A stretch of DNA of 51,974 bases from an uncultured bacterium (GTDB taxonomy: Bacteria; Bacillota_I; Bacilli_A; RF39; UBA660): the NCBI GenBank assembly GCA_949285875.1, contig CASDZZ010000005.1, positions 1 to 51,974 of the forward strand. The letters run 5' to 3'. Positions 1 through 51,974 of this stretch are shown here, piece by piece. The notes under the pieces are model-generated. The model had not been told where the DNA came from, did no database searches, and was given only the letters and a program-made list of their open reading frames with translations. Numbering within the stretch: position 1 is the stretch's first letter; each line of letters opens with the position of its first letter. The position numbers and the translations under genes are program-made.

Positions 1-79
1 AAAATACCTCCTTCAATGACAAATAAACTGCTTGGAAGGTATTATACAGTTATAAATCTTATTGCACAACTTCTGTGCA
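1..79 (-). promoter_or_regulatory. Control region of a leftward gene off the left edge: promoter, RBS and inverted repeat
   Basis: Read on the minus strand, TTGTGC (69-64), a 17-base spacer and TATAAT (46-41) form a near-consensus sigma-A promoter. It is followed at the very edge by a strong Shine-Dalgarno sequence, GAAGGAGGT (14-6), so a start codon must lie just left of base 1. A 6-bp inverted repeat, TGCACA-N5-TGTGCA (63-79), overlaps the -35 hexamer, which is where a repressor would sit. On the plus strand the same repeat is followed by a T-rich run, so a terminator reading is possible. The gene itself cannot be identified. Confidence 0.6.
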
Positions 80-154
80 CTTCTTTTTTTAAAATACATC
101 TTGTAAAATACCGAAACTCAAATTTTTAGTCTTCTTTTCTTTTAATAAAAACTG

Positions 155-163
155 TGATATAAT
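155..163 (+). promoter_or_regulatory. Extended -10 promoter of rplI-dnaB
   Basis: TG (155-156), one base, then TATAAT (158-163) is a perfect extended -10 element 36 bases before the rplI start. No convincing -35 hexamer lies 16-18 bases upstream. It diverges from the leftward promoter at 41-69. Confidence 0.6.
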
Positions 164-199
164 ACATACAAGTCTGATTTCTTAAGAAAGGAGCTTACT

Positions 200-640
200 A
201 TGAAAGTTATATTTATAAAAGATGTTAAAGGACAAGGCAAAAGTGGCGATATTAAAGAAGTTAAAGATGGATATGGACAAAATTTTTTAATTAGAAATGG
301 ATATGCAGTAGCATACACGTCTAGAAGTAAAGAAATTTTAGATATAAATAATAAGCAAAAAGCATTAGAAGAACAAAAAGAAATAGAAAAATGTAACAAA
401 ATAAAAGATGAATTAAAAGATAAAATATTAATATTTAAAGTTAAAACAGGTAAAAATGATCAGGTTTTTGGAAGTATTTCAACAAAACAAATTTTTTCGG
501 AATTAGAAAAATTAGGATACAAAATAGATAAGAAGAAAATTATTATTGATGAACCCATAAGTTCTTTGGGATATCATGAGGTTAAAATAAATTTACATAA
601 GAATATTGAGGTAAAAATTAAAATCCAATTAATTAAATAA
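200..640 (+). CDS. rplI: 50S ribosomal protein L9
   Basis: L9 binds 23S rRNA domain V through its N-terminal domain and reaches along the ribosome surface with a long helix. The 146-residue protein has the typical two-domain layout: an N-terminal RNA-binding domain (about 1-50) rich in Lys and Gly with the GKSGD/GYGQNFLI signature, a charged Lys/Glu helix (about 50-75), and a C-terminal domain. The length matches the family (about 148). The start follows an AAGGAGCTT site at the usual spacing. It is the first gene of a rplI-dnaB pair (16-base gap), an order common in Firmicutes. Confidence 0.97.
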   Translation: MKVIFIKDVKGQGKSGDIKEVKDGYGQNFLIRNGYAVAYTSRSKEILDINNKQKALEEQKEIEKCNKIKDELKDKILIFKVKTGKNDQVFGSISTKQIFSELEKLGYKIDKKKIIIDEPISSLGYHEVKINLHKNIEVKIKIQLIK

Positions 641-656
641 AAAAAGGAGTGATAAA

Positions 657-2000
657 ATGGCAGAAAGAAAAATACCTAATAATTTAGAAGCTGAAAAGGC
701 TGTTTTGGGCGCTGCCTTTTTATCAAAGCAGGCTCTTCAAAAAATCTGTGATGAATTATCTGAAGAGTCTTTTTATAGTGAAGCAAATTCAAAGATTTTT
801 AGTGTTTTATATGAATTAAATAGTCAATCAATTCCTGTTGATATGGCTATAGTAACAAACAGACTTAATGATAAAAAAATTCTTACGCAAGTTGGTAATG
901 TAGAATACTTGTCAGAAGTTATCGACTCTGTTCCTTCAGCTGCCAATGTAGAGTATTACATAAATATAGTAAAAGAAAAAATGATTGGAAGAAAAATTAT
1001 AGAGACAGCGGAGGATATTGCAAATGAAGCTTATATCTCAGAAGATTCTGTGTATGATGTTCTAGATAGTGCCGAGATGAAAATGTTAAGAATCGGTAAC
1101 ATGAGAAAAACTACTGAGTTTCAAAAAATTCAAGATGTTGCTTACCGTGAACAGGCTAACTTAGAAAAACTAGCGGAACAGGGTTCTGAAATAACTGGGT
1201 TAGCAACAGGATTTTTTGAATTTGATAAATTAACAGCAGGGTTACAACCTAATCAATTTATTATTATAGCAGCAAGACCTGCTATGGGAAAAACAGCATT
1301 TGCTCTTAATCTAGCTACTTATGCCGCCATGCATAGTAAAAAGGCGGTAGCTTTATTTAACTTGGAAATGAGTGCAGAACAATTAGCTAATAGAATTTTA
1401 CAGTCATTAGGTCAAATAAATGGTTCAAAAATGCGTACAGGTCGCTTAGAGCATAATGATTGGAAAAGACTTAATGAAGCGATTAGCCAACTTTCAACTA
1501 CAAATTTATTTTTAGATGATACACCTGGTTTAACAATTGGTGAGATAAGATCTAAATGTAGAAGATTAGCTAACTCAGAAAATGGGTTAGGTCTTGTTTT
1601 AATTGATTATTTACAGCTAATTTCAGGACCATCTAAATTATCAAATAATAGGCAGCAAGAAGTTTCTGAAATATCTAGAAGTTTAAAAACAATGGCTCTT
1701 GAACTCAAAGTTCCTGTAATAGCTTTAGCACAACTTTCTCGTGCTGTTGAATCAAGAGAGGATAAAAGACCTATTATGAGTGATTTAAGAGAATCTGGAT
1801 CTATAGAGCAAGATGCAGATATTGTCTCATTCTTATATAGAGATGATTATTATAATAAGGAATCACGCAGAGATGATAATGCTAGTATTACTGAATTTAT
1901 CATAGGTAAAAATAGAAGTGGTCCTACAACTACTATAGAATTATTATTTAGAAAGGATACAAGTACTTTTGTTAATTTTCAGAGGGAAAGCGGTGAATAA
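657..2000 (+). CDS. dnaB: Replicative DNA helicase
   Basis: Hexameric 5'-3' helicase that unwinds DNA at the replication fork (DnaC in Bacillus nomenclature). The protein has 447 residues, normal length. An N-terminal helical domain (about 1-150) is followed by a RecA-like motor. Walker A reads ARPAMGKT (K212, T213), and the Walker B region reads LIDYLQL near residue 320. A conserved Arg-finger region and the C-terminal FRKDTSTF stretch are also present. The start is set by AAAAGGAGTG eight bases upstream. Nothing suggests an intein or truncation. It is probably cotranscribed with rplI, and the next gene begins two bases after its stop. Confidence 0.97.
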   Translation: MAERKIPNNLEAEKAVLGAAFLSKQALQKICDELSEESFYSEANSKIFSVLYELNSQSIPVDMAIVTNRLNDKKILTQVGNVEYLSEVIDSVPSAANVEYYINIVKEKMIGRKIIETAEDIANEAYISEDSVYDVLDSAEMKMLRIGNMRKTTEFQKIQDVAYREQANLEKLAEQGSEITGLATGFFEFDKLTAGLQPNQFIIIAARPAMGKTAFALNLATYAAMHSKKAVALFNLEMSAEQLANRILQSLGQINGSKMRTGRLEHNDWKRLNEAISQLSTTNLFLDDTPGLTIGEIRSKCRRLANSENGLGLVLIDYLQLISGPSKLSNNRQQEVSEISRSLKTMALELKVPVIALAQLSRAVESREDKRPIMSDLRESGSIEQDADIVSFLYRDDYYNKESRRDDNASITEFIIGKNRSGPTTTIELLFRKDTSTFVNFQRESGE

Positions 2001-2002
2001 AT

Positions 2003-3484
2003 ATGTTTAAAGTAATTAAAGAGGGGTTAATTTATACTTTATCAATAATAATAGCTTTAACTATAGTTTTATTAGTAGATTTTGCTCATAAATTTCAACT
2101 TTCACCTAAAGAAGTTTATAGGGTTTATCTAGATGGTAAAGTAATAGGTAATATAAATGATAAACAAGAATTAGAAGACTATATTAATGAAGAACAAAAA
2201 GACATTAAAGAAAAATATGATGTTAACAAGGTTTATATACCAACTGGAGTTGATATTCAAAAATATACTACTTATGAAAAAGAAGTATTAACAGCTAAAC
2301 AAGTTCATAATCTTATTAAAGAAGAGAAACCATTTACTGTTAAAGGTTATAAAATTACGTTAAAATCTAATAATGAAGAAGAAGGGGATATAGAAATTAA
2401 TGTTTTAAACAAAGAAATGTTTGATAGAGCTTTGAGAACTGTTGTAGAAGCTTTTGTTACGGCTGAAGATGTCAAAAATTATGAAGAAGATACACAGGCT
2501 GAAATAAAGGATACCGGTTCAATCATAGAAAACATTTACATTGACCAAAAAATTACTATAAAGGAAGGTTATATCTCTGCTGATGAAGAAATATTTACAG
2601 ATGAAAAGGCTCTAACAAAATATTTATTATTTGGAGAAGTTAAAGAGGACCAATATTACACAGTAAAAGAAGGAGATACTATAGAATCTATAGCATATGA
2701 TCATAAATTAGCTACAGCAGAATTCTTAGTAGTTAATCCTGAATTTAATAGTTCAAACAGTGTACTATCTGTAGGACAACAAGTAAAAGTAGGTCTTATA
2801 AATCCTATTGTAGATGTAGTAGCAGAGACTCATACGGTTTTAGACCAAGAAAAACAATTTGAAACTGAAACTCAATATGATTCTTCAATGTGGGCTGGAA
2901 CAGAGAAAGTTGTAGTGGAAGGAAAAAATGGTGTTGATAGGTTAACTGCTAAAATTAAAACAGTAAACGGTGAGACTAACAACGTTTTAATTGTGAATAC
3001 TACTAATATAGTTCCAGCTATTAACAAGGTTGTTAAGGTAGGAACAAAAACAGCTTCTGGAAATTATGATCCTTCGGCTATTTCAAATGGGAAGTGGGTA
3101 TGGCCTACGATTTCACAATATTACATATCTAGTTACTTTGGATACCGCTGGGGTAAGATTCATGAAGCTATTGATATTGCAGGTAGTGGTGAAGGTTCAC
3201 CTATATTTGCTGCTGGAGCTGGTACTGTAGTAACGGCGAAGAAAAATGCTCCAAGTTTGGGTAACTATGTTACAATTAATCATAATAATGGTTATTATAC
3301 TATATATGCTCATATGAAATTTTTGACCGTAAAAGAGGGTCAAACTGTATCAGCCGGACAGCAAATTGGGGGAATGGGTCATACAGGTTTTGCAACAGGA
3401 ACACATTTGCATTTTGGATTGTATAGAGGTGGAATGCCATACAGAGATGGAACACCTTTAGATCCACTTAGTTTATATAGATAA
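2003..3484 (+). CDS. Membrane-anchored M23 peptidase with LysM and G5 domains
   Basis: A cell-wall endopeptidase of the LytM/M23 zinc family. The layout over 493 residues is: short cytoplasmic N-terminus, one membrane segment (about 9-26), a charged extracellular stem with a domain of unknown type (about 30-215), a LysM peptidoglycan-binding motif (about 218-265, beginning YTVKEGDT), a G5 domain (about 275-345), and a C-terminal M23 domain (about 365-493). The zinc ligands and general base are all visible: H387 and D391 (HEAID), H437 (YAHM), and H468/H470 (HLH). It therefore looks catalytically competent, unlike degenerate M23 proteins such as Bacillus SpoIIQ. Its stop overlaps the walJ start by one base. 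A sporulation engulfment role or vegetative wall remodelling are both possible; the sequence does not decide. Confidence 0.85.
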   Translation: MFKVIKEGLIYTLSIIIALTIVLLVDFAHKFQLSPKEVYRVYLDGKVIGNINDKQELEDYINEEQKDIKEKYDVNKVYIPTGVDIQKYTTYEKEVLTAKQVHNLIKEEKPFTVKGYKITLKSNNEEEGDIEINVLNKEMFDRALRTVVEAFVTAEDVKNYEEDTQAEIKDTGSIIENIYIDQKITIKEGYISADEEIFTDEKALTKYLLFGEVKEDQYYTVKEGDTIESIAYDHKLATAEFLVVNPEFNSSNSVLSVGQQVKVGLINPIVDVVAETHTVLDQEKQFETETQYDSSMWAGTEKVVVEGKNGVDRLTAKIKTVNGETNNVLIVNTTNIVPAINKVVKVGTKTASGNYDPSAISNGKWVWPTISQYYISSYFGYRWGKIHEAIDIAGSGEGSPIFAAGAGTVVTAKKNAPSLGNYVTINHNNGYYTIYAHMKFLTVKEGQTVSAGQQIGGMGHTGFATGTHLHFGLYRGGMPYRDGTPLDPLSLYR

Positions 3485-4251
3485 TGAAAGTTTCAGTATT
3501 ATCAAGTGGTAGTAAAGGGAATTGTACCCTTATAGAAGAAGGTGACACCAGGATCTTAGTTGATCTTGGTGTTACAAAGTCGTATGTTGAAAGTAGATTA
3601 AGAGAATTGCAAGTGGAACCTGAAGAAATAAATGCTATACTTATAACACACACCCACGTGGATCATATACAAGGTTTAAAGTTTTTTTTGAAAAAGTACA
3701 AAACAACGCTATATGTAAATAAAATAATTTATAAAATATTAAGGGAGCAATTAGAAGATTTTTCTTATAAAATTTATGAAGAAAGTTCTTTTGATATTGA
3801 TGATCTTAATATAAAAGTGATAAAAACATCTCATGATGTAAAGGGCTCTGTGGGATTTATTATTAAAGGTAAAAAAGAATCAATAGTTTATATTACAGAT
3901 ACCGGCTATATAAATAATAAATATTTTGAGTTATTAAAAAATCATAATTTATATGTTATTGAAAGCAATCATGATGTAGAAATGTTAATGAACGGAAAAT
4001 ACCCTTTTAATCTAAAAAAAAGGATTTTAGGAAATAAAGGACATCTATCAAATTGTGATACAGCTTACTATTTATCTGAATTTATAGGTCCTAGAACTAC
4101 AACGGTTATTTTAGCCCATGTAAGTTTGGATAATAACACTTATGAAGTTGCTTTAGAAACTGTAAAACAAATACTTGCTTCTAAAAATATAAAAGTAAAT
4201 AAATATATTGTAGCAAAACAAAAAGAAAGAACGGAATTAATAGAAGTATGA
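3484..4251 (+). CDS. walJ: WalJ/YycJ-type metallo-beta-lactamase-fold hydrolase
   Basis: A dinuclear-metal hydrolase of the MBL fold. The 255-residue protein carries the metal-binding signature THTHVDH (H56, H58, D60, H61), a further D in ITDTGY, and a late conserved H (LAHVS). The N-terminal SSGSKGNC motif is characteristic of the YycJ/WalJ branch. Homologues sit near walRK in Bacillales and have been linked to coordinating cell division with replication; the substrate is not settled. The ATG overlaps the preceding stop (TAATG), and the stop overlaps the rlmH start by four bases (ATGA), implying translational coupling. Confidence 0.88.
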   Translation: MKVSVLSSGSKGNCTLIEEGDTRILVDLGVTKSYVESRLRELQVEPEEINAILITHTHVDHIQGLKFFLKKYKTTLYVNKIIYKILREQLEDFSYKIYEESSFDIDDLNIKVIKTSHDVKGSVGFIIKGKKESIVYITDTGYINNKYFELLKNHNLYVIESNHDVEMLMNGKYPFNLKKRILGNKGHLSNCDTAYYLSEFIGPRTTTVILAHVSLDNNTYEVALETVKQILASKNIKVNKYIVAKQKERTELIEV

Positions 4252-4694
4252 TAAAAATAATATGTGTTGGTAAAATAAAAGAAAAATACTTTCAAGAAGC
4301 TATAAAAGAGTATGAAAAAAGATTAAAAAAATATATTAATATAAATATAGTTGAATTACCAGATTATAATTTTGATACAGCTAAAACTATATTAGAGGAG
4401 GGTAAAAGTATTTTATCTAAAATAACTTCTAAAGACTATGTTGTAGCATTAGATATAAATGGTAAAAAATTTGATTCTTTGAATTTCTCTAAATTTGTTG
4501 ATATTAATTTGCCTAACAATTTAACTTTTATAATAGGTGGTTCTTATGGATTATCAAAAGAAGTCTTAAAAAGAGCTAATAGTTTGATATCTTTTTCTGA
4601 CCTAACCTTTCCACATCAATTGTTTAGGGTGATTTTACTTGAGCAAATATATAGGGCTTTTAAAATTATAAAAAATGAATCTTATCACAAATGA
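4248..4694 (+). CDS. rlmH: 23S rRNA (pseudouridine-1915-N3)-methyltransferase RlmH
   Basis: A SPOUT-class methyltransferase that modifies pseudouridine 1915 of 23S rRNA helix 69 on assembled 70S ribosomes. It has 148 residues, slightly shorter than the usual 155-159. The knotted SAM-binding site is visible as IIGGSYGLSKEV, and the C-terminus ends in the family-typical EQIYRAFKI...YHK. The walJ-rlmH order is as in Bacillus. Its stop codon lies inside the downstream terminator hairpin. Confidence 0.95.
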   Translation: MIKIICVGKIKEKYFQEAIKEYEKRLKKYININIVELPDYNFDTAKTILEEGKSILSKITSKDYVVALDINGKKFDSLNFSKFVDINLPNNLTFIIGGSYGLSKEVLKRANSLISFSDLTFPHQLFRVILLEQIYRAFKIIKNESYHK

Positions 4695-4706
4695 GATTCA
4701 TTTTTT
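4671..4706 (+). terminator. Rho-independent terminator after rlmH
   Basis: A perfect 12-bp stem (4671-4682 with 4694-4705), an 11-base loop and a T run to 4706. The 5' arm and loop lie within the last codons of rlmH, so the stop codon is part of the hairpin. Confidence 0.85.
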
Positions 4707-4733
4707 ATGTATATTTATAAAATTTATTTATCA

Positions 4734-4754
4734 TGTTATAATTTTAAAGGAGGT
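4734..4754 (+). promoter_or_regulatory. Extended -10 promoter overlapping the ung RBS
   Basis: TG-T-TATAAT (4734-4742) lies only 16 bases before the ung start. The expected transcription start (about 4749) falls inside the AAAGGAGGT Shine-Dalgarno site (4746-4754), giving a very short leader. Confidence 0.5.
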
Positions 4755-4758
4755 AATG

Positions 4759-5409
4759 ATGTTTAAAAATAGTTGGGATGAGATTTTAAAAGATGAGTTT
4801 AATAAGAGTTACTTTAATCACATTAAAAACTTTATTAAAGAAGAGCGTAAGGAAAAAATAATTTTTCCTGTAGCTAATGATTTATTTAATGCTTTTAAAT
4901 TAACAGATTTTAAAAATATAAAAGTTGTTATATTAGGCCAGGATCCTTATCATGGTGAAAAAGAAGCAATGGGCTTATCTTTTTCTGTAAGAAAAGGGGT
5001 AAGAACGCCTCCTTCTTTAAGAAATATTTTCAAGGAATTAAAAGATGACTTAGGTGTGGAAAGAACTGAAGCAGATTTATCAGATTGGGCGAAGCAAGGC
5101 GTTTTTTTGCTTAATACAGTACTTACAGTGGAAAAAGATAAAGCTAATTCTCACAAAGACATTGGCTGGGAAATTTTTACTGATTTTGTTATAAAACAAA
5201 TTAATGAAAAGCTAGATAATGTTGTGTTTATTTTATGGGGAAGACAAGCAAGGGACAAGAAAAAGATTATAACAAATCCTAATCATTATATTATAGAGTC
5301 AGCCCACCCTTCACCATTATCTGCATACAACGGTTTTTTTGGTAGCAAACCTTTTTCTAAAGCCAATAATTATTTAAAAAAACATAATAAGGAAATAATT
5401 AAATTTTAA
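4759..5409 (+). CDS. ung: Uracil-DNA glycosylase
   Basis: Removes uracil from DNA in base excision repair. The 216-residue family-1 enzyme has the water-activating motif GQDPYH (60-65, catalytic D62) and the DNA-intercalation motif HPSPLSA near the C-terminus, followed by FFGSKPFSKAN. The reading frame is open from 4675, but AAAGGAGGT at 4746-4754 selects the ATG at 4759; the adjacent in-frame ATG at 4756 is too close to the site. It stands alone between two terminators. In Bacillus subtilis ung also lies near gerQ, as it does here. Confidence 0.95.
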   Translation: MFKNSWDEILKDEFNKSYFNHIKNFIKEERKEKIIFPVANDLFNAFKLTDFKNIKVVILGQDPYHGEKEAMGLSFSVRKGVRTPPSLRNIFKELKDDLGVERTEADLSDWAKQGVFLLNTVLTVEKDKANSHKDIGWEIFTDFVIKQINEKLDNVVFILWGRQARDKKKIITNPNHYIIESAHPSPLSAYNGFFGSKPFSKANNYLKKHNKEIIKF

Positions 5410-5430
5410 AACCCGCTACATGCGGGTTTT
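5408..5430. terminator. Bidirectional terminator between ung and the LemA-like gene
   Basis: A perfect 9-bp stem AAAACCCGC / GCGGGTTTT (5408-5416, 5422-5430) with loop TACAT. A-runs on one side and T-runs on the other let it serve both convergent genes. Confidence 0.88.
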
Positions 5431-5431
5431 G

Positions 5432-5965
5432 TTAGTATTTAAAATCATTAAAATCTGAATCATTTATACTTTTTTTGTCAAAAAAAGATTTTTGTTTTCT
5501 TTTTCTAAAAAAAGAAATGATATTAATAGGAAAATTAGATATTATAGAATTATATTTTTGCGTATAATCATTATAAAATTCTTTATAAGCGTTTAATAAG
5601 TCTTCAGTATTAGATATAGCAAAGAATATTTTTTGAAAATCTTCATTTTTTTGAAGTTTTTTATATTTATCATAGATTAAATAAAATTCGTTAATATATA
5701 CTAATAATTTTCTGTCAAATTCAAGCATATTACTCTTGCAACTGTTTAATTTTTCAAGATTTTGAAATATTTCTTTATCAGTTTTTATTATTTGCTTTAT
5801 CGATTTTTCTGCGTCTTTTAACAACTCAAATCTTTTTATAAGGGTACTATTTATTTTTTCTTCTATATTATTTAAACTTATGACTATTAACGCTAAATTA
5901 TTTTTATAGTTTTTATACATAAAAACAAAAATGCATATTAGAATTACAATTAAAATTACATACAT
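5432..5965 (-). CDS. LemA family membrane protein
   Basis: A 177-residue protein with one N-terminal membrane segment (about 2-18) and a long helical cytoplasmic-type bundle. The C-terminal stretch YNDYTQKYNSIISNFP followed by FFD matches the LemA family signature (usually Y-N-x-x-V-x-x-Y-N...FP). The N-terminal 'RFELL' also resembles the LemA 'RxxLIPNLV' region, but is diverged. Function in the family is poorly defined. It lies 56 bases downstream of gerQ on the same strand and may be cotranscribed with it, which would make it a sporulation-stage gene; that is inference. Confidence 0.75.
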   Translation of the reverse strand: MYVILIVILICIFVFMYKNYKNNLALIVISLNNIEEKINSTLIKRFELLKDAEKSIKQIIKTDKEIFQNLEKLNSCKSNMLEFDRKLLVYINEFYLIYDKYKKLQKNEDFQKIFFAISNTEDLLNAYKEFYNDYTQKYNSIISNFPINIISFFRKRKQKSFFDKKSINDSDFNDFKY

Positions 5966-6021
5966 AATAACAACCTCTATTCTAGGATTGATTATAGCAA
6001 AATTAATATAATTTTACAATA

Positions 6022-6414
6022 TTAAATTTCAGGATAAAACTCTGGGTTATAATTTATCTTTTCCTCAAATTCAACATAATTAAGGTAGATTATAAGAAGT
6101 AAATACCATTTTCCGTTTTTAGGGTCACTTACTATTACATGATCTCTTCCTGCCGCTTCAATTATACCTGTAAAAGTTTTATCTCTCCACTCAACCGAAT
6201 CGGGAAAAGAAAAATAAAGAGTTGCTAATTTACCTTTGTTTAATCTTAATATATTTTCAATATAAGATTGTTCCATTGTTAATGGTATTTTACTATTTTT
6301 AATAATGTTTGTTTGACTTCCTTGATAATTTCCAGGCATTGATGCAACGCCATCCATCGCAGTATTTTGGTAGTCCCCATTATAAGAGGGCATAGAATAA
6401 TAATTTGAATTCAT
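6022..6414 (-). CDS. gerQ: Spore coat protein GerQ
   Basis: GerQ is an inner-coat spore protein, cross-linked by transglutaminase and needed in Bacillus subtilis to localise the cortex-lytic enzyme CwlJ. The 130-residue protein has a low-complexity Asn/Tyr/Gly-rich N-terminus (about 1-40) and a conserved C-terminal core with QSYIENILRLNKGKLATLY and GIIEAAGRDHVIVSDP. This core is diagnostic for the family. The start is the ATG at 6414, preceded by AAAAGGAG; the upstream in-frame ATG at 6447 has no ribosome site. Together with spo0A it argues that the organism forms endospores. Confidence 0.9.
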   Translation of the reverse strand: MNSNYYSMPSYNGDYQNTAMDGVASMPGNYQGSQTNIIKNSKIPLTMEQSYIENILRLNKGKLATLYFSFPDSVEWRDKTFTGIIEAAGRDHVIVSDPKNGKWYLLLIIYLNYVEFEEKINYNPEFYPEI

Positions 6415-6442
6415 AATTTTCTCCTTTTTTTTAATACAATTA

Positions 6443-6471
6443 AACATATGATTGAAAAAAAATAAATATAC
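6443..6471 (-). promoter_or_regulatory. Candidate sporulation (sigma-E-like) promoter for gerQ
   Basis: On the minus strand GTATATT (6471-6465), a 14-base spacer and CATATGTT (6450-6443) resemble the Bacillus sigma-E consensus (about KMATATT, N14-15, CATACAHT), with six of eight -10 positions matching. gerQ is known to be sigma-E controlled in B. subtilis. AT-rich background makes chance matches common, so this is tentative. Confidence 0.35.
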
Positions 6472-6472
6472 A

Positions 6473-6481
6473 TGTTATAAT
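6473..6481 (+). promoter_or_regulatory. Extended -10 promoter of pduL
   Basis: TG-T-TATAAT at 6473-6481, 22 bases before the pduL ATG, leaves a leader of about 16 bases that starts just before the AGGAGATG site. It is divergent from the gerQ control region. Confidence 0.55.
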
Positions 6482-6503
6482 TATAAAGTTAGGAGATGAT
6501 AAA

Positions 6504-7070
6504 ATGAATGTAAATATAGGAGTTTCAGCAAGACATGTACATTTATCTCAAAAAGATTTAGAGGTTTTATTTGGAAAGGATTATTCGCTTACTGAGAAAG
6601 TTCCTTTATCACAGCCGGGTCAATATGCTTGTAATGAACAAGTTGTTTTAAAAGGTCCAAAAGGAAGTATAGAACGTGTTAGAATTTTAGGTCCAGTTAG
6701 AAGTGAGACTCAGGTAGAAATTTCTAAAACTGATTCTTTTGCTTTAGGTATAAAACCTCCTGTTAGAAATTCTGGGGATTTGGATGGAGCTAGTGAAATA
6801 ACTATAGTTGGTCCAAAAGGAGAAATAACGGTTAATGCAGCTATAATAGCTACAAGACATTTGCATGCAAGTAAAGAAGATGCTATTAAGTATGGTTTTG
6901 ATGGAAAAGAGTTTGTTTCATTAAAAATAGAAGGAGAAAAAGGTGGCGTTTTAGAAAATGTTTATGTTAGAATAAGTGATAAGTTTTCTTTAGAAGTACA
7001 TCTTGATACAGATGATGCAAATGCTTTTCTAATAAAAAATGGAGATCAGGGAAAAATAATCATAAAATAG
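6504..7070 (+). CDS. pduL: Phosphate acyltransferase PduL (phosphotransacylase)
   Basis: PduL interconverts acyl-CoA plus phosphate with acyl phosphate plus CoA; it is a zinc enzyme unrelated to Pta. The 188-residue protein is a tandem of two PduL domains. The first carries the metal-ligand motif ARHVHLS (near 9-15) and the second TRHLHAS (near 118). LSQPGQYA, GPVRSETQVEIS and VRNSGDLDG are typical. There is no microcompartment-targeting N-terminal extension and no propanediol or ethanolamine genes nearby. The likely role is therefore housekeeping acetyl-CoA/acetyl-phosphate conversion in fermentation; no acetate kinase gene is in view. Confidence 0.92.
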   Translation: MNVNIGVSARHVHLSQKDLEVLFGKDYSLTEKVPLSQPGQYACNEQVVLKGPKGSIERVRILGPVRSETQVEISKTDSFALGIKPPVRNSGDLDGASEITIVGPKGEITVNAAIIATRHLHASKEDAIKYGFDGKEFVSLKIEGEKGGVLENVYVRISDKFSLEVHLDTDDANAFLIKNGDQGKIIIK

Positions 7071-7084
7071 AAAAGGATGATTAT

Positions 7085-8329
7085 ATGAAATATGAGTTTA
7101 GGTCAGATATATCAGAAGAAGAATATGATAATTTTGTTTTGAACTTTCCTTCTACTTCTTTTATGCAAACTTCTTCCTGGGCTAAAGTTAAAAGAGCTTG
7201 GAAGAGTTATTATGTAGGAATATATCAAAACAAAAAACTGGTTTGTGCAGCAATGATATTAGAACGAAATTTATTTTTAGGAAAAAAATTATTTTACATT
7301 CCAAGAGGTTTTGTTATTGATTACTTAAACAATAAATTGTTAAAAGAATTCGTAAACAATTTAAAAAAATTTGCTAAAAATAAAGGTGCTATTGATATAA
7401 AAATAGATCCATTTATATGTTTTAGTGAAGAAAATATACAAACTATTAAAAAGAAAAAGGAAGTTAAAATAAGAAAAGCCTTTTCTTTAGACACAGAAAA
7501 AATAGATAGTAGTTTAAGAGCTGTAGGTTTTAAACATGCTGGTTATAAAAAAGAAGTTAATGCTTATATTCAGCCTAGATATACTATGGCTATATCACTT
7601 AGAGATGCTGATGATAATTTTTATGATAAAGAAGGTCTTAGGAGAACTTTTCCTAAAAACACTAGAAATTATATAGGTGCTTATCAAGGGGCAAGGGGTG
7701 TTGAATTTAGTTATTCAAAAGACAAAAATGATGTTTTAAAGCTAGTTGAAGTTTTAAATTGTACGGAAGAAAGACAACATATAAAACTTAGAAACGAAGA
7801 CTATTTTAAGAGCATTATGGAAAGGTTTCCGAATAACGCTGTTCTTTTCTTTGCTAGAATAAATATTGATAAATATCTTAACTTTTTAAAAAAAGATATG
7901 GAAACAAATGAAAGCAAGAAAGAATTTTGTGAAAAGCAAATAAAAGAAGCAGAAGAAATTAAAAAAGAATATGGTAATAAACCATTAGCTGGTGCAACAA
8001 TTGTTATGATGCCTACTTGCAATAGTGGAATTAAAACAGCATCTTTCCTATATGCTGGAACAAATACTAAAATATTGCCATCACTAAAAATAACTAATGG
8101 ACTAATGTTTTATAGATTATGTTATTGTTTGGATAATGGTTGCGATTATTGTGACTTGGGTGGTATAGATGGTTCTTTAGAAGATCATTTATCTACTTTT
8201 AAGTCTAAATTTAATCCAAACGTATTAGAACTAGTGGGGGAATATGATTTAATTATAAGTGATTTTTGGTATTTTTTGTTCAATTCGGCAATGGGTTTAA
8301 GAAAGTTTATAAGAAAGTTAAAAAAGTAG
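7085..8329 (+). CDS. FemABX family peptidoglycan aminoacyltransferase
   Basis: FemABX enzymes use aminoacyl-tRNA to add bridge amino acids to lipid II at the inner face of the membrane. The 414-residue length fits. Visible family features are the N-terminal 'FMQTSSWAKVK' region, 'RGFVIDY', a charged coiled-coil insertion (about 255-300, typical of the tRNA-synthetase-like arm), and the C-terminal 'YDLGGIDG...FKSKFNP' block. It follows pduL by 14 bases without a terminator. Which residue is added (Gly, Ala, Ser) and at which position cannot be read from the sequence. Confidence 0.88.
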   Translation: MKYEFRSDISEEEYDNFVLNFPSTSFMQTSSWAKVKRAWKSYYVGIYQNKKLVCAAMILERNLFLGKKLFYIPRGFVIDYLNNKLLKEFVNNLKKFAKNKGAIDIKIDPFICFSEENIQTIKKKKEVKIRKAFSLDTEKIDSSLRAVGFKHAGYKKEVNAYIQPRYTMAISLRDADDNFYDKEGLRRTFPKNTRNYIGAYQGARGVEFSYSKDKNDVLKLVEVLNCTEERQHIKLRNEDYFKSIMERFPNNAVLFFARINIDKYLNFLKKDMETNESKKEFCEKQIKEAEEIKKEYGNKPLAGATIVMMPTCNSGIKTASFLYAGTNTKILPSLKITNGLMFYRLCYCLDNGCDYCDLGGIDGSLEDHLSTFKSKFNPNVLELVGEYDLIISDFWYFLFNSAMGLRKFIRKLKK

Positions 8330-8347
8330 CTTATTTTGCTGCTTTTT
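8321..8347 (+). terminator. Terminator after the FemABX gene
   Basis: A 10-bp stem (8321-8330 with 8338-8347, one G-U pair), loop TTATTTT, ending in T5. The 5' arm contains the stop codon of the gene. Confidence 0.75.
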
Positions 8348-8367
8348 GTTTTATTTTGTATAGAGGG

Positions 8368-8396
8368 TTTACCATAATGAAAAAGTATGATACAAT
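8368..8396 (+). promoter_or_regulatory. Promoter of the small unknown gene
   Basis: TTTACC (8368-8373), a 17-base spacer and TACAAT (8391-8396), with TG one base before the -10. The gene's ATG is 28 bases on, after GAAAGGGGGAT. Confidence 0.6.
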
Positions 8397-8423
8397 ATCT
8401 CTCACTCGGAAAGGGGGATAAAA

Positions 8424-8627
8424 ATGACTTTAAAAGTAACTCAAGCTGAATTATGGAAATTATTATTATCACAAGAAATAGATGAGCCAACATATAGAAG
8501 GCTTTCTGAAACTTTAGCTAGACAAGAACAAAAAAAGAAAACAAATTTTACTACATATTCAGACTCTAATAATAAGCCAAATACAAAAGTAGTTTATAGT
8601 AATATAAGAGTTAAAAGACGTTCATAA
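8424..8627 (+). CDS. Small basic protein of unknown function
   Basis: I do not recognise this 67-residue protein. It has its own promoter, a strong GGGGG-type ribosome site eight bases before the ATG, and its own terminator, so it is very likely a real monocistronic gene. The first half is predicted helical (TQAELWKLLLSQEIDEPTYRRLSETLARQEQ region), the second half is polar, and the C-terminus is strongly basic (RVKRRS). There are no Cys residues, membrane segment or signal peptide. A cytoplasmic nucleic-acid- or protein-binding role would fit the composition but is a guess. Confidence 0.7.
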   Translation: MTLKVTQAELWKLLLSQEIDEPTYRRLSETLARQEQKKKTNFTTYSDSNNKPNTKVVYSNIRVKRRS

Positions 8628-8654
8628 AAAGAAGCTTTGAAATAGTTTCTTTTT
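8626..8654 (+). terminator. Terminator after the small unknown gene
   Basis: A 10-bp stem AAAAAGAAGC / GTTTCTTTTT (8626-8635, 8645-8654, one G-U pair) with a 9-base loop and a terminal T run. Confidence 0.7.
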
Positions 8655-8683
8655 ATTATATAATAAATGACGGAAGTGATTAT

Positions 8684-9658
8684 ATGTTTAAAATTGGTAA
8701 TGTAGTGATAAAAAATAATGTTTGTTTGGCTCCAATGGCAGGAGTATGTAACAGTGCTTTTAGAAGAATAATAAAAGAAATGGGGGCAGGACTTTTATAT
8801 GCGGAAATGGTTAGCGATAAAGCAATTTGCTATGATAATGAAAAAACAAAAAATATGCTTTATATGACCGAAGAAGAAAGACCTATTGCTCAGCAGATAT
8901 TTGGAAGTGATGTTGAGAGTTTTGTTAAGGCAGCAAAAGTAATAGAAGAAACTATGCATCCTGATGTCATAGATATTAATATGGGATGTCCTGTTCCTAA
9001 AGTCGCGTTAAGAGCGCAAGCAGGTTCGGCTCTTTTAAAAGATCCTGATAAAATTTTTGAAATTGTTAAAGGTGTTGTAGCGGGTGTTAATGTTCCAGTA
9101 ACAGTTAAAATTAGAAGTGGTTGGGATAAAAATAATATTAATGCAGTTGAAGTTGCAAAGGTATGCGAAAAAGCAGGCGCAAGCGCTATCACAGTACATC
9201 CTAGAACACGCTCCCAGGGGTATACCGGGACTTCTGATTGGTTAATAATAAAAAAAGTTAAAGAGAATGTTAATATTCCGGTTATAGGTAACGGAGATAT
9301 AAAAAATGTATTTGATGCAAAAAGAATGTTAGAAGAAACTGGATGTGATGCTGTTATGGTTGGTCGTGCTACCTTAGGTAATCCATATATTATTAAGCAA
9401 ATTGTAGCTTATTTAGAAGAAGGAGTTATCCTTCCAGAACAAACACCTTATGAAAAAATGAAATTATGTTTAAAACATTTTAATTATTTGCTTGCTTTAA
9501 AAAATGAAAAAGTAGCTGTTTTAGAAATGCGAACACATTGTGCTTGGTATTTAAAAGGTCTTCCTAATGGTGTGGAAATAAAAAAAAGTTTATATAAAGT
9601 AACAAATAAGGAGGATTTTATTAATTTAATTACTGAATATATGCAAAATTTTGCGTAA
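8684..9658 (+). CDS. dusB: tRNA-dihydrouridine synthase, DusB type
   Basis: An FMN enzyme that reduces uridines to dihydrouridine in tRNA with NADPH. The 324-residue protein has the TIM-barrel start 'APMAGV', the catalytic Cys in NMGCP (C102), 'TVHPRTRSQGYTG', and the FMN-phosphate motif 'VMVGRATLGNP'. The helical tRNA-binding C-terminus is present. The segment after the catalytic Cys reads VPKVALRAQAGSAL, where most DusB proteins have a Lys/Gly-rich version; the change is modest. A TATAAT at 8659-8664 and GGAAGTGAT precede the start. The DusB subgroup is assigned by resemblance only. Confidence 0.92.
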   Translation: MFKIGNVVIKNNVCLAPMAGVCNSAFRRIIKEMGAGLLYAEMVSDKAICYDNEKTKNMLYMTEEERPIAQQIFGSDVESFVKAAKVIEETMHPDVIDINMGCPVPKVALRAQAGSALLKDPDKIFEIVKGVVAGVNVPVTVKIRSGWDKNNINAVEVAKVCEKAGASAITVHPRTRSQGYTGTSDWLIIKKVKENVNIPVIGNGDIKNVFDAKRMLEETGCDAVMVGRATLGNPYIIKQIVAYLEEGVILPEQTPYEKMKLCLKHFNYLLALKNEKVAVLEMRTHCAWYLKGLPNGVEIKKSLYKVTNKEDFINLITEYMQNFA

Positions 9659-9661
9659 CTA

Positions 9662-9670
9662 TGATATAAT
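9662..9670 (+). promoter_or_regulatory. Extended -10 promoter upstream of the TM2-containing transporter
   Basis: TG-A-TATAAT (9662-9670) just after the dusB stop. The next start is at 9757, so the leader would be about 80 bases, unusually long for this window. I see no stable hairpin or known riboswitch in it. Confidence 0.5.
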
Positions 9671-9756
9671 TACACTGTAGAACAATTTTATATTATAGGT
9701 GTGAATGACATAATTTTGTTCAAAAAAAAGTGTACAATTAAAATGAGGAGGAAAAA

Positions 9757-11427
9757 ATGAAAAAATATAATTTGCTTAAAGTTCTTGGTATAACTATATT
9801 TGTTACTTGGGTGTTAACTTTAATTATTCCTGGTTCTAGTATAGATTATAGTGGGAATATAGTTTCAGGTTCTATTAGTGGAATTGGAATATGGTCTTTG
9901 TTTTCAAATTTAAATATTTCTATTTCTTACTTTAACGCAATAGCTATATTTGTTATTGCAATAGCAATTTTTTATTCTATTTTAGTAAAGATAGAAATAT
10001 ATAATAATTTTGTAGAAAAAACTTCTAAATTATTTGAAAACAAAAACAAATTATTAGTAACTCTTTCAATCGTATTTTTTGGATTATTTGGGATGCTAAT
10101 GAAGGATGCTACTATATTGTTAGTATTTATGCCCTTTATGTACCAAGTAATGAAAAAAATAGGATTGGATAAAAAGGTTATTTTATCATCTACAATTGTA
10201 GCTTCTATAGTAGGTTCAATGTGTGGAATTTATAATGATATATTATTTAATATGTTTTCTTTAAAGTTAAACACATTACTATTGGTAAAAGTTATTCTAT
10301 TAGTAGTTTCTTTAGCAGCTTTGTCAATTTTAGTCACACCAAAGAAAGAGGAAAAAGAAGTAAAGAAAAGTACTAAAAAAACTATTTCTAAGAAAGAAAC
10401 TAAAGAAGATAAAAAGGTAAAAGTGACTGCAAAGGAGAAGAAAGTAAACAAAGTCTTATACGCAGTATTAACTCTATTTTTGGGTGCATTTGGTATTAAC
10501 AAGTTCTATGCAGGTAATATTAAAGGTGGTCTAATAAGTTTATTATTATGCTGGACTTTTGTTCCTTTAATTTTATCAGTAGCTGAATTCATTACTGTTT
10601 TAACTGAAAAGGCAGATAAGAATGGTCAAATTTCTGTTAGAAGTAAGAGAAGAGATAATGTAGCTTTCGGAGTTGGAGCGGTAGTTATTACATTATTTAT
10701 AATTCTTTCTACTATTCCTTGGGAATCATTATTTAGTAATTTTACTATTTTTAGTGATTTTAATACATGGCTTTCAACTTTAAAAATAGGAGATTATACA
10801 ATATTTAGTAACTTAATTGGCGAGCCCGTTACTGTTGATCCTACTTATGGATCTGCTAGTGGGGTTATAAATGCCTTTGGTTCTTGGACCATGACTGATA
10901 TTTCTATATTATTAATATTGGTTTCATTTGTAATTGCATTATTAAATAAAATTGAACTTAACGAATTTATCTCAACTGTAACTGGTGGAATAAAAAAAGC
11001 TTTACCAATTGCTATAACTGCTATGTTAATAAGTTTAGTTCTAGTATTAACGGTTACTTCTGGGGTAACAACTACAATTGTTAATGCAATTTTAACTTTA
11101 ACTAAGAACTTTAATGTAGGTACAAGTATTTTAGCTAGTATAATAGGTAGTTTATTTACCGCTGATTTTTATTACTTTGCTTCAAACGTAGGTGTTATTT
11201 TTACTATTCTTTTTGATAGTACTGAAAATTATGGTGTTATTGCTTTCATTATTCAGTCAATTTATAATTTAGTTATGATTGTAGCTCCTACTAGCGTAGC
11301 TTTGATAATAGGATTATACTATTTAAACATACCTTATACAAAGTGGTTAAAATATGTATGGAAAATTTTATTAGTACTATTTATATTAATAGTTATTACA
11401 GCAGTTGTTATTTTTGCTTTAGTTTAA
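9757..11427 (+). CDS. YfcC/DcuC-like transporter with an inserted TM2 domain
   Basis: A polytopic membrane protein of 556 residues. The N-terminal part (about 1-195, with 'IIPGSSIDYSG' and several hydrophobic helices) and the C-terminal part (about 295-556, with 'VTSGVTTTIVNAI' and 'IVAPTSVALIIGL') resemble the two halves of YfcC-type carriers (C4-dicarboxylate/arginine-ornithine-like superfamily). Between them lie a Lys/Glu/Thr-rich linker (about 196-232) and a TM2 domain (about 233-290: 'LGAFGINKFYAG' followed by a second hydrophobic helix), then a basic loop 'RSKRRD'. TM2 is normally a stand-alone two-helix domain, so the fusion is unusual. The substrate is unknown. The start follows GAGGAGGAAAAA, and a terminator follows the stop. 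Confidence 0.75.
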   Translation: MKKYNLLKVLGITIFVTWVLTLIIPGSSIDYSGNIVSGSISGIGIWSLFSNLNISISYFNAIAIFVIAIAIFYSILVKIEIYNNFVEKTSKLFENKNKLLVTLSIVFFGLFGMLMKDATILLVFMPFMYQVMKKIGLDKKVILSSTIVASIVGSMCGIYNDILFNMFSLKLNTLLLVKVILLVVSLAALSILVTPKKEEKEVKKSTKKTISKKETKEDKKVKVTAKEKKVNKVLYAVLTLFLGAFGINKFYAGNIKGGLISLLLCWTFVPLILSVAEFITVLTEKADKNGQISVRSKRRDNVAFGVGAVVITLFIILSTIPWESLFSNFTIFSDFNTWLSTLKIGDYTIFSNLIGEPVTVDPTYGSASGVINAFGSWTMTDISILLILVSFVIALLNKIELNEFISTVTGGIKKALPIAITAMLISLVLVLTVTSGVTTTIVNAILTLTKNFNVGTSILASIIGSLFTADFYYFASNVGVIFTILFDSTENYGVIAFIIQSIYNLVMIVAPTSVALIIGLYYLNIPYTKWLKYVWKILLVLFILIVITAVVIFALV

Positions 11428-11432
11428 CAAAG

Positions 11433-11456
11433 AAAAGACTTTTTAGTCTTTTTTTT
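11433..11456 (+). terminator. Terminator after the TM2-containing transporter
   Basis: Stem AAAAGACT / AGTCTTTT (11433-11440, 11445-11452), loop TTTT, followed by more T residues to 11456. Confidence 0.82.
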
Positions 11457-11517
11457 GTTTAAATATAAAATAAATTAAACATAACAAACATAGGATATAT
11501 AAAGGAAGGGGAATATC

Positions 11518-13776
11518 ATGTTTGTTAATTTTAGTGAAGAAGCACAGCATATCTTAAAACAAGCGGAACAAGAAAGGGATTTATTAAAACATCCGTATGT
11601 TGGAACGGAACATCTTTTTTTATCTGCTTTAAAAGATGAAAATTTAAAATTGATTTTTAGAAAATATAATATAACTTACAATAAATTTAAAGAAAAATTA
11701 GTAAAAATTGTTGGACAAGGAAGCAAAAAAAGTGATTTTGTCCTTTACACTCCTTTACTTAAGAAAATAATAGAAAATTCTGTTATTGAAGCTAGAGAAG
11801 AAAACTCAGAACATATAAATAAAGAAATAATAATAATGACTATGCTAGATGAAAATGATGGTATAGCTTGCAGCATATTAAGAATGTTTAAGGTTAATAT
11901 TGATAAATTATATATGGATTTAAAAAGCAAAAAAACTATAAAAAAATCAAAAAAAAGAAAGTTGTTGCTAGAAGAGATAGGAACGGATTTGGTGAAACTA
12001 TCAAAGGAAGGAAAATTGGACCCTGTAATAGGAAGGGAAGAAGAAATTAAACAAACCATTGAGGTGTTGTTGCGTAGAAAGAAAAATAATCCCATTTTAA
12101 TAGGGCCGGCTGGGGTTGGCAAAACTGCTATTGTAGAGGGACTTGCAAATTTGATTAATATGGCTAATTGTCCTAACTTTTTAAAAAACAAAAGATTGAT
12201 TAGCCTTAATATTTATACGCTGGTTTCAGGAACAAAATATAGAGGTGAGTTTGAAGAAAAAATGAAAAATATCATTAAAGAATTAGAAGAAAATGATGAT
12301 ATTATTCTTTTTATAGATGAAATTCACACTATGGTTGGAGCAGGAGGCGCTGAAGGGGCAATAGATGCTTCAAATATATTTAAACCTGCTTTGGCACGTG
12401 GAAGTATCAAAGTTATAGGAGCAACTACGATAGAAGAGTATAAAAAATTTATAGAACCTGATGCGGCTTTATCAAGACGTTTTCAGCAGGTAGTTATTAG
12501 TGAACCTAATCAAAAAGATTTAATTATGATATTAGAAAAAATAAAACCTTTTTATGAAAAATATCATAATATAAAAATCAATAATGAAGTTATTCATTAT
12601 ATTGTAGAACTATCTAACAAGTATTTAATAAACAGGTACGAACCTGACAGGTCTATTGATATTTTAGACGAAGTATGTACTAAGGTCTCTTTAAAAGAAA
12701 ACATTAGTGACAAAAAAATTAGAAGCTTATTAGAAAATATAAAGGATATAAAAAGTAAAAAATCTTATGCTATAATTAATGGAGAGTTTAATAAGGCTTG
12801 TGAATTAAAAAAGAAGGAAAACAGTTTGAAAAAATCAATAGAAAGTATAAAGACTATTAAAAAAGTTGTAACAAAAATGGATGTAAAAAATATTATAAAA
12901 AAGAGAAGTGGTGCGAGACTTGATGAAATAAATGAAGAAAGAATGGATTTTTATAAAAGTCTTAATGATAATTTAAATTCTATAGTGGTAGGTCAAAAAG
13001 AAAATATAAATAAAATAATAAAATCTTTGCAGAAAAGAGATATTATAGGAAGTGGTAAATGCTATTCAGTAGCTATTTTAGGAGAAGCAGGTTCTGGTAA
13101 GACTTTATTGTCTGAAAGTTATTTAAGGATGCTGGTCGGTGAGAAAAACATAGTTAGAATAGATGGCTCTGAATATAAAGATTATCATAATATAAGTAAA
13201 TTAATCGGTACAACCGCTGGATATTTAGGTTATGATAACAAAAATAATATATTTGAAAAAGTAAGATCTTACTTTAAAACAGCTTTATTAGTTGAAAATT
13301 TTGATGAGGGTTGTGAAGCTTTTCAAAATATTTTTCTTAAAATATTAAAAGAAGGGCAAATAGAAGATGCTAGTGGTAAATTAATAAATTTTAAAAATGC
13401 TACTATTATTTTTACTATGTCTTCTGGTAGTTCTGAAAAAACGGTTGGTTTTGAACAAAAGAAAGATGATATTTTTATATCAAATGAAATACTAAATAAT
13501 GTATCTCTTAAAATAAAATTAAATAGGCTTGATGATGAAAGTTTAAAAAAGGTTATTAAAAATAAAATAAATAGTGTAATAGAGTGCTATAAAAATATAA
13601 AAATAGATGTTCAAAAGTCTTATAGAGATTATATATATGATTTGGTTAAGAAAAATAGTAAATTATCTATAATAGACGAAACGATTAGAAATGATTTGGA
13701 ATATAAGATAATAGATAGTATATTAGATAACCAAAAAAAATTAATAGTAGATCATAAATTTGAAAATGTCGTCTAA
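11518..13776 (+). CDS. clpC: ClpC-type AAA+ unfoldase with a degenerate second AAA module
   Basis: ClpC unfolds substrates and feeds them to ClpP. The order is a Clp-N repeat domain (about 1-140), AAA1, a short middle/linker region, and AAA2, 752 residues in all against about 810 for Bacillus ClpC. AAA1 looks intact: Walker A GPAGVGKT (196-203), Walker B ILFIDEIH (D267, E268), and arginine finger region SRRFQQ. AAA2 keeps Walker A GEAGSGKT (522-529) and the pore loop GYLGY. Its Walker B acidic pair is replaced by VENFDE (E593, N594), the usual FLNRID arginine finger reads ILNNVS, and no GAR-type sensor 2 is evident. A VGF loop (643-645), the ClpP-docking motif in ClpC/ClpX, is retained. clpP lies convergently next door. 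No CtsR operator was found upstream. Confidence 0.88.
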   Translation: MFVNFSEEAQHILKQAEQERDLLKHPYVGTEHLFLSALKDENLKLIFRKYNITYNKFKEKLVKIVGQGSKKSDFVLYTPLLKKIIENSVIEAREENSEHINKEIIIMTMLDENDGIACSILRMFKVNIDKLYMDLKSKKTIKKSKKRKLLLEEIGTDLVKLSKEGKLDPVIGREEEIKQTIEVLLRRKKNNPILIGPAGVGKTAIVEGLANLINMANCPNFLKNKRLISLNIYTLVSGTKYRGEFEEKMKNIIKELEENDDIILFIDEIHTMVGAGGAEGAIDASNIFKPALARGSIKVIGATTIEEYKKFIEPDAALSRRFQQVVISEPNQKDLIMILEKIKPFYEKYHNIKINNEVIHYIVELSNKYLINRYEPDRSIDILDEVCTKVSLKENISDKKIRSLLENIKDIKSKKSYAIINGEFNKACELKKKENSLKKSIESIKTIKKVVTKMDVKNIIKKRSGARLDEINEERMDFYKSLNDNLNSIVVGQKENINKIIKSLQKRDIIGSGKCYSVAILGEAGSGKTLLSESYLRMLVGEKNIVRIDGSEYKDYHNISKLIGTTAGYLGYDNKNNIFEKVRSYFKTALLVENFDEGCEAFQNIFLKILKEGQIEDASGKLINFKNATIIFTMSSGSSEKTVGFEQKKDDIFISNEILNNVSLKIKLNRLDDESLKKVIKNKINSVIECYKNIKIDVQKSYRDYIYDLVKKNSKLSIIDETIRNDLEYKIIDSILDNQKKLIVDHKFENVV

Positions 13777-13845
13777 CTTTATATAACTATATTTTTATAA
13801 AGTAAAGTACTGTGTTTTGATTTTAAAATCTGTTAATAATATAAT

Positions 13846-13875
13846 AAAAAAAGGAAAATTTAATTTCCTTTTTTT
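13846..13875. terminator. Bidirectional terminator between clpC and clpP
   Basis: A perfect 12-bp stem (13846-13857 with 13864-13875) made of A7GGAAA and TTTCCT7, with a 6-base loop. It includes the clpP stop codon and is flanked by runs usable in both directions. Confidence 0.85.
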
Positions 13876-14441
13876 AATATTTTATCTACAAGGCCATATT
13901 CTAAGGCTTCCTCTGCAGATAAGTAATGATCACGTTCTGTATCTTTTTCAATTTCACTTAAATTTTTACCAGTTTTTTCTGATAATATTTTATTAAGTTT
14001 ATTTCTTAAATAAATAATTCTATCGGCAACTATTTTTATTTCTGTTGCTTGACCACTAACTCCGCCTAATGGCTGATGAATCATGACTTCACTGTTAGGT
14101 AATATGTATCTTTTACCTTTTTTTCCACTTGCTAGTAATACTGAAGCCATCGAAGCTGCCATACCTACGCAAATGGTTGTAACATCACTTTTTATAAAAT
14201 TCATGGTATCATAAATAGCCATACCAGCTGTAATACTTCCTCCGGGGCTATTTATATATATACTAATATCATTTTCTGATTTAGAGTCTAAAAATAATAG
14301 CTGACTGATTACAGAATTAGCACAATCATCATCTATTTCTCCTCCTATGAAAATTATTCTATCTTTTAATAATCTAGAGTATATATCATATGCTCTTTCT
14401 CCATTTTTATTTTTTTCTATTACACTAGGAATTAAATTCAT
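13860..14441 (-). CDS. clpP: ATP-dependent Clp protease proteolytic subunit
   Basis: A serine peptidase that forms the tetradecameric barrel fed by ClpC/ClpX. It has 193 residues with an intact catalytic triad: S97 in GMAASMAS, H122 in MIHQPLGG, and D171 in ERDHYLSA. The N-terminal propeptide-like start [19 protein letters not shown] is typical. The start follows GGGTGAG. It is transcribed toward clpC and shares its terminator; the pairing suggests that this ClpP is the partner of the unusual ClpC. The upstream stretch shows AT-rich promoter-like hexamers but no clear CtsR or CIRCE site. Confidence 0.96.
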
Positions 14442-14561
14442 TTTCTCACCCTAATAATATTATGTATAACAATTTTGTAAATATTATTAAAATAATGTGA
14501 CTTTTTTCGCTGATTTTGATAAAATTATATATATAATAAAAAGGATTTGGTGATTTAATAT

Positions 14562-16214
14562 ATGATAAAAATTAAATACAAAGACGAAGTAATTGAGCGA
14601 GAAAAAAATATTAGTTTAGAAGAAGTTGCCTCAAATTTTAAAGACAGATATAAATTTGATATTATTGCTGCTACCATAGATAATAAAATAAGTAGTTTAG
14701 ATGAAAAATTAGTTCGTGATTGTAGTGTTGATTTTTATGATATAACTAGTATGATAGGAAGTGGAGTTTATGAAAGAGGTATTTATTTTCTGTTTTCAAA
14801 GGCTGTAAGTGATGTTTTGAGTTGTGATGTAAAGATTAAATATTTAGTGGGAAAAAGTACGTTATGTGAGGTACTGATTAATAATCTTATTTCAGAAGTG
14901 ACAGTAGAAAAAATAAAAATTAGAATGAAGGAATTAGTTGAAAAAAAACTTCCTATAACAAAGTTGCTTGTTTCTAGAATAGAAGCTATGGAATATTTTC
15001 ATAATATAAATAGGCTAGATAAAGCTGATTCTTTAAAGTATATTAGTAATTCAAGTGTTAGTTTATATAAATTAGATGATATGTTAGATTATTATTACGG
15101 GGTATTACCAAATAATACGAAATTATTAAACACTTTTAATCTTAAATACTTGAATGAAAATAAAATAATGATTATGTTTCCTACTCAATTTAATTTGTCA
15201 AATAACTTGAAATATGAAAAAAAAGAAAATGAATTACAAAATATTTTGATTGGGGATAATTATTTAAAAAATATAGGGATAAACACCGTTGCCAATTTAA
15301 ATAAAATGATTTCTGTTGGTAATTATGGAGATGTGATAAGACTAAGTGAAGCCTTACAAAATAATAGGTTATTTGAAATAGTTGATAGAATAACTAAAAA
15401 TAAAGATTTAAAAGTTATTCTTATAAATGGGCCTTCTTCTTCTGGGAAGAAAATAGTTTCTAAAAAATTATCTTTATTTTTAAGAAGTAGAAACATAAAT
15501 CCTATTAACATTTCGATAAATGATTTTTATATTAATATAGAAGATAGGGTATTAGATGAAAATGGTAATCCTGAGGAAGAAGAAATTGAAGCTATAGATA
15601 CTAGCCAGTTTAATAGAAAAATTTCTGATTTATTAAATGGAAAACAAGTTAAGCTTCCTAAGTTTAATTTTGAGACAAAGAGACAAGAATTAAGAGAAGA
15701 TGCTATTATTATGGATAAAAATAGTGTTTTAGTAATAGAAGGAACGCATGCTTTTAACGAACAGCTAACTGAAATGATTCCAAATAAAAATAAATATAAA
15801 TTGTTTATATGTCCTTTAACACCTTTAGCTTTAGATAATCATAATTTATTCAAAACAAGTGATATAAGACTTTTAAGGGAAATAATTATAAATAACAGAT
15901 TATTTAAAATTTCAGCTTCAGAAACTTTGAAAGAGTGGGAAAAGTTAAGAATGGTAGAAGAAAAATTGATTTTTCCTTATATAGAAGATGCTGATGAAAT
16001 TTTTAATACTTCTTTAGCTTATGAACTAGGAGTATTAAAGACCTATGCTGAACCTCTTTTGTTTTCTGTGTCTGAGGAAGATCCTAATTACAATGAGGCA
16101 ATAAGACTTATAAATCTATTTAGGATAATATTAGGAATGCCAAGTGAGCTTGTTCCAAATGATTCTTTAATTAGAGAATTTATTGGTGGCAACTGTTTTT
16201 GTCAAAATAAATAA
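14562..16214 (+). CDS. Nucleoside (uridine) kinase-like protein with TGS/SAD-like N-terminus and altered P-loop
   Basis: The 550-residue protein follows the known architecture of an N-terminal TGS/threonyl-tRNA-synthetase-like region (about 1-230) joined to a uridine kinase/phosphoribulokinase-type P-loop domain (about 285-490). Family blocks are visible: DFYDITS/ERGIYFLFSKAV, YYYGVLPNNTKLL, VIEGTHAFN, RLLREII and YELGVLKTYAEPLL. The P-loop reads GPSSSGKK (290-297), where the family has GKT; the Mg-binding Ser/Thr is replaced by Lys. Also 'SINDFY' replaces the usual 'DDYY/DDYF'. Catalysis may be lost or changed. It is followed after 14 bases by gapA with no terminator between, so cotranscription is likely. 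Confidence 0.78.
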   Translation: MIKIKYKDEVIEREKNISLEEVASNFKDRYKFDIIAATIDNKISSLDEKLVRDCSVDFYDITSMIGSGVYERGIYFLFSKAVSDVLSCDVKIKYLVGKSTLCEVLINNLISEVTVEKIKIRMKELVEKKLPITKLLVSRIEAMEYFHNINRLDKADSLKYISNSSVSLYKLDDMLDYYYGVLPNNTKLLNTFNLKYLNENKIMIMFPTQFNLSNNLKYEKKENELQNILIGDNYLKNIGINTVANLNKMISVGNYGDVIRLSEALQNNRLFEIVDRITKNKDLKVILINGPSSSGKKIVSKKLSLFLRSRNINPINISINDFYINIEDRVLDENGNPEEEEIEAIDTSQFNRKISDLLNGKQVKLPKFNFETKRQELREDAIIMDKNSVLVIEGTHAFNEQLTEMIPNKNKYKLFICPLTPLALDNHNLFKTSDIRLLREIIINNRLFKISASETLKEWEKLRMVEEKLIFPYIEDADEIFNTSLAYELGVLKTYAEPLLFSVSEEDPNYNEAIRLINLFRIILGMPSELVPNDSLIREFIGGNCFCQNK

Positions 16215-16228
16215 TAGGAGGAGATAAA

Positions 16229-17236
16229 ATGAAAATTAAAGTTGCAATAAATGGTTTTGGAAGAATAGGAAGATTGGTTTTTAGAATAATGCAGGAGGAT
16301 CCTTGCTTTGATGTGGTAGCAATAAATGATTTGACTGCTGCAGAAGATCTAGCTTATTTATTAAAGTATGATACATCACATCGTTCATACAAGACGGATT
16401 TGATAACAAATGATAAGGATAATATTATAATTGGAGAACAAAAAGTAAAAGTGTACGCTGAAAAAGATCCGCTTTTATTACCTTGGGGTGAATTAGGGAT
16501 AGATTTAGTTTTTGAGTGTACTGGTCTATTTACTAGCAAAGAAAAGGCTGAAGCTCATATAAAAGCTGGTGCAAAAAAGGTAGTTATTTCAGCTCCAGCT
16601 AAAGGTGATTTAAAAACTATTGTATATAATGTTAATCATGATGTTTTAGACGGAAATGAAAAGATTATCAGTGCGGCAAGTTGTACAACAAATTGTCTTG
16701 CTCCTGTAATGAAATTATTATGTGATAATTATGGTGTTAATAAAGGCTTTATGACAACTGTTCATGCATATACAAACGATCAATCAACGCTAGACGTATC
16801 CCATAAAAAAGGTTATAAATCAAGAAGAGGAAGAGCAGCAGCTGCAAACATAGTTCCGGCATCAACTGGAGCTGCAAGTGCTATTGGACTTGTTATACCG
16901 GAATTAAAAGGAAAACTTGATGGAACGGCAATGCGAGTTCCGGTTACTACTGGATCTGTTATTGATTTAACTCTTGAGCTATCTAAAAATGTTTCTATAG
17001 AAGAAATTAATAAATTATTTATTAATAATCAAAATGAAACTTTAAAGTACACTGAAGACCCTATTGTATCTAGTGATATTATAGGAGCTACTTGTGGAGC
17101 TTTGGTTGATGGGTTGTTAACAAATGTAATAGAAGTTGACGGTAAGCAGCTTGTCAAGATTGTGGCTTGGTATGATAACGAAATGAGTTATTCATCTCAA
17201 ATGGTTCGTACGGCAAAATATTTTTGTTTAAAATAA
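16229..17236 (+). CDS. gapA: Glyceraldehyde-3-phosphate dehydrogenase (glycolytic)
   Basis: Oxidises glyceraldehyde 3-phosphate to 1,3-bisphosphoglycerate with NAD+. It has 335 residues, normal length. It shows the Rossmann motif GFGRIGR, the active-site ASCTTNC with nucleophile C152, the partner HAYTNDQ, and the phosphate-binding RRGRAAAANIVPASTGAA. D33 in AINDL suggests NAD preference, as in glycolytic GapA. The start follows ATAGGAGGAGAT. It lies downstream of the kinase-like gene and ends in its own terminator, separate from the pgk-tpiA cluster. Confidence 0.97.
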   Translation: MKIKVAINGFGRIGRLVFRIMQEDPCFDVVAINDLTAAEDLAYLLKYDTSHRSYKTDLITNDKDNIIIGEQKVKVYAEKDPLLLPWGELGIDLVFECTGLFTSKEKAEAHIKAGAKKVVISAPAKGDLKTIVYNVNHDVLDGNEKIISAASCTTNCLAPVMKLLCDNYGVNKGFMTTVHAYTNDQSTLDVSHKKGYKSRRGRAAAANIVPASTGAASAIGLVIPELKGKLDGTAMRVPVTTGSVIDLTLELSKNVSIEEINKLFINNQNETLKYTEDPIVSSDIIGATCGALVDGLLTNVIEVDGKQLVKIVAWYDNEMSYSSQMVRTAKYFCLK

Positions 17237-17266
17237 AAAGCATTTATATTTTATATAAATGTTTTT
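17236..17266 (+). terminator. Terminator after gapA
   Basis: A 13-bp stem (17236-17248 with 17254-17266, one G-U pair), loop TTTTA, with T residues at the end. It begins at the last base of the gapA stop codon. Confidence 0.82.
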
Positions 17267-17276
17267 TAATTATTAG

Positions 17277-17319
17277 TTGTTTGTTAAATTCATACATGAT
17301 ATAATAATCTTGTTATAAT
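17277..17319 (+). promoter_or_regulatory. Promoter(s) of the Ig-like surface protein gene
   Basis: TTGTTT (17277-17282), a 17-base spacer and TGA-TATAAT (17297-17305) form one good promoter. A second extended -10, TG-T-TATAAT (17311-17319), follows immediately. Either would feed the gene at 17338. Confidence 0.6.
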
Positions 17320-17337
17320 AGACTTAGGGGTGGTATG

Positions 17338-18609
17338 ATGGATTTTTTAAATTATGGAGATTCTTCAGAAAAAAAACCTCAAAAATTTAGGATTACTAGA
17401 GGAATGCTTATTCTCGCAATTTTGGCAATCATTTTGTTAGTTATTATTATAATTGTTATTGTTAATGCTTTAGGTAAACAAGAAAAATATACTGATGAAG
17501 ATTGGAAAAAATTAGAAGAAAGAATGGTTGAAGAAGCACCGATCTATATAGAACAGAAAAAGCTAGTATTAACTTCTGAAAAAATAAGAATAGATTTAAA
17601 GGATCTTTTAGAGGAAAATGGAGGCACCATAAATTCATCTAAGGTAAAGGCTGCTAAAATTTGTGAAGGGTATGTATTGGCTTATAAAACTGAAAGTGCT
17701 CAATATGAATCTTATATAAAATGTAAGGATTTGTATGTTACTTCTGGTTATGAGAGTAATAATTTTGTTACTACAAAAAGTAGTACTACAAAAAAAGATG
17801 CCGTAAAACCTGAAATAATACTAAATGGGGAAAGTGAGATAACAATTATACAAGGAGGTTCATATACAGAGCCTGGAGCAAAAGCCACTGATAATGTAGA
17901 TGGTGATATAACTTCTTCAGTAAAAATAACAGGAAAAGTTGATACTAATAAGGTTGGAACTTACAGTATTAAATATACAGTTACTGATAAAGCTGGTAAT
18001 AAAGCTGAAAAAACCAGAAAGGTTATTGTGAAGAAGGCGGATGTAACAACTACTAAGCCTAATCAAAACCAGACTACAAAACCACAAACTACTAGTTCGC
18101 CAACAACTAAACCTTCTATTTCATCTCCTCCTAGAATTTATTTGAATGGTAACAGGACAATTACAATAGAGCAAGGTAATAGTTATAATGAGCCTGGCTA
18201 CTCCGCTAAAGATTATTTAGGAAGGGATATAACAGGGCGTGTTAGGGTATCAGGAAGTGTAAATACAAGGGTTTCAGGAACTTATGTTTTAACTTACTCA
18301 GTTACTGATTATTCCGGTAAAAGTTCCAGCATAACAAGAACAGTCATTGTTAAATCTACTTATATAGCATTAAAAGGTATAAGCCTATCTCCAAACTCTA
18401 TATCACTAGGAGTAGGAGCTTCTAGACAAATTACAGTTTATTATAATCCTTCAAATGCTAGCAATAAAACAATTACGTGGAGTAGTTCAAACCCGTCGGT
18501 AGCTACTGTATCAAACGGACAAGTTTTTGCAAGATCTAGAGGGACAGCTACAATAACTGCTAGAGCAGCTGATGGTAAAACGGCATCTGCAATTGTTAAC
18601 GTAAATTAA
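17338..18609 (+). CDS. Membrane-anchored protein with two DUF5011-type Ig-like domains and a BIG2 domain
   Basis: A signal-anchor surface protein of 423 residues. It has a short basic cytoplasmic tail, one strong membrane helix (about 24-45), an extracellular helical stem (about 50-140), an Ig-like domain of DUF5011 type (about 155-230, with 'PEIILNG', 'EPGAKATDN', 'KYTVTDKAGN'), and a Thr/Pro-rich linker (about 232-265). A second DUF5011-type copy follows (about 267-340, 'RIYLNG', 'EPGYSAKD', 'TYSVTDYSG'), then a C-terminal BIG2-like domain (about 343-423, 'ITWSSSNPSVATVSNG'). There is no LPXTG motif. It probably displays adhesive modules, but no ligand can be inferred. The ATG at 17338 is better spaced from AGGGGTGG than the in-frame ATG at 17335. 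Confidence 0.82.
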   Translation: MDFLNYGDSSEKKPQKFRITRGMLILAILAIILLVIIIIVIVNALGKQEKYTDEDWKKLEERMVEEAPIYIEQKKLVLTSEKIRIDLKDLLEENGGTINSSKVKAAKICEGYVLAYKTESAQYESYIKCKDLYVTSGYESNNFVTTKSSTTKKDAVKPEIILNGESEITIIQGGSYTEPGAKATDNVDGDITSSVKITGKVDTNKVGTYSIKYTVTDKAGNKAEKTRKVIVKKADVTTTKPNQNQTTKPQTTSSPTTKPSISSPPRIYLNGNRTITIEQGNSYNEPGYSAKDYLGRDITGRVRVSGSVNTRVSGTYVLTYSVTDYSGKSSSITRTVIVKSTYIALKGISLSPNSISLGVGASRQITVYYNPSNASNKTITWSSSNPSVATVSNGQVFARSRGTATITARAADGKTASAIVNVN

Positions 18610-18636
18610 AAAATAGGATTTGTTTCCTATTTTTTT
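18608..18636 (+). terminator. Terminator after the Ig-like gene
   Basis: A perfect 11-bp stem AAAAAATAGGA / TCCTATTTTTT (18608-18618, 18625-18635) with a 6-base loop and T run. Confidence 0.85.
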
Positions 18637-18643
18637 AATTAAA

Positions 18644-18652
18644 TGTTATAAT
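18644..18652 (+). promoter_or_regulatory. Extended -10 promoter of the pgk cluster
   Basis: TG-T-TATAAT at 18644-18652, 15 bases before the pgk start. The predicted transcript would begin inside the AGGGAGGG Shine-Dalgarno site. Confidence 0.5.
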
Positions 18653-18667
18653 AAAAAGGGAGGGTAT

Positions 18668-19852
18668 ATGAAAAAAACTATAAGAGATTTTGATATAAAT
18701 AATAAAAAAGTAATAATTAGATGTGATTTTAATGTACCTATTAAAAATGGTATTATTTTAGATGATAATAGAATAAAGGAAAGTTTAAAAACGATTAAAT
18801 ATGCTCTTGAAAAAAGAGCTAAAGTTATATTACTTTCTCATTTGGGGCGAGTAAAAAGTGAAGAAGATAAGAAAAAAAATACTTTGTTACCAGTTTGTAA
18901 AAGGCTTTCTGAACTTTTAGATAAAAAAGTTTTATTTTCTAAAGATACGCGTGGAGTAGTTTTAGAAGAGATGATTAAAAATATGAAACCTTCAGATGCT
19001 ATTTTAATTGAAAATACAAGGTATGAAGATTTCCCAAATAAGTATGAAAGTTCAAATGATGATAAATTAGCTAATTATTGGGCGTCATTGGCTGACGTAT
19101 TTATAAATGATGCTTTTGGTACTATTCATAGATCACATGCATCAAACGTTGGTATTGCTAGTTATTTACCTTCTGGTATAGGATTTTTGGTAGAAAAAGA
19201 AATAAATAAACTTAATTTGATTTTGGATTCAAAGGAAAGACCATTTGTTGTTATAATGGGAGGAGCTAAAATTAATGATAAAATCCCAGTTATAGATAAT
19301 CTTATTAACAAGGCAGATTATATTTTGATGGGGGGTGGAATTGCAAATACTTTTCTAAAAGCAAAAGGATTAGATATCGGATTATCTCTATATGATGAAG
19401 AAAGTATTTCTTATTGTAAAAAAGTATTAAGTTGTTATGAAAAGAAAATTATTTTACCAGTTGATGCCTTATTGGGAAAAAAGACAGATGTTTCAGAAAA
19501 AGCAGTATATTATGATTTTTCTACAAAAATTGGAGATTATAAAATTTTTGATATAGGGTTAAATACGGTACAAGCTTACGCACAAATTTTAAAAAAAGCT
19601 AAAATAGTATTTTGGAATGGGCCTTTAGGAGTTACAGAATTAGAAAATTTTTCTAATTCAACTAAAAACATATGCCAAATTTTAAAAGAAAGCAAGGCAA
19701 AAGTAATTGTTGGTGGTGGAGATTCTGCTTCAGCAGTGATAAAATTAGGATTTAAAGATAGTTTCTATCATATTTCTACTGGTGGAGGAGCCTCTTTAGA
19801 ATTTCTAGAAGGTAAAGAGTTGCCAGGACTTAAAGTTATAAATAATAGGTAA
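18668..19852 (+). CDS. pgk: Phosphoglycerate kinase
   Basis: Transfers phosphate from 1,3-bisphosphoglycerate to ADP in glycolysis. It has 394 residues, the usual length. N-domain substrate motifs RCDFNVP and LLSHLGR, hinge-region 'VIMGGAKI', and the nucleotide-binding 'GGGIANTF' and 'GGGDSASAV' are visible. The frame is open from 18620, but AAAGGGAGGG directly before 18668 and alignment of 'MKKTIRDFD' to the family set the start. It heads a cluster with a six-base gap to the next gene, continuing to tpiA. Confidence 0.97.
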   Translation: MKKTIRDFDINNKKVIIRCDFNVPIKNGIILDDNRIKESLKTIKYALEKRAKVILLSHLGRVKSEEDKKKNTLLPVCKRLSELLDKKVLFSKDTRGVVLEEMIKNMKPSDAILIENTRYEDFPNKYESSNDDKLANYWASLADVFINDAFGTIHRSHASNVGIASYLPSGIGFLVEKEINKLNLILDSKERPFVVIMGGAKINDKIPVIDNLINKADYILMGGGIANTFLKAKGLDIGLSLYDEESISYCKKVLSCYEKKIILPVDALLGKKTDVSEKAVYYDFSTKIGDYKIFDIGLNTVQAYAQILKKAKIVFWNGPLGVTELENFSNSTKNICQILKESKAKVIVGGGDSASAVIKLGFKDSFYHISTGGGASLEFLEGKELPGLKVINNR

Positions 19853-19858
19853 ATTAAT

Positions 19859-20863
19859 ATGAAAAATAAAAAAATAAATATAATTATTCTCTTTATAGCT
19901 CTGTTTTTGGTTTTGTATTTAACTGTTAAAGATGATTTTATAGAAATATTTAAAACAATATTAAATATTAATTTATATATGTTTATAGTAATTTTAATTA
20001 TTTTTATTTTATCTTTGTTCTTTAAATCAATAAGTTTAAATATATTTATTAATGATTATGATGAAAAGTATTCTGTAAAAAAAAGTTTTTCTTTAACTTT
20101 AATAGGACAATTTTTAAACGGGGTAACTCCTTTTCAGTCTGGAGGACAACCTTTCCAAATCTATTTGCTAAAAAAAGATGGCATTAGAATATCTTCTTCT
20201 GCTAATATAATGATAAAAGATTTTTTAGCTTATCAAACAGCATTAATAATTATGGGGGTATTAGCTTTAATTTTAAATAATTTGATTGGTTTTTATTCGT
20301 TTAGCGATTACTTAAATGTTTTAGTTTTTGCTGGTTTTTTTATAAATGTTGTTGTATATATTGTAATGTTACTAATAATTTGTTCAAAAAAATCAGGGAT
20401 TAGAATTTTAAATAAATTGTTAAATCATATTTTTAAATTTAAATTATTACGAAAAAAACAAAACTATAAGGAAAAAATAAAAAGTAGTATTAATAGTTTT
20501 TATGAAAATGGAAAGAATGTAACGGAAAATAAATTTAAAATGTGTAAAGCTATATTTTTTAATCTGGTGCATTTAACTCTTTTATATATTATACCTTCTT
20601 TGGTTTTCCTTGCTTTAGGTAATAATAATGTTAATTTTATTAATTCTATTATTTCGACAGCTTTTGTTATGTTAATTAGTAATTTTATTCCTGTACCAGG
20701 AGCAACGGGAGGTATAGAATATAGTTTTATTAAATTCTTTGGTATAGTTGTTATAAATCCAACACTTTCAAGTGGTATGTTAATTTGGAGGTTTATAACA
20801 TATATTTTTGGTATGATGTTAGGTTTTGTACTTCTATTGTTTAAAAAAGAGGTGAGAAGATGA
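19859..20863 (+). CDS. YbhN/MprF-type flippase-like membrane protein
   Basis: A polytopic integral membrane protein of 334 residues with about eight hydrophobic helices, of the family represented by the flippase domain of lysylphosphatidylglycerol synthase (UPF0104/YbhN). Family signatures are 'SLTLIGQFLNGVTPFQSGGQPFQIYLL' in parts, and near the C-terminus 'SNFIPVPGATGGIEYSF', where Pro-Gly-x-x-Gly-Gly-x-E is characteristic. There is no aminoacyltransferase domain. It starts six bases after pgk and overlaps the glycosyltransferase by four bases (ATGA). This suggests that it handles the glycolipid made by that enzyme, for example translocating it; this is inference. Confidence 0.82.
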   Translation: MKNKKINIIILFIALFLVLYLTVKDDFIEIFKTILNINLYMFIVILIIFILSLFFKSISLNIFINDYDEKYSVKKSFSLTLIGQFLNGVTPFQSGGQPFQIYLLKKDGIRISSSANIMIKDFLAYQTALIIMGVLALILNNLIGFYSFSDYLNVLVFAGFFINVVVYIVMLLIICSKKSGIRILNKLLNHIFKFKLLRKKQNYKEKIKSSINSFYENGKNVTENKFKMCKAIFFNLVHLTLLYIIPSLVFLALGNNNVNFINSIISTAFVMLISNFIPVPGATGGIEYSFIKFFGIVVINPTLSSGMLIWRFITYIFGMMLGFVLLLFKKEVRR

Positions 20864-22086
20864 GAATAGGATTATTTACTGATACTTATCCACCATTTAT
20901 AAATGGTGTATCAACTAGTGTTTTAATGTTGAAGCAAGGTCTTGAAAGTTTAGGGAATGAAGTATATGTTGTTACCGTTAATAGCGAATCATTTTCCTAT
21001 AAAGAAGAGGAAAATATTCTTAGAATACCTGGAATACCGGTTGGTATTTTTGATTATAGGTTGACGGGTTTATATCCTATTAAAGCAAGAAATATAATAA
21101 AAAATTGGAATTTAGATGTAATTCATACCCATACAGAGTTTGGGGTAGGAACTTTTGCTAGATTAATATCAAAGCAATATAATATTCCCCTTGTGCATAC
21201 TTACCATACTATGTATGAAGAATATGTTTATTATATTACAAAAGGATATTTTGATGGTGCATCAAAAAAATTAGTTGAATACTTAACGCTATTTTTATGT
21301 GATAAAACAGTAGAGGAACTAATTGTTCCAACAAAGAAAACTTACGATTTATTTAAAGAAAAATATAAGGTTAAAAGAGATGTTCATATAATTCCGACAG
21401 GTATAGATGTAACAAGGTTCTATAAAGAAAAAGTAGATAAAATGGATGTAATAAAGGCAAAAAAAGATTTGGGTTTATCAAAAGATGATTTTGTTATACT
21501 ATATTTGGGACGTATAGCTAAAGAAAAAAGCATTGATTTTTTGATAAAAAATTTAAAAGATATAATAAAGAAAATACCTAAGGCAAAATTAATTATTGTT
21601 GGTGATGGTCCTGATATGAAAGATTTGATGGAGTTAACTAATGAAAACAGGTTAAACAAGCACGTTATTTTTGTGGGTAAAGTGCCTTGGGAAGAAGTTC
21701 CTATTTATTATCAGTTGTCAGATGTATTTGTCACTGCATCTAAAACTGAGACCCAAGGGTTAACTGTTATTGAAGCAATGGCAGCTTCTAAACCAGTTGT
21801 AGCAATTAAAGATGAAAGTTTTGAACTTGTAATAACTGATAAACAAGATGGACTATTTTTTACAGATGATATTGAGTATAAGGATCTAATTTATAAATTA
21901 TATAATGATCATAAATATAGAAGGCTTATTTCAAAACAAGCTAGAATAACCGCTAATAATTATAGTGCAGAAGTATACGCTAAGAGGGTTTTAGAAATTT
22001 ATAAAATGGTTTTGAAAAAGGATACAAATATATTTAAAAAAGTAATTCATAATGTGCAAAGTGCATTTGGTAAAAAAGGGGAATAG
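20860..22086 (+). CDS. GT4 family glycosyltransferase, probably diacylglycerol glucosyltransferase-like
   Basis: A GT-B retaining glycosyltransferase of 408 residues. The N-terminal 'GLFTDTYPPFINGVSTSV' region and 'HTHTEFGVGTFARLISK' match the branch that makes mono-glucosyl-diacylglycerol (LafA/ALMGS-like). The donor-side domain shows 'LGRIAKEKSIDFLI', 'IVGDGPD' and the EX7E motif (E297-E305, 'ETQGLTVIE'). The C-terminal tail is basic, as expected for membrane attachment. The product would be a membrane glycolipid that may anchor lipoteichoic acid. It sits between the flippase-like gene and tpiA in one tight cluster. Acceptor and sugar are not provable from sequence. Confidence 0.82.
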   Translation: MRIGLFTDTYPPFINGVSTSVLMLKQGLESLGNEVYVVTVNSESFSYKEEENILRIPGIPVGIFDYRLTGLYPIKARNIIKNWNLDVIHTHTEFGVGTFARLISKQYNIPLVHTYHTMYEEYVYYITKGYFDGASKKLVEYLTLFLCDKTVEELIVPTKKTYDLFKEKYKVKRDVHIIPTGIDVTRFYKEKVDKMDVIKAKKDLGLSKDDFVILYLGRIAKEKSIDFLIKNLKDIIKKIPKAKLIIVGDGPDMKDLMELTNENRLNKHVIFVGKVPWEEVPIYYQLSDVFVTASKTETQGLTVIEAMAASKPVVAIKDESFELVITDKQDGLFFTDDIEYKDLIYKLYNDHKYRRLISKQARITANNYSAEVYAKRVLEIYKMVLKKDTNIFKKVIHNVQSAFGKKGE

Positions 22087-22088
22087 AT

Positions 22089-22796
22089 ATGGGAAGTTTG
22101 TTGGTTTGTAATCATAAAATGTTTTTAACTAAAGATGAAGCTATAAATTTACGAAATCAGTTTAAAGATATAGATGTTACAGGTATAAAACTTATAGTTT
22201 GCCCAAGTTATTTAAATTTATCTGTTTTTAAGGATTTTAACTTAGGAGCTCAGGATGCTTATTATGAAGATAAGGGCCCTTATACAGCGGAGATATCTGC
22301 ATACCAACTTAGTCTAGAAGGTGTTAGATATTGTTTGGTTGGTCATTCTGATAGGAAAAATATAGATACTGAAAAAGTTATTAATCTAAAAATAAAAGCG
22401 ATGTTAAGAAATTCAATTACTCCTATTTATTGCATTGGAGAAACAAAATATGAAAAAGTGCTTATGAAGACCAGTGAAGTTTTAAAAAAACAGATTTTAT
22501 CAGGACTTAAGGATATAAATTTAGGAAAAGAAGAAGAAATTATAATAGCCTATGAACCTATTTGGGCGGTTGGTACTGGAAAAAACATAGATAAAAAAGA
22601 ACTTGAAGATACGGTTTTATTTATAAGAAAAATATTAAAGTCAATAAATATTCAGAATTTTAAAATTTTATATGGTGGTAGTGTTAACTCAAAAACTATT
22701 AAAGAAATTTCTGATGTTCAATTAGATGGTTACTTGGTAGGATCTAATTCGGTTTTGTTTGATGAATTAAAAGAGATTATAAAATGTATAAAATAA
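22089..22796 (+). CDS. tpiA: Triosephosphate isomerase, divergent
   Basis: Interconverts dihydroxyacetone phosphate and glyceraldehyde 3-phosphate. At 235 residues it is shorter than the usual 248-255. Catalytic residues are visible: N8 and K10 (NHKM, normally NWKM), H86 (VGHS), E156 and the loop-6 region (AYEPIWAVGTG), and the phosphate-binding ILYGGSV. The residue after HS, normally an invariant Glu (E97 in standard numbering), is Asp here (D88, HSDRK). It starts two bases after the glycosyltransferase stop; GGGGAATAG serves as ribosome site. It is the last gene of the pgk cluster; no clear hairpin terminator follows. Confidence 0.93.
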   Translation: MGSLLVCNHKMFLTKDEAINLRNQFKDIDVTGIKLIVCPSYLNLSVFKDFNLGAQDAYYEDKGPYTAEISAYQLSLEGVRYCLVGHSDRKNIDTEKVINLKIKAMLRNSITPIYCIGETKYEKVLMKTSEVLKKQILSGLKDINLGKEEEIIIAYEPIWAVGTGKNIDKKELEDTVLFIRKILKSINIQNFKILYGGSVNSKTIKEISDVQLDGYLVGSNSVLFDELKEIIKCIK

Positions 22797-22879
22797 TGTA
22801 AACTAACTAAAATTCAACATAAAATTTATTTTTAAATTTATATAATTGTGTTAAGCTTATTATGTAAGGAGGAAATTTT

Positions 22880-23218
22880 ATGGAGGAAGCAAGGAAGTTT
22901 TATCCAATTAACGAAAAATCAGCATTTAGAAAGAAAATGCTTGATGCTTTAAATGATATAAGATTTTCTCTTTGTGCTTGGAAGGTTGTGAGTGGTCCTT
23001 TTATTCCAAGAACAGAATTTAAAGATATAATTATTAAGACAACTAATAAGTACGAAGCTGTTAAAGCTGCCATAGATGAAATTTTTGAATCTTATTTTCC
23101 GGTTAAGAATTCTAATTCTTTAGATGAAGGCCAAAATGAAAATAAGGGTAATCTTGGCAGAGCTAAAGTTTTGACAAGTGGTCATTTTAATTCTAGTAAT
23201 AACGGTGATGCGGCTTAA
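22880..23218 (+). CDS. Conserved-looking protein of unknown function upstream of spo0A
   Basis: I do not recognise this 112-residue protein. AAGGAGG precedes the ATG at good spacing, TATAAT (22841-22846) lies upstream, and a terminator follows, so the gene is very probably real and monocistronic. The first about 75 residues look like a compact mixed fold with aromatic residues (FYPINEK, FSLCAWK, GPFIPRTEF, YEAVKAAIDEIFESYF). The last about 35 are polar, Asn/Ser/Gly-rich and probably disordered. There is one Cys and no membrane segment. Its place just before spo0A hints at a regulatory or sporulation link, without direct evidence. Confidence 0.72.
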   Translation: MEEARKFYPINEKSAFRKKMLDALNDIRFSLCAWKVVSGPFIPRTEFKDIIIKTTNKYEAVKAAIDEIFESYFPVKNSNSLDEGQNENKGNLGRAKVLTSGHFNSSNNGDAA

Positions 23219-23239
23219 CTATTAAAATTTAAAGACTAA

Positions 23240-23267
23240 AGAGGATGTATTTTTACATTCTTTTTTT
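23240..23267 (+). terminator. Terminator before spo0A
   Basis: A stem of about 10 bp (23240-23249 with 23254-23263, two G-U pairs), loop TTTT, then T residues to 23267. Confidence 0.75.
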
Positions 23268-23268
23268 A

Positions 23269-23312
23269 TTCGACACAATTTGATAATTTATTTGAAAAAA
23301 AGGTAATATAAT
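23269..23312 (+). promoter_or_regulatory. spo0A control region with a 0A box
   Basis: TTCGACA (23269-23275) is, on the minus strand, TGTCGAA, a perfect match to the Spo0A-binding consensus TGNCGAA. It lies 31 bases before TATAAT (23307-23312), the likely -10 for spo0A, whose ATG is at 23338 after TGAGGAGGA. No strong -35 is evident. The position suits autoregulation by Spo0A~P, as known in Bacillus. Confidence 0.5.
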
Positions 23313-23337
23313 TGAGTTAATTTGAGGAGGAATAGAC

Positions 23338-24126
23338 ATGAAAGAACAAAAAGAAATAAGATTATTTGTAGTAGATGATAATGAAAGCTTAATTGGAATG
23401 TTAAAGGATTATTTTGAGGATCACCAAAAGATAAAAATAGTTAAAGAAGCTCACAATGGAGAAGATGCTATAAAAATAATGGAAAAGGATTCAAACTTTT
23501 TTGATGTTTTGTTGCTTGATTTGATAATGCCTAAAAAAGATGGGATTTATGTTCTTGAGCAAATGAAATCTAAAAAGATTGAAAAACCCGTAGTAATTGG
23601 AACATCTTTTAATGCTGATGAAACTATACAGAGGGTTTCTGGATATAATCCTAAGCATTTTATTTTAAAACCTTTTGATATGGTTGATTTAGAAAATAAG
23701 TTATTAGATGCAGTTAACTATGTATCAAATAGTGGATCTAAAATTAATTTGTATCATAATAATTTAGAAATATCTGTGACTAAATTATTACATGGGTTAG
23801 GAGTACCATCTCATATAAAAGGTTATCAGTATATAAGAGAAGGTGTTATGCTAATGTATGAAAATCCAGATATAGTTGGTGCGATTACCAAAGAATTATA
23901 TCCGGAAATAGCAAATAGGTATGATACTACTGTCTCTAGGGTAGAAAGAGCGATAAGACATGCCATAGAAGTTAGCTGGAATAGAGGAGATATTGACCTT
24001 ATGGAAGAAATATTTGGACATAGCGTCGATTATGATAGAGCAAAACCTACAAACAGCGAATTTATTGTGACGGTGTCAGATAAACTTAGACTAGAATTTA
24101 ATAATAATAAGCAAAAAAGCCACTAA
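23338..24126 (+). CDS. spo0A: Sporulation master regulator Spo0A
   Basis: The response regulator that starts sporulation when phosphorylated. The 262-residue protein has an N-terminal receiver domain (about 5-125) with acidic pocket D13/D14, phospho-acceptor D61 in LLLDLIMP, a T in VIGTS and K in LKPFD. Its C-terminal DNA-binding domain (about 150-260) carries the Spo0A signature: LGVPSHIKGYQYIREG, the recognition-helix region TVSRVERAIRHAIE, and NSEFI. This combination is diagnostic. It is flanked by terminators, so it is monocistronic. A 0A box upstream suggests feedback. Confidence 0.96.
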   Translation: MKEQKEIRLFVVDDNESLIGMLKDYFEDHQKIKIVKEAHNGEDAIKIMEKDSNFFDVLLLDLIMPKKDGIYVLEQMKSKKIEKPVVIGTSFNADETIQRVSGYNPKHFILKPFDMVDLENKLLDAVNYVSNSGSKINLYHNNLEISVTKLLHGLGVPSHIKGYQYIREGVMLMYENPDIVGAITKELYPEIANRYDTTVSRVERAIRHAIEVSWNRGDIDLMEEIFGHSVDYDRAKPTNSEFIVTVSDKLRLEFNNNKQKSH

Positions 24127-24138
24127 GTGGTTTTTTTT
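24113..24138 (+). terminator. Terminator overlapping the end of spo0A
   Basis: Stem AAAAAAGCCAC / GTGGTTTTTTT (about 24113-24123, 24127-24137, one G-U pair). The three-base loop TAA is the spo0A stop codon itself. Confidence 0.8.
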
Positions 24139-24159
24139 AATAAAATTTTAATAATTGAG

Positions 24160-24168
24160 TGATATAAT
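24160..24168 (+). promoter_or_regulatory. Extended -10 promoter of the BI-1 family gene
   Basis: TG-A-TATAAT at 24160-24168, 21 bases before the ATG at 24190 and just before the TAGGAGGG site. Confidence 0.55.
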
Positions 24169-24189
24169 AAATATATAGGAGGGAAAAAT

Positions 24190-24861
24190 ATGGTTCAATA
24201 TAGTGATAATAAGATGTCAAAGTTTTTTTCTACAGTATACTTATGGATGTTTATTGGTCTATTAGTATCTGGATGGGTAGCATATTATACATCGGTAAAT
24301 ATGTCAATGCTTAGGTTTGTTGCTAACAATTATTTTTTAATAATAATTTTAGAATTAGTTGTGGTCATAGCCTTTACTTCTCTTAGGAAGAAGGTTTCTC
24401 CTGGAGTTGCAAAAATATTATTTATAGTTTATTCTGCGGTAAGCGGTTTAACACTATCTTCAATATTTTTAGCATTTGAACTTAAAAGCATAATAATGGT
24501 ATTTGCCTCAGCAGCATTAATGTTTGCACTTATGTCTTTATATGGATATACAACAAAACAAAATTTATCATCTTTTGGAAAAATGTTAATATTTGCATTA
24601 CTTGCAATAATTATAATGTCATTTATAAATATGTTTGTAATGAACTCTACTTTTGGAGTTATTATTTCTGTGGTTTCTATAGTTGTATTTTTAGGACTTA
24701 CGGCATGGGATATGCAAATGTTAAAAGCTATGTATAGTTATTATGAAAATGATCCAGAGGAACTTAATAAAGTAGCTATTTATGGTGCTTTAGATTTATA
24801 TTTAGATTTTATTAACATCTTCTTACACTTATTACAATTGTTTGGGGATAGTAAGGATTAA
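24190..24861 (+). CDS. Bax inhibitor-1/YccA family membrane protein
   Basis: A 223-residue protein with seven hydrophobic helices, the size and layout of the BI-1 (TMBIM) family. Bacterial members such as YetJ are pH-sensitive calcium leak channels. The C-terminal segment 'ALDLYLDFINIFLHLLQLFG' in parts and 'LTAWDMQML' earlier are family signatures; the Asp residues here correspond to the di-aspartyl sensor region. Many homologues in Firmicutes occur beside housekeeping genes. It is monocistronic between spo0A and the ribosomal superoperon. Confidence 0.88.
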   Translation: MVQYSDNKMSKFFSTVYLWMFIGLLVSGWVAYYTSVNMSMLRFVANNYFLIIILELVVVIAFTSLRKKVSPGVAKILFIVYSAVSGLTLSSIFLAFELKSIIMVFASAALMFALMSLYGYTTKQNLSSFGKMLIFALLAIIIMSFINMFVMNSTFGVIISVVSIVVFLGLTAWDMQMLKAMYSYYENDPEELNKVAIYGALDLYLDFINIFLHLLQLFGDSKD

Positions 24862-24886
24862 ACATCACGTGTAGTGATGTTTTTTT
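24860..24886 (+). terminator. Terminator after the BI-1 family gene
   Basis: A perfect 9-bp stem AAACATCAC / GTGATGTTT (24860-24868, 24874-24882), loop GTGTA, T run to 24886. Confidence 0.88.
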
Positions 24887-24944
24887 AAAAAATATATTAA
24901 TAAAAAATTGCCAATAAAAAAGTTAAAAAAATCGTCAAAATCCC

Positions 24945-24973
24945 TTGAAATAAAGGAATTCTTCTGATATAAT
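24945..24973 (+). promoter_or_regulatory. Promoter of the S10-spc-alpha superoperon
   Basis: TTGAAA (24945-24950), a 17-base spacer and TATAAT (24968-24973), with TG before the -10. It is one of the best promoters in the window. An AT-rich stretch (24883-24940) upstream could act as an UP element. Transcription would start near 24980, about 130 bases before rpsJ. Confidence 0.82.
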
Positions 24974-24979
24974 GGTTAC

Positions 24980-25099
24980 TACGTGTAGATGCATGGATGT
25001 GCGAGGTTGCTGATACACCCGGTTAAGTTGTTTTTGACTATAACGGAAATCAGGTAATTCGTTACGGAGCTAGTCTATACCAGATATAGGCGAAGGGAG
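24980..25099 (+). ncRNA. S10-type ribosomal protein leader RNA
   Basis: The 120-base untranslated leader has the conserved core 'GCGAGGTTGCTGATACACCCGG' in split form (about 24999-25022) and an end segment 'GGCGAAGGGAGG' typical of leaders before rpsJ in Firmicutes. A clear 7-bp hairpin GTCTATA / TATAGGC (25073-25079, 25085-25091, loop CCAGA, one G-U pair) stands directly before the ribosome site. Such leaders let a ribosomal protein (L4 in characterised cases) repress its own operon. Exact ligand here is inferred. Confidence 0.65.
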
Positions 25100-25109
25100 G
25101 AAAAAGAGT

Positions 25110-25412
25110 ATGTCAAATAAAATTCGAATTAAATTAAAGGCTTATGAACATCGCTCTTTGGATTTGGCTGCTTCTAAAATAGTAGAAACAGTTAAACGTA
25201 CAGGTGGAAAGGTTTCAGGCCCAGTGCCACTTCCAACTGAAATCCAAAAATATACAATTTTAAGAGCTGTTCATAAATATAAAGATTCACGTGAACAATT
25301 CGAAATGCGTACCCACAAAAGATTAATTGATATCGCATCACCAAGTAAAGAGACTATTGATGCTTTACAACATCTTGATTTACCAAGTGGTGTTGAAATT
25401 GAAATTAAATAA
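25110..25412 (+). CDS. rpsJ: 30S ribosomal protein S10
   Basis: A 100-residue S10, a 30S head protein that also serves as NusE in antitermination. It shows '[14 protein letters not shown]', 'GPVPLPT' and '[15 protein letters not shown]', all hallmark segments. It is the first gene of the superoperon, with AAGGGAGG before the start, 15 bases ahead of rplC. Confidence 0.98.
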
Positions 25413-25427
25413 TCATAGGAGGAAAAA

Positions 25428-26165
25428 ATGGAAAGAAAAGGAATCTTAGGTCGTAAGCTAGGGATGACTCAAGTTTTTGCTAAGAATGGTAAATTGATTC
25501 CTGTTACCGTAGTTGAAGTTGAACCTAATGTTGTAACTCAAATTAAAACTATGGAAAATGATGGATATGAAGCTATTCAATTAGGCTTTGATACTAAAAG
25601 AGAAAAGTTAAGTAATAAAGCAGAACAAGGTCATTTAGCTAAAGCTAATGCTGCTCCTAAGCGCTTCTTAAAAGAGATTCGCGGAGTAGATATTAGTAAG
25701 TATCAACTAGGTCAAGAACTTAGCGTTGAAGTTTTTGAAGAAGGAGAAATGGTAGATGTTACCGGAATCTCTAAAGGAAAAGGTTTTCAAGGCGTTATTA
25801 AACGTTATAACCAATCTAGAGGACCTATGGGACATGGTTCTCAATATCACAGGGGTGTTGGTTCATTAGGAACTTTAAGACCAATGCGTGTATTTAAAGG
25901 TAAAAAATTACCAGGACATATGGGAAATATAACTGTAACTATGCAGAATTTAGAAGTTGTTGCTGTTATCCCAGAAGAAAATGTAATTTTAATAAAGGGT
26001 AATGTACCTGGTCCTAAAAAGTCTTTAGTTATCATTAAGTCAGCTGTTAAAAAGCCAAATTTGAAAAAAGAAAAGGTTGAATTAGTTTCATACGAAACTG
26101 CAGAACCTGAGGCTGAAAAGCAAGCTACTGAGGTAAACGAAGCATCACAAGAAACAGTAGAATAA
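25428..26165 (+). CDS. rplC: 50S ribosomal protein L3 with C-terminal extension
   Basis: L3 is an early assembly protein whose long loop reaches the peptidyl transferase centre. The body is standard, with '[10 protein letters not shown]' at the N-terminus and '[12 protein letters not shown]' in the loop. At 245 residues it is about 35 longer than usual: after 'KSAVKKPN' there is an acidic, Glu/Ala/Thr-rich tail (about 208-245), probably disordered. Confidence 0.97.
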
Positions 26166-26217
26166 TTGGTTGTTTTAACTGATAAAAAATAAACTTGTGA
26201 TGAAAGGAGGAACTGAA

Positions 26218-26844
26218 ATGCCAAAAACAGCACTTTTAGATATGAAAGGTGAAAAAATTAAAGACACTAAATTAGACGATAACGTATGGGGGATTACTCC
26301 TAACGATCAAGCTATATATGAGCATGTTAAATTATTTATGGCCAACACAAGACAAGGTAGTCATAATACTAAGAACCGTAGCGAAGTTTCTGGTGGAGGA
26401 AGAAAGCCATGGAGACAAAAAGGAACGGGTAATGCTCGTCAAGGTTCTACAAGAGCTCCACACTGGGTAGGTGGAGGAGTTGTGTTTGGACCAACTTCAG
26501 AAAGAAATTACAGCAAAAAAATGAATAGAAAACAACGTCGTTTAGCTCTTAAATCAGCACTAAGCTATAGAGCAAAAGAAAATGATGTTATTGTGTTGAA
26601 AGAATTTGCTGTTGAATCAAACAAAACAAAAGATTTATTAAAAACTTTAGAAGGGTTAAAAGTATCTGGAAAAATTCTTATTGTAACTACAGAATTAACT
26701 GATAATTTAATTTTAGCTTCAAGAAATGTTAAATCAATAAATCTTGTTTTGGCTAATGAATTAAATACTTATGATGCTCTAAACTGTGACAAAATGTTGA
26801 TTACAGAAGAAGCAGTAAAATATATAGAGGAGGTGCTTAAATAA
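26218..26844 (+). CDS. rplD: 50S ribosomal protein L4
   Basis: A 208-residue L4, which lines the exit tunnel and in several bacteria represses its own operon through the S10 leader. It has the tunnel-loop region 'GGGRKPWRQKGTGNARQGS' in its usual place. The frame is open from 26197, but AAGGAGGAACTGAA sets the ATG at 26218. A 52-base gap separates it from rplC. It shares a one-base stop/start overlap with rplW. Confidence 0.97.
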   Translation: MPKTALLDMKGEKIKDTKLDDNVWGITPNDQAIYEHVKLFMANTRQGSHNTKNRSEVSGGGRKPWRQKGTGNARQGSTRAPHWVGGGVVFGPTSERNYSKKMNRKQRRLALKSALSYRAKENDVIVLKEFAVESNKTKDLLKTLEGLKVSGKILIVTTELTDNLILASRNVKSINLVLANELNTYDALNCDKMLITEEAVKYIEEVLK

Positions 26845-27125
26845 TGGATTCATATAAAAATGTGATTGAAGCACCAATTATTACAGAAAAGTCTGCAAAT
26901 ATTTCAGCTGACGGAACTAAGTTAGTTTTAAAAGTTGCAAAGAATGCTAATAAAGTTCAAATTAGACAAGCTGTAGAAAAGATTTTTAATGTTAAGGTAA
27001 CGAATGTAAATACAATAAATGTTCGTCCTAAATCAAAAAGAGTAGGCCGCTACGAAGGAAAGACTAAAGCTTATAAAAAAGCTATTATTACTTTAGCTGA
27101 AGGTAGCAAACTAGATTTAAGCTAA
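26844..27125 (+). CDS. rplW: 50S ribosomal protein L23
   Basis: A 93-residue L23, part of the exit-tunnel docking site for trigger factor and SRP. It shows 'IEAPIITEKSA' at the start and 'KKAIITLAEG' at the end. The start overlaps the rplD stop (TAATG), implying coupling. Confidence 0.97.
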   Translation: MDSYKNVIEAPIITEKSANISADGTKLVLKVAKNANKVQIRQAVEKIFNVKVTNVNTINVRPKSKRVGRYEGKTKAYKKAIITLAEGSKLDLS

Positions 27126-27140
27126 TAAGGAGGAAAGAAA

Positions 27141-27968
27141 ATGCCAGTTAGAAAGTTCAGACCAACTACTAATGCTAGAAGAGGAATGAGTACTTTGGTT
27201 AATGATGAAATAACTAAATCTACTCCTGAAAAAAGCTTAGTTGGCAAGAAGAGAAAAAGAAACGGACATAATAACATGGGTCGTATTACGGTAAGACATC
27301 GTGGTGGCGGTGCACAAAGAAAATACCGTATAATTGACTTTAAGAGAAATAAATTTGATGTTACTGGTAAAGTAGCAGCTATTGAATATGATCCAAATAG
27401 AAGCGCTAATATTGCTTTAATTAATTATTTGGATGGTGAAAAAAGATATATTATAGCTCCTAATAATTTAAAGGTTGGGGATATAATTGTTAGCGGTGAA
27501 AACGTTGACGTTAAAGTTGGTAATGCAATGCCTATTATGAATATTCCAGTAGGTACTGTTATCCACAATATTGAAATGAGACCAGGAAAGGGTGCTCAAC
27601 TTGCACGTAGTGCTGGTTCAAGTGCTCAAATTCTTGGACGTGAAGAAAAATATGTTTTAATTAGATTAAGAAGTGGTGAAACAAGAAAAATTCTTGGAAC
27701 TTGTATGGCTACTATTGGTGAAGTTGGTAATGCTGATTATGCATTAGTAAACTTAGGTAAAGCAGGACGTACTCGTCATATGGGTATTAGACCTACAGTA
27801 CGTGGTTCTGTTATGAACCCTAATGATCACCCACATGGTGGTGGTGAAGGTAGAGCTCCTGTTGGACGTAAGCAACCAATGACTCCATGGGGTAAACCAG
27901 CACTTGGTATGAAGACTCGTAAGAACAAAAAAGCTTCAACTAAGTTAATTGTAAGCCGTAAAAAATAA
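27141..27968 (+). CDS. rplB: 50S ribosomal protein L2
   Basis: A 275-residue L2, needed for subunit joining and close to the peptidyl transferase centre. The hallmark '[17 protein letters not shown]' region near the C-terminus and '[13 protein letters not shown]' are present, including the His associated with peptidyl transfer. AAGGAGGAA precedes the start. Confidence 0.98.
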
Positions 27969-27988
27969 TGGAAAGGAAGAGAATGTAA

Positions 27989-28261
27989 ATGGCAAGAAGT
28001 ATTAAAAAGGGACCTTATGTATTCCCAAGATTACTTAAAAAGGTTCAGAAATTAAATAAAGAAGGAAAAAAAGAAGTAATTAAAACTTGGTCACGCCGTT
28101 CAACTATATTTCCAGATTTTATCGGTCACACATTTGCAGTTCACAATGGTAAGGAATTCATCCCAGTTTATGTTACTGAAGATATGGTAGGACATAAGCT
28201 AGGTGAGTTCTCACTTACTCGTAAATGTGGTGGTCACGGCGAGAACAAAGATAAAAAGTAA
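27989..28261 (+). CDS. rpsS: 30S ribosomal protein S19
   Basis: A 90-residue S19 of the 30S head, which contacts the A-site finger. It shows 'RSIKKGPYV', '[21 protein letters not shown]' in parts, and '[12 protein letters not shown]'. Confidence 0.98.
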
Positions 28262-28282
28262 TAACTAGAAGGGAGAACTAAT

Positions 28283-28615
28283 ATGGAAGCGAAAGCAATT
28301 GCGAAAACAGTTCGTATTTCCGCTTTAAAATCTCGTTTAGTTATGAGGTTAATAAACGGAAAAAGCGTGGGCGAAGCTATGAGTATTTTAAACAATATGA
28401 ATAATAAAGCTGCACGTATTATAAAGAAAGTATTAACTTCAGCAGTAGCAAATGCTGAAAATAATCATAATCTTGATAAAACTAAGTTATATGTAAAAGA
28501 AGCTTACGTTAATGATGGGCCTGTTCTTAAAAGATCAGTTCCTGATTCAAGAGGAAGAATTGCTAAAAACGATCACCGTACAAGTCATGTAACAGTGGTT
28601 GTAGCAGAAAGATAA
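28283..28615 (+). CDS. rplV: 50S ribosomal protein L22
   Basis: A 110-residue L22 whose beta-hairpin (residues about 80-98, 'GPVLKRSVPDSRGRI') lines the exit tunnel and affects macrolide sensitivity. Normal length; GAAGGGAGAA precedes the start. Confidence 0.97.
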   Translation: MEAKAIAKTVRISALKSRLVMRLINGKSVGEAMSILNNMNNKAARIIKKVLTSAVANAENNHNLDKTKLYVKEAYVNDGPVLKRSVPDSRGRIAKNDHRTSHVTVVVAER

Positions 28616-28632
28616 TATAAGGAGGAAGACTA

Positions 28633-29307
28633 ATGGGTCAAAAAGTTAATCCTGCAGGTTTAAGACTTGGTATTAACAAGGAATGGACTGCTAAATGGTA
28701 TGCACCAAGTAAAGATTTCTCTAAAGCATTAGATAATGATATGAAAATTCGTAAATTCTTATCAAATAAATTAAAAAATGCGGCAGTATCTTCTGTATCA
28801 ATTGAAAGAAGTAATAAAAAAACTGAAGTTAAAATTAATACTGCTAAACCAGGTGTTGTTATAGGACATGGTGGTGAAGAAATCGAAAACTTAAAAAAAG
28901 AAATTAACAAATTAGTTGGAGAAGAAGTACAAATCTCCATTTTAGAAGTTAAGAATCCAGATTTAGATGCTCAATTAGTTGCTAATAACATCGCAAGTCA
29001 AATTGAAAACAGAGGTTCTTACAGAATGGCTCAAAAAAGAGCTATTAGAAATACAATGAAAGCTGGAGCAAAGGGAATCAAAACTTTATGTTCTGGTCGT
29101 CTTAATGGGGCTGAAATTGCTCGTAGTGAAGGTTATAATGAAGGTACAACACCTCTACATACTTTAAGAGCTGATATTGATTATGCAACAGCAGAGGCAA
29201 ATACTACATATGGTAAAATAGGTGTTAAGGTATGGATTTATAAAGGTGAAATACTTCCTTCAAAAAATAAGGGGGGTAATAAAGATGTTAATGCCAAAAA
29301 GAACTAA
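28633..29307 (+). CDS. rpsC: 30S ribosomal protein S3
   Basis: A 224-residue S3 at the mRNA entry site. It starts '[14 protein letters not shown]', has a KH domain with '[14 protein letters not shown]' (a GxxG loop), and ends in a basic tail with '[10 protein letters not shown]'. Its last 23 bases overlap the start of rplP. Confidence 0.97.
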
Positions 29308-29716
29308 ATATCGTAAACCTCACAGAATTTACTATGAAGGAAAGTCAAAAGGAAATACCGTATTACACTTTGGTGAATATGGTTTAATGGCAAAAGAAGG
29401 AGCTTGGATTTCTGCAAAGCAAATTGAGGCTGCTCGTGTTGCTATGACAAGATACATGAAACGTGGAGGAAGAGTTTTTGTTAATATATTCCCTCACTTA
29501 TCATTAACTAAAAAACCTTTAGAAACTCGTCAAGGTAAAGGTAAAGGTAATCCTGAAAGCTGGGTTGCAGTTGTTAAAGAAGGTAAAATTATGTTTGAAG
29601 TATCAGGTGTAACTGAAGAAGTAGCTCGTGAAGCTTTAAGGCTTGCAATGCATAAGTTACCAATCAAATGTAAATTTGTAACTAAAGAAAATGGTGGTGA
29701 AAAAAATGAAGGTTAA
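29285..29716 (+). CDS. rplP: 50S ribosomal protein L16
   Basis: A 143-residue L16 near the A- and P-site tRNA elbow. It begins '[14 protein letters not shown]', which fixes the start at 29285 after GGGGGGTAATAA, inside the end of rpsC. '[13 protein letters not shown]' and '[12 protein letters not shown]' are typical. Confidence 0.97.
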
Positions 29717-29897
29717 GGAAATTAGAGAATTAACCACTGAACAAATTGAAGCTAAAATTACTGAATTTAAGGATGAAATTTTCAATTTGCGTTTAAAACA
29801 AGCTACTGGAAATTTGGAAAAACCTTCAAGAATACATGAATTAAGAAAAGACGTTGCTAGAATGAAAACTATTTTAGCAGAACGTAAGGAAGCATAA
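29706..29897 (+). CDS. rpmC: 50S ribosomal protein L29
   Basis: A 63-residue L29, which sits at the exit-tunnel rim. '[10 protein letters not shown]' and '[17 protein letters not shown]' are typical. The ATG at 29706 overlaps rplP by 11 bases; an in-frame ATG at 29691 would add five residues but fits the family less well. Confidence 0.95.
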
Positions 29898-29909
29898 GGA
29901 GGTTTACTA

Positions 29910-30167
29910 ATGGAAAGACAAAAACGTGAAGTAGTAGGTAAAGTTGTAAGTGCAAAAAATAATAAAACTATTACAATTTTAGTTGAAACTTATAAAAAAG
30001 ATCCAAAATATGGTAAACGTGTTAAATATTCTAAGAAATATGCAGCACATGATGAAAATAACCAAGCTAAAGTCGGAGATATTGTTAAAGTAGTTGAAAC
30101 AAAGCCATTATCAAAGACTAAAAGATTTAGTTTAGTGGAAATAGTAGAAGAAGCCGTAATTTTATAG
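29910..30167 (+). CDS. rpsQ: 30S ribosomal protein S17
   Basis: An 85-residue S17 with OB fold: '[18 protein letters not shown]', '[12 protein letters not shown]' and '[12 protein letters not shown]'. AAGGAGG precedes the ATG. Confidence 0.97.
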
Positions 30168-30197
30168 GCACTATGCAAATAAGAAGGAGGATTCAAT

Positions 30198-30566
30198 ATG
30201 ATTCAACAACAAAGTCGTTTAAAAGTTGCTGATAACTCTGGAGCTCGTGAATTAATGGTTATAAGAGTTTTAGGTGGTAGCACTAGAAAAACAGGAAACA
30301 TTGGTGACATCGTAGTTGGAACAGTAAAAAAAGCAACTCCAAATGGTAATATAACAAGTGGTAAAGTTGTAAAAGCAGTTGTTGTAAGAAGTAAATTTGG
30401 AATGCGTAGAGATGATGGTTCTTATATCAAATTTGATGATAATGCTTGCGTTATTATTAAGGATGATAAGACACCAGTTGGAACAAGAATTTTAGGTCCA
30501 GTAGCACGCGAATTACGTGATAAAGATTTCATGAAAATTGTATCGTTAGCTAAAGAAGTGTTATAG
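30198..30566 (+). CDS. rplN: 50S ribosomal protein L14
   Basis: A 122-residue L14, which helps form intersubunit bridges. '[18 protein letters not shown]' in parts, '[22 protein letters not shown]' in parts and '[13 protein letters not shown]' are diagnostic. Exact family length. Confidence 0.98.
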
Positions 30567-30585
30567 ACCTTTTAAGGAGGAAATC

Positions 30586-30891
30586 ATGAATTTAAAAGTT
30601 GGAGATAAAGTAATTGTTATTGCTGGTAAAGATAAAGGTAAAGAAGGAAAAATCATCGAAAAGAAAGGTGAAAGAGTAAAAGTTGAAGGTGTTAATATAG
30701 TAAAGAAACATATTAAACCAAATGGTCAAGATCAAAATGGTGGAATTATTGATACTGAAGCTTTTATTCATATTTCTAATGTTAATATGATTGATCCAAA
30801 AACCAAAAAAAGCACTAGAATAGCACATGAAATAGATAAAGATGGAAATAAAGTTAGAATTTCTAGCAAGTCAAAAACAAAATTAGACTAA
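30586..30891 (+). CDS. rplX: 50S ribosomal protein L24
   Basis: A 101-residue assembly-initiator L24 with an N-terminal KOW motif ('KVGDKVIVIAGKDKGKEGKI') and 'EAFIHISNVNMIDP'. TAAGGAGGAA precedes the ATG. Confidence 0.97.
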   Translation: MNLKVGDKVIVIAGKDKGKEGKIIEKKGERVKVEGVNIVKKHIKPNGQDQNGGIIDTEAFIHISNVNMIDPKTKKSTRIAHEIDKDGNKVRISSKSKTKLD

Positions 30892-30909
30892 TCTGGAAGG
30901 AGGGTAACT

Positions 30910-31449
30910 ATGAACAGTTTAAAAGAACAATATAATAAGGAAATTATTCCTGAACTAACAAAAAAATATAATTATACTACTGTCATGGCTGTACCAAAGT
31001 TAGAGAAGATTGTAGTTAATATGGGAGTTGGAGATGCAACAACAAATAGTAAATTAATGGATGTTGCAGTTTCTGAATTAGAAAAAATAACTGGACAACA
31101 ACCAGTTATTACTAAAGCCAAAAAGTCTGTTGCTGGTTTTAAAGTAAGAGAAGGACAACCTATTGGTTGTAAAGTAACACTTCGCGGTGAAGTAATGTAC
31201 ACTTTCTTGGAAAAATTAATTAGAATAGCTTTACCTCGTGTACGTGATTTTAGAGGTATTTCTTCAAAGGCTTTTGATGGAAGAGGAAATTATACTTTAG
31301 GTATAAAAGAACAAACAATTTTTCCTGAAATAGTATATGATGAAGTTGTTAAGGTACGTGGAATGGACATTGTTTTTGTTACAACAGCAAAGACAAATGA
31401 AGAAGCATTAGACTTGTTAAAAGGTTTTGGTTTACCTTTTAGAAAGTAA
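30910..31449 (+). CDS. rplE: 50S ribosomal protein L5
   Basis: A 179-residue L5 that binds 5S rRNA and contacts P-site tRNA. 'VVNMGVGDA', '[16 protein letters not shown]' and 'FPEIVYDEV' are typical. Confidence 0.98.
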
Positions 31450-31467
31450 GCAAATAGGAGGAATTTA

Positions 31468-31653
31468 ATGGCAAAAAAAAGCATGGTTGTAAAAGCTAAA
31501 AGACCAAAGAAATATAAAGTACAAGAATATACTCGTTGCAACAGATGCGGTCGTCCACATTCAGTAATGAGAAAGTTTGGTATCTGCCGTATTTGCTTTA
31601 GAGAATTAGCGTATAAAGGTGAAATTCCTGGCGTTAAAAAGTCAAGTTGGTAA
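31468..31653 (+). CDS. rpsN: 30S ribosomal protein S14, zinc-binding type
   Basis: A 61-residue short (type Z) S14 with four Cys in CNRC...CRIC arrangement that bind zinc, followed by '[18 protein letters not shown]'. The long zinc-free form used as a backup is not in this window. Confidence 0.97.
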
Positions 31654-31680
31654 GAGAATAGAGTTGAAGGGAGGATACAA

Positions 31681-32079
31681 ATGTTAGTAACAGATCCAAT
31701 CGCAGATTTACTTACGAGAATTCGTAATGCTAATCAAATGCGTTATAATGAAGTTGTTGTGCCTTCATCAAATGTAAAAAAACAAATAGTAAAAATTTTA
31801 AAAGAAGAAGGTTACATCACAAACTATAAAGTAGAAAAAGGGGAAGTACAAGATAATATCATTATTACTTTAAAATATGGACAAAATAAGGAAAGAGTTA
31901 TTTCTGGTTTGAAAAAGATTTCCAAACCAGGATTACGTGTGTATGCTAAGGCTGAAGAAATTCCAACAGTATTAAATGGTTTAGGGATTTCGATAGTTTC
32001 AACATCAAAGGGAATTATGACTGGTAAAGAAGCCAAAAAAGAAAACCTTGGTGGGGAAGTATTAGCATATATATGGTAA
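31681..32079 (+). CDS. rpsH: 30S ribosomal protein S8
   Basis: A 132-residue S8, central-domain assembly protein and, in E. coli, repressor of the spc operon. '[14 protein letters not shown]' and '[13 protein letters not shown]' are diagnostic. Confidence 0.98.
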
Positions 32080-32098
32080 TTTGATAGGAGGAACTGAA

Positions 32099-32638
32099 AT
32101 GAGTCGTATTGGAAATAGAGTTTTAACTATTCCTGAAAAAGTAGAAGTAATAGTTAATGATAACCAAGTTAACGTTAAAGGGCCTAAAGGAGAATTATCA
32201 TTAGGTGTAGATAAAAATATTAAAGTTTCTGTTGAAGAAAATAAAATAACAGTTACAAGAAATAATGATATTAAAAAAGTTAAACAAATGCATGGAACAA
32301 CTAATGCATTAATAGCTAACATGATTAAGGGTGTTTCTGAAGGTTTTGAAAAGAGTCTTGAAATATTTGGTGTTGGTTATAGATTTAATCTTAAAGGAAA
32401 AGTATTAGAGGTAAGCGCAGGTTACTCTCATAAAATAGAACTTGAAGTTCCTGAAGGATTAACTGTTGATGCAGTAAGTGCAACAGAAATTACAATAAGA
32501 GGTATTGACAAAGAAAAAGTTGGAAAATTTGCTGCTGAAATAAGAGAAATAAGAAAACCTGAACCATATAAAGGAAAAGGAATTCGTTACAAAGGCGAAC
32601 ATATTCGTCGTAAAGAAGGAAAGAAAGCTTCTAAATAA
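32099..32638 (+). CDS. rplF: 50S ribosomal protein L6
   Basis: A 179-residue L6 at the base of the L7/L12 stalk. 'MSRIGNRVLTIP' fixes the start at 32099 after AGGAGGAACTGAA; the open frame from 32081 lacks its own site. It ends 'KGIRYKGEHIRRKEGK'. The RBS-to-ATG block is the same 16 bases as before rplD. Confidence 0.97.
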   Translation: MSRIGNRVLTIPEKVEVIVNDNQVNVKGPKGELSLGVDKNIKVSVEENKITVTRNNDIKKVKQMHGTTNALIANMIKGVSEGFEKSLEIFGVGYRFNLKGKVLEVSAGYSHKIELEVPEGLTVDAVSATEITIRGIDKEKVGKFAAEIREIRKPEPYKGKGIRYKGEHIRRKEGKKASK

Positions 32639-32659
32639 TAGGAAAGGGAGATTATTACA

Positions 32660-33022
32660 ATGATAAAAAAGACATCACGTAATGAAGCTCGTATAGCTAG
32701 ACATGCTAGAATTAGAAATAAGATTAGTGGAACTGGCGAGTTACCAAGATTATGTGTATTTAGATCTTTAAAAAACATTAGTGCTCAAATTATTGATGAC
32801 ACTAAAGGAGTTACTTTAGTTAGTGCTTCAAGTTTAGATAAAGATTTAAAAATTACAAATGGTGGTAACATAGAAGCAAGTAAGCTTGTAGGGGCTGAAA
32901 TTGCAAAGAAAGCAAAAAAAGCAAAAATAACTAAAGTAGTATTCGATAGAGGTGGATACTTATATCACGGACGTGTTAAAGCTTTAGCTGACGCTGCTCG
33001 TGAAAATGGATTAGAATTCTAA
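32660..33022 (+). CDS. rplR: 50S ribosomal protein L18
   Basis: A 120-residue L18 that binds 5S rRNA with L5. '[20 protein letters not shown]' in parts and '[24 protein letters not shown]' in parts are typical. Confidence 0.97.
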
Positions 33023-33036
33023 AGGAGGGTAACAAA

Positions 33037-33546
33037 GTGGAAAGAAGAAATAGCAAACCACGCGAAAAAGAATATAACGAAGTCGTTATTTCAGTTAATC
33101 GTGTTACAAAAGTTACCAAAGGTGGACGTCATCTTCGTTTTGCAGCAACAGTTGCTGTAGGAGATGGAAAAGGTAAAGTTGGCCTTGGAACAGGAAAAGC
33201 AAATGAAGTTCAGGATGCTATTAAAAAAGCAATTGGTAATGCAACTAATAATATTATTAGAGTTGATTTAGTTGATAACAGAACAGTTTCTCATGACGCC
33301 ATAGGAACTTCAGGAGCTGCAAAAGTATTAATTAAGCCTGCTGTTGCTGGTACTGGTATTATTGCTGGTGGTTCAGTACGTGCAGTACTTGAATTAGCTG
33401 GCGTAAAAGACATTATTTCAAAATCACTTGGATCAAATACAAAATTAAATACCGCTAGAGCTACAATTGAAGCACTTAAATCCCAAAAATCAGCAAAGCA
33501 TATAGCTGAATTAAGAGGAAAAACTGTAGAGGAGATTTTAGGATAA
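33037..33546 (+). CDS. rpsE: 30S ribosomal protein S5
   Basis: A 169-residue S5 at the mRNA entry channel, important for decoding accuracy. It starts at a GTG after AAAGGAGGG. '[18 protein letters not shown]' and '[11 protein letters not shown]-like' segments identify it. The next gene should be rpmD (L30), but rplO follows directly with a one-base overlap. Confidence 0.97.
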
Positions 33547-33989
33547 TGAAACTACATGAATTAAAATTTTTAGAAGGTTCTAAGAAAAATATTAAAAGAT
33601 TAGGACGTGGGTCTAGTAGCGGTACTGGAAAAACAAGTGGTAGAGGTCAAAAAGGACAAAATTCTAGAAGTGGTGGTGGAGTAAGACCAGGTTTTGAAGG
33701 TGGTCAATTACCATTATATAGAAGATTGCCTAAGAGAGGATTTTCTAATGCTTTATTTAAAAAAACATATGCTGTTATTAATGTATCAGATTTAAATATG
33801 TTTAATGATGGTGCAGAAGTAACTCCAGAATTACTTAAAGAAATGGGCATTATAAAAAAGGAATTATCAGGAATTAAAGTTCTTGGTAACGGAAGCTTAG
33901 AAAAGAAATTAACTGTTAAAGCAAATTGCTTTTCATCAGTTGCAAAAAATAAGATAGAAGCTGTGGGTGGAAAAGCAGAGGTGATTTAG
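33546..33989 (+). CDS. rplO: 50S ribosomal protein L15
   Basis: A 147-residue L15, late assembly protein. '[22 protein letters not shown]' in parts, '[18 protein letters not shown]' and the C-terminal '[11 protein letters not shown]' are diagnostic. The start overlaps the rpsE stop (TAATG). Confidence 0.97.
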
Positions 33990-35261
33990 ATGTTTAAAAA
34001 TTTTAAACAACTGTTTTCTGCTAGAAACAAAGATTTAAGAAAAAAAATTCTCTTTACTTTATTTATATTATTCTTATATAAAGTCGGAACATCTATTAGG
34101 GTTCCTGGAACAGAAAATATCACTCAAGATTTAGGCTTTTTGGAGCTTTTGAATGTTATGGGTGGAGGTTCATTAAAGAATTTTTCAATCTTTGCTTTGG
34201 GTGTTACACCTTATATTAGTGCATCAATTATAGTTCAATTATTGCAGATGGATATAATTCCGTACTTTTCTAATTTAGCTAAGGAAGGGCATACTGGTAG
34301 AGTTAAGTTGAATAAAATTACTAGATATATTGGGATAGCATTTGCATTTTTGCAAGGCTATGTTATGTCATTTTCCTTTTTAGGAGAAAGTAGTACAGCT
34401 TTAGAATATTTAAGAGTATCTTTAATATTAACTGCTGGAACTTGTTTCTTACTTTGGTTAGGAGATCAAATAACTAAAAAAGGAGTTGGAAATGGTATTT
34501 CACTATTAATTATGGCTGGTATTTTAATAAGTACTCCTAGTATGATGGTTGATGCATTTGGTTCATTTGTAGTATCTGGAACTACCCAAGAGGTAGCTTT
34601 AGGAATAACAAAATTTATTTTATTTATATTACTATATGTAGCGATAATAGTTGGTGTAGTATTTATAGAAAAATCAGAAAGACGAATACCTATTCAATAT
34701 TCGAACAGAACAACAACAGCCTATGGAGCAAAACAAACTTACATTCCTTTGAAATTAAATTCAGCAGGAGTTATGCCAGTTATTTTTGCTTCGAGTTTGA
34801 TTTCGATACCTTCTTTGATAGCAACTTTTGTAAAAAATGATTCATTTTCTTTGTTTGTCAATAGTTATATAAATTATAATACAGTGACAGGTTTTATATT
34901 GTACATATTATTTATTGTGTTATTTTCTTATTTATATACATTTATGGCAACGGGTTTAAAACCTAAAGAGTTAGCTGAGAATCTTAATAAACAGGGTGGC
35001 TATATTCCTGGTATTAGACCTGGAAAAGAAACAAAAAATTATATAGGAAATGTTTTATCGAAAACAACTTTCCTAGGAGCATTATTTCTAATAGTAATTG
35101 CAGGTTTTCCAATTTTAGCTGCTAATATTAGTAGTTTACCTACTAGTGTAACAGTTGGTGGTACTGGACTATTAATTGTTGTAGGAGTTGCTCTTGAAAC
35201 TTATAATCAAATAGAAAGTACTTTGTCTGCAAGAAGTTATGAAAGGAGTTATCGTAGGTAA
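33990..35261 (+). CDS. secY: Protein translocase subunit SecY
   Basis: The channel-forming subunit of the SecYEG translocon. It has 423 residues with ten hydrophobic segments. 'FALGVTPYISASIIVQLLQ' in parts, 'LLWLGDQITKKGVGNGIS' and the C-terminal 'SARSYER' loop are conserved. It begins on the base after the rplO stop and overlaps adk by one base. Confidence 0.97.
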   Translation: MFKNFKQLFSARNKDLRKKILFTLFILFLYKVGTSIRVPGTENITQDLGFLELLNVMGGGSLKNFSIFALGVTPYISASIIVQLLQMDIIPYFSNLAKEGHTGRVKLNKITRYIGIAFAFLQGYVMSFSFLGESSTALEYLRVSLILTAGTCFLLWLGDQITKKGVGNGISLLIMAGILISTPSMMVDAFGSFVVSGTTQEVALGITKFILFILLYVAIIVGVVFIEKSERRIPIQYSNRTTTAYGAKQTYIPLKLNSAGVMPVIFASSLISIPSLIATFVKNDSFSLFVNSYINYNTVTGFILYILFIVLFSYLYTFMATGLKPKELAENLNKQGGYIPGIRPGKETKNYIGNVLSKTTFLGALFLIVIAGFPILAANISSLPTSVTVGGTGLLIVVGVALETYNQIESTLSARSYERSYRR

Positions 35262-35914
35262 TGAAAAACGTTATTTTGTTAGCTCCCCCAGCAGCTGGTA
35301 AAGGTACTTTATCAGAGCTGTTAGTAGAGAAATATGGTTATAAGCATATTTCAACGGGAGATTTGCTTAGAAATGAAATAAATAATAAAACGGAAATTGG
35401 TAAACAAGCTGAAAGTTTAATGAAAGAGGGAAAGTTTGTTTCTGATGATGTTATAGTATCTTTGATTTCAAAGACTATAAGTGATAATGAATGTGATAAA
35501 GGTTATATTTTGGATGGTTTCCCAAGGACAATTGTTCAAGCTGAAAAATATGATAAATTGTTAAATGATTTAAATAAAGATATAGGTATTGTTATTTATT
35601 TAGATATTGATAAAGAAACAGCAATGAAAAGAGCTTGTTCTAGATTGAACTGTCCAAAGTGTGGTAGAATTTATAATAAATATTCAGAAGATACAAAGCC
35701 TAGACTTGAAGGAATTTGTGATGACTGTAATGTTAAATTAACACAAAGAGCTGATGATAGTGAAGAAACTTTTGGCAAGAGATTCGATGAATATATGAAC
35801 AAGACTATGCCTTTATATGATCATTATAAGAAACGCAATTTGTTATTTAAAATAAATGCAAGAGAACAAAAAAATGATATTTTGAATAAAGTAATTAAAC
35901 TATTAGAACAGTAG
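35261..35914 (+). CDS. adk: Adenylate kinase, zinc-lid type, with unusual P-loop
   Basis: Interconverts ATP plus AMP and two ADP. It has 217 residues of the long, zinc-containing form: the lid carries CPKC and CDDC pairs (near 130-153). 'STGDLLRNEI', 'DGFPRT' (AMP site) and 'RADDSEETFGKRF' are standard. The P-loop reads APPAAGKGT (8-16) where the family has G-x-P-G-x-GKGT, so two glycines are alanine while K14, G15 and T16 are kept. The usual place after secY and one-base overlap support a functional gene. Confidence 0.95.
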   Translation: MKNVILLAPPAAGKGTLSELLVEKYGYKHISTGDLLRNEINNKTEIGKQAESLMKEGKFVSDDVIVSLISKTISDNECDKGYILDGFPRTIVQAEKYDKLLNDLNKDIGIVIYLDIDKETAMKRACSRLNCPKCGRIYNKYSEDTKPRLEGICDDCNVKLTQRADDSEETFGKRFDEYMNKTMPLYDHYKKRNLLFKINAREQKNDILNKVIKLLEQ

Positions 35915-35922
35915 GCGATAAA

Positions 35923-36669
35923 ATGATAAGTATAAAATCGGCACGTGAAATTGAATTAATGGTTATTGCTGGTAAAATTGTTTTTGAAACACATCAGCAT
36001 TTAAAAAAATTAATAAAACCTGGAATAAGTTTAGTTGAATTGGATAGCGAAGCAGAAAGATTTATACTAAGTAAAGGTGCAAAACCTTCTTTTAAAGGGT
36101 ATGATGGTTTTCCTAATGCAACTTGTATTTCTGTTAATGAGGAGGTTGTACACGGAATTCCATCCAATAGAAAATTGAAATTAGGAGATATTGTTTCGAT
36201 TGATATCGGTGCAGATTATAAAGGTTATCATGGAGATTCTGCTTGGACTTATGCAGTAGGTAATATAGATGATGAAAAAAAATATTTGTTAGAACATACA
36301 AAAAAGGCTTTGTATGAAGGTATAAAACAAGTAAAACCAGGAAATAGAATAGGTGATATTGGTTATGCTGTTGAAAATTACGCTAATAATCACAATCTTG
36401 GTATTGTAAGGGAATTATGTGGCCATGGAGTTGGTAATAAACTTCATGAAGATCCAGATGTTCCCAATTATGGAAATAAGCATACTGGCCCAATATTAAA
36501 AGAAGGCATGGTTATTGCGATAGAACCAATGCTTAATTTGGGAAGTGATGATATAGTAATTGAAGACAATGATTGGACGATAACGACTTTAGATCAAAGA
36601 CCTTCAGCTCATTTTGAGCATACGGTGCTGGTAACTAAAGACGGATATAGGATTTTGACAGGAGAGTGA
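35923..36669 (+). CDS. map: Methionine aminopeptidase, type I
   Basis: Removes N-terminal Met from new proteins. The 248-residue enzyme shows 'EEVVHGIPS' (H), 'DIGADYKGYHGDSAWTYAVG' with the two Asp metal ligands, 'GHGVG' (H), 'IEPML' (E) and 'FEHTVLVT' (E). Eight bases separate it from adk. Confidence 0.97.
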   Translation: MISIKSAREIELMVIAGKIVFETHQHLKKLIKPGISLVELDSEAERFILSKGAKPSFKGYDGFPNATCISVNEEVVHGIPSNRKLKLGDIVSIDIGADYKGYHGDSAWTYAVGNIDDEKKYLLEHTKKALYEGIKQVKPGNRIGDIGYAVENYANNHNLGIVRELCGHGVGNKLHEDPDVPNYGNKHTGPILKEGMVIAIEPMLNLGSDDIVIEDNDWTITTLDQRPSAHFEHTVLVTKDGYRILTGE

Positions 36670-36674
36670 TTTAA

Positions 36675-36890
36675 ATGGCAAAAGAAGAAATGGTTGAAGT
36701 AGAAGGTAAGGTAATCGAATTACTAAAAGGTGGAGACTTTAAAGTTCAACTTAATAATGGACATACTGTAGAAGCCCGCGTTTCTGGTAAAATGCGAATG
36801 AATAAAATTCGTATTTTACCAGGTGATACAGTAGTTCTAGAAATATCACCTTATGATTTAACACGCGGACGTATAACCTATAGAAAATGA
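36675..36890 (+). CDS. infA: Translation initiation factor IF-1
   Basis: A 71-residue OB-fold factor that blocks the 30S A site during initiation. '[11 protein letters not shown]', '[17 protein letters not shown]' and '[10 protein letters not shown]' are diagnostic. It lies five bases after map. Confidence 0.98.
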
Positions 36891-36904
36891 TAGGAGGATA
36901 AAAT

Positions 36905-37018
36905 ATGAAAGTAAGACCATCAGTTAAAAAGATTTGTGACAAATGTAAAATCATTAAAAGAAATGGGAAAGTAATGGTTATCTGTGAAAACCCTAAACAT
37001 AAACAAAGACAAGGTTAA
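36905..37018 (+). CDS. rpmJ: 50S ribosomal protein L36, zinc-binding type
   Basis: A 37-residue protein: it starts [14 protein letters not shown] and ends in KHKQRQG. The zinc motif is C-x2-C-x12-C-x4-H, so this is the metal-binding form. GATAGGAGG precedes the ATG. It occupies the standard place between infA and rpsM. Confidence 0.97.
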
Positions 37019-37032
37019 TAGGAGGTGTATTT

Positions 37033-37398
37033 ATGGCACGTATTAAAAACGTTGATTTACCAGATAATAAGAGAATAGAAGTTGCTTTAACTTATATACA
37101 TGGTATAGGAAGAAAATTATCAAAGAATATCTTAACTAAATTAAATATAAATTTAGATAAAAAAGTTAAGGAATTAAGTGACGAAGAAGTTACTATGATT
37201 CGTAAGGAATTAGATAACTATTTACTAGAAGGTGATCTAAGAAGAGAAGTTTCCATGAATATAAAAACAAAGATGGAAATTGGTTCTTACCAAGGTATTC
37301 GTCACCGTAAAGGATTACCTGTAAGGGGTCAATCAACAAGAAGAAATGCAAGAACTCGTAAGGGTAAAGGTAAGACTGTAGCTAATAAGAAGAAGTAG
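37033..37398 (+). CDS. rpsM: 30S ribosomal protein S13
   Basis: A 121-residue S13 in the 30S head that contacts P-site tRNA. '[20 protein letters not shown]' in parts and the C-terminal '[19 protein letters not shown]' in parts are typical. Confidence 0.98.
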
Positions 37399-37415
37399 GA
37401 AAAGGAGGGTAAATA

Positions 37416-37799
37416 ATGGCATATAAAGCAAGAAAACGTAAAGTTAAAAAGAATATACCAGAAGGACAAGCTCATATTTCTTCAACATTTAATAATACTA
37501 TTATAACTATAACTGATAAAGAAGGAAATGTTGTATCTTGGGCTTCAGCTGGAACTTCAGGTTTTAAAGGAAGTAAAAAGAAAACTCCATTTGCAGCAGG
37601 AATAAGTGCAGAAGCAGCTGGAAAAGCAGCTTATGATGCTGGAATGAGAAAAGTAGCAGTATTTGTAAAAGGATTAGGTTCTGGACGTGAAACTGCAATT
37701 CGTTCTTTACAAACTGCAGGATTGGAAATTACTTCAATAACAGATGTTACACCTGTTCCACATAATGGTTGTCGTCCACCAAAACGTTCACATGGATAA
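37416..37799 (+). CDS. rpsK: 30S ribosomal protein S11
   Basis: A 127-residue S11 of the platform near the mRNA exit. '[16 protein letters not shown]' and the C-terminal '[16 protein letters not shown]' are near invariant in the family. Confidence 0.98.
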
Positions 37800-37822
37800 T
37801 CTAGAAAAGGGAGTGAATTTAA

Positions 37823-38773
37823 GTGATAAAATTCGAAAAACCACAATTTAAAGTTGCTGAATACGTAGAAAGTAGAAACTATGGAAAATTTGAAATTGAA
37901 CCTTTAGAAAGAGGTTTTGGTACAACTATTGGTAATGCTTTACGTAGGGTAATGTTATCTTCATTGCCTGGGGATGCTATAACAAGTGTTCATATTGACG
38001 GAGTTCTTCATGAATTTCAAACAATTGATGGGGTTATTGAAGATGTAACTCAAATTATTTTAAACTTAAAAAATGTAATTGTAAAAAAACATGTAGAAGG
38101 AACTAAAGTCATAAAATTAAATGTTGAAAGAGAAGGATTAGTTACTGCTGCTGATATAGAAAAAGATGCAGATATTGAGATAATTAATCCTGATCAAGAA
38201 ATTGCTACTTTGGTTAAAGGTGGAAAGCTAAACATGGAAATGACTATTGGTAGTGGTCGCGGATATGTAAGAGCTGAAGCTAATAAAAAAATGATGGGAG
38301 ATACAAAATTAAATACAATTACTATGGATTCTAATTTTTCTCCTATTGAAAGAGTTAATTATGAAGTTGAAGGTGCACGTGTAGGGCAAGATGATACTTA
38401 TGATAAATTAACAATGGAAATTTGGACAAGTGGAGCTATGAAACCAGAAGAAGCAATAGCATTGGCTTCTAGAATTATAATTGAACATTTTGACATTTTA
38501 ACTAAAATTGATGAAATAGCAGATGAAACAGGTTTAATGAAACAAAATGTAGATGATTCAAAAACAAAGGCTCTTGAAATGTCAATTGATGAGTTAGAAT
38601 TTTCAGTTAGAGCTTATAACTGTTTAAAAAGAGCTAATATAAATACTTTACAAGATTTAACTCAAAAATCTGAAAATGAAATGATGAAAATCAGAAATTT
38701 AGGTAAAAAATCTTTAAAAGAAGTTATTGATAAAGTAAAAGAAATGGGATTCTCATTTAGAAATGAAGATTAA
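37823..38773 (+). CDS. rpoA: RNA polymerase subunit alpha
   Basis: The assembly platform of RNA polymerase and UP-element reader. It has 316 residues with an N-terminal dimerisation domain ('[21 protein letters not shown]' in parts) and a C-terminal domain with helix-hairpin-helix ('[17 protein letters not shown]', '[11 protein letters not shown]'). GTG start after AAAGGGAGTG. Confidence 0.97.
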
Positions 38774-38793
38774 CACAGATAAGGAGGAATATA

Positions 38794-39138
38794 ATGGCTT
38801 ATAGAAAATTAGGACGTACTAATAAGCATAGAAAATCTATGCTTGCTAATTTAACAAAAGACCTAATTAAAAATGAACGTATTGAAACTACTGAAACTCG
38901 TGCCAAAGAAGTTCGTAAATGTTTTGATAAAATGGTAACTTATGGTAAAAATGGTAGTTTAATGGCTAGACGTAACGCCCTTGCTTTTTTACAAAATGAT
39001 AAAGAAGTTGTAAGAAAAGTATTTGATGATTTAGCAAAACGTTATGAATCAAGAAACGGCGGCTACACAAGAATTTTAAAATTGTCTGAAAGAAGGGGCG
39101 ACGATGCCCTTATGGTAATACTAGAATTAGTAGATTAG
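38794..39138 (+). CDS. rplQ: 50S ribosomal protein L17
   Basis: A 114-residue L17 and last gene of the superoperon. '[17 protein letters not shown]' and '[17 protein letters not shown]' are diagnostic. AAGGAGGAA precedes the start, and a terminator starts on the base after the stop. Confidence 0.98.
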
Positions 39139-39164
39139 AAAAAAAGCTTTATAGCTTTTTTTTT
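39139..39164 (+). terminator. Terminator of the ribosomal superoperon
   Basis: A 10-bp stem A7GCT / AGCT7 (39139-39148, 39153-39162), loop TTAT, T run to 39164. Confidence 0.85.
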
Positions 39165-39191
39165 GCATAAAAATTAGTTTTATTACTAGAA

Positions 39192-39221
39192 TTTTTATAT
39201 ATTATGTGATATTCTTATAAT
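39192..39221 (+). promoter_or_regulatory. Weak promoter before the SDR gene
   Basis: TTTTTA (39192-39197), an 18-base spacer and TATAAT (39216-39221), only 12 bases before the ATG. A transcript from here would have a leader of about five bases. Confidence 0.4.
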
Positions 39222-39232
39222 GGTGATAGTAC

Positions 39233-39979
39233 ATGAAAGTATTAATAACGGGAGCATCTAGTGGTATAGGTAAAGATTTGGCCTTAGAATTTAGTAATTA
39301 TGGCTATGATTTAGTTTTGGTAGCTAGAAATGAAAAAGCATTAAAAAAAGTGGCTAATTTATGCAAAACAAAGGTAGAAGTTTGCGTAATGGATTTATCT
39401 AATCCAGAAAATTGTAACAGGTTATATAAAAAATATAAAAATATAGATATTTTAATTAATAATGCAGGATTTGGTCTCTTTGGAGAATTTAATAAAACTA
39501 ATTTAGACAAAGAAATGAATATGATTGATTTAAATATTAAAGGATTACATACTTTATTTAAACTTTATTTAAATGATATGGTGAAGAGAAATTCGGGTAC
39601 GATTTTAAATGTTGCTTCAACAGCAGCTTTTTTACCAGGACCTCTTATGAGTACCTATTATTCAACAAAATCTTATGTTTATAATCTTACGATGGCTATA
39701 TATGAGGAATTAAGGCATGCAAAATCAAAGGTTAATGTTTCTGTTTTATGCCCTGGACCAGTTGATACTAATTTTAATAAGGTAGCGAATGTTAAATTTG
39801 TGGCGAGAGGATTAACAAGTGAATTTGTAGCAAAATACACTGTTAAAAAATTATTAAAAGGAAAGCTGGTTATAATTCCAGGATTATTAAACAAACTAGG
39901 AGTTATTGGATGCAAGCTGGCTCCAGTAAGATTATTAATGAAAATAGATTATCATTTTCAAAAAAGAAAGGATGTTTAA
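39233..39979 (+). CDS. Short-chain dehydrogenase/reductase (SDR) family protein
   Basis: A classical SDR of 248 residues with Rossmann start TGASSGIG (6-13), NNAG (76-79), and catalytic S129, Y142 and K146 (Y-x3-K). Arg after the third strand (VARNEKA) suggests NADPH. It resembles the DltE/YqjQ-like group of reductases acting on lipids or ketones, but the substrate cannot be named. It starts after GGTGATAGT and ends one base before the next ATG; the two genes are probably cotranscribed. Confidence 0.85.
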   Translation: MKVLITGASSGIGKDLALEFSNYGYDLVLVARNEKALKKVANLCKTKVEVCVMDLSNPENCNRLYKKYKNIDILINNAGFGLFGEFNKTNLDKEMNMIDLNIKGLHTLFKLYLNDMVKRNSGTILNVASTAAFLPGPLMSTYYSTKSYVYNLTMAIYEELRHAKSKVNVSVLCPGPVDTNFNKVANVKFVARGLTSEFVAKYTVKKLLKGKLVIIPGLLNKLGVIGCKLAPVRLLMKIDYHFQKRKDV

Positions 39980-39980
39980 A

Positions 39981-40448
39981 ATGAAAAAAGAAAAAGGTTT
40001 TACTTTAGTAGAATTACTTGCAGTAATAACTTTACTTGCGGTAATAATGGTAATTGCAGGTGCTTCTGTTACAAAAATTAGAAAGGATTCTAGCAAAAAA
40101 GAAGCAATACAGTTAGAAAATATGTTAACAGAAGTTGGATCTAATGTGTATAGTTATGAAACTATAAGTGGTACAAATGAAGCTGGGTCTTTTAATGCTC
40201 TTTATCAGATAGGGAATCCTTTTATAATTAAATTAGACCAGTTAAAAGGTGCGGGTTATTTAAAAGATTTGACTTCTGATAATAAAATACCTAATCCTTT
40301 TGGCGGAGTGGGCTGCGATGGATATATATTAGTAGATCCAAGTAGTGATACTATTTTTAAAGGTTATCTAAATTGTGGGGAAGATTACACGACTAGTGAT
40401 TTTGGAGTTTATCAATCTGCAACTTCAGCTACTTTATCAAATTCATAA
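39981..40448 (+). CDS. Type IV pilin-like prepilin (pseudopilin)
   Basis: A 155-residue protein with class III signal: a short basic leader then G-FTLVELLAVI, the prepilin peptidase cleavage and N-methylation site, with the hydrophobic helix (about 8-30). The globular part has two Cys (in GVGCDG and LNCGED) that could form a disulfide, and a Ser/Thr-rich tail. It resembles ComGC-type pseudopilins in layout. No ATPase, peptidase or other pilus gene is in the window. The start at 39981 follows AAAGGATG; the frame is open from 39972. Confidence 0.82.
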   Translation: MKKEKGFTLVELLAVITLLAVIMVIAGASVTKIRKDSSKKEAIQLENMLTEVGSNVYSYETISGTNEAGSFNALYQIGNPFIIKLDQLKGAGYLKDLTSDNKIPNPFGGVGCDGYILVDPSSDTIFKGYLNCGEDYTTSDFGVYQSATSATLSNS

Positions 40449-40464
40449 GCTTAAATTGAGATTT

Positions 40465-40488
40465 AAAAAGCTACAAAAGTAGCTTTTT
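40465..40488 (+). terminator. Terminator after the pseudopilin gene
   Basis: A perfect 10-bp stem AAAAAGCTAC / GTAGCTTTTT (40465-40474, 40479-40488), loop AAAA, further T residues. Confidence 0.88.
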
Positions 40489-40539
40489 TTTTGAATTTAT
40501 TATATAATATTCTCTTAACTTTTAAGGAGGTGAAAAATC

Positions 40540-41346
40540 TTGAATATACTTGAAATAAATGATTTAATGTTTAGATATAAAGATAAGTTTATTTATGATA
40601 AATTTTCACTTTCTATCGAAAAGGGAAGCTGGGTTACTATAGCTGGACCTAACGGTGCAGGTAAAACTACGTTAGTAAAAATTTTAGCTGGTTTGGTAAA
40701 AAACTATTCTGATATAAAATTTTTTGGAAAGAGTTACAATAAGAAAAGTTTTTTTGAAATAAGAAAAGAAATTGGTTTTGTTTTTGATAATCCTGATAAC
40801 TTTTTTGCGTGTGAGACAGTTGAGGACGAACTTGCTTTTTCTTTAGAAAATATGGCCATTTCTCCTAATGTTATAAGAAAAAAAATAAAAGAAGTTTCAG
40901 ACTTATTAAAGTTAAATGATATGTTAAAACTAAATCCTTCTGACTTAAGTGGGGGTGAAAAACAAAAAATAGCCCTAGGTTGTGCTCTTATGTTAGAACC
41001 AAGAATTTTAGTATTGGATGAAGCTTTAATGATGATAGATATAAACGAAAGGGAAGAGCTACTTAAGTTATTAAAAGTTTATAATAAGGAAAAAAGGGTT
41101 ACAATTTTATCTTTTACCCACAATTTAGATGAAGCTATATATTCTGATAGACTTATCATTTTAAATGAAGGAAAAATAATTGTAGATGGAGCTTTTCCAG
41201 ATGTTTTTTCAGAAGAACTTGTAATGAGAAAGATAGGGCTTGAGGTACCATTTTCAATTGAATTAAGTCAAAAGTTAAAGTTATATAATTTAATAGAGAA
41301 CATTGACTTAAGCCTTGAAAGGTTGGTGACCAAATTATGGAAGTAA
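40540..41346 (+). CDS. ecfA1: ECF transporter ATPase EcfA1
   Basis: One of two ATPases of the energy-coupling-factor module shared by vitamin and metal S-components. It has 268 residues: Walker A GPNGAGKT (36-43), Q-loop 'FDNPDNFF', signature LSGGEKQK, Walker B 'ILVLDEAL', and H-loop 'FTHN'. It starts at a TTG after AAGGAGGTGA and overlaps ecfA2 by 10 bases. The ecfA1-ecfA2-ecfT-truA order downstream of rplQ is as in Bacillus. Confidence 0.95.
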   Translation: MNILEINDLMFRYKDKFIYDKFSLSIEKGSWVTIAGPNGAGKTTLVKILAGLVKNYSDIKFFGKSYNKKSFFEIRKEIGFVFDNPDNFFACETVEDELAFSLENMAISPNVIRKKIKEVSDLLKLNDMLKLNPSDLSGGEKQKIALGCALMLEPRILVLDEALMMIDINEREELLKLLKVYNKEKRVTILSFTHNLDEAIYSDRLIILNEGKIIVDGAFPDVFSEELVMRKIGLEVPFSIELSQKLKLYNLIENIDLSLERLVTKLWK

Positions 41347-42188
41347 TTTTTAAAAATGTTAGTTTCTTGTATAATAGGGGAATGCCAAATGAAAAAAGAG
41401 CCTTAGATAATATTAATATGATTTTAAATAGAAATTTAATTCATGGTATAATAGGTCCAATAGGCAGCGGAAAGTCTACTATGTTAGAACTTATGAATGG
41501 TATAACTAAACCATCTGAAGGTGAGATAATAATAGGAAAATATAATCTTACAAATAAAAAAGAAAGGTTTAATTTTAATAAATTTAGATATGATGTTGGT
41601 CTGGTTTATCAATTTCCTGAGAAACAATTTTTCTGCTCTACGGTAGGAGAAGAAATTGCTTTTGCTGAAAAAATTTTTGAACCTAAAAATAGGAATCTTA
41701 AAACAAAAGTTATAAAAGTTTTAAAAATGGTAGGTTTGGATGAAAGCTATCTTTTAAGGAGTCCTTTTAACTTAAATGGAGGTGAAAAAAGAAGGGTTGC
41801 TATTGCTTCCGTTTTAATTTCTAATCCAAAACTTTTAATAATGGATGAACCTACTATAGGTCTTGATAATAATAGTAAAAAAAGGCTTATGAAATTATTA
41901 ATTAATCTTAAAAACAAATTTGGAAAAACGATTATTATCGTAACACATGATGTTGATATGCTATATGAAATTGTTGATAATATTATTGTTTTAAATGATG
42001 GTAGAATAATTAAAGAAGGAAATAAAATTGAAGTTTTTAGTGATGTAGAGTTATTGGACAAGAATAATACCCCTGTTCCTAGCATAATAAGATTTGAGAA
42101 ACTGGTTTTCAATAAAACTGGAATAGACTTAGGATATTGTGCTGGTATAAATGACCTAGTAAGGGCGGTGGTAAAGAATGTCAAGTAA
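41337..42188 (+). CDS. ecfA2: ECF transporter ATPase EcfA2
   Basis: The second ECF ATPase, 283 residues: Walker A GPIGSGKST, the EcfA2-typical Q-loop 'YQFPEKQFF', Walker B 'LLIMDEPT' and H-loop 'VTHD'. The ABC signature reads LNGGEK instead of LSGGE/Q. An Asn in this Ser position may weaken that half-site. It overlaps ecfA1 by 10 bases and ecfT by 11. Confidence 0.94.
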   Translation: MEVIFKNVSFLYNRGMPNEKRALDNINMILNRNLIHGIIGPIGSGKSTMLELMNGITKPSEGEIIIGKYNLTNKKERFNFNKFRYDVGLVYQFPEKQFFCSTVGEEIAFAEKIFEPKNRNLKTKVIKVLKMVGLDESYLLRSPFNLNGGEKRRVAIASVLISNPKLLIMDEPTIGLDNNSKKRLMKLLINLKNKFGKTIIIVTHDVDMLYEIVDNIIVLNDGRIIKEGNKIEVFSDVELLDKNNTPVPSIIRFEKLVFNKTGIDLGYCAGINDLVRAVVKNVK

Positions 42189-42918
42189 GTATCCTTTCTT
42201 TAAATTTATTTCTGGTTCTTCTAAAATTCATATTATGAATTCTAAAATGAAAATTATTTGGTTTTTACTTTGTATATTGATTTCTTTATTATTAAGAGAT
42301 TTTATTACTTTATCAATATTTTTATTATATTTATTATTTATTATGAAAGAAAGTGACATACCTTTAAATGCTTATATATCAAATTTATTTATCCTTTGGC
42401 CACTTTTTACATCGATTTTTATGATTGCATTGTTTTTAACTTTTGATTTTACTAATGCTTTTTATCTTGTTTTGAAAATTATTTTTATAATTTTAATATT
42501 TTTGATATTAACTTTTACTACTTCACTTAGTGAGATTGCTTGGGGATTTGATTGCACATTTACTAAGTTAAAAAAAATAGGTATACCGGTTTCTAAATGG
42601 TCTCTTAAAGTAGCAATGGGAATAAAGTTTATTTCTACGTTATTTGAGCAATTTAAAGCCGTTAGAAAGTCGATGGCTTATAGAGGGGTTTCCTATAAGA
42701 AAAATGGTTTTAAGGCTGCTAAAAACATGTTTATACCGGTAATTAAATTATCATATAAGCTATCAACCAGGATGATATCAGCAATGAAAATGAGGTTTTA
42801 TGGTAACTCCAGGGAAAGAACTAATTATCATGAAAATAAAGTAACAAAATTTGATAAATATATTGTATTAGCTTCTGTTGTAATTATTTATATATCTTTA
42901 TATTTGGGGTGGTTTTAA
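42178..42918 (+). CDS. ecfT: ECF transporter transmembrane scaffold EcfT
   Basis: The membrane coupling subunit, 246 residues with about five to six hydrophobic helices and a cytoplasmic region of two coupling helices. The family has two Ala-Arg-X motifs there; here the corresponding sites read 'MAYRG' and 'MKMRFYG', so Arg is retained while Ala is replaced. Which S-components it serves cannot be told; none is encoded in the window. The stop overlaps the truA ATG (TAATG). Confidence 0.9.
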   Translation: MSSKYPFFKFISGSSKIHIMNSKMKIIWFLLCILISLLLRDFITLSIFLLYLLFIMKESDIPLNAYISNLFILWPLFTSIFMIALFLTFDFTNAFYLVLKIIFIILIFLILTFTTSLSEIAWGFDCTFTKLKKIGIPVSKWSLKVAMGIKFISTLFEQFKAVRKSMAYRGVSYKKNGFKAAKNMFIPVIKLSYKLSTRMISAMKMRFYGNSRERTNYHENKVTKFDKYIVLASVVIIYISLYLGWF

Positions 42919-43646
42919 TGCGTTATATGATTGATTTTTCTTATTCAGGACAATTATTTAATGGATACCAAAAACAGCCAGGCTTACGTACTGTTCAAGG
43001 CGAAATAGAAAAAGTTTTAACAGATATTAATAATTCTAGTGTAAAAATTTATTCTGCAGGAAGAACTGATGCTAAAGTTAATGCTCTTCATCAAGTAGCT
43101 CATTTTGATTTAGATAAAAATATACAAACTTTCAAAATTAAAATGGCTCTTAATAGTTATTTGCCGGATGATATACATATAAATTTTGTTAAGGAAGTTT
43201 TTGAAAACTTTCATGCAAGATATATGGCGAAATCAAAAATTTACGAATATAAGATAAATTTAGGAGAATTTAATCCTTTACTTCGCACCCAAGTGTATCA
43301 ATACGGAAAAACTTTAAATATAAGCAAAATAAAGGAATCTCTAAAATATTTTGAGGGAGAACATGATTTTACTACTTTTACATGTGCTGAAGATAAACGA
43401 AGTGATAAAATTAGAACAATTTTATCTGCTTCAGCTGAACAAAAAGGTGATACTATAATAATTACGTTTTTAGGTACAGGTTTTTTAAAATATCAAGTAA
43501 GAAACATGGTAGGGCTTTTAATCAAAATTGGAGAAGAAAAAATTGAACCTAAGGAAATACCCATTCTTTTTCAAAAAAAGGATAGAAAAGCAATTGGTCT
43601 TACCGCACCTGCTGAAGGATTAACTTTAGTTAAAATTAATTATTAA
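42918..43646 (+). CDS. truA: tRNA pseudouridine(38-40) synthase TruA
   Basis: Makes pseudouridine at positions 38-40 of tRNA anticodon arms. It has 242 residues, with the catalytic Asp in SAGRTDAKVNA (D51), 'YEYKINLG' and C-terminal 'GTGFLKYQVRNMVG'. The ATG at 42918 is spaced well from GGGGTGG; an upstream in-frame GTG at 42909 lies within that site. Confidence 0.96.
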   Translation: MRYMIDFSYSGQLFNGYQKQPGLRTVQGEIEKVLTDINNSSVKIYSAGRTDAKVNALHQVAHFDLDKNIQTFKIKMALNSYLPDDIHINFVKEVFENFHARYMAKSKIYEYKINLGEFNPLLRTQVYQYGKTLNISKIKESLKYFEGEHDFTTFTCAEDKRSDKIRTILSASAEQKGDTIIITFLGTGFLKYQVRNMVGLLIKIGEEKIEPKEIPILFQKKDRKAIGLTAPAEGLTLVKINY

Positions 43647-43672
43647 AAAAACAGTTCGAAAACTGTTTTTTT
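43646..43672. terminator. Bidirectional terminator between truA and the DUF378 gene
   Basis: A perfect 11-bp stem (43646-43656, 43661-43671), loop CGAA, with T and A runs on its flanks. It ends inside the last codon of the convergent gene. Confidence 0.85.
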
Positions 43673-43877
43673 ATTTTACATCTTCAATTAATTCAAATAA
43701 TGTTTTAATTCCTATTAGGCCACATAATCCTACTAATATGTATATTATTTTTGAGCCTAAAGCTGTTGCGCCACCGAAAATTGCAGCAACAAGATCAAAG
43801 TCAAATAAACCAATAAGACCCCAATTTAAAGCTCCAATTATCATGACAGTTAAAGCTATAATTTGTAATATCTTCAT
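43671..43877 (-). CDS. DUF378 family small membrane protein
   Basis: A 68-residue protein with two hydrophobic helices. The motif 'ALNWGLIGLFDFDLVAAIFG' in parts is characteristic of DUF378 (YuzA-like). Its function is unknown. AAAGGAGGAT precedes the ATG, and it converges on truA with a shared terminator. Confidence 0.88.
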   Translation of the reverse strand: MKILQIIALTVMIIGALNWGLIGLFDFDLVAAIFGGATALGSKIIYILVGLCGLIGIKTLFELIEDVK

Positions 43878-43984
43878 AAAATCCTCCTTTTATACTAATA
43901 TGATAGTCAAAAAAAATTTTTTTATACAAGAATATTATAAAAAATAAACCATATAATTAAATGAAAAAATAAAGAGGTGAATGA

Positions 43985-44989
43985 ATGAAAAAAATATTTA
44001 AAATATTATTAATTTTATTATGTGCATCTTTTTTGAGTGCATGTGGAAAAGATGATCAAAAATCAGTTTTAAATAAAATTAATAAAAAAGTAGATAAAGT
44101 GCAAGGCTATCAGCTTAAAGGAGAGATGGAATTAATAAATAATGAAGATTCTTATAAATATGATGTTACGGTTTCTTATAAAAAAGAAAATAAATTTAGG
44201 GTTTCATTAAGAAATAAGGTGAATAATCATGAGCAAATAATTTTAAAAAATGATGATGGGGTTTATGTACTTACTCCTACTTTGAACAAAAGTTTTAAAT
44301 TTCAAAGTAAGTGGCCTTATAATAATTCGCAAGCTTATTTACTTCAATCAGTTATAAAAGATATGTTAGATGATAAAAACTTATCTATGAAAAAAGATAA
44401 TAATAAATATATATTTACTAGTGATGTAAATTATAAAAATAATGTTAACTTAGAAAAACAAGAAATTATCTTTGATAAGGATTTAATTATTAAAAGTGTA
44501 GTAGTTTATGATAAAGATAATAATCCGCAAATTAAGGTCAAATTTAATGAAGTTGATATGAACGCAAAGTTTAAAGATGATTATTTTCTGTTAGAGAAAA
44601 ATATGGATGTGTCTAAAACGAATCAAACTATTAGTCAAAATGAGGAATTATTACAAGAAGCAATATATCCTATGTATCTTCCTGAGGGAACATATTTAGA
44701 AAGTGAAAAGGTGGTAGATCTTGATGAGGGATCTAGAATAATATTAACTTTTTCAGGTACCGATCCTTTTATGCTTGTTGAGCAAACAGCCGTAAAGGAA
44801 GATGATATGGCTGTAATTCCTACGAGTGGAGATTTAGATATGATTGCAGACTCAGTCGCTATTATAGGAGAATCTTCAATTAGTTGGGTAAGTCAAAATG
44901 TGGAATATTATTTAGTTTCTAGTGATTTAACTAAAGAAGAATTAGTAAATGTTGCAAAATCTATATCTGTATTACCAGTTAATAAATAA
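43985..44989 (+). CDS. LolA/RseB-fold-like lipoprotein
   Basis: A 334-residue lipoprotein. It has a signal peptide with a lipobox LSAC (Cys near residue 20), then a domain (about 30-215) rich in beta strands with 'VQGYQLKGEMELI', 'SYKKENKFRVSLRN' and 'QEIIFDKDLIIKSVVVYD', resembling LolA-like outer-membrane-lipoprotein-sorting domains found in Gram-positives (for example GerS of Clostridioides). A C-terminal domain (about 225-334, 'YPMYLPEGTYLESEKV') resembles DUF4367. It is likely bound to the outer face of the membrane. A sporulation or germination role is possible by analogy only. GAGGTGAATG precedes the start. Confidence 0.68.
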   Translation: MKKIFKILLILLCASFLSACGKDDQKSVLNKINKKVDKVQGYQLKGEMELINNEDSYKYDVTVSYKKENKFRVSLRNKVNNHEQIILKNDDGVYVLTPTLNKSFKFQSKWPYNNSQAYLLQSVIKDMLDDKNLSMKKDNNKYIFTSDVNYKNNVNLEKQEIIFDKDLIIKSVVVYDKDNNPQIKVKFNEVDMNAKFKDDYFLLEKNMDVSKTNQTISQNEELLQEAIYPMYLPEGTYLESEKVVDLDEGSRIILTFSGTDPFMLVEQTAVKEDDMAVIPTSGDLDMIADSVAIIGESSISWVSQNVEYYLVSSDLTKEELVNVAKSISVLPVNK

Positions 44990-45011
44990 TGTATTAAATT
45001 TTTGATATTTA

Positions 45012-45020
45012 TGATACAAT
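45012..45020 (+). promoter_or_regulatory. Extended -10 promoter of the thioredoxin-fold gene
   Basis: TG-A-TACAAT (45012-45020), 16 bases before the ATG at 45037, overlapping the region of the CTGGTGAT ribosome site. Confidence 0.45.
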
Positions 45021-45036
45021 GGTTCTGGTGATATAA

Positions 45037-45513
45037 ATGAAAGATGAATTAAAAAACGGAATAATTATTTCAGTTACAGTTTTATTAATAATTTTGGTTG
45101 TTTATCTAACTACTGCTTTTTTAACGGGGGAGTTAGGTAATTCAAACATTAAAGATGCAAAAAATGAACAGACTAATGAGCCTAATTATCAAGAACAATT
45201 TACTAACAAAATAATAGCAAGCAAAGTTTTTGATCAAAAAGAAGATAAATATATGGTTATTTTCTTTTCACAAAAAGATGTTAGCGAATCTATAAAGAAT
45301 CTTATAATTAATTATGGTGAAACTGATTTAAAATTATATAAGGTAAATACTGATGAAGCTATTAATAGCTTTATAAAAAGTGAAAATTCTAATGCTAATG
45401 CAAGCAGTAGTGAAGAACTTAAAATAAAAGGAACTACACTTATTACTATAGAAAATGGTAAAATTACATCTTTTGAGGAAGATGAATCAAAAATTGCTTC
45501 AGTTTTAAAGTAA
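45037..45513 (+). CDS. Membrane-anchored thioredoxin-fold-like protein without CXXC
   Basis: A 158-residue protein with one N-terminal membrane helix (about 9-30) and an extracellular domain. Strand patterns 'KYMVIFFSQKD', 'KLYKVNTDEA' and the ending 'IKGTTLITIENGKITSF' resemble a thioredoxin fold, in which Pro before the third strand is replaced by Thr-Thr. There are no Cys residues, so it cannot be a disulfide enzyme. A structural or binding role is more likely. The assignment rests on pattern, not on a clear motif. Its stop codon lies inside the downstream terminator. Confidence 0.5.
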   Translation: MKDELKNGIIISVTVLLIILVVYLTTAFLTGELGNSNIKDAKNEQTNEPNYQEQFTNKIIASKVFDQKEDKYMVIFFSQKDVSESIKNLIINYGETDLKLYKVNTDEAINSFIKSENSNANASSSEELKIKGTTLITIENGKITSFEEDESKIASVLK

Positions 45514-45530
45514 CAATTGTTACTTTTTTT
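45507..45530 (+). terminator. Terminator overlapping the end of the thioredoxin-fold gene
   Basis: A perfect palindrome AAAGTAAC-AATT-GTTACTTT (45507-45526) followed by T residues to 45530. It contains the stop codon. Confidence 0.78.
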
Positions 45531-45538
45531 CTTTTTTA

Positions 45539-45547
45539 TGATATACT
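45539..45547 (+). promoter_or_regulatory. Extended -10 promoter of the S41 peptidase gene
   Basis: TG-A-TATACT (45539-45547), 21 bases before the ATG at 45568 and directly upstream of the GCGGAGG site. Confidence 0.45.
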
Positions 45548-45567
45548 TTTATTATGCGGAGGCTAAG

Positions 45568-46824
45568 ATGAAACTTAATAAACATTTAAAAGGTAAATAT
45601 AAAGAAGTTGAAAAAAAACTTAACACAAAAAGTGATTTTAAATTATATGAACTGATTTTATTTGGTTTTTTAATAATGATTTTTTCAGTTTTTATAACTG
45701 TTGTGATAACTCATGAAATTTTAACTGGAAAGAGTTTTAACGGAAATATTTCTATTTCTAATAGTGATAAAATGAAGGACTTTGAAGAAGTTTATAATTT
45801 GGTTAATTCATCTTACTATAAAGATGTAAATCAAACAGATCTTATAGATGGTGCTATTAATGGTATGCTATCTTCTTTGAAAGATCCTCATACGAGTTAT
45901 TTTAATAAACAAGAAACAGAAAATTTTAATGAGCTAATGAGTGGTTCTTTTGCAGGAGTTGGATTAGAAATTACTTCTGATGAAGATCAGAATATATTAG
46001 TTGTTTCTGTATTTAAAAATTCACCAGCTGAAGAAGTAGGAATAAAATTTAATGATATAATAATTGAAGTGAACGGAAAGTCTACAAAAGGATTATCCAC
46101 TACTGAAGTTGTAAATTTGATCAAAGATCCAGAAAAAGAAATTGCAACTATAAAAGTAAATAGGAATGGAGAGGTTTATAAGTTTGAAGTTGAAAAAAGA
46201 GAAGTTGTCATAGAGTCAGTTGAATCTAAAACTTTTGAAAAAAATGGTAAAAAGATTGGATATATTATAATAAATAGTTTTGCAAATAACACATATGAAC
46301 AATTTAAAGAACAGTTAGAATTATTAGAAAAGAATAAATTAGAAGGTTTAATAATAGATGTTAGGGGAAATTCTGGCGGTTATTTGCATTCTGTTACGGA
46401 TATAATAGATATGTTCATACCTAAAGATAAGGTTATTTACCAGATTCAAGATAAGAATAAAACAGAAAAGTTCTATTCCAAAACAGAAGAATCTAGAAAC
46501 TATCCTTTAGCGGTTTTGGTTAACAAAGCAAGTGCATCAGCTTCAGAAATTTTAGCTATATCTTTAAAAGAAACCTATGGGGCTGAAGTAATTGGTACAT
46601 ATACATATGGAAAAGGAACCGTCCAGACCACCCACATGTTAAGTAATGGTTCAATGATAAAGTATACAATTCAAAAGTGGTTGTCCCCAAATGGAGAGTG
46701 GATAAATGATAAAGGAGTTGAGCCTACAAAGTTTATTGAAATTTCTGAAGAATATCAGCAGGATAGAAAAGAAAAAAACGACAATCAATTACAAGAAGCA
46801 TTACAAATAATATCTAAAAAATAG
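45568..46824 (+). CDS. S41 family carboxy-terminal processing peptidase (CtpA/CtpB type)
   Basis: A membrane-anchored serine peptidase of 418 residues. It has an N-terminal membrane helix (about 26-48), an N-terminal helical domain, a PDZ domain (about 120-205, 'FAGVGLEI', 'SPAEEVGIKFNDII'), and the S41 core. The catalytic set is S324 in ASASASE, K349 in YGKGTVQ and Q353, with the same spacing as S309/K334/Q338 of Bacillus CtpB. CtpB cleaves SpoIVFA in sporulation signalling, but CtpA-like vegetative roles are equally possible. The frame is open from 45517, inside the preceding terminator; GCGGAGG sets the ATG at 45568. Confidence 0.92.
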   Translation: MKLNKHLKGKYKEVEKKLNTKSDFKLYELILFGFLIMIFSVFITVVITHEILTGKSFNGNISISNSDKMKDFEEVYNLVNSSYYKDVNQTDLIDGAINGMLSSLKDPHTSYFNKQETENFNELMSGSFAGVGLEITSDEDQNILVVSVFKNSPAEEVGIKFNDIIIEVNGKSTKGLSTTEVVNLIKDPEKEIATIKVNRNGEVYKFEVEKREVVIESVESKTFEKNGKKIGYIIINSFANNTYEQFKEQLELLEKNKLEGLIIDVRGNSGGYLHSVTDIIDMFIPKDKVIYQIQDKNKTEKFYSKTEESRNYPLAVLVNKASASASEILAISLKETYGAEVIGTYTYGKGTVQTTHMLSNGSMIKYTIQKWLSPNGEWINDKGVEPTKFIEISEEYQQDRKEKNDNQLQEALQIISKK

Positions 46825-46825
46825 C

Positions 46826-46856
46826 AAAAGTACGTATTAAATATAAACGTACTTTT
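46826..46856 (+). terminator. Terminator after the S41 peptidase gene
   Basis: A perfect 10-bp stem AAAAGTACGT / ACGTACTTTT (46826-46835, 46847-46856) with an 11-base loop and trailing T residues. Confidence 0.82.
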
Positions 46857-46917
46857 TTGTTTAAAACTTGTAATTTTGCAAAAATAAGTATAATATATAA
46901 TTTATTAGGAGATTAAT

Positions 46918-47457
46918 ATGAAGAATATGAAAATTGGAGATAATTTTATCATTCACTGTTATAAACATGATGGTTTAATTCATAGAAGCTGGGATGAAGC
47001 TATTTTATTAGATATTCATAAGGACTATTTAGTTTATGCTAATAGTAAAGCAAAAGTTAATAACAGTGATGGAAAAGTTTGGTATACAAAAGAGCCAGCA
47101 ATAATATATTATTATAAGAATAGATGGTTTAATGTCATCGCACAATTGAAAAAGAATGGAATATATTATTATTGTAATATTTCAAGCCCTTCGATATTGG
47201 AAGGAAAAGTAATAAAGTATATAGATTATGATTTAGATTTAAGAATATTTCCTGATGGTACTTATAAAATTTTAGATGAGTCAGAGTATGCTTATCATAA
47301 AGAAAAAATGAATTATTCAGATGATATTGATAAGATTGTAAATTATGAATTAAAAAATCTAATAAAATTATACGAATCAAAAAAAGGTCCGTTTGATATT
47401 CAAGAGATAAAAAAATATTATGAAAAGTATAAAGAAATATTAGAAAATTCAAGATAA
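46918..47457 (+). CDS. DUF402 family protein (nucleoside di-/triphosphatase-like)
   Basis: A 179-residue member of DUF402, whose characterised Firmicute members (Ntdp group) hydrolyse nucleoside di- and triphosphates using divalent metals. Visible features: 'HRSWDEAILL', a 'WYTKEPAIIYYYKNRWFNVIAQL' block, 'YYCNISSP', and the acidic 'DYDLDLRIFPDG...DESEY' segment that binds metal in the family. The C-terminus is a charged helix. AGGAGATTA precedes the ATG. It is the last protein gene before the rRNA operon. Confidence 0.88.
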   Translation: MKNMKIGDNFIIHCYKHDGLIHRSWDEAILLDIHKDYLVYANSKAKVNNSDGKVWYTKEPAIIYYYKNRWFNVIAQLKKNGIYYYCNISSPSILEGKVIKYIDYDLDLRIFPDGTYKILDESEYAYHKEKMNYSDDIDKIVNYELKNLIKLYESKKGPFDIQEIKKYYEKYKEILENSR

Positions 47458-47460
47458 AAA

Positions 47461-47559
47461 TGCCGAAAATACGTGATAATAACAAAAATAGTTTTTTTTA
47501 AAAAAAAATAAAAAAAATTTTAAAAAAGTGTTGACATGGTATTTTTATTATGGTATATT
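47461..47559 (+). promoter_or_regulatory. Strong rRNA promoter with A/T-rich UP-like element
   Basis: A consensus -35 TTGACA (47531-47536), a 17-base spacer and TATATT (47554-47559), with TG one base before the -10. Upstream, about 47480-47528 is almost pure A and T with long A and T runs, as in UP elements read by RNA polymerase alpha. Confidence 0.88.
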
Positions 47560-47670
47560 TAATACGCACTTGAGAAAAAGAGGTGCAAAAAACCTTTGAA
47601 AAACAAAGGGAAATGATCTTTGAAAACTGAGCAAAACGTCAAAACGTTTGAGTAGCTAGGATATAAATTT
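47560..47670 (+). other. rRNA leader with boxA-like antitermination site and 16S processing arm
   Basis: About 110 bases between promoter and 16S. GATCTTTGAAAACT (47615-47628) matches the boxA-type sequence of Firmicute rRNA leaders, bound by the NusB-S10 antitermination complex. The 17 bases 47623-47639 are fully complementary (one G-U) to 49248-49264 after the 16S, forming the long stem cut by RNase III. No open reading frame. Confidence 0.72.
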
Positions 47671-49203
<1,533 letters not shown>

Positions 49204-49381
49204 ATGGAGAAAGTTTTAATTACGAATAATTAGCGCTATTCAATCAAACGTTTTGCTTAGTTTTGAGAGATTATTTCTCTCAAGAAATAGTTCTTTGAAA
49301 ACTTGATAATATGGTAGTTATATTTAATATAACATTAAGATCTCTCAAATGATCTCATCAAATTAGATAATCAATAATGGT
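49204..49381 (+). other. 16S-23S spacer without tRNA
   Basis: About 178 bases with no tRNA gene on either strand. It holds the 3' arm of the 16S processing stem (49248-49264), an 8-bp hairpin TTGAGAGA / TCTCTCAA (49263-49270, 49276-49283), and a second boxA-like copy, GTTCTTTGAAAACT (49290-49303). TCTCTCAA recurs at 49341-49348, so two alternative pairings of the hairpin's 5' arm are possible. Confidence 0.75.

Positions 49382-51974
<2,593 letters not shown>

Follow-up and report, generated by a model that had tools for sequence, protein, structure and literature searches.

Two described families meet in the gene analysed here: the DcuC/YfcC carriers (PF03606; PRK11588), which we take to belong to the IT superfamily, and the TM2 domain (PF05154), which is widespread in bacteria and also occurs in the TM2D proteins of animals. 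Elsewhere in the class, TM2 proteins are mostly stand-alone products of ~80-150 aa or carry TM2 as a terminal domain, whereas in the present protein it lies in the middle of the chain. A described parallel for a carrier with an added membrane module is found in the TRAP carriers (DctQ/DctM, SiaQM), whose M subunit resembles VcINDY and has the counterpart of the helix that opens the second half in the scaffold (PMC9971032); this scaffold is extended by a small Q module, which is either separate or fused through an extra helix (PMC9971032, PMC10942642). TRAP, whose carrier is reported to resemble the IT-type VcINDY, and the carrier described here both have a small membrane module that can be separate or fused, although the TRAP module is a four-helix Q that precedes a complete M, whereas the module here sits between the two presumed repeats of a carrier with no known binding protein; the likeness drawn is one of architecture. 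A further described system is ArcE (TC 2.A.118), an arginine/ornithine exchanger whose family has been placed in the IT superfamily (PMC5300872).

The window, i.e. the whole stretch of 51,974 nucleotides analysed, contains on its forward strand an open reading frame (ORF) of 556 aa (9757..11427) that, from the ORF call, its sequence and Pfam matches, encodes a carrier with an internal TM2 domain. It is preceded by a strong ribosome-binding site, AGGAGG (9746..9751), at the right distance from the ATG. All parts of the gene lie on the same strand. The first half of a DcuC/YfcC-type carrier (residues 1-195; 9757..10341), delimited from Pfam DcuC/CitMHS and alignment, is followed by a Lys-rich linker, predicted to be cytoplasmic (residues 196-228; 10342..10440), whose position is that of the gene junction in split relatives. 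Then come the TM2 domain (residues 229-284; 10441..10608), a basic connector recognized from alignment and charge profile (residues 285-299; 10609..10653) and the second half of the carrier (residues 300-556; 10654..11424), in which the Pfam DcuC match extends to residue 551, in agreement with the alignment. Immediately after the coding region, a perfect A/U-rich hairpin whose descending arm is T-rich (11426..11459) folds at -15.7 kcal/mol (z -5.3) and is a probable transcription end, although a G+C-based terminator scan did not pick it up. Throughout the genus the carrier gene is flanked by dus on one side and clpC on the other, with clpC falling outside the view in two contigs; the hairpin after the stop codon suggests that the carrier gene ends its own transcript and, therefore, that it probably does not share an operon with clpC.

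Pfam confirms the core of the initial annotation, a TM2 domain between two halves of one carrier. TM2 matched residues 229-278 (E 5.8e-10; score 39.7 bits, well above the cut-off of 27.9), and all 12 fused relatives matched it above the curated cut-off. The turn motif N-K-F-Y occurs within G-I-N-K-F-Y-x-G, which is the counterpart of the DRF turn of animal TM2D proteins. DcuC matched residues 62-551, encompassing both halves, with a narrow pass (E 6e-6; score 25.5 bits, cut-off 23.1), and CitMHS stayed below its Pfam cut-off. Despite this marginal score the assignment as a carrier is secure, because 26 of 28 aligned relatives match DcuC, with a best E of 6e-29, those from other genera mostly strongly, and 17 of the 28 match the YfcC model (NCBIfam PRK11588) at E <= 0.01. 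The proposal of a YfcC-type carrier thus holds through these relatives and the DcuC match, but the protein of the window itself shows no match to the YfcC model at E <= 10. Judged by these profile comparisons it is a divergent DcuC/YfcC-type carrier that differs from the family in having TM2 between its halves and in having close relatives split into two ORFs. No PDB chain matched the protein in a sequence search, and the AlphaFold2 model from the single sequence (pLDDT 42.8) was set aside as unusable. Comparison of the first half with the second by hhalign gave a weak match (probability 41-55) for an internal repeat. The layout had been thought undescribed, and indeed a search of open-access papers retrieved none that combines a TM2 domain with DcuC.

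The carrier gene was present in all 18 genomes of the genus, whose members have small genomes, in three forms. The fused, TM2-containing layout recurs among homologues in 12 of them, so that it is conserved. Four others (G004, G005, G010 and G011) have the carrier split in two ORFs, with TM2 occupying residues 5-60 of the second, and in the remaining two (G006 and G008) the gene is likewise split but the second ORF opens with DUF5684 (E 7.7e-17 and 1.8e-11, respectively) in the place of TM2. DUF5684 is mentioned in none of the open-access papers searched. Across the bacterial family the carrier was found in 348 of 386 genomes and 140 of 150 genera. Outside the genus it is mostly a single ORF without TM2; the place between the halves is occupied only by a hydrophilic basic loop of 32-82 residues in 35 of 37 sequences, and by a different, non-TM2 pair of hydrophobic helices in the other two (L019 and L021). 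In the family sample outside the genus, TM2 occurred in frames of more than 400 aa in two genomes (G429 and G396), both frames being unrelated to the carrier, and among 395 genomes sampled across the class the ORF of the window was the only TM2 frame of more than 400 aa among the matches listed. The view that TM2 normally occurs alone or at protein ends is roughly right, with the exception of TPR-TM2 proteins of the same family (TPR identified by eye), where it is also found in mid-protein.

The six split genes share a sequence of 22 nt, GAAAGAAGGTGRCYAAATAATG, inside which the first ORF ends and the second starts; it comprises a ribosome-binding site and, after it, a stop codon and a start codon that overlap by one base. 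The ribosome-binding site of the second ORF is AAGAAGGTG. An 18-nt core of this junction occurs once per split locus and has no other copy in the compared loci (1.48 Mb, counting both strands). Because a strong ribosome-binding site precedes the second ATG, programmed frameshifting at the junction is less likely than re-initiation, and no canonical slippery heptamer was found there. At the C-terminus of the first-half proteins of the split genes (L104-L109) lies a tail of roughly 50-85 residues, rich in Lys, Ala and Thr, which is shorter in the fused genes; these tails resemble the low-complexity tails of histone H1-like proteins.

The linkers of the fused genes may preserve a trace of this junction. 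In the window, the codons for Lys-Lys-Val (residues 219-221; 10411..10419) are in register with AAGAAGGTG of the split genes and are thus a possible relic of it, and in 8 of the 12 fused linkers, including that of the window, Lys-Lys-Val lies seven residues ahead of the next x-Val. Removing 5 nt from the split junction (e.g. TAATG) produces the same KKV-7-xV spacing and gives the closest fit to the linkers of the fused genes. The fused linkers also fit the split junction better than shuffled sequences do (p 0.005-0.026). Since the sequence is of low complexity, this match is suggestive, not proof, that the Lys-Lys-Val codons derive from the ribosome-binding site of a split gene.

Phylogenies of the neighbouring genes set these forms in order. 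The genus root was taken from the neighbour-gene tree, because trees of the transporter alone could not place it. In a tree of ClpC plus Dus rooted on other genera, the pair with the DUF5684 split is sister to all TM2 forms (support 99/96), and the window branches off first within the TM2 clade (99/97). The split form of G010 and the fused form of G014 are sisters both in the neighbour-gene tree (97/97) and in the transporter tree (97/96). With the transporter and neighbour genes together, and excluding G009, a single clade of fused forms was rejected (p-AU 0.0004), as was a single clade of split TM2 forms (p-AU 0.0005); with the transporter alone, monophyly of the fused forms was not rejected (p-AU 0.06). 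In G009 (L097), Dus groups with that of G016 and the transporter with that of G002, a possible case of recombination or mis-binning between both genes.

One homologous split junction is thus found on both sides of the deepest fork in the genus, so that a split ancestor and repeated fusion are the simplest reading. That the ancestor within the genus was split, with TM2 as the N-terminal domain of a separate second half that was trapped by later fusion, is well supported, and the halves were probably fused more than once. The initial annotation had TM2 inserted into an intact gene, which is most likely not what happened: in 6 of the 18 genomes of the genus the halves are encoded by two overlapping ORFs, the second of which opens with TM2 or DUF5684, and the middle position of the domain follows from their fusion.

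A different history, compatible with any mechanism, would have the ORFs fused only once, at the root of the TM2 branch, after which related species exchanged split and fused alleles. We regard it as the most serious competitor, though a less likely one: it would explain why the KKV-7-xV spacing is the same in two thirds of the fused linkers and why G009 groups with different genomes in the transporter and Dus trees, but G010 and G014, one split and one fused, are paired by their neighbour genes as well as by their transporters.

TM2 is also the slowest-evolving region of the protein. Mean identity among the fused proteins is 0.76 for TM2, compared with 0.69 for the first half and 0.66 for the second, and over 120 pairs within the genus mean dN is 0.140 for TM2, the lowest of all regions, versus 0.211 and 0.235 for the halves. 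The domain is therefore kept by selection, also in the fused proteins, and does something. As for its topology, the chain shows the alternation of basic loops that the positive-inside rule predicts, and both the linker, with about 16 K/R, and the connector that follows TM2, with about 5.5 K/R, fall on the basic side; this charge pattern requires an even number of membrane crossings by TM2. The linker had been described as Lys/Glu-rich; it is indeed charged, but is better called Lys-rich, with about 16 K/R against 4 D/E from residue 192 to 241. Likewise, it had been proposed that two extra helices keep the topology of the second half. The flanking charges fit the even number of crossings, but the hydropathy profile, with a weak first core and one clear hydrophobic core, does not establish two full crossings.

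The strong purifying selection on TM2 is also what would be expected if it had entered an intact carrier gene as a module for regulation or oligomerisation, the roles suggested in the initial annotation, or for sensing, with the split genes as later breakages. The mostly single ORF of the relatives outside the genus and the similar look of the fused linkers fit such an insertion too. We nevertheless consider such an insertion unlikely, though a regulatory or oligomerisation role as such is conceivable, because the split TM2 forms are not one clade, so that the same 22-nt junction would have had to arise in several separate breakages, and this junction is carried as well by the sister branch with DUF5684; moreover, our literature search gave no ligand or partner for a bacterial TM2. 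About equally doubtful is that TM2 and DUF5684 are mere leader segments that orient the insertion of the second half, TM2 being a neutral leftover in the fused proteins. Two unrelated modules occupy the same slot in the split genes, and both are followed, ahead of the second half, by a charged and probably cytoplasmic stretch, as leaders might be, but a leftover should not evolve more slowly than the carrier around it, as TM2 does in the fused proteins. Finally, although the genomes searched are mostly drafts in many contigs, it is extremely improbable that the fused form is chimaeric or that frameshift errors produced the split one, because the agreement of 12 genomes on the former rules out the mis-assembled fusion considered in the initial annotation, and in the six genomes with the latter the junction is identical, the ribosome-binding site good and both ORFs intact.

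Our best explanation, to which we give a probability of about 0.5, is that of a YfcC/DcuC-type secondary carrier whose halves are joined via a TM2 domain in the loop between them, with a split-then-fused history and a role of TM2 in bracing the scaffold. In the ancestral carrier, two ORFs coupled in translation would have encoded the halves, and the second half would have begun with a small membrane module, TM2 in one branch and DUF5684 in another. With the loss of the stop/start overlap the ORFs would have been fused, probably more than once, leaving TM2 in mid-protein. The fold of the carrier would be of the elevator type of the IT superfamily, and TM2 is placed directly before the helix that opens the second half; judged from TRAP M subunits, this helix probably belongs to the fixed scaffold. 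TM2 would then most likely pack on the scaffold, hold the halves together and steady it, much as the Q subunit and the fusion helix do in TRAP, and TM2, or DUF5684 in the sister branch, might have aided the pairing of the halves while they were separate proteins. A scaffold that braces both halves, by analogy with TRAP carriers, is our best guess for the function of TM2.

In more general terms, the halves would be made either as separate coupled proteins or as one, with TM2 and DUF5684 interchangeable at the seam, and a domain would reach the middle of a protein through splitting, capture at the free end and re-fusion; we see roughly even odds for this proposal. If true, the genus would provide a natural series of a domain reaching the middle of a membrane protein by these steps. 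The presence of TM2 and DUF5684 in the same slot of one carrier, in fused and split versions from sister species, makes the role of the TM2 module testable, as well as how a membrane protein can accept an extra domain in its middle without being destroyed. For the species with split genes, it predicts half-carriers that need to pair for function.

Additions of helix pairs were also seen in the carrier elsewhere. In other genera, the same carrier has an extra N-terminal helix pair (L119, in G375:C4, and L121, in G112:C7), and the carrier of G375, of 735 aa, has DUF5684 also at its C-terminus. Other helix pairs lie within the second half (G138, L043, L051), their place in L043, L051 and L118 being its first outside loop. 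These additions fit a scaffold that tolerates them at its edge.

With respect to the substrate, one DcuC-type homologue (L031) lies beside genes for arginine deiminase and ornithine carbamoyltransferase, named by eye, and from it we considered an arginine/ornithine exchanger. This candidate was set aside, since the genome of the window has another DcuC carrier near its arginine deiminase gene (C4:29267-30397). That carrier, which is ArcE-like and a far stronger DcuC match, lies ~2 kb downstream (C4:32474-33763), the two genes together spanning C4:29267-33763 (L123-L125). The gene of the window, with dus and clpC as neighbours, is not beside genes of the arginine deiminase pathway, unlike L031, whose neighbours recall those of ArcE; the carrier of the window is thus unlikely to serve this pathway as its exchanger. 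The dus/lysS and clpC neighbourhood gave no clue to the substrate, and a riboswitch search at gathering thresholds retrieved none.

TM2 domains are also found in other contexts in the family (L112-L117), with domain names assigned by eye: TM2 is joined to a restriction-endonuclease-like domain in L113, follows TPR-like repeats in L114 and L115, and occurs with a zinc ribbon and a DnaQ-like exonuclease in L116 and L117.
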